Assembly (NCBI GenBank): GCA_024693225.1
Contig: JAILLI010000104.1
Span: 1 to 32,106, forward strand
Reading direction: 5' to 3'
Source: Lachnospiraceae bacterium
Lineage (GTDB): Bacteria; Bacillota; Clostridia; Lachnospirales; Lachnospiraceae
DNA length: 32,106 nt
The notes beneath the pieces were generated by a model. The model had not been told where the DNA came from. It was given only the letters and a program-made list of their open reading frames with translations, and ran no database searches. The position numbers and the translations under genes were made by a program. Shown here piece by piece: positions 1 to 32,106 of this stretch. The first letter of the stretch is position 1, and every line of letters begins with the position of its first letter.

Positions 1-633
1 CGTCCCTCCAGTCTCATTGAGATTATCATATGACAGCCTTATCCTGTATATCTCATTCTGTTCAACCGTACCCTCGGGATAGGCATCCGCTGCATCATAA
101 GTTGATACATAATTGATCTTGTCAAGCTCTTTAACGTCAAAAGTTTCGTGGATCTTGTAATTCCAGTCAAGATCCTTGTCTGTCTCAAGGAAAGTGAGCG
201 ATTTCTGAGTCCTGTAGTCCGTAAATACGGTCCTCTCCGCATAATCGGCATTGCCTGCTGCGTATAGTTCCGAACGCAGTCCCTTTAGACTCTCGAGTAT
301 CTTCTGGCGGTCGGACGATGTATTAGTATCACTTGCACCCGTTGTAAGGTTTTCCTTGATATTCGTAAATATCTGATCCGTCTGCTTGAGGGCGGTCTCT
401 GTAACATTGAGCCAGGCCTGGGCATCCGGGATGTTCTTCTTGTAATACTGGGTCAGCTGCGAGAGATTGGTATTGAGACGAAGGGCTCTTATAGCTACGA
501 CAGGATCATCCGAAGGTCTTGATATCACCTGCCCCGTTGCGATCTGCGTATTAAGTTTGTCTTCATTCAGTTTATTGATATTGATGTTGTTCTTGGTATT
601 AGACGTCATCATGGCGTTGGTGATCCGCATCAT
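1..633 (-). CDS. flgL: Flagellar hook-associated protein FlgL (hook-filament junction), N-terminal part; C-terminus lies beyond the window start
   Basis: Minus-strand reading from ATG at 633 gives MMRITNAMMTSNTKNNINI..., the typical FlgL N-terminus; SD cggagga upstream; lies after flgK in a flgM-flgN-flgK cluster; no stop inside window (hence absent from ORF track). Confidence 0.9.
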   Translation of the reverse strand, partial: MMRITNAMMTSNTKNNININKLNEDKLNTQIATGQVISRPSDDPVVAIRALRLNTNLSQLTQYYKKNIPDAQAWLNVTETALKQTDQIFTNIKENLTTGASDTNTSSDRQKILESLKGLRSELYAAGNADYAERTVFTDYRTQKSLTFLETDKDLDWNYKIHETFDVKELDKINYVSTYDAADAYPEGTVEQNEIYRIRLSYDNLNETGGT

Positions 634-812
634 ATCGGTGTCCTCCGTTTCAAAACATAAAAAAACCAGTCACAAACGGCGGATCTCCTTATCCTGCCTT
701 TTGTGAAACCATCAAGGGCGAACTCCGTTTCGCCATATGTCATGATCGCCGGGCGATCTTACCCGCCAGGGTGGTGTCTGAACGGGCTGTCTCCTATCAT
801 AATCTCTGATAT
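634..812 (-). promoter_or_regulatory. Structured 5' leader of flgL (consecutive hairpins, terminator-like stem, GGA hexaloops)
   Basis: Hairpins read directly (plus coordinates): 744-749/753-758 (GATCGC/GCGATC); 717-722/729-734 (GGCGAA-ACGGAG-TTCGCC on minus); 670-706 (TTTGTGA/TCACAAA + GGC/GCC + GGAT-AAGGAG-ATCC) followed on minus by CTGG and T7 at 659-665. Confidence 0.6.
670..706 (-). terminator. Terminator-like hairpin about 35 nt upstream of the flgL start codon (possible attenuator)
   Basis: 7 bp + 3 bp + 4 bp interrupted stem, then T7 tract (659-665) after a 4-nt spacer on the minus strand. Confidence 0.5.
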
Positions 813-818
813 ATCAGT

Positions 819-845
819 ATATCGTCACATATCGATCATATCTTA
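819..845 (-). promoter_or_regulatory. Putative sigma-28 (FliA/SigD) promoter for flgL
   Basis: Minus strand TAAG-N15-GACGATAT compared with consensus TAAA-N15-GCCGATAT; spacing exact. Confidence 0.6.
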
Positions 846-854
846 ACTGTACCA

Positions 855-964
855 TTTGAAAACCGGGTGGCCGCAGGGATGCCACAAAGCGAGTTCCGCA
901 GACGCGAAGCGTCGAGGACTGTTTGAGCGACTGGCGCCCTGTCGGACAGGACCCGGTTTTCAAA
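855..964. repeat. About 110-bp palindromic intergenic element with 14-bp perfect terminal inverted repeats
   Basis: TTTGAAAACCGGGT (855-868) / ACCCGGTTTTCAAA (951-964), nested CAGGGATGCCA/TGGCGCCCTG pairing and central hairpin GACGC-GAA-GCGTC (901-913). Confidence 0.6.
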
Positions 965-987
965 CAGAAAGCGTCTCTGTGTCCGGA

Positions 988-2853
988 TCAAACCCCGGTC
1001 TGCAGTATCAGCCTGTCATAGATCTCCGTCATGATCTGTATCATCTTGGATGACAGATTGTAAGCCTCCTGGAACTTCACGAGATTGAGGGCCTCTTCAT
1101 CGTTATCTACACCCGAAACGCTCGTTCTCTGCCCAACTATAGCTCTTGAGATCTTGTCAAAATTGGAATAGAAATTATTGGCCGATTTTGCCCCAAGGGC
1201 AACGTCACTTGTCAGGCACTGCAGGAACTCTTCGGCAGAGCATCCCCTGTAGGTCATCTTGGACTTGTCGGTCCGAACCTCCATAAGGAGCTGTGTGATA
1301 TCCTGCGCATCCTGGCCCTGTGTGATATCCTTTGTCGTACCGAACAGATTCACATCCTTGACCATATCGGTATTGATATTAAAGTTTCCCGCCGTAAGCT
1401 GAAGGTAGTTATCACTTGTGGAATTGAAATACGTCATCTGATTCACGGCCGGAATATCGCAACCACTGTCATAATCATAACCGGCAAATTTATTTTCATC
1501 ACTGCCGCTCGTAAACAGCACCTGGGCCTGCTTGCCGTACTCATCCTGTGCAGATATCTCTATCCCGTTCATGGCCTGGGCAAAGCTTCTGACCCATTCA
1601 TTCATCTGGGCCTGATAATACGGAATTCCCTGATAATCGATATTAACGCCTATATAACAGTCCTTGCCGTTAAGACTTGATAAATCCGGTGTCCCGGCCT
1701 TTGCCGTAAATGTGTACTGTTTATTCTCATGGTCATAAGCCCAGCTGTCATATTTCACTTCCACGTTTCCGACAACGATCGTGCCTTCCATATTCATGGT
1801 AACCTTATTCATATCCGTCAGAAAATCATAGTTCGGATTAGACGGATCTATAGTCACTGTTACCGAATTAGTATTTGTAGAAACATACTCGCCTTTTGCC
1901 GAGAAGTTTTCCCCGTTATTACCGTCCCTTACCTCAATAAGTCCCTTGAGCTGTCCGCCGAGGCTTCCCCCGTAAAGGTTAAGCGGTATCCCGTTTAGGG
2001 AAATATCATAGAGTCCGTCTGCATCTGACTGGTTGACCTTCTCATCGCCTTTTCTGGCTACGCATTCCAGGCTTGAATACTCATAACCGTTAACCAGATT
2101 CTGACCGCCTGCGATGTCTACTATATATCTGTATATACCGGATTCTTCCGTTCCCCCTTCCGAAGTATAGATCGGGATCTCGGAAACCTTGACGTCGACT
2201 ATCTCCGACAGCTCATCGATCAGGAGATTTCTCTTGTCACGAAGCTCATTTGCCCTGACCTTGTTGACCTCTATGGTATTGATCTGCTTGCTGACCGTTG
2301 CTATCTCCGATGCCAGCGAATTGACCTGGTTTACCTTGTTCAGTATCTCGTTGTTCGCATCTGTCTGAAGACGCTGAAGAGATGTGGACAGACCGTTAAA
2401 GTATTCGGTAAGGCTCTTGCACTGAGACAGAAAGGCCGCCTTCTTCGTATCGTCGCCCGCACTCTTGTATACCTCATCAAGGGCATCGAACATATCCGAA
2501 AACACGACATTGAAGCCCTGAACATCATCGGTATCCGCAAAATAGTCCTCTATCTGGCGGTAATACTGCTGCTTGATATCGTATATCCCCTTGCTGGCAT
2601 TGTTCTGCCAGAATTTCAGGTCATAGTATTCATTCCTGATCTGGTCGATCGACTTCGTGTCCACGCCCGCTCCGGCCATACCGTATGAAGTATTGGTGCG
2701 CAGCGCATCAGCTGCCACCTGCTGTGCCTCCTGCCTGGTGTAGCCCTTGGTCTCAACGTTTGAGATATTGTTGCCGGTCACGTTAAGGGCCGCATTGGCA
2801 GCCTGCAATCCTGTGTATCCTATATTTAATCCGAAGAATTGTGAAGTACTCAT
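988..2853 (-). CDS. flgK: Flagellar hook-associated protein FlgK (second copy)
   Basis: MSTSQFFGLNIGYTGLQAANAALNVTGNNISNVETKGYTRQ N-terminal rod/hook-type motif; C-terminal VKFQEAYNLSSKMIQIMTEIYDRLI; start trimmed to ATG with AGGAGGT SD. Confidence 0.88.
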   Translation of the reverse strand: MSTSQFFGLNIGYTGLQAANAALNVTGNNISNVETKGYTRQEAQQVAADALRTNTSYGMAGAGVDTKSIDQIRNEYYDLKFWQNNASKGIYDIKQQYYRQIEDYFADTDDVQGFNVVFSDMFDALDEVYKSAGDDTKKAAFLSQCKSLTEYFNGLSTSLQRLQTDANNEILNKVNQVNSLASEIATVSKQINTIEVNKVRANELRDKRNLLIDELSEIVDVKVSEIPIYTSEGGTEESGIYRYIVDIAGGQNLVNGYEYSSLECVARKGDEKVNQSDADGLYDISLNGIPLNLYGGSLGGQLKGLIEVRDGNNGENFSAKGEYVSTNTNSVTVTIDPSNPNYDFLTDMNKVTMNMEGTIVVGNVEVKYDSWAYDHENKQYTFTAKAGTPDLSSLNGKDCYIGVNIDYQGIPYYQAQMNEWVRSFAQAMNGIEISAQDEYGKQAQVLFTSGSDENKFAGYDYDSGCDIPAVNQMTYFNSTSDNYLQLTAGNFNINTDMVKDVNLFGTTKDITQGQDAQDITQLLMEVRTDKSKMTYRGCSAEEFLQCLTSDVALGAKSANNFYSNFDKISRAIVGQRTSVSGVDNDEEALNLVKFQEAYNLSSKMIQIMTEIYDRLILQTGV

Positions 2854-2872
2854 GATACCTCCTGTCTGTTCA

Positions 2873-4618
2873 TCATCCCAGGCTTGAAAGGAGCCTCTCC
2901 AGCATATCATTGCATGCGGTTATATATCTGCTGGCTGCATTGTATGCATTCTGATATTTGATCATGTTCGTCAGCTCTTCGTTGGAAGAAACTCCCATTA
3001 TCGCATCCCTGCTGTCGGAAAGGTTATGTGTTGCGATCTGCTGGGCAGAGACTATGCTTGAATAAACGCTTCCTTCAGTTGCGACCTGTCCGACCATGGC
3101 TGCATAGTAATCCCTGTAACCGTACTGGATCGTCAGATCCGGTGACAGGCTTGAGAAGGGTTTCATGAAAGCTTCTGCAAGCGCATCCGCCTTGGCATGA
3201 TCGACCTCTCCCTGAAGAGTCATGAAGCCCGGTTCATCCTTTTCGCTTCCCGCAGCCTGTCCGAGAAGTGAAGGTGTCTTCTGAAGGTCGGGATTGATCT
3301 TCATGTTCGATACCGTGTACAACAGGTCTATAACTGTATGTGACGGCTTATCGTTTTCCGGAACATAACGGTAATATGTTGTTCCGCCATCGTCAATCTT
3401 TTCATATCTGGATGTTCCGAGACGGACAAAGAGTTCTTTCGGAAGGGTCTCATCTTCTTTATACTTGGGAAGAAGGCTGGGATCCTTGGGATCGGAAGCA
3501 TTATATGCATCTATGGCATCCTTTTCCCCCGTAAGTATGTTGTTCACTTCCGTCATAAGACTGTGGACCATCTGATCAAGCTCTGCCTGCACCTTCATCA
3601 CAATTGATTTGGAGGTGGGGATCAGATCCTGCGTTACATCCGTATTTGTAATATCGTCATGATACGTATACTTGCCGTTCATATATGTATCATAGCTCAT
3701 ATCGGTATAATTGGCTCTTCTGTCTCCCCTGCCAAGGATGACTGACTTGAGCTGCCCTATATCGGTATTATAATCGGTCGCGATCACTTCATTCCTGGCA
3801 AAAACCTCGGCATTCATATTCTGGGGCCATACAGGCGTATAAAAACCGGTACTCTCCTCAGCGATAGTATCTATATGAAAGACCCTGTCCCTAACCACAA
3901 AGGGTACACCTTCAAGTTCCACCTCAATGCCGCCGTCCGCATTTGTGGAATAAGATATCTTTGCAAGCCCCGAGAGCTCATCAAGTGCCTTGTTTCTGCG
4001 GTCACGGAGGTCATTTGCCTCCTGTACGCCTATCTCTTCCTTATGGATGGCTTCGTTAAAGGAATATATCTGGTCTCCGAGTTCATTGATCCTGTCAACA
4101 TACTCATTGACCCTTGCATTAAGATTATCCTGATATGCTGACAGACCGTTATATACAGCCTGTGCTCTTTCGAGGAACTGTGTTGATGTATTTATGAAAT
4201 ATCCTTTGGTGACCGCACTTAAAGGATCCTTCTGAAGCTCCTGGACCGAAGTCCACAGATCGGCGATCGAATCCTGGAACGCCACTCCGTCAAATTCCCC
4301 GAGAAGGGTCTCTATCTCAGTGGTGGTCTCCTGGCATACCTCGTAAAAATTAGACCTTCCGGTCTCCTTGCGATATGATTTGTCAAGGAAGTCGTCCCTT
4401 ACCTGACGCACCGTATCGTATTCGACCCCGAGGCCTATCTGCATCTTTGAAACTGCCGAATTCTTTATATTGTTATAGGACACGTCCGCATGAAGTGTCT
4501 GCTGCCTGACATATCCCGGTGTTTCGATATTTGAAAGATTGTGTGCTGTTGTATGAAGCGAATTCTGACTTGTCTGAAGTCCTGATGCTCCTACAAAAAG
4601 ACCGCTCATGAGCGACAT
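2873..4618 (-). CDS. flgK: Flagellar hook-associated protein FlgK (first copy)
   Basis: MSLMSGLFVGASGLQTSQNSLHTTAHNLSNIETPGYVRQ...; C-terminus MIKYQNAYNAASRYITACNDMLERLL. Confidence 0.9.
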   Translation of the reverse strand: MSLMSGLFVGASGLQTSQNSLHTTAHNLSNIETPGYVRQQTLHADVSYNNIKNSAVSKMQIGLGVEYDTVRQVRDDFLDKSYRKETGRSNFYEVCQETTTEIETLLGEFDGVAFQDSIADLWTSVQELQKDPLSAVTKGYFINTSTQFLERAQAVYNGLSAYQDNLNARVNEYVDRINELGDQIYSFNEAIHKEEIGVQEANDLRDRRNKALDELSGLAKISYSTNADGGIEVELEGVPFVVRDRVFHIDTIAEESTGFYTPVWPQNMNAEVFARNEVIATDYNTDIGQLKSVILGRGDRRANYTDMSYDTYMNGKYTYHDDITNTDVTQDLIPTSKSIVMKVQAELDQMVHSLMTEVNNILTGEKDAIDAYNASDPKDPSLLPKYKEDETLPKELFVRLGTSRYEKIDDGGTTYYRYVPENDKPSHTVIDLLYTVSNMKINPDLQKTPSLLGQAAGSEKDEPGFMTLQGEVDHAKADALAEAFMKPFSSLSPDLTIQYGYRDYYAAMVGQVATEGSVYSSIVSAQQIATHNLSDSRDAIMGVSSNEELTNMIKYQNAYNAASRYITACNDMLERLLSSLG

Positions 4619-4647
4619 AAGATCACCTCTTGTATCAACTTCCTGTT

Positions 4648-5163
4648 TTATTGCTTCGCATCAAAGCCCCTTACCGATCCCAGGGTCTCTCCCACGCTCA
4701 CGGCACTCCTTCCGTAGTTGTTGGTTTCCGGAGCCTGTCTCATGGCGCGCAACATGTTTATGTCAAATTCCACCATTTCCAGGGACTGGTCGATCAGCTG
4801 TCTGTTGCTTTCATTTATGGCTCTTACATTGTCCACCGTGACCTTAAGTCTGTCATGGACCTCAGACAGCCTGCGCTGTTCATCAGGCTGTTTTGAAAGC
4901 AAGCCGATCAGTACGGACAGCTTTAATGTTTCAACATCCTTGTTGATCACGTCGGCGATATCGGCTGTTACCTGTGCCCGCTTGGCATCTAGATTGCCGA
5001 TGATCGTCACAACGGTCTGTTCATCATCCGTGATTTTTTCAATGGCCGGAATGTTTCTTGAAACTATCGCGGCCGATTTGCTTTTGGATAGATCCAGCAG
5101 CTTTTCGTATTCATCGGTTTCCCTGTTCAATGTATCTATGAGTTCCTCGATAAGACTTGCCAC
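4648..5163 (-). CDS. flgN: FlgN-type flagellar chaperone
   Basis: 171-aa helical protein (LIEELIDTLNRETDEYEKLLDLSKSKSAAIV...) between flgM and flgK, the canonical flgN position. Confidence 0.8.
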   Translation of the reverse strand: MASLIEELIDTLNRETDEYEKLLDLSKSKSAAIVSRNIPAIEKITDDEQTVVTIIGNLDAKRAQVTADIADVINKDVETLKLSVLIGLLSKQPDEQRRLSEVHDRLKVTVDNVRAINESNRQLIDQSLEMVEFDINMLRAMRQAPETNNYGRSAVSVGETLGSVRGFDAKQ

Positions 5164-5210
5164 TGTTTATCCTCTTTTGGGACTTGCCCGCTTCCGATCA
5201 GCGTCCCTGA

Positions 5211-5492
5211 TCAGAAGCTGAGCTTTTCCTCATACTTTGCTATAAGCTTTGATGCAAAATCATCATTGCTTACATTATAAGTTCCGTTCGCAATGGCAGC
5301 CTTTATGGGCTCGGTTATCTCCTTCCTTATATCGGAAGTATTTGCCACTGCAGCTTTCACAGTCTGGATATCCTTTCCAATACTGGAAATATGAACCTGA
5401 TCTCTTCCGTAAGCAGCCTGGGCTTTGTTTACCTTGCCGGGCTTCTGTGCCTGATATATCTGGCTTACGGCGTTGTATGCTTCTATACGCAT
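5211..5492 (-). CDS. flgM: Anti-sigma-28 factor FlgM
   Basis: MRIEAYNAVSQIYQ...DQVHISSIGKDIQTVKAAVANTSDIRKEITEPIKAAIANGTYNVSNDDFASKLIAKYEEKLSF fits FlgM; start chosen at ATG 5492 after a strong aaggagg SD. Confidence 0.85.
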   Translation of the reverse strand: MRIEAYNAVSQIYQAQKPGKVNKAQAAYGRDQVHISSIGKDIQTVKAAVANTSDIRKEITEPIKAAIANGTYNVSNDDFASKLIAKYEEKLSF

Positions 5493-5554
5493 AACTGTTC
5501 CTCCTTCCTTCCCTGTTGGAGATATTCCCCTCATATCCCCTTACTATATCTTAT

Positions 5555-5581
5555 TTATCGACAGTTCCCGGATTATCTTTA
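5555..5581 (-). promoter_or_regulatory. Putative sigma-28 (FliA/SigD) promoter for flgM-flgN-flgK-flgK'
   Basis: Minus strand TAAAGATA-N11-GTCGATAA (TAAA-N15-GTCGATAA); consensus TAAAGTTT-N11-GCCGATAA. Confidence 0.75.
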
Positions 5582-5624
5582 TAGGCACGGGCAAAAAAGT
5601 TTAAAAAATTATCATGTGACATTT

Positions 5625-6482
5625 CTACCGCCTTATAAAGGCATGTCCTATACCCGACATGAAGAGCTTCCATGCGGACAGCATGCAGCTCGTGGCTTCC
5701 TTTTTCGTCGAAGGGATGATATACATGAGTGAAGCCTCATAGGCCCTGATGCTGCGCCAGCTGCCTGCAAGTTCGTTGAGATCGACTATTCCGGGCTTCC
5801 CCCATGTGGTGATAAGGAGCCTGTCATTATCCATGTCGGTAATGGTCGTAAAATGTCCCTTTATCTTTGTGTCCGTACCGTCCACAAGCTTATGTTCAAG
5901 ATCGGCGTCACCTGAAAAAAGCCTTGCATTGTGCCTGTTAAGGCAGGTCAGCATGACCACAGCTCCGCTTTGCCGCAGTCCTTCAGCGATGAACTTTCTC
6001 GCCTCTTCCTTTGACAGAAAGGCCGTACGGGTGGATCTTACGGATATATCAAGGGAAAACTTCCGGGCAAAACGGATTATTCCTATAATAAACCCGACAT
6101 TTGACAGTCCCAATGTACTTTTTAACCTGGTAAAAACTTTTGAGGACCGGTCCCTCCGGTCATAGATACGATTGAGAGGAAATATCTCAAATGAGCCCAT
6201 GGTCTCATAGACTCCGGTCATGAGAAGGGGAAAACTCTCATGACCGGGTTTTTCCGAGCACAATGCATCCTTTATCTGGGCCGGGATCTTTCCGGATGCG
6301 TTTATTTTTTCGCGAAATGCTTCATTGACCCTTGCCAGGGACCGAAGGGCATTTGCCCCGGCCACTGAGCCGCAACCGCCCGCGGCTTTCGTATTTGACG
6401 AAAACCACAGCTGATTGCCACCGTAACACGGTTTCCTGTCAGGACCCGTGATCTGCAGTTGTCTGGCCCGCGAAATATTCAT
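5625..6482 (-). CDS. Putative papain/C39-like cysteine peptidase-fold protein, no evident signal peptide
   Basis: PCYGGNQLWFSSNTKAAGGCGSVAGANAL (candidate Cys motif) and later GHFTTITDMDNDRLLITTWGK (candidate His motif); begins 3 nt after the glgP stop. Confidence 0.5.
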   Translation of the reverse strand: MNISRARQLQITGPDRKPCYGGNQLWFSSNTKAAGGCGSVAGANALRSLARVNEAFREKINASGKIPAQIKDALCSEKPGHESFPLLMTGVYETMGSFEIFPLNRIYDRRDRSSKVFTRLKSTLGLSNVGFIIGIIRFARKFSLDISVRSTRTAFLSKEEARKFIAEGLRQSGAVVMLTCLNRHNARLFSGDADLEHKLVDGTDTKIKGHFTTITDMDNDRLLITTWGKPGIVDLNELAGSWRSIRAYEASLMYIIPSTKKEATSCMLSAWKLFMSGIGHAFIRR

Positions 6483-6485
6483 GCA

Positions 6486-8951
6486 TTACTTCTTAAGAGT
6501 AACTTTGTCCAGATGCCATATATCATCAACATACTCCTGAATGGTCCTGTCTGATGAGAACTTGCCCGAGGAAGCAACATTGAGTATGGCCATCTTGTTC
6601 CACCGCTTCGTGTCCTTGTATGCCTCGCCGATGAGCTTCTGGGTCTCCGCATATGAGGCGAAATCCTTGAGGATAAAGTAGGTATCGGCCTTGGCGGTAC
6701 ACTGGGTGTTGAGAAGGGAGTTGTAAAGATCCCTGAAAAGCTCCGTATCGTTCTGGCTGTAGGTCCCGTTGACCAGCTGCATGAGTACTTTACGGATATT
6801 GGCATCACTGTTGAATATCGCATTCGGATCATATCCGCCGTTCTGCTCATAGTTTATGACTTCATCGGATGTCAGTCCGAAGATGAATATGTTGTCTTCA
6901 CCGACTTCCTCATACATCTCAACATTGGCACCGTCCATGGTACCTATGGTAACGGCTCCGTTGAGCATGAACTTCATGTTACCCGTTCCGGATGCCTCCT
7001 TTGAGGCTGTGGAGATCTGCTCCGATACATCGGCAGCAGCTATGATCAGTTCTGCATTCGATACGCAGTAATCCTCTATGAACACGACCTTGATCTTGCC
7101 GCCTATGGAAGCATCATTGTTGATGACTTCCGCAACGGAATTGATGAGTTTGATCGTAAGCTTGGCGTTCTTATATCCCGCGGCCGCCTTTGCACCGAAA
7201 ATGAAGGTTCTGGGAACGAAGTCCATATCGGGATGATCCTTGAGCTCATTGTACAGATACATTATATGAAGGATGTTCATGAGCTGACGCTTGTATTCAT
7301 GCAGACGTTTTACCTGGACATCGAATATGGATCTGGGATCTACTTCTATACCGTTATGATCGAGGATGTATTTTGCAAGCCTGACCTTGTTCTGATACTT
7401 GATGTTCATGAACTCGTGCTGGGCTTTCTTGTCATCCGCATATACCTTGAGATGACGCAGTACCGTCAGGTCTGTGATCCATTCGTCGCCGACATGGGCC
7501 GTTACCCAGTCCGCAAGGAGCGGATTGGCGTGAAGGAGGAACCTTCTCTGGGTGATGCCGTTTGTCTTGTTGTTGAACTTCTGGGGCATGAGCTGGTAGA
7601 AATCCTTAAGCTCCTGATTCTTCAGTATCTCCGTATGAAGCCTTGCAACACCGTTTACCGAATATGAAGCACAGATCGCCATGTGGGCCATCTTGACCTG
7701 TCCGTCATATATGATTGCCATCTTGCGGATCTTGTCCACATTGCCCGGATGAGAAGCCTCTATGAGCAGGCAGAACCTTCTGTTGATCTCCTCAACGATC
7801 TGGTATATCCTGGGCAGAAGACTGGAGAAGAGCTCTATGGGCCATTTTTCCAGAGCTTCCGACATTATGGTATGGTTGGTATATGCAACGGTCTTGGTGG
7901 TGACACCCCATGCTTCTTCCCAGCCCAGGCCGTAATCGTCCATAAGTATACGCATCAGCTCCGGAACCGTAAGGGTGGGATGTGTATCGTTCATCTGGAA
8001 GGTGACCTTCTCATAAAGCTTCCTGATATCATCATGCTTTCTCATGTACTTGGCAACAGCTTCCTGGATGCTGGCCGATACGAAGAAATACTGCTGCTTT
8101 AATCTCAGCTCCTTGCCCGCATAATGGTTATCGTTGGGATAGAGGACTTCGCATATGTTCCTGGCAAGGTTTTCCTGTTCAACAGCCAGACGGTAGTCAC
8201 CCTTGTCAAAAGAGTCGAGCTGGAAGCACTCAACAGGCTGTGCATCCCATATCCTGAGGGTATTTACCACCCCGTTCCCGTATCCGGGTATGGGAAGGTC
8301 ATAGGGAATTGCCTGAACTGACTGGTAATTCTCCTGGGAGAAGTGGTTTTCACCTTTCTCATCCACATTCACGCAGACATTTCCGCCGAACTTGACGATC
8401 TTGGCATACTCGGGACGGCGCAGTTCAAAGGGATAACCGTCCTTGAGCCAGTTATCGGGAGTCTCTACCTGGAAACCGTCTTTGATCTTCTGGCGGAACA
8501 TTCCGTACCGGTAACGTATACCGCAGCCGTAAGCACTGTATCCGAGAGTTGCAAGCGAATCAAGGAAGCAAGCCGCCAGACGTCCGAGACCGCCGTTGCC
8601 GAGTGCGGGATCCCTCTCCTCGTCTTCCACAAGATTGATATTGATACCAAGTTCATCGAGTGCCTCAGCGACTTCCTTGTATTCCTTAAGGTTTATCATC
8701 GCATTTCCGAGTGCTCTTCCCATAAGGAATTCCATGGAAAGATAGTAAACGGTCTTGGGATCTTCACGTTCATAGGCCTTCTGGGTCTCGAGCCAGTTGT
8801 CTATGATGGTATCTTTTACCGTATATGCTACAGCCTGATATATCTGCTGCTCGCTTGCCTCCTCGAGGGTCTTCCGAAATAGCGCCTTGACGTTCTCTCT
8901 GACCTGCTTCTTGAATGTTTCCTTGTTAAAACCCATCTTGCGTGCTGCCAT
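6486..8951 (-). CDS. glgP: Glycogen/starch alpha-glucan phosphorylase
   Basis: 821 aa; YYLSMEFLMGRALGNAMINL, GNGGLGRLAACFLDSLATLGY, KRLHEYKRQLMNILHI, EASGTGNMKFMLNGAVTIGTMDGANVE. Confidence 0.97.
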   Translation of the reverse strand: MAARKMGFNKETFKKQVRENVKALFRKTLEEASEQQIYQAVAYTVKDTIIDNWLETQKAYEREDPKTVYYLSMEFLMGRALGNAMINLKEYKEVAEALDELGININLVEDEERDPALGNGGLGRLAACFLDSLATLGYSAYGCGIRYRYGMFRQKIKDGFQVETPDNWLKDGYPFELRRPEYAKIVKFGGNVCVNVDEKGENHFSQENYQSVQAIPYDLPIPGYGNGVVNTLRIWDAQPVECFQLDSFDKGDYRLAVEQENLARNICEVLYPNDNHYAGKELRLKQQYFFVSASIQEAVAKYMRKHDDIRKLYEKVTFQMNDTHPTLTVPELMRILMDDYGLGWEEAWGVTTKTVAYTNHTIMSEALEKWPIELFSSLLPRIYQIVEEINRRFCLLIEASHPGNVDKIRKMAIIYDGQVKMAHMAICASYSVNGVARLHTEILKNQELKDFYQLMPQKFNNKTNGITQRRFLLHANPLLADWVTAHVGDEWITDLTVLRHLKVYADDKKAQHEFMNIKYQNKVRLAKYILDHNGIEVDPRSIFDVQVKRLHEYKRQLMNILHIMYLYNELKDHPDMDFVPRTFIFGAKAAAGYKNAKLTIKLINSVAEVINNDASIGGKIKVVFIEDYCVSNAELIIAAADVSEQISTASKEASGTGNMKFMLNGAVTIGTMDGANVEMYEEVGEDNIFIFGLTSDEVINYEQNGGYDPNAIFNSDANIRKVLMQLVNGTYSQNDTELFRDLYNSLLNTQCTAKADTYFILKDFASYAETQKLIGEAYKDTKRWNKMAILNVASSGKFSSDRTIQEYVDDIWHLDKVTLKK

Positions 8952-8969
8952 AAACTTCCTCCTGACTGT

Positions 8970-11900
8970 TTATTGTTTTTTTACTCCCAAAGTTACGGTT
9001 TCGCCGTTAATGTTCCATTCCTTTACATATCCGTCCGTATCCCCGGTTATTATATCATCCGCAAGCACTTCCCTGCTGATGGTATCCCTGCACTTGTCCA
9101 GGATCTGCGCGATCTTTTCATTATCCTTCGCATAGACCTTTATCCTGTCCATAACCTCAAATCCGGCTTCTTTCCGCATGGTCTGTACCTTTGATACGAT
9201 CTCGCGGACAAAGCCCTCTTCTATGAGTTCGGGTGAAAGCTTTGTATCTATGACTACGGTCACGTTACCTTCCGATATGGTCTCAAAGCCTTCCTGCTGG
9301 GTCATTTCTATAAGAAGATCCTCCTCGGTAAGCTCGATATCAGTTCCATCCACCGTAAACTTAACTGCTCCGGATGACCTGAGCTCATCCATTGCAGCGT
9401 TCCCGTCAACCTGCGACAGGTATTTCCTTATGCCTGCCAGGAACTTGCCGTACTTGGGACCAACGGTCTTGAGCTGGGGCTTGATGATATACGTGGTAAA
9501 TCCTCTTACATCATCCGTAAACTCAACAGATTTGACGTTCAGCTCGTCCTCTATGATCTCCCTGTAAAAATCATTAAGAGTAAAGTCCGCCTTGATCAGC
9601 ATCTTGGCAACAGGCTGCCTGTTCTTGATGTTTGCGGCATTTCTGCAGGCCCTTCCCATGACAACGGCTTTGAGTACATGAGCCATATCGGCCTCAAGCT
9701 GCGGATCTATCCATTCCTTTCTGACAGCGGGGAAATCGCACAGATGGACGCTCTCGGGAGCAGACGGATCTATGGAGCAGACAAGGTTACGGTATATCTG
9801 CTCAGTCATGAAGGGGATCATTGGTGCTGCCGCCTTAGCGGTCTCAACAAGGGCCGTGTACAAGGTCATGTAGGCGTTTATCTTGTCCTGTTCCATGCCC
9901 TTGGCCCAGAAACGCTCGCGGCATCTTCTGACGTACCAGTTCGAAAGATCCTCAACAAAGTCCTGAAGAGCCCTTGCTGCCTCCGGGATCTGATACTTGT
10001 CCAGATTGTCGTCAACGGCACCTATGGCTGTATAGAGCCTGCTCAGTATCCACCTGTCCATTACGGGCAGCTTATCGTATTCAAGACTGTATTTTGTCGC
10101 ATCAAAATCATCTATGTTCGCATAGAGGACAAAGAAAGCATATGTGTTCCAAAGGGTCCCCATGAATTTTCTCTGGCCTTCCGTGACCGCCTTCTCATGG
10201 AACCTGTTGGGCAGCCAGGGTGCTGAGTTGATGTAGAAATACCAGCGGATGGCATCCGCCCCCATGTTTGCAAGTGCATCAAAGGGATCGACCGCATTTC
10301 CCTTGGACTTGCTCATCTTCTCCCCGTTCTCATCAAGCACCAGACCCAGAACGATGACGTTCTCGTACGCGGCCTTGTTGAAGAGGAGGGTGCTCTCCGC
10401 GAGCAGCGAATAGAACCAGCCTCTGGTCTGGTCAACAGCCTCTGAAATGAACTGGGCCGGGAATCTCTGCTCAAAGAGGTCCTTGTTCTCGAAGGGATAG
10501 TGGTACTGGGCAAAGGGCATGGCTCCCGAATCGAACCAGCAGTCTATGACTTCGGGCACCCTCTTCATATCTTTGCCGCACTTGGGACATTTGATCGTAA
10601 ATTCATCTATATAGGGCCTGTGGAGCTCGACCGTAAGGGCATCGTCCCTTCCGGACATCTGCTTAAGCTCTTCGCGGCTGCCTATGGCATGTCTGTGGCC
10701 GCACTCACATTCCCATACATTGAGCGGCGTTCCCCAGTAACGGTTTCTTGATACCGCCCAGTCCTGTATATTCTCGAGCCAGTTGCCAAATCTTCCTGTT
10801 CCTATGGATTCGGGTATCCAGTTGATCGTATTGTTATTGCGGATAAGGTCATCCCTTACCTTTGTCATCTCAATATACCAGGATTCGCGGGCATAATAGA
10901 TAAGGGGTGTCGAGCATCTCCAGCAGTGGGGATAATCATGCTCTACCTTGGGTGCGCCAAAGAGTATCCCTCTGGCATCAAGTTCCTTGAGGACCTCGGG
11001 ATCGGCACTTACGGCGCCTGCCTCGATCTCTTCGGGTGTCGGCTTGGCGCGCATTCCGGCGAAGGGGGTCTCATCCTTCATGACACCCTTTTCGTCGACC
11101 ATCTGAACAAAAGGAGCATCATATTTCCTGCCCACCCTGGCATCATCTTCACCGAATGCCGGTGCTATATGTACTATACCGGTACCGTCTGCCATGGTGA
11201 CATAGTCATCACAGTACACGAAAAAGGCTTTCTTATCCTGTGCTTTTGCACAGTCCTCGGCGCATTTGTAAAGGGGTTCGTATTCCTTATATTCAAGATC
11301 TTTACCCTTATACCTTTCCAGCACCTCATAGGCGGGACTTCCTTCCTCCCGTTCGATACCGGAAAGGACCGTATCGGCAAGTGCCTCTGCCAGGATATAG
11401 GTATAACCGTCTGCAGCTTTGACCCTTACATATGTATCTTCGGGATTGACGCACAGGGCTATGTTGCTGGCAAGTGTCCAGGGTGTCGTCGTCCAGGCCA
11501 GGAAATATGCATCCTCGTCCTTTATCTTGAATCTGACTATGGCAGTCCTTTCCTTGAGGGTCTTATAGCCCTGGGCCACCTCATGTGAAGAAAGGGGAGT
11601 CCCGCATCTGGGACAGTAGGGCACGATCTTGAAGCCCTTATAGAGAAGCCCCTTGTCCCATATAGTCTTAAGGGCCCACCATTCGGATTCTATGAAATCA
11701 TCATGATATGTTACATAAGGGTCATCCATGTCGGCCCAGAAACCAACGGTTCCCGAGAAATCCTCCCACATGCCCTTGTATTTCCAGACACTTTCCTTAC
11801 ACTTGTCTATAAAAGGAGCCAGTCCGTATTCCTCGATCTGTTCCTTTCCGTCAAGACCCAGAAGCTTTTCGACCTCAAGCTCGACCGGAAGACCGTGGGT

Positions 11901-12158
11901 ATCCCAGCCGGCCTTACGCGGAACATAATAGCCCTTCATGGTACGGTATCTCGGGATCATGTCCTTGATAACACGTGTAAGAACGTGTCCTATGTGGGGC
12001 TTACCGTTGGCTGTCGGAGGTCCGTCATAGAACATGTAGGTCTTGGCACCTTCACGTATCTTAAGGCTCTTCTCGAATATATTGTTCTCGGACCAGAACT
12101 TCTCTACTTCCTTTTCTCTTTCGACAAATCCCAGATCCGTTGATACTTTCTTATACAT
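8970..12158 (-). CDS. ileS: Isoleucyl-tRNA synthetase (IleS2-like, 1062 aa)
   Basis: HIGH motif (GKPHIGHVL), KMSKSKGN, AGWDTHGLPVELEVEK, CPRCGTPLSSHEVAQGYK. Confidence 0.97.
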   Translation of the reverse strand: MYKKVSTDLGFVEREKEVEKFWSENNIFEKSLKIREGAKTYMFYDGPPTANGKPHIGHVLTRVIKDMIPRYRTMKGYYVPRKAGWDTHGLPVELEVEKLLGLDGKEQIEEYGLAPFIDKCKESVWKYKGMWEDFSGTVGFWADMDDPYVTYHDDFIESEWWALKTIWDKGLLYKGFKIVPYCPRCGTPLSSHEVAQGYKTLKERTAIVRFKIKDEDAYFLAWTTTPWTLASNIALCVNPEDTYVRVKAADGYTYILAEALADTVLSGIEREEGSPAYEVLERYKGKDLEYKEYEPLYKCAEDCAKAQDKKAFFVYCDDYVTMADGTGIVHIAPAFGEDDARVGRKYDAPFVQMVDEKGVMKDETPFAGMRAKPTPEEIEAGAVSADPEVLKELDARGILFGAPKVEHDYPHCWRCSTPLIYYARESWYIEMTKVRDDLIRNNNTINWIPESIGTGRFGNWLENIQDWAVSRNRYWGTPLNVWECECGHRHAIGSREELKQMSGRDDALTVELHRPYIDEFTIKCPKCGKDMKRVPEVIDCWFDSGAMPFAQYHYPFENKDLFEQRFPAQFISEAVDQTRGWFYSLLAESTLLFNKAAYENVIVLGLVLDENGEKMSKSKGNAVDPFDALANMGADAIRWYFYINSAPWLPNRFHEKAVTEGQRKFMGTLWNTYAFFVLYANIDDFDATKYSLEYDKLPVMDRWILSRLYTAIGAVDDNLDKYQIPEAARALQDFVEDLSNWYVRRCRERFWAKGMEQDKINAYMTLYTALVETAKAAAPMIPFMTEQIYRNLVCSIDPSAPESVHLCDFPAVRKEWIDPQLEADMAHVLKAVVMGRACRNAANIKNRQPVAKMLIKADFTLNDFYREIIEDELNVKSVEFTDDVRGFTTYIIKPQLKTVGPKYGKFLAGIRKYLSQVDGNAAMDELRSSGAVKFTVDGTDIELTEEDLLIEMTQQEGFETISEGNVTVVIDTKLSPELIEEGFVREIVSKVQTMRKEAGFEVMDRIKVYAKDNEKIAQILDKCRDTISREVLADDIITGDTDGYVKEWNINGETVTLGVKKQ

Positions 12159-12171
12159 TTTCCATCTCCTG

Positions 12172-12735
12172 TTATATTGTTTTATTGTCCCCGGCGTCTT
12201 CTTTTATTTCTTCGGATGCCTTTTTACCATCCTTCGGCCTGTATTCGGGGAAAAGCTTGTCACGATAATCCTCCAGGCCCAGCATAAGCGCAATACCCAG
12301 CACTCCGCATGTTATAGCCTCTCCAAGCCCCACCAGGAGCACGCTCCTTAAGAAGGGAGGCTCGTCAAAGCCCAGCATGAAAGTATATATGGCCGGGACC
12401 GCAAAAGCATTTATTATTATGGGCGGTATGGGGACCAGATACTTGTTTTTACGGACAAGGTAACTTACCGTTGCGGCAAGGAGTGTTGAAAGGCTTCCGA
12501 ATATGACATCCTGCATGGGGAGATTCATTGCATGATTGGCGCTTAAGCATCCTATGAAAAGACCCGGGATCGCAGCCGGTGTATAATATGGCAGGACCGT
12601 AAGGGCTTCGGAGATCCGAAGCTGAAAATTGAGACCGTTTGCAAGCTGGAATTCATTTGCTATAAAAGTGAGAACAAAATACAGCACAGCAATGACCAGT
12701 GTCTGTATGATAAATCTGCCTGTCTTCTTACCCAT
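12172..12735 (-). CDS. queT: QueT-family ECF transporter S component (predicted queuosine precursor uptake)
   Basis: 187-aa multi-TM protein with FQLRISEALTVLPYYTPAAIPGLFIGCLSAN, characteristic of the QueT family. Confidence 0.8.
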   Translation of the reverse strand: MGKKTGRFIIQTLVIAVLYFVLTFIANEFQLANGLNFQLRISEALTVLPYYTPAAIPGLFIGCLSANHAMNLPMQDVIFGSLSTLLAATVSYLVRKNKYLVPIPPIIINAFAVPAIYTFMLGFDEPPFLRSVLLVGLGEAITCGVLGIALMLGLEDYRDKLFPEYRPKDGKKASEEIKEDAGDNKTI

Positions 12736-12812
12736 CCGGTATATCTCCCTGACTTTTGAGAATGGATCCTCGCCCCTTCATAAGCGTGACTGCAGATCCA
12801 CACACAGAATAG

Positions 12813-12841
12813 AGTATAGCACGCAAATCGCGAACAGGCAA
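12813..12841 (-). promoter_or_regulatory. Putative sigma-70/A promoter for queT-ileS-glgP-C39
   Basis: Minus strand TTGCCT-N17-TATACT. Confidence 0.6.
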
Positions 12842-12872
12842 TAGAACCGGACGCCAAATAAACCCTTTAATT

Positions 12873-12900
12873 ATGACATGGTTTGGTGTAAAATTATGAT
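12873..12900 (+). promoter_or_regulatory. Putative promoter for the GT2 gene
   Basis: ATGACA-N16-TATGAT upstream of ATG 12922 with aggggggatc SD. Confidence 0.5.
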
Positions 12901-12921
12901 TTATAGAAGGGGGGATCTTCA

Positions 12922-13638
12922 ATGGCTGACAGATTATTCATCATCATTCCGGCATATAACGAACAGGATAATATCAGGCAGGTCGTAAGCGACTGGTACC
13001 CGGTAGTAACATCACACGGGGAGGATTCGCGTCTTGTTGTCATTGATGACGGTAGCCGCGACGATACATACAGGATACTTAAGGAGCTCGAGGCCGATAT
13101 GCCAAAGCTTACCGCCCTGACCAAGGAAAACGGCGGCCACGGTGCGACTTTGCTCTACGGCTACAGATATGCCCTTGAACAGGGTGCCGACTATGTATTT
13201 CAGACCGATTCCGACGGGCAGACACTCCCTTCCGAATTTGAGCCCTTCTGGAAGGCAAGGACAAAGTACGATATAACCATAGGCTACAGGAATAAGCGCA
13301 GAGACGGACTTTCCCGTATACTGGTGACCAAGATACTCCGTCTTGTTGTTTATATCTGCTTCAGGACCTATATCCTTGACTCCAACACTCCCTACAGGAT
13401 AATGACCGCTTCATCTCTTAAGGAGAACCTGAAGTTCATCCCCGATGATTTCTTCCTTTCAAATGTTGCCCTTGCAGCCATCTACAAGAAGCGCAGGCAG
13501 AAGGTCCACTTTATCCCCATATCCTTCCGTCCCAGACAGGGGGGTACCAATTCCATCAACCTCTTTAAGATCATAAAAGTCGGAATTTCCTCACTTCGAA
13601 GCTTCATCGTCATAAACGACCGGATCGAAAGGTCCTGA
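12922..13638 (+). CDS. Family 2 glycosyltransferase (dolichol-phosphate mannosyltransferase-like)
   Basis: FIIIPAYNEQDNI..., VVIDDGSRDDTYRIL, NGGHGATLLYGYRYALEQGADYVFQTDSDGQT; only plus-strand gene supported. Confidence 0.88.
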   Translation: MADRLFIIIPAYNEQDNIRQVVSDWYPVVTSHGEDSRLVVIDDGSRDDTYRILKELEADMPKLTALTKENGGHGATLLYGYRYALEQGADYVFQTDSDGQTLPSEFEPFWKARTKYDITIGYRNKRRDGLSRILVTKILRLVVYICFRTYILDSNTPYRIMTASSLKENLKFIPDDFFLSNVALAAIYKKRRQKVHFIPISFRPRQGGTNSINLFKIIKVGISSLRSFIVINDRIERS

Positions 13639-16242
13639 TCACCATACATAGGTGATAAATCTGTTGCCGGCCTGCTCGAACATGGACCGGCTGTCATTCA
13701 TACCCATTTTGTACACTCTCTCATCACGCGGTTCGTACAGTACCGTGTTTTTGGCGTCATATCCTATGATGATAACGGCTCCTCCGCCTTCCGTCATGGC
13801 CATGACGGGATAACCGTTCGATACATAGTACAGCATGTCGGATAGACTGCAGCCCGAAAGATCCAGAACATCAGCTTCCAGATTATCCGACAGGACCCTT
13901 ACAAGAGACTTGGTCCTGACCTCTTCCCGGGAACTCTTGTATACCCCTCCCGACTGGAGCATGGCATCTATACATTTAACGTATGAACTGCTGCTATCTT
14001 CCTCCTGACCGGTATCTCCTTCGTCTGCGCTCTCTTCATCGTCTTTTCCTGCCTCATTTAGGTCTCCGGCTTTTGCTTCTTCCGATCCTGCTTCTATACC
14101 GGCTATCCTTGCTTCCGTTTTCCGATCACCCGTCTCCCATATGTAGGCCATACGTTTGTCAACTACCACTCCGTACAGGCCGCTTGCCTCTTCAACAGCC
14201 TCCGCAGCCGATGTATATATCCCATCAAGCTCGCCCTTAGCATATACATAGTAGCGTTTAAGGGTATCCTTACCGGACAGGCTTACATCCCTGCTGCCTT
14301 CAAGAACGACCTCCTTGGGATTTGTGACCTTGACCGTCTGCTTGGGATCTTCCGGTGCCTTGTAGAGCACAGTCTGGTAAGTGGTCTCCTCTTTCTCGGT
14401 AACAAGGCCGGCAAGCTTGTTCTTAAGCGTTGTCCGGGTCTTATTGTTGACTATCTGGTCATCCTCGACCGGTATGAAGGTTCCTCTTTCGACATCCCTC
14501 ATGGCCCGGGTAAGGATCAGCATGTTCTCCACCTTTTCCACTCCGAGCACAAATATCCCGTCCTGCTGGTAATTCTTGAGGATATTGCCTGCCTGATCCT
14601 GTATCTTTATACAGTACATGGGTATCACGGTCTTTCCCGTATCATCCGTTGTCACGTCGGATACCCTGGCTGCCCCGTATACCACGTCATTGTCCATAAA
14701 TCCCAGAGGGATGACCACTTCCCCTGCGGCAGAAGGTATGACCGACGGGGTCATGCTGTTCAGTTTAAATAACTGGATCTGGGTATAATCGATCACCGAT
14801 TCACCGCTCTGCCATGCTATGGTACTCTCGTCATCCGAGGAATAAAAGCCGGATTCCCTTATACTGTCCTGCATGACCTCGGATTCCCTGGTATCGAGCT
14901 TTATGGTATAGATACAGCCGTCAAGCAGAACATACATCCTGTTTCTCGTGCTGATGTACGCCAGATTGTCGATATCCCTGGCAAGTATGTCATATGATTT
15001 GGTATAGGGGATAAAGAGCATCTCCTCTATGGTGTTCAATGTACAGTCATAGTAATAGAGGTCCACACCCACTCTTCCTTCATTGCGGCCCCTGTTCATG
15101 TATCCGTATACTATGAACCATATGTTTCCGACACCGTCGATCATCATGGGCTTGATTGAATGCGCATCATATCTTGTCCTTGCATCATCATTGTCCTTAT
15201 CGGCAAAAGCAAAGAGCCTTGCAAGTGTCTGCGATGAGATATTATATGAATAAAGGGCATTCTGCTGGACGAAAGCATATATGGATCCGGTATCGTTCTC
15301 CATCCTGACCGGCTTGTCATTGATTATGCCGTGCAGTATCTTCCCGTTGACCACGACATTCTTTTCCTCGTCAAAGACCTGGTCCATTTTCCGCTCATAC
15401 TCCATGAGATACATCCTCTTGCCTCTCTGGATGCGGAAATACTCCGACACGTTATGAAGCCTTGAGAGGGCCTCAACCTGATAGGTGAGCTTTATGGAGG
15501 CCGTGGTCTCGTCTATCTCGATAAGCTCCATGTCCTTGTCTCCCACCAGGGTCGGCTCCAGATCGCCCCAGGTCAGCTGGTTGAAGCTGGAATGGATATT
15601 TACATAGGCATAACTGCTGTTATCCCCATCGGCGTTCGATTCCATGTATTTTCTGAGTTCTTCGGCCTCATCAGCCTTCATGGTCCTGTCGGAAAAATCC
15701 CGGACAAAGTCCATCTTCTCCGTAAGATACAGTTCGGCCCGGTTTATCACCCTGGCGTAGTACCTGATGATATCTCCCCCGGAAGTCGTAAGCTTTATTA
15801 TGAGCATATACTCCCTGTCATCCTCGATCAGATCCTTGAGCATGGCCGTTGCATATATCACATCGCCTTCATAGGTAAAATCAGACACCTCGGTCTCCTC
15901 AATAAGCCTGGACATATCAAGAGGCCTGACTTCATAGGAGACTTTTGCGATAACGGCATCATAAAGATCTGCCCGAAATGTCACAGATCTGTTGGCCATA
16001 AGGGGCGTTATGGGACCACGCAGATAACTCCCCTCCATTTCAGCCGTATAGCCGTGGAGAGGATTGATATACTGGTCATTGACATTCATATATACGATGG
16101 GGAGCGTTGCACGTGACATGTCGGATGTCATATCCGTATTTCCCCTGTTAAGGAGAAGATCTGACACAAACAGGGAAATGAGAAACAGTATAAACGTAAC
16201 GGCAAGCTTTATCGCTCTTCTTTTTATCTTACTTCGATCCAT
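13639..16242 (-). CDS. Membrane-anchored extracytoplasmic protein with C39-like C-terminal domain (catalytic His apparently replaced)
   Basis: N-terminal RRAIKLAVTFILFLISLFVSDLLL TM; aromatic-rich repetitive middle; acidic linker (DDEESADEGDTGQEEDSSSS); C-terminal GGGAVIIIGYDAKNTVLYEP resembles GGHAVVxxGYDxxxVxxxDP. Start taken at MDRSKIKRR. Confidence 0.55.
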   Translation of the reverse strand: MDRSKIKRRAIKLAVTFILFLISLFVSDLLLNRGNTDMTSDMSRATLPIVYMNVNDQYINPLHGYTAEMEGSYLRGPITPLMANRSVTFRADLYDAVIAKVSYEVRPLDMSRLIEETEVSDFTYEGDVIYATAMLKDLIEDDREYMLIIKLTTSGGDIIRYYARVINRAELYLTEKMDFVRDFSDRTMKADEAEELRKYMESNADGDNSSYAYVNIHSSFNQLTWGDLEPTLVGDKDMELIEIDETTASIKLTYQVEALSRLHNVSEYFRIQRGKRMYLMEYERKMDQVFDEEKNVVVNGKILHGIINDKPVRMENDTGSIYAFVQQNALYSYNISSQTLARLFAFADKDNDDARTRYDAHSIKPMMIDGVGNIWFIVYGYMNRGRNEGRVGVDLYYYDCTLNTIEEMLFIPYTKSYDILARDIDNLAYISTRNRMYVLLDGCIYTIKLDTRESEVMQDSIRESGFYSSDDESTIAWQSGESVIDYTQIQLFKLNSMTPSVIPSAAGEVVIPLGFMDNDVVYGAARVSDVTTDDTGKTVIPMYCIKIQDQAGNILKNYQQDGIFVLGVEKVENMLILTRAMRDVERGTFIPVEDDQIVNNKTRTTLKNKLAGLVTEKEETTYQTVLYKAPEDPKQTVKVTNPKEVVLEGSRDVSLSGKDTLKRYYVYAKGELDGIYTSAAEAVEEASGLYGVVVDKRMAYIWETGDRKTEARIAGIEAGSEEAKAGDLNEAGKDDEESADEGDTGQEEDSSSSYVKCIDAMLQSGGVYKSSREEVRTKSLVRVLSDNLEADVLDLSGCSLSDMLYYVSNGYPVMAMTEGGGAVIIIGYDAKNTVLYEPRDERVYKMGMNDSRSMFEQAGNRFITYVW

Positions 16243-16339
16243 ATAATCGCAAACCGGTCCCGGGTGGTCGTATCTATCGTAAACGAAATAAATGATCCCG
16301 TTCACGATAACAAATCGATGCGTTACGACAGCGTAAAGG

Positions 16340-16361
16340 GGTCGGAGCAAAAGCTCCGACC
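16340..16361 (-). terminator. Hairpin just downstream of atpC, possible terminator or processing site
   Basis: GGTCGGAGC-AAAA-GCTCCGACC perfect 9-bp stem 4 nt past the atpC stop; U-tract poor. Confidence 0.45.
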
Positions 16362-16365
16362 TGTC

Positions 16366-16770
16366 TTATTTTCTGGCTGCTTCTATTCGTGCCGCACTCC
16401 GCTTAAGTGCAAGTATGGCGCGGGCTATATCTGTTCCCGCCGGTCTCTCGGAAAGGAACCTCTCCGCACGTACCCGCGCAGCCTCGGCTCTTCCCACGTC
16501 AATCTCGTCGGGCCATTCGCAAACCTCTGCCAGTATGGTCATCCGGTCCTGAAGTATCTCGAAAAAGCCTCCGTGGATGGCACATACCTTGGGGTCCCCA
16601 TCCGGAACATGCAGATAGCATACACCGGGCGCAAGCACGCTTGTCAGGGGTATGTGGTTGGGAAGGACACCAATCTGTCCCTCCGTGGTATTTATCTCCA
16701 CCATTGTCACTTCTCCCTCGAAGAAAACCCTGTCGGGACTCGTGATCTGAAGATGAAACGTATCAGCCAT
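16366..16770 (-). CDS. atpC: F1 ATP synthase epsilon subunit
   Basis: MADTFHLQITSPDRVFFEGEVTMVEINTTEGQIGVLPNHIPLTSVL. Confidence 0.96.
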   Translation of the reverse strand: MADTFHLQITSPDRVFFEGEVTMVEINTTEGQIGVLPNHIPLTSVLAPGVCYLHVPDGDPKVCAIHGGFFEILQDRMTILAEVCEWPDEIDVGRAEAARVRAERFLSERPAGTDIARAILALKRSAARIEAARK

Positions 16771-16779
16771 GTCAACTCC

Positions 16780-18219
<1,440 letters not shown>

Positions 18220-18243
18220 TTATATAAGGACGCAGGGCCCCTC

Positions 18244-19155
18244 CTAACTGCTTAGGGCATCAGCTCCGCCGATGATCTCGGTAAGCTCCTGGGTTATGGC
18301 GCCCTGTCTTGCACGGTTATACTGGAGTTCCAGATTCGATATCATCTTTTCCGCATTGTCGGTAGCCGAATCCATTGCCTGCATCCTGGCCCCGTTCTCA
18401 CTTGCGACCGCCTCGATAAGGGCACCGTATATAAGGTTTGCGACATACTTGGGGATTATGGCGGAAAGCGCCTCATCCTCATCGGGTTCGTATGTCATAA
18501 GGGCCCTTTTTGCGGTTTCCTTTTCGGCATCCGGAAGTTTATTCTCTTCTCCCTCGACACCTGTAACCGATTCGGTCGGTGTACTCTCTTTGTCGAGAGG
18601 AAGCAGCTTCTGGAGCTTGGGAATATGGACCACGGTGTTTTTAAAGATCGTATAAGCGATGTATATCTCGCCTATCTCTCCCGCGGCATATCTGGCAAGA
18701 AGCTCACCTGCAAGATCGGCCGCATCGGCATATATGGGCTCTTCGATGATATCGGAGTTCTCGTATATGACCTGATAACCTTTTCTTTTGACACCGTCAC
18801 GGCCTTTTCTTCCTATAGCATATATATCGGTCTCTCCGGTATCCCACCCGCTCTGGGTCACAAGCTTTATGATGTTGCTGTTATATCCGCCGGCAAGACC
18901 CCTGTTGGAGGTTATGAGTATCACAGCTTTTCTTGCGGATCCGTTCGGTTTCATGAACGGATGATCGATATAACCCGATCTGTTCGTAATGGATACGATG
19001 GTATCGTACATAAGGATCGTGTAGTTTTTGATCTGCTGTGCTCTCGCCTTGGCCCTCTGGAGCTTGACCGTTGATACAAGCTTCATGGCTTTGGTGATCT
19101 GCTGGGTGGATTGTATACCGGTCTTACGTCTTTTGATGTCGCGCATCGACGCCAT
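18244..19155 (-). CDS. atpG: F1 ATP synthase gamma subunit
   Basis: MASMRDIKRRKTGIQSTQQITKAMKLVSTVKLQRAK; C-term YNRARQGAITQELTEIIGGADAL. Confidence 0.97.
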   Translation of the reverse strand: MASMRDIKRRKTGIQSTQQITKAMKLVSTVKLQRAKARAQQIKNYTILMYDTIVSITNRSGYIDHPFMKPNGSARKAVILITSNRGLAGGYNSNIIKLVTQSGWDTGETDIYAIGRKGRDGVKRKGYQVIYENSDIIEEPIYADAADLAGELLARYAAGEIGEIYIAYTIFKNTVVHIPKLQKLLPLDKESTPTESVTGVEGEENKLPDAEKETAKRALMTYEPDEDEALSAIIPKYVANLIYGALIEAVASENGARMQAMDSATDNAEKMISNLELQYNRARQGAITQELTEIIGGADALSS

Positions 19156-19218
19156 GATCTGCACCTTTCCTTCCTGATACGCTAAGGCAACGGTAAACGG
19201 ATCCGGTCCGTTTACAGA

Positions 19219-20724
19219 CTATTTCAGAAAATCAGCCTTGAACATATCTATAGCCTTCTTGAGCTTTTCTTCCATCTCCTGCGAAAGCTCTTTTGTCTCG
19301 GCTATCGACGTGGGTATCTCCGGATAACTTGTCCTGATATATTCAAAGAAGCCTTCCTCAAATTCACCGACCTTTTCTACGGGAACATCAAGGAGAAGTT
19401 TCCTGGTCACAACATAGATGATGAGGATCTGATACTCAACCGGCATGGGCTTGTACTGGCCCTGCTTGAGCACTTCCCTGATCCTTTCACCCTGAGCTAA
19501 CTTCTCACGGGTATCCGCGTCAAGTTCTGATCCGAACTGGGCAAATGCGGCAAGTTCCCTGTACTGGGCAAGCTCGGTACGGATGGGAGCGGCGATCTTC
19601 TTCATTGCCTTTATCTGGGCGGCACCACCGACTCGCGATACCGAAAGACCGGCGTTGACGGCCGGACGGAAACCGGAATTGAACATTTCGGTTTCAAGGT
19701 ATATCTGTCCGTCGGTTATGGAGATAACATTTGTGGGGATGTATGCGGATACATCGCCTGCCTGCGTCTCGATTATGGGAAGCGCCGTAAGGCTTCCTCC
19801 GCCGTACTCTTCACTCATCCTGGCAGCTCGCTCTAAAAGCCTTGAATGGAGATAGAATACATCTCCGGGATAAGCTTCACGTCCGGGCGGACGGCGCAGA
19901 AGAAGTGAAAGTGTCCTGTATGCGGTAGCATGCTTGGACAGATCATCGTAGATGACAAGAACATCCTCTCCGTTCTCCATCCATTCCTCACCTATGGCAC
20001 ATCCGCTGTAAGGAGCTATGTACTGGAGGGGGGCCATCTCACTGGCTGTTGATGCAACTACTGTCGTATAAGCCATGGCTCCGAATTCCTCAAGCGTCTT
20101 CACTATGGAAGCGACCGTGGAAGCCTTCTGTCCGATGGCTACATATATACACTTAACGTTCTGACCCTTCTGGTTGATTATGGTATCTATGGCGATGGCA
20201 GTCTTTCCTGTCTGTCTGTCACCGATTATGAGCTCTCTTTGTCCACGTCCTATAGGGATCATGGAATCGATGGCCTTGATACCGGTCTGGAGAGGTGTGT
20301 CGACTGATTTTCTCGTGATAACACCGCTTGCTACACGTTCGATCCTGCGGTACTTGTCAGTCTGGATGGGGCCTTTTCCGTCTATGGGCTGACCGAGCGC
20401 ATTGACGACCCTTCCGAGCAGGGCATCTCCGGCAGGAACCTCAACAACTCTTCCGGTTGTCTTAACGGTATCGCCTTCGTTGATCGATCCTGCACCGAGT
20501 AGCACAGCACCGACATTGTCTTCCTCCAGGTTCATGACCATACCGTACACTTCGCCCGGGAACTCGAGAAGTTCTCCCTGCATAGCCCGTTCAAGACCGT
20601 GTACACGCGCGATACCATCCGCAACCTGAATGACTGTTCCGACTTCGGATACCTCAAGATGCTCCGCGTATCTTTTGATCTGATCCTTGATCACCGAACT
20701 GATCTCTTCTGGTCTTAAATTCAT
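19219..20724 (-). CDS. atpA: F1 ATP synthase alpha subunit
   Basis: [59 protein letters not shown]. Confidence 0.99.
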
Positions 20725-20740
20725 GGATCTTATACCTTCC

Positions 20741-21295
20741 TTATATCGTGTTAAGCTGGATCCGGCGAAGGTTCTTCGCCAGTTCGTTTAGTTTCGTTGA
20801 AACGCTGCTGTCAACGACCTTATCCTTGATCCTTATCCTCATACCCCCGATAAGAGATGCATCAACATCATAATCCATCTCCATCTTCACGTAATCCGTC
20901 GTATCAAGCAGTTTTTGTTCTATACGTTCTTTCTGCACATCCGTAAGCTCGATGGGAGTAAGAACATGAGCCACACCGATCTTTTTATAGTCCTTGACCA
21001 TGTCGATAAAGCTTCCCAGTATACCGTCTATCTCTTCGTAGCGGTTGTTTACCACGACCTGATGCAAGAGACCGCACAGTTCCCGGGACAGACGTTCCGA
21101 AAAGATATTCCGGATAAGGGACAGCTTTTCTTCCTTGTCAACACTCGGATGGCTCATAATCTTTGCCAGATCCGGATTGTCGTCAAGGATCTGCACAAGC
21201 TGCGTTACCTCCGAATACAGATCGTCAACCCTGTTCTCTTCCACAGCCAGCTGGAACAATGCATCCGCATAGGTTTTTGTAACTAGCTTTGCCAT
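20741..21295 (-). CDS. atpH: F1 ATP synthase delta subunit
   Basis: [27 protein letters not shown]...; C-term [27 protein letters not shown]. Confidence 0.95.
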
Positions 21296-21840
21296 GTGCT
21301 CTCACCTACTTCTTTCAGCGTCTCTTCAACGAGAGAATCCTGAATGTTAGTGTCAATGCCTGCGGCAATGACCTTACCGGCCATGAGTGATGCAACATCT
21401 ATGATCTGGGTCTTGATCTCATCGGCAGCCTTCTGTTTTTCAAGTTCGGCTTCATTATGTGCCTGCCGTATTATGCCTGCTGCCTCGTCTTTTGCCGAAG
21501 CTATGATCGTCTCCTCGTTCTTGACGGCTTTCTTGCGTGCCTCGGAAAGAATCTCATCCGCATCCTTCTGCGCACCTGCCATCTTTGTCTCGTACTCGTT
21601 CTTGAGGGACTGGGCCTGGTCCTTATCCTGCCTTGCGCTGTCAAGATCCGCCTGGATCCTTTCCTGACGCTTTCTTAAAAGGTCACGCGTAGGTTTGAAC
21701 AGCATATAGGACATGAAAAGGAACAAAACAAAAACGGCAACTGCTGTGATGACGGCATCATGCAGCAGCTGGAAATCAAGATCAAACAGACGCTCCATCT
21801 GCTCGCCTTCAAGCAGCACAGCTGTAATCATCTGATCCAA
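21283..21840 (-). CDS. atpF: Fo ATP synthase b subunit
   Basis: N-terminal TM helix then long coiled-coil; overlaps atpH by 13 bp; canonical position. Confidence 0.95.
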   Translation of the reverse strand: MDQMITAVLLEGEQMERLFDLDFQLLHDAVITAVAVFVLFLFMSYMLFKPTRDLLRKRQERIQADLDSARQDKDQAQSLKNEYETKMAGAQKDADEILSEARKKAVKNEETIIASAKDEAAGIIRQAHNEAELEKQKAADEIKTQIIDVASLMAGKVIAAGIDTNIQDSLVEETLKEVGESTWQS

Positions 21841-21876
21841 GTTTCTGCCTCCTTTCGATTATCGGTTTTGCCATAA

Positions 21877-22143
<267 letters not shown>

Positions 22144-22198
22144 CTAATCTTTATGCTTGTTTATTTAGATTACTGATATACAAAAAAAGGGCTCTTTG

Positions 22199-22915
22199 CT
22201 ACGTTTCGCCGATAGCGTCAGCAACATACGTCATTGTCAGCATACAGAATACATATGTCTGTATCGCACCCGAGAAGAGGTCGAAATACAGATGCAGGAA
22301 ACCGGGCCATCCCCATGCTATCCGGCTCAGCAGTCCGTAGACCAAAGCCATCATTACCGTACCTGACAATATGTTGGCAAAAAGACGAAGTGAGATCGAT
22401 ACCGGAACCGCTATGTCACCGATAACATTGATCGGTGCCCATATGGGCCAGGGATCGCACAGGCCTTTGAGGAACCCTCCGACACCCTGGTGCTTTATCT
22501 TGTTAAAGAATATAAGGCCGAATGTGATAAGGCCCAGCGGGAAGGTAACTCCGTAATCCGCTGTGGGCGGCCGCAGTCCCAGAAGACCCGAGAAGTTGCT
22601 GATGAGAATGAAGCAAAAGAGGGTGGATATATAACCGAGAAACTTAGATGCACTCTTTCCCATACATCCTGTGATCATATTGTCGAGCATCTCCACGATA
22701 AGCTCGACGATATTCTGAAAAGTACCGGGCTTCTCATAAGGATCCGCATTTACTATCACGCGATGAGCGCATATGGTAAATACGACGAAAAGCAGCATCA
22801 CGATCAAAAGGCTTACATGGGTCGTAGTGATCCAGACAGTCTGCCCGAATATCCGGTACGAGAATATGCCTTTGATCATAAAGTTTACATCTGTTGACAA
22901 AAGAATACCGCTCAC
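22199..22915 (-). CDS. atpB: Fo ATP synthase a subunit
   Basis: SISLRLFANILSGTVMMALVYGLL with conserved Arg; canonical position. Confidence 0.95.
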   Translation of the reverse strand: MSGILLSTDVNFMIKGIFSYRIFGQTVWITTTHVSLLIVMLLFVVFTICAHRVIVNADPYEKPGTFQNIVELIVEMLDNMITGCMGKSASKFLGYISTLFCFILISNFSGLLGLRPPTADYGVTFPLGLITFGLIFFNKIKHQGVGGFLKGLCDPWPIWAPINVIGDIAVPVSISLRLFANILSGTVMMALVYGLLSRIAWGWPGFLHLYFDLFSGAIQTYVFCMLTMTYVADAIGET

Positions 22916-23316
22916 TTTACACCATCCCTGTTAAGTATTTTATGTACCGTCGGCTGGAGATATGCTCCCGCCTTTATTGTTATTATCGATATCGTAAGAA
23001 ATATAGGGTTTGCTATCTTAAAATATACGGCTGCCGCAAATACGGCACAGACGCATATGTATCTTACTATCATCTGCCGGCGCATGACCGCCGCCGCTCC
23101 CTTTTCATCAAGACACATGGCATCATCAACCGTTACCGCCATATGGATCACAAAGAAAAGAGCCAGTGCGCATCCCGTTGCCACTCCGCAAAGAGCGGAC
23201 CTTGTATCCTTAGCAAGAGGAGTCGCGAGAAGGAGTATCATATTCGCGAACACTATGCCGATCATCATTTCATGGAGGGTTTGATTTTCCTTAAGAATGA
23301 TCTTCAGTCTCTTCAT
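22912..23316 (-). CDS. ATP synthase subunit I-like membrane protein
   Basis: Four-TM small protein between atpZ and atpB, MKRLKIILKENQTLHEMMIGIVFANM...; overlaps both neighbours. Confidence 0.6.
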   Translation of the reverse strand: MKRLKIILKENQTLHEMMIGIVFANMILLLATPLAKDTRSALCGVATGCALALFFVIHMAVTVDDAMCLDEKGAAAVMRRQMIVRYICVCAVFAAAVYFKIANPIFLTISIITIKAGAYLQPTVHKILNRDGVK

Positions 23317-23623
23317 TAAGATTGTTCCTGTATACCCTGTCCATCTTCTCGGCAAAATCTTCCCTATCTTCCCCGGCAATCCTCCTGTCGGCATCGCTGC
23401 CGAGATGGGTCCCGGTGGCGCCGGCGTTCTTCGCCATTATGTATATATTGCGAAAACCCGCCAGGGCTCCGATAAAGAACAGAATGATAACGATAAACGA
23501 TGTGGAAAAAAGCCTGTCAAGAAATATGCCGGCAAAAGTACAGATGAGTATGGGTACTATCATACTGATGCCGAACTGCAGGATGAGCGAAAAATTCCTG
23601 AACACTTCCTTCTGATACTTCAA
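23291..23623 (-). CDS. AtpZ/AtpI family protein
   Basis: Two-TM protein FSLILQFGISMIVPILICTFAGIFLDRLF..., first gene of the atp operon. Confidence 0.7.
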   Translation of the reverse strand: MKYQKEVFRNFSLILQFGISMIVPILICTFAGIFLDRLFSTSFIVIILFFIGALAGFRNIYIMAKNAGATGTHLGSDADRRIAGEDREDFAEKMDRVYRNNLNEETEDHS

Positions 23624-23656
23624 TAGTCATCCTTTCGCACATGCCGTATCGTTACA

Positions 23657-23685
23657 ATTATAACCATGTATGACGAAAAAGTCCA
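23657..23685 (-). promoter_or_regulatory. Putative sigma-70/A promoter of the atp operon
   Basis: Minus strand TGGACT-N17-TATAAT, 34 nt upstream of the first atp ORF. Confidence 0.55.
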
Positions 23686-23698
23686 CATAAAACAACTG

Positions 23699-24874
23699 TC
23701 AGTAAAAAACATGATCGCCGATGATAGTCCCGTTTATCTCGGGGATCACCGTTCTGAAGTAGAGGCAGTTGCCCACCGGGGTCGCCCCGCTCATGGCTTC
23801 GTCGGCAGCCTGATAACATGCCGAAGGGGCCCCGAGAGCAAGTCTTGTTGCAAGACGGCCGCTTCCTACAGGGGAGAACTGTCTGCTCTGGTATATCACT
23901 CCCGACAGGGTATTCGGGTAAGCCGCTGATCTGACACGGTTGATGACAACGGCCCCGACCGCTACCTTCCCGGTATAGGGCTGATTGCCGGCCTCACAGT
24001 AGATCAGGCAGGCCAGAAGATCCCGGTCTCCCTCCTGATATGATATCTCGGATATATTCCTCCAGGACATCTTTGCAGCTTTCGCTGTCATGGCCTGTTC
24101 TTCCGCCAGCTGCTTCTTGAGGGCCGCCAGGTTCTCCTCCTGGGCTTTTAACTCCGCCTCGTAGGCTGCCGTCTCAAGCTCGGCTGCGGATATCTGTCCG
24201 TCTGTCTGGGCTATGGACCCGTTTGTTGAGGTTACAAGACTGGACACCCGAAGCTCTTCCGTCTGAGCCTGCTTCTTCAGGCTTTGAAGCTGCTCCTCCT
24301 CGGCCCTTAAGACCTCCTCCTTCTCTTCGATACCGCTCCTTATCTGGATCAGATTGTCGTACATCTTCTTGTCGTAGTCTTCGATCCGGTCAATATAGTC
24401 GGCCTTGTTGAGAAAATCCGAATAACTCCTTGACGAAAAAAAGGTCGATATCAGTGACTTGTCGCCCCGCTCATACATGAACTTGATCCTCTTTTTCATC
24501 AGTTCATACTGGGCCCTCTCTTCCTCAAGAGCTTCTTCAAGGTCAGCTTCGGCCACGTTTATCTCTTCCTGCTTTACGCTTATCTTTTCCTCTATCTTAC
24601 CGATATTCTCGGTTATCTCGGTCAGGCTGTCATTAAGCTCTCCCAGGTATGTGACGAGCTCTTCCTTCTGATCCTTGAGGCCTTCCTTTTTCTGTTCCGT
24701 AGCCTCTTTCATCTCCTCGGTCTCGCGCTTTAGGTTCTCCGCATCCTTTATCTTCTGGGAAGTGGTGTCGACCGAGGCATATGCACTGATCCTTCCGGGT
24801 AAAACTCCGGACAGGATGGCAGTACAGAGGATAAACGATATTATATTGTGTTTTCCCGAAAAATGGCGAAACAT
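23699..24874 (-). CDS. Secreted PcsB-like coiled-coil protein with C-terminal SleB/CwlJ-type hydrolase domain
   Basis: Signal peptide, ~200-aa heptad-rich region, then DLLACLIYCEAGNQPYTGKVAVGAVVINRVRSAAYPNTLSGVIYQSRQFSPVGSGR (Hydrolase_2 motif). Confidence 0.85.
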   Translation of the reverse strand: MFRHFSGKHNIISFILCTAILSGVLPGRISAYASVDTTSQKIKDAENLKRETEEMKEATEQKKEGLKDQKEELVTYLGELNDSLTEITENIGKIEEKISVKQEEINVAEADLEEALEEERAQYELMKKRIKFMYERGDKSLISTFFSSRSYSDFLNKADYIDRIEDYDKKMYDNLIQIRSGIEEKEEVLRAEEEQLQSLKKQAQTEELRVSSLVTSTNGSIAQTDGQISAAELETAAYEAELKAQEENLAALKKQLAEEQAMTAKAAKMSWRNISEISYQEGDRDLLACLIYCEAGNQPYTGKVAVGAVVINRVRSAAYPNTLSGVIYQSRQFSPVGSGRLATRLALGAPSACYQAADEAMSGATPVGNCLYFRTVIPEINGTIIGDHVFY

Positions 24875-24877
24875 GAA

Positions 24878-25363
24878 CTATACCGTGATGACGATCTGCC
24901 TGTCTGTCGGTTCATATCTGTAATACCTGACACCCGCGGCATCAAGCATCTTTCTTGATGCTATCACGGGATCCGTATCCGCATACTTGTCACAGTCATA
25001 TATTATGGTCTTGATCCCGCTCTGGATGATAGCCTTTGCACATTCATTGCAGGGAAAGAGGGAAACATAGATCTTGGCACCCTCAAGGTTTCCTCCCCTG
25101 TAATTCAGTATGGCGTTAAGCTCGCTGTGGACCGTATATACATACTTGGTCGCCAGGGGATCTCCCTCCCGCGCCCAGGGAAATTCATCATCCGAGCATC
25201 CGCGGGGAAAGCCGTTGTAACCCATGGAAAGGATCTTGTTATCCTCACTTACGATACAGGCTCCCACCTGGGTGTTGGGATCCTTGGATCTCATCCCCGC
25301 AAGCTTTGCCACAGCCATAAAGTACTCATCCCACGAGATGTAATCTGCTCTTTTTCCACTCAT
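24878..25363 (-). CDS. dCMP deaminase family protein
   Basis: DPNTQVGACIV, YTVHSELNAILNYRG, SLFPCNECAKAIIQSGI zinc deaminase motifs. Confidence 0.93.
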   Translation of the reverse strand: MSGKRADYISWDEYFMAVAKLAGMRSKDPNTQVGACIVSEDNKILSMGYNGFPRGCSDDEFPWAREGDPLATKYVYTVHSELNAILNYRGGNLEGAKIYVSLFPCNECAKAIIQSGIKTIIYDCDKYADTDPVIASRKMLDAAGVRYYRYEPTDRQIVITV

Positions 25364-26010
25364 TACTTTGTACCGAATATCCGGTCTCCGGCATCTCCGA
25401 GACCCGGAACGATGTATCCGTGATCATTAAGCTTCTCGTCAAGTGCCCCTATGTAGACATCCACGTCCGGATGTTTCTTATGCATCTCCTCAACTCCCTC
25501 GGGTGCTCCGATTATGCACATGAAGTGGATGTTCCTGCAGCCTTTTTCCTTGAGCATGGTGATGGCTGCGCATGAGGATCCGCCTGTTGCCAGCATGGGA
25601 TCGACCACAAATACCTCTCTGTTGGCGCAGTCCTCGGGAAGCTTACAGTAATACTCTACCGGTTTGAGTGTGGAAGGATCCCTGTAGAGGCCTATATGAC
25701 CCACCTTTGCCACGGGTATCATTGACAGCATCCCGTCGACCATTCCAAGTCCTGCCCGAAGGATCGGGACGATGGCCATCTTTTTACCCTTCAGTTCCTT
25801 CACAGCGGTCGGACATATGGGCGTCTCAATATTAACGTCGGAAAGTTCGAGGTTTCTTGTGGCTTCATAACAGATGAGCATGGCTATCTCACCTATGGTC
25901 TGCCTGAAATCCTTTGTTCCTGTCTCCTTCCTGCGGATATACCCGATCTTATGCTGGATCAGCGGATGATCCATTATAAAAATATTGTCGATTCCGGGAT
26001 ACTGTTTCAT
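25363..26010 (-). CDS. upp: Uracil phosphoribosyltransferase
   Basis: [57 protein letters not shown]. Confidence 0.97.
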
Positions 26011-26026
26011 TCTCTGCCTCCTCCTT

Positions 26027-26467
26027 TTATATGCTGTCCTCTTCCACCTGGGATATCCTTCTTATATGTTTTTCCTCATTTGAGAATTCTGTATTCATGA
26101 ACATATCCACTATATCCATAGTCAGAAATGACCCTATCACTCCCGCTCCCATGGAAAGCATATTGGCATCGTTATGAGCTCTTGTAAGCCGTGCGCTCGT
26201 TACATCCGAGCAAAGAGCACATCTGATCCCCTTGACCTTGTTGGCAACTATGGATATGCCGATCCCCGTGGTACACATAACGATACCTCTGTCGTACTCA
26301 CCGGATGCCACAGCCTTTGCAACGCTCCTTCCGATGGCCGGATAGTCACAGCTTTCGGGAGTATATGTCCCGAAATCCTTTACCTCATGACCCGTTGCCT
26401 TAAGGTGTTCGATGACCTCGGCCTTTCTTTCAAACGCGCCGTGATCGGCGCCGATCGCTACTTTCAT
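26027..26467 (-). CDS. rpiB: Ribose-5-phosphate isomerase B
   Basis: [35 protein letters not shown]..., [26 protein letters not shown]. Confidence 0.95.
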
Positions 26468-26481
26468 CTTTCCATCTCCGT

Positions 26482-27534
26482 TCATACTTTTATTATATTA
26501 TGCCCAGACGCTTTTATCAGTCTGTTCATTATCGCAAGACCCAGCCGGGGGGTATCAAATTCTTCGGAAAAGATAAGGTCTATGTTCTCGTCATCAAAGC
26601 GCCTTAATATCCCGTAAAGCCTTGATGCCACCTCTTCTTCTCTCATCCTGTCTCCGGCATCCGCCACGAGATCGGCCGAAGGGAACTTATCCGCATCTTC
26701 GGAGCAGGCTATTACCCCTATCCTCTCATTTCCCGTCCTGTTTTCGGTCTTTTCCCTTATGTAATCCCGGACTGCCTCACTGCTTCCCGAAACTATGGCA
26801 AGACTTCCTTTGGGAGCATAATGCCGGTATTTCATTCCCGGAGCCCTCGGCGGCTCATCCGCCGATACCGTCCCGAACACCGCCGGATCCCTGTCTATGT
26901 CACCTATGGTCTCCTTTAGCATCTCCTCATTGATATATCCCGGCCGAAGAAGCATGGGACGGCCCGCTGTCAGATCGATTATGGTCGATTCAAGGCCTAT
27001 ATCACACTCTCCCGAATCTATGATCATATCTATCCTTCCGTTCATATCGGCAAGGACATGCTCACCTCTTGTGGGTGACGGTCTTCCGGAAATATTTGCC
27101 GAAGGTGCGGCCACATACCCGCCCGACATCCTGATGAATTCCTTAGCCACGGGATGGGAGGGAAATCTTACCGCTACCGTATCAAGGCCTCCCGTAGTTT
27201 CTTTCGGGACAAGCTCACTTTTTGAAAAGATCATGGTCAGAGGTCCCGGCCAGTACCTTTTGGCCAGGAGTACGGCTTCATCGGGAACACTTTTTACTAT
27301 ATCATATATACTGTCAAAGTCCGCTATATGTACTATCAGCGGATTGTCGGAGGGCCGCCCCTTTGCCTCATAGATCTTCTTTGAAGAAGCTCCGCAAAGT
27401 GCATCTGCCCCCAGTCCGTATACCGTTTCAGTCGGAAATGCCACAAGACCTCCGCCTCTTATGATATCTCCCGCCTGCTTTATGATCTTTATATCAATAT
27501 CACAGGGATCGACCTTTTTATATATAGTGTCCAT
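26482..27534 (-). CDS. L-threonylcarbamoyladenylate synthase (Sua5/YwlC type, with C-terminal Sua5 domain)
   Basis: GGLVAFPTETVYGLGADAL, KGRPSDNPLIVHI, APSANISGRPSPT; 350 aa. Confidence 0.95.
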   Translation of the reverse strand: MDTIYKKVDPCDIDIKIIKQAGDIIRGGGLVAFPTETVYGLGADALCGASSKKIYEAKGRPSDNPLIVHIADFDSIYDIVKSVPDEAVLLAKRYWPGPLTMIFSKSELVPKETTGGLDTVAVRFPSHPVAKEFIRMSGGYVAAPSANISGRPSPTRGEHVLADMNGRIDMIIDSGECDIGLESTIIDLTAGRPMLLRPGYINEEMLKETIGDIDRDPAVFGTVSADEPPRAPGMKYRHYAPKGSLAIVSGSSEAVRDYIREKTENRTGNERIGVIACSEDADKFPSADLVADAGDRMREEEVASRLYGILRRFDDENIDLIFSEEFDTPRLGLAIMNRLIKASGHNIIKV

Positions 27535-27540
27535 TATCTC

Positions 27541-28032
27541 TTACGGCTCTTTGCCGTCCTCGATCCTGTTTATCATCTCCTGTATATCCGAAAAACTTCC
27601 CGAATATATCCTGCCCAGAAGATCGTCCAGGCTCCTGAGTGCGGGGATCATCTGTTCCACGGAAAGGTTCCCGTCAGCCAGTGCATCGGCTATCTCCCCC
27701 ACATCTATGACCTCTACACGGCCGTCCGGAAAGATCAGGACATCCGCCAGAAGATCCGTGAACACATAGGTGTTCTCTTTAGGATCATATGTATACTCTA
27801 TGATGTCACAGTACCAGTATATCAGGGAACCGTCCTGACGGTAGAATTTACTAACCTTAAACCCTTCCTTAAGAAAATAACATGAACACCCGTGATGAAG
27901 TACCTTCTTGGGTTTTATCGCATTCCATCTGGTAACTATGTGGTCTTCATCCATGTGCAGTATCTCATCCTTGTCGAGCTTGACCGTCTCCTCGGGAATG
28001 ATACGCTTGCGATATAAGATCGGCTTGTCCAT
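27541..28032 (-). CDS. DUF402 family protein
   Basis: DGSLIYWYCDIIEYTYDPKENTYVFTDLLADVLIFPDGRVEVIDVGEIADAL. Confidence 0.8.
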   Translation of the reverse strand: MDKPILYRKRIIPEETVKLDKDEILHMDEDHIVTRWNAIKPKKVLHHGCSCYFLKEGFKVSKFYRQDGSLIYWYCDIIEYTYDPKENTYVFTDLLADVLIFPDGRVEVIDVGEIADALADGNLSVEQMIPALRSLDDLLGRIYSGSFSDIQEMINRIEDGKEP

Positions 28033-28042
28033 TCGGTTCTCC

Positions 28043-29377
28043 TTACACCAGTGCTTTGTTGGCAAACTTCGTCAGGTTGGATATCCAGACCAGCTCACAC
28101 GTTCCTATCGGGCCGTTCCTCTGCTTGGCGATGATGACCTCCGCAATGCCCGGGTTGGCCGTTTCCTTATTGTAGACCTCATCCCGGTAGAGGAACATGA
28201 CTACATCCGCATCCTGCTCTATGGCTCCCGATTCTCGCAGATCCGAAAGCATGGGCCTGTGTTCCTCACGTTTCTCGACTGCACGTGACAGCTGCGACAG
28301 GGCGACAACAGGTACGTTCAGTTCTCTTGCTATGGATTTTAAAGATCTGGAGATATCCGATATCTCAAGCTCACGGGATCCTCCTCTTCGCGATCCGGTC
28401 ATGAGCTGGAGGTAGTCAATGATGATAAGAGACAGGTCCTTGTTCTCGGCCTTGTATTTACGGCATTTTGTCCTCAGCTCCCCTATGCTGATGCCGGGAG
28501 TATCATCGATGATCAGCTTGGATTCGCCGATTATACTGGCTCCCTCGATTATCCCTTCCCAGTCTTTTGCAGATACATTTCCCTTCCTAATCAGATCGGA
28601 ATCCACATGGGATTCAAGGGCCAGCAGTCTGTTTACAAGCTGTTCCTTGGACATTTCAAGAGAGAATATGGCCACCCCTTTCTTGTCCCTGAAGCATACA
28701 TGATCTGCTATATTAAGGGCAAAAGCCGTCTTTCCCATGGAGGGTCTGGCCGCGATCAGAATAAGGTCTGAAGGCTGAAGGCCTGCCGTCATATGATCGA
28801 GCTGGATAAATCCCGTTGCAACTCCGGTTACCGCCCCGTCCATCTTGGCGGCGATCCCGATCTTATCAACGGCCGTCTTTACGATCTGTCTTATGGATAC
28901 ATAATCCCTTGTCGTCCTTGAGTTTGTTATCTCGAAGACTTTTCTTTCCGCTTCCTCGAGTATATCGGCCGCATCTCCGGTATCCTGGTAGCATCTGTTC
29001 TCGATATCGCGGCTCAGCTTTATCATGCCGCGCAGCAAAGACTTGGTCTGAACGATCTCGATATGATCATCTATGCCTGTGGAGGTGGATGCGTACATTA
29101 TTAGATTTCGCAGAAAATCACCCGATGCTATCTCTTCGGGTGCGTTCATCTCCATCAGCTTGTTGGATACGGTTGTGGGATCGACTGTACCGCCTTCATC
29201 GACCACATTCTTTACTGCATCGAAAACATAGGCACATTCCTTCAGATAAAAATCATCTGCGCTTAATGCACCCATTGCTTTTACGGCGGCATCCATATCT
29301 ATCATCATGGCCCCCACCACGCCTCTTTCCGCTTCCTTGTGGTGAGGAGGGACTTTCTTGAGTACGGCTTCTTCCAT
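28043..29377 (-). CDS. dnaB: Replicative DNA helicase
   Basis: HHKEAERGVVGAMMID..., LILIAARPSMGKTAFALNIA, LSLIIIDYLQLMTG, LSDLRESGAIEQDADVVMFLYRDEVY. Confidence 0.98.
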   Translation of the reverse strand: MEEAVLKKVPPHHKEAERGVVGAMMIDMDAAVKAMGALSADDFYLKECAYVFDAVKNVVDEGGTVDPTTVSNKLMEMNAPEEIASGDFLRNLIMYASTSTGIDDHIEIVQTKSLLRGMIKLSRDIENRCYQDTGDAADILEEAERKVFEITNSRTTRDYVSIRQIVKTAVDKIGIAAKMDGAVTGVATGFIQLDHMTAGLQPSDLILIAARPSMGKTAFALNIADHVCFRDKKGVAIFSLEMSKEQLVNRLLALESHVDSDLIRKGNVSAKDWEGIIEGASIIGESKLIIDDTPGISIGELRTKCRKYKAENKDLSLIIIDYLQLMTGSRRGGSRELEISDISRSLKSIARELNVPVVALSQLSRAVEKREEHRPMLSDLRESGAIEQDADVVMFLYRDEVYNKETANPGIAEVIIAKQRNGPIGTCELVWISNLTKFANKALV

Positions 29378-29379
29378 TA

Positions 29380-29826
29380 TCAGCTCTCCAGGACTTCCAC
29401 CTTAAGTTTTGCCGTAACCTTCGGGTGGAGCTTTACCGGGACCTCAAATACCCCAAATGCCTTTATCGGCTCGTCGAGGACTATCTTCTTTTTATCTATG
29501 TCAAGATCGAACTGAGTCTTTGCTTCCTGGGCTATCTCCTTGCTCGATACGCTTCCGAAGGGTTTTCCGCCCTCGCCCGCCTTAAGACGGACGGTCACGG
29601 TCTTTTGCTCTATATCCTTTGCCAGCTCGCCCGCTGCAGCCAGGTTCTGTGCGGCAAGCTTCTCTTCATTTGCAAGCTTTAATTTCAGATCGTTCAGATT
29701 TTTGGCATCGGCGGGTGCTCCCAGCTTCTTCTTAAAGATAAAATTCTTGGCATAGCCGTCGGAAACATTTACAACATCACCCTTTTTCCCTACAGACTTT
29801 ACGTCCTCCAAAAGTATCACTTTCAT
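29380..29826 (-). CDS. rplI: 50S ribosomal protein L9
   Basis: [36 protein letters not shown]. Confidence 0.98.
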
Positions 29827-31898
29827 CTGATCTCTCCTTTTTCCTTTAACTGTACTATAACATCGATAAGAGCCTTTTTGGCCTCCTCGATAGTTGTATT
29901 TTCAAGCTGTGTCCCGGCACTGTTCATATGACCTCCGCCGCCCAGCTGCTCCATTATGACCTGAACGTTCACATCATCTATGGATCTGGCGCTGATAAAG
30001 ACCTCACCCTGATGCATGGTGAATACGAAGGAAGCCCTTATACCGTTTATGTTGAGAAGTTCGTTTGCGGCTTCGGCACCGATGATGGTCGGGCTGTCGA
30101 CTATGGTGTCAGGGGTCTGTGCCATTGCAAAGGCTCCGTCATATATCTCAGCATTGGAGACGATCTCCGCCTTGGCCTTATATGATGCGACGTCATCCCT
30201 GAACATCTTTCTGACCCTGGTCACATCCGCACCGTTCTTGCGAAGGTATGCGGCTGCTTCAAAAGTCCTGACCCCCGTTTTGGTCATGAAATTGTTGGTG
30301 TCTATCATCATTCCGCCATAGAGACAGTCTGCCTCGTTAGCGGTGAGATCGACCCTGTCGCTTATATACTGGAGGACCTCCGATACCATCTCGGACGCGC
30401 TCGATGCATAGGGCTCGATATAGGAAAGTGTTGCATTTTCGATCTTCTCAGACCCCTGTCTGTGGTGGTCGAGCACCACTATGGTATGGCACAGGTCCAG
30501 GAGGGGTGGACAGCCCGTAAAGCTGGGCTTGTTAACATCAACGACCACAAGCGTACAATCTGATGCCGAAGCTATCTCCACAGCCTCTTCCCTTGAAACA
30601 AAGAGAGAGGGATCATGCTTTCCGTCCTTTGATATCATCTCCAGCATGGACCGGATCGATGTCGTTACCTCATCCACGACTATATTGACTTTCTTGTTAA
30701 AGGTCCTGGCAACGCGGTATATACCTATGGATGATCCGAAAGCATCCACATCAAGTATCTTGTGTCCCATGATCACGATATGGTCGGAGTTCTCTATGAT
30801 CTCTCGCAGGGCATGGGCCTTGACCCTGGCTTTGACCCTGGTGTTCTTGCCGGTGACCTCGCGCTTTCCGCCAAAATAACTGATCTCCTCATCCGTCTTG
30901 ATGATGGCCTGATCACCGCCCCGGCCTAAGGCCAGGTCTATGGCAGTCCTGGCGTATTCGTAATTCTGAAGTAATGAATCCGATCCCGCACCGAAGCCTA
31001 TCGAAAGGCTGAAGGCCAGCTCATTGCCTATGTTTGCATTCTTGACCTCATCAAGTATGGCAAACCTGCCCTCCGCCATAGCATCAAGTTCCTTCCTTTT
31101 CATTACGACCAGGAACTTATCCTTCTCAAGCTTCTTGACTATGGCATCGACTTTTGAAAAATATTTGTTGATCTGCCTGTCGATCAAGGCGACCGCCAGG
31201 GACCTTCTTGCTTCATCAACCGACTCGAGGGCCTCATCATAATTATCCATGTAGATAAGGCCGCAGACCGTTTTCTGTTCTTCTATCTGCCTGGAAAGGG
31301 AACTGACCTCGCTTATGTCAAACATATACAGGGCTATAAGGTAACTGTCATAGTCAACAGAGCCTGCCTCATCGCCGGTCTGCATATCTTCCTCCGGCCT
31401 GTCCATAAGGTCCTTCATGGTCACCTTGTTCATGCTGGCGCGAAAATCATGCCCGTTTACGGCAATAACGATCTCCGTTTCATGCTCCACGTTGGGAAGC
31501 TTCTCGTTTGTTATCTCCGGGATCACGTTTGTTATGCTGCCATACTTCTTCCTTGTGATGTCCATGGTCTTTTCGAAAGCGTCATTGGCCCATATGATCT
31601 TGCCCGCCTCATCGAGCAGCGCATAAGGGATCTCCAGATCCATCAGCAGCTGTTTCTGTATCTGTCCGTATTGGGTGGCAAATGAGACCAGCTCACGAAA
31701 GACCGTGTTCCTGTCATGAAGGTAGAGAAAGCATGCTACACCGGCATATACGGCAAAGAATATGGTAGCCCCTATCCCGGCCCTTACATCGATAAAGAAC
31801 ATGCCGACCGCAAAAATGCCGACAAGGAGTGTCATCCATACCGGCCACATTATGTATTTACGTATCTCGCCTTTATATCTGATATTGATATTACTCAT
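29823..31898 (-). CDS. gdpP: c-di-AMP phosphodiesterase GdpP (two TM, PAS-like, degenerate GGDEF, DHH/DHHA1)
   Basis: [62 protein letters not shown]; gdpP-rplI-dnaB synteny. Confidence 0.95.
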
Positions 31899-31980
31899 AT
31901 CCGTCTCCCTGCCGTCTGAGAGATACATGCCGTACCACTCATTTTTGACACCATTAAGAGATATTATAACTCATATGACA

Positions 31981-32016
31981 AAAAAAAGAAATGTCGACGA
32001 TGACCGTCGACATTTC
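31981..32016 (-). terminator. Intrinsic terminator of the ferredoxin gene
   Basis: GAAATGTCGACG-loop-CGTCGACATTTC 12-bp stem (31988-31999/32005-32016) followed by a T-rich tract on the minus strand. Confidence 0.9.
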
Positions 32017-32037
32017 CTTGTCTGCTATGCCTTATGT

Positions 32038-32106
32038 TCAGCCTTCTTCAATAGCACCGACAGGGCACTGTGCTGCGCAAGCGCCACAGCTTACACATGT
32101 ATTCTC
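32038..32106 (-). CDS. 4Fe-4S ferredoxin, C-terminal fragment (start outside window)
   Basis: Minus strand reads ...ENTCVSCGACAAQCPVGAIEEG*, a CxxCxxCxxxCP cluster motif. Confidence 0.85.
   Translation of the reverse strand, partial: ENTCVSCGACAAQCPVGAIEEG

Follow-up and report, generated by a model that had tools for sequence, protein, structure and literature searches.

A conserved leader with two GGA hexaloop hairpins precedes flgL-fliW-csrA in one Lachnospiraceae lineage and is a candidate CsrA target

The window, the whole 32,106-nt stretch of DNA that was analysed, is one complete contig (G000:C131) of a draft Lachnospiraceae genome. On its minus strand, a promoter-like site and an untranslated leader of 179 nt precede flgL, and the transcription start probably lies near position 812. 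The features of this region are listed below, with counts referring to the 12 genomes that carry the same leader.

819-846, minus strand: sigma-28-type promoter TTAAG-N15-GACGATAT, a pattern match; a site of the same type is found here in most leader-bearing relatives.
738-812, minus strand: variable 5' portion of the leader, in which ATAGGAGACA is not conserved; in relatives, about 15-25 nt or unrelated insertions.
717-734, minus strand: hairpin 1, GGCGAA-ACGGAG-TTCGCC, with hexaloop ACGGAG at 723-728; found in 12 of 12 genomes with 100% of cells paired and a loop of the form A-N-GGA-N.
670-706, minus strand: hairpin 2, an imperfect stem with hexaloop AAGGAG at 685-690; compensatory change in 9 of 13 pairs, loop A-N-GGA-N in 12 of 12.
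659-665, minus strand: U7 run, read from the sequence; missing in three relatives (L014, L016 and L067).
642-648, minus strand: ACGGAGG, the flgL Shine-Dalgarno and third ANGGA site; invariant in 12 of 12.
1-633, minus strand: first 211 codons of flgL, with the contig end inside the gene; Flagellin_N match, the orthologues being followed by fliW and csrA.

An initial annotation of this DNA had proposed a sigma-28-like promoter ahead of the flgL leader, and the match at 846-819 bears this out. It had also described two hairpins presenting GGA in 6-nt loops, at 717-734 and 681-694, and both have the sequence and position claimed. The second of these, GGAT-AAGGAG-ATCC, forms only the tip of hairpin 2, whose imperfect stem extends beyond it to 670-706. 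The GGA noted in the flgL Shine-Dalgarno (in the window, AACGGAGGAC) is likewise present. A further GGA site proposed near the 5' end, ATAGGAGACA (about 786-797), exists but is not conserved, and lies in a lineage-specific insertion between the promoter and hairpin 1. This stretch varies widely, with differing insertions in several genomes; the wider gap between flgK and hairpin 1 holds unrelated insertions in the window and in L010, L013, L018 and L038, and seems to be an insertion hot spot. Between flgK and the promoter, positions 857-963 of the window form a long imperfect hairpin, TTTGAAAACCGGGT...ACCCGGTTTTCAAA, which belongs to a dispersed repeat: 16 stretches of the same genome match it, many of them at or near contig ends. 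We treated this hairpin as unrelated to the leader. Farther upstream, positions 988-4618 carry two different flgK genes in succession, an arrangement on record for Roseburia and Eubacterium (PMC3720852).

By itself, the window sequence is weak evidence for a regulatory element. The leader folds with a z score of -2.4 relative to shuffles, and among dinucleotide shuffles 5.5% contain a GGA hexaloop hairpin whose stem has 6 bp or more. Since at least two GGA hexaloop hairpins arise in 5.9% of the shuffles, their presence in a single sequence is only mildly unusual and proves little.

To assess conservation, we compared flgL orthologues from two sources: 37 genomes of the genus, and public contigs of Lachnospiraceae that come largely from metagenomes. 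The same leader was found in 12 genomes of one Lachnospiraceae lineage. Covariation was counted over these 12 sequences on a structure that the consensus and the window had defined in advance. Compensatory changes occur in 10 of the 19 pairs across both stems, and double-changed cells number 27, compared with 8.4 in shuffles. Paired cells make up 96%, compared with 34-51% in slid-partner controls, and the covariation score is 0.43 (0.07-0.18 in controls). Single-sequence folding of two leaders (L012 and L017) gave minimum-energy folds that differ from hairpin 2. In both hairpins the loop columns read A, any of A, C, G or T, G, G, A and a variable last base: position 2 of the hexaloop shows all four bases, and the A, G, G and A are invariant. 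The distance from GGA to GGA is 35-39 nt between loops 1 and 2 and 38-46 nt between loop 2 and the Shine-Dalgarno. Because the two-hairpin element is both conserved and covarying in 12 genomes, we consider it real, and conservation across these sequences is strong evidence for it. GC-rich hairpins containing GGA by chance would match the frequency seen in shuffles of the window leader, and yet such a coincidence is extremely improbable given the invariant ANGGA of both loops around a varying N (hypergeometric 3e-4, a rough value over eight loop columns), the stem covariation, and the reappearance of these loops ahead of filament-stage genes, described below.

Among the genomes compared, the flgL leader is confined to one lineage of the genus, since the other flgL copies in the genus are without it; these have about 52-63% identity and mostly lie close behind flgK. 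A covariance-model search of 397 genomes of the family, with strict filters that may miss weak matches, returned the flgL leader in this genus only. No Rfam family scored above its gathering threshold in the window, and a snoRNA match with an E value of 0.37 was attributed to chance.

Several other roles for the leader were considered. A short open reading frame runs through hairpin 1 (15 amino acids in the window) and was rejected: L014, L016 and L067 are without its ATG, its frame ends differ among relatives, and no Shine-Dalgarno precedes it. The initial annotation had spoken of a switch, a label that we drop. We saw no second fold that is conserved, and a structure hiding the Shine-Dalgarno finds no conserved pairing partner, predicted pairing ranging from 1 to 5 of its 5 bases across relatives. 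Alternatively, hairpin 2 and the U run could form an intrinsic terminator. In that case the leader would be an attenuator that sets read-through into flgL-fliW-csrA instead of translation, and CsrA or some other ligand might take part. The seven U at 659-665 do follow hairpin 2 shortly, and many relatives have 5-7 U within 8 nt. However, stem and U run lie 4 nt apart, a terminator scan gave no match here, and the three relatives without the run keep the hairpin and loops. Attenuation would also leave the invariant ANGGA loops and hairpin 1 unexplained, and we consider it improbable.

The genes downstream of the leader point to CsrA. Relatives carry, in this order, flgK, the leader, flgL, fliW, csrA, flaG, fliD and a fliS-like gene, the last assigned from its N-terminal sequence only. 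The initial annotation had suggested looking for fliW and csrA after flgL, and the order flgL-fliW-csrA is found in each of the eight leader-bearing genomes with a contig that runs on past flgL. Gaps within it are short, with csrA starting 2 nt past the fliW stop, and a sigma-28 promoter-like site lies in the csrA-flaG interval. In the 85%-complete assembly that contains the window, by contrast, no csrA, fliW or fliD was found, and the contig stops within flgL. Contigs end inside flgL in four leader-bearing draft genomes (G000, G015, G020 and G043), and such breaks drop fliW-csrA and can mimic absence of csrA. Because the contig ends in flgL, fliD is missing too and 8 of 8 continuing relatives have csrA, the missing genes most likely reflect an assembly gap, not absence. 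The CsrA proteins of relatives resemble in sequence solved CsrA proteins, including the one in 5dmb, an entry for a CsrA-FliW complex. Roseburia and Eubacterium are likewise described as having csrA in their motility loci. The leader therefore likely heads a flgL-fliW-csrA unit encoding CsrA and its antagonist FliW, and its position suggests CsrA autoregulation.

Two traits of CsrA/RsmA leaders are found here. ANGGA, the motif that CsrA reads (PMC4894983), is presented in a hexaloop hairpin twice in 12 of 12 genomes, and a site overlapping the Shine-Dalgarno lies at bridging distance, 38-46 nt from loop 2. One CsrA dimer can bridge sites 10-63 nt apart (PMC7652899), a range that includes both the loop 1-loop 2 and the loop 2-Shine-Dalgarno spacings. 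We consider it likely that the flgL leader is a CsrA target for translational repression, and these sequence comparisons support the annotated reading of a candidate CsrA-responsive leader, with both hairpins and their GGA hexaloops kept in the orthologous leaders of the one lineage.

The proposed mechanism follows the established action of CsrA on the glgC, hag and flaA leaders (PMC7652899, PMC4894983). The sequences show a conserved RNA structure, ANGGA loops, a promoter-like sequence, the gene order and the recurrence of such loops before filament-stage genes; from these we infer that CsrA binds and represses, how far the transcript reaches, and the feedback with its timing. A CsrA dimer would hold one of the GGA hexaloops, loop 2 being the most likely choice and loop 1 offering another site of high affinity, and would reach over to the ANGGA of the flgL Shine-Dalgarno, so that ribosomes are kept away. 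The transcript of flgL probably extends through fliW and csrA, and repression would then also lower CsrA and FliW via coupled translation or mRNA decay. Because csrA and fliW are probably on this transcript, negative feedback of CsrA on its own production is expected, and we lean towards csrA autoregulation through the flgL leader with somewhat better than even confidence. Upon flagellin export, free FliW would take CsrA off, and FlgL, FliW and CsrA would be made. CsrA binding need not mean strong control, since in Campylobacter jejuni a csrA deletion left protein unchanged for several CsrA-bound flagellar leaders; in pull-downs with C. jejuni CsrA, flgL was hardly enriched and flaG strongly so (PMC4894983).

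The leader might instead serve mainly as a sponge whose two hexaloops titrate CsrA off flagellin mRNAs, with control of flgL being minor. It does carry two hexaloops of the high-affinity type, and titration by the C. jejuni flaA leader is documented (PMC4894983). Yet the Shine-Dalgarno carries an equally invariant ANGGA within bridging reach of loop 2, a sign of control in cis, and flgL mRNA is presumably scarcer than that of flagellin. A primary role in titration is unlikely, and titration is not exclusive of translational repression, with which it is compatible.

To place repression through the flgL leader among known systems, we compared it with four CsrA circuits. In the CsrA-FliW network of C. 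jejuni, FliW is likewise a protein antagonist of CsrA, but the target is flagellin rather than flgL and, by gene order, fliW-csrA; the loops of the flaA leader are 21 nt apart, compared with 35-39 nt here, and CsrA binding, predicted here, is proven for flaA (PMC4894983). The Bacillus subtilis Hag-FliW-CsrA circuit shares the Gram-positive CsrA-FliW pair and the flgL-fliW-csrA order, and in its hag leader a site on the Shine-Dalgarno is paired with another farther upstream, as here. Its CsrA target is hag, and a CsrA leader on the flgL-fliW-csrA part goes unmentioned in the sections of those papers that we draw on (PMC7652899, PMC6529632). In Escherichia coli, CsrA represses itself via several sites in the csrA leader, one of them on the Shine-Dalgarno (Yakhnin 2011, cited in PMC7652899). 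There the leader is csrA's own and the antagonists are sRNAs, whereas here flgL comes first and csrA third, with the antagonist FliW in the operon. Leptospira has a flgN-flgK-flgL-fliW-csrA operon with the same order around csrA, but its GGA hexaloops lie just before the start codons of the flagellin genes flaB3 and flaB4, and a flgL leader is undescribed in the sections used here (PMC8668096). A literature search with thin coverage of subscription journals returned, from partial texts, CsrA action on flagellin leaders and autoregulation of E. coli csrA, and no CsrA leader on flgL-fliW-csrA. If bound as proposed, the flgL leader would be a new CsrA target, familiar in type but notably placed in the circuit. 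The B. subtilis circuit depends on exact ratios, couples CsrA translation to that of FliW, and led its authors to predict further, unknown systems restricting FliW and CsrA levels (PMC6529632). A CsrA-binding leader on flgL-fliW-csrA would be a direct, testable candidate for such a system in a related circuit; it would close an autogenous loop around a B. subtilis-type homeostasis circuit and set the dosage of CsrA and FliW.

Similar hexaloops recur before other late flagellar genes. Loci around flagellar and DUF6033 genes, from relatives that are not independent, were scanned over the 100 nt before each gene start for ANGGAN loops on stems of at least 4 bp. Such loops precede 12 of 13 flaG genes, 14 of 19 DUF6033 genes, 11 of 21 flagellin genes, 7 of 29 flgL genes and 3 of 9 fliD genes. 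Only 6 of 173 other starts have one, and five of these six look late flagellar by a rough sorting on N-terminal motifs made after seeing the matches. A separate sigma-28 promoter-like site precedes flaG in the csrA-flaG gap of relatives (L068-L074), where the flaG Shine-Dalgarno lies within the conserved hexaloop TCAC-AYGGAG-GTGA. Flagellin leaders, in the window's own genome (L132, G000:C24) and at L122, L124 and L126, have a sigma-28-like promoter and hexaloops that include TCGGC-AGGGAA-GCCGA and CTTACAGC-ANGGAW-GCTGTAAG. The main flagellin type has AAAGGAA, read as AAAGGTA in one sequence, together with the Shine-Dalgarno AAGGAGG, and a second type (three sequences) holds an A-N-GGA loop in a nearly invariant stem. 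The survey suggests that control by CsrA extends, in these motile gut bacteria, beyond flagellin to a set of late flagellar genes. Whether a filament-stage CsrA regulon of flagellins, flaG, fliD, flgL and DUF6033 exists in these Lachnospiraceae, with CsrA in one lineage repressing its own operon with FliW, we judge to be evenly balanced.

DUF6033 (Pfam PF19498), a family of unknown function for which the same kind of literature search, thin in subscription journals, found no paper, would thereby gain a likely place in flagellar biology. Its loci (L170-L195, including L194, G000:C32, in the window's own genome) have sigma-28-like promoters and leaders with ANGGAN hexaloops. Such a hexaloop occurs in 17 of 21 scored leaders, compared with a shuffle mean of 0.39. 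In many DUF6033 leaders the Shine-Dalgarno lies inside a hexaloop, often a second one in the leader. These features suggest a late flagellar, CsrA-controlled gene family. Weak matches of the flgL-leader model at L134, L135 and L137 look like chance. Two others, in G012 of the same genus and G131 of another genus, both lie before DUF6033 genes with sigma-28-like promoters.
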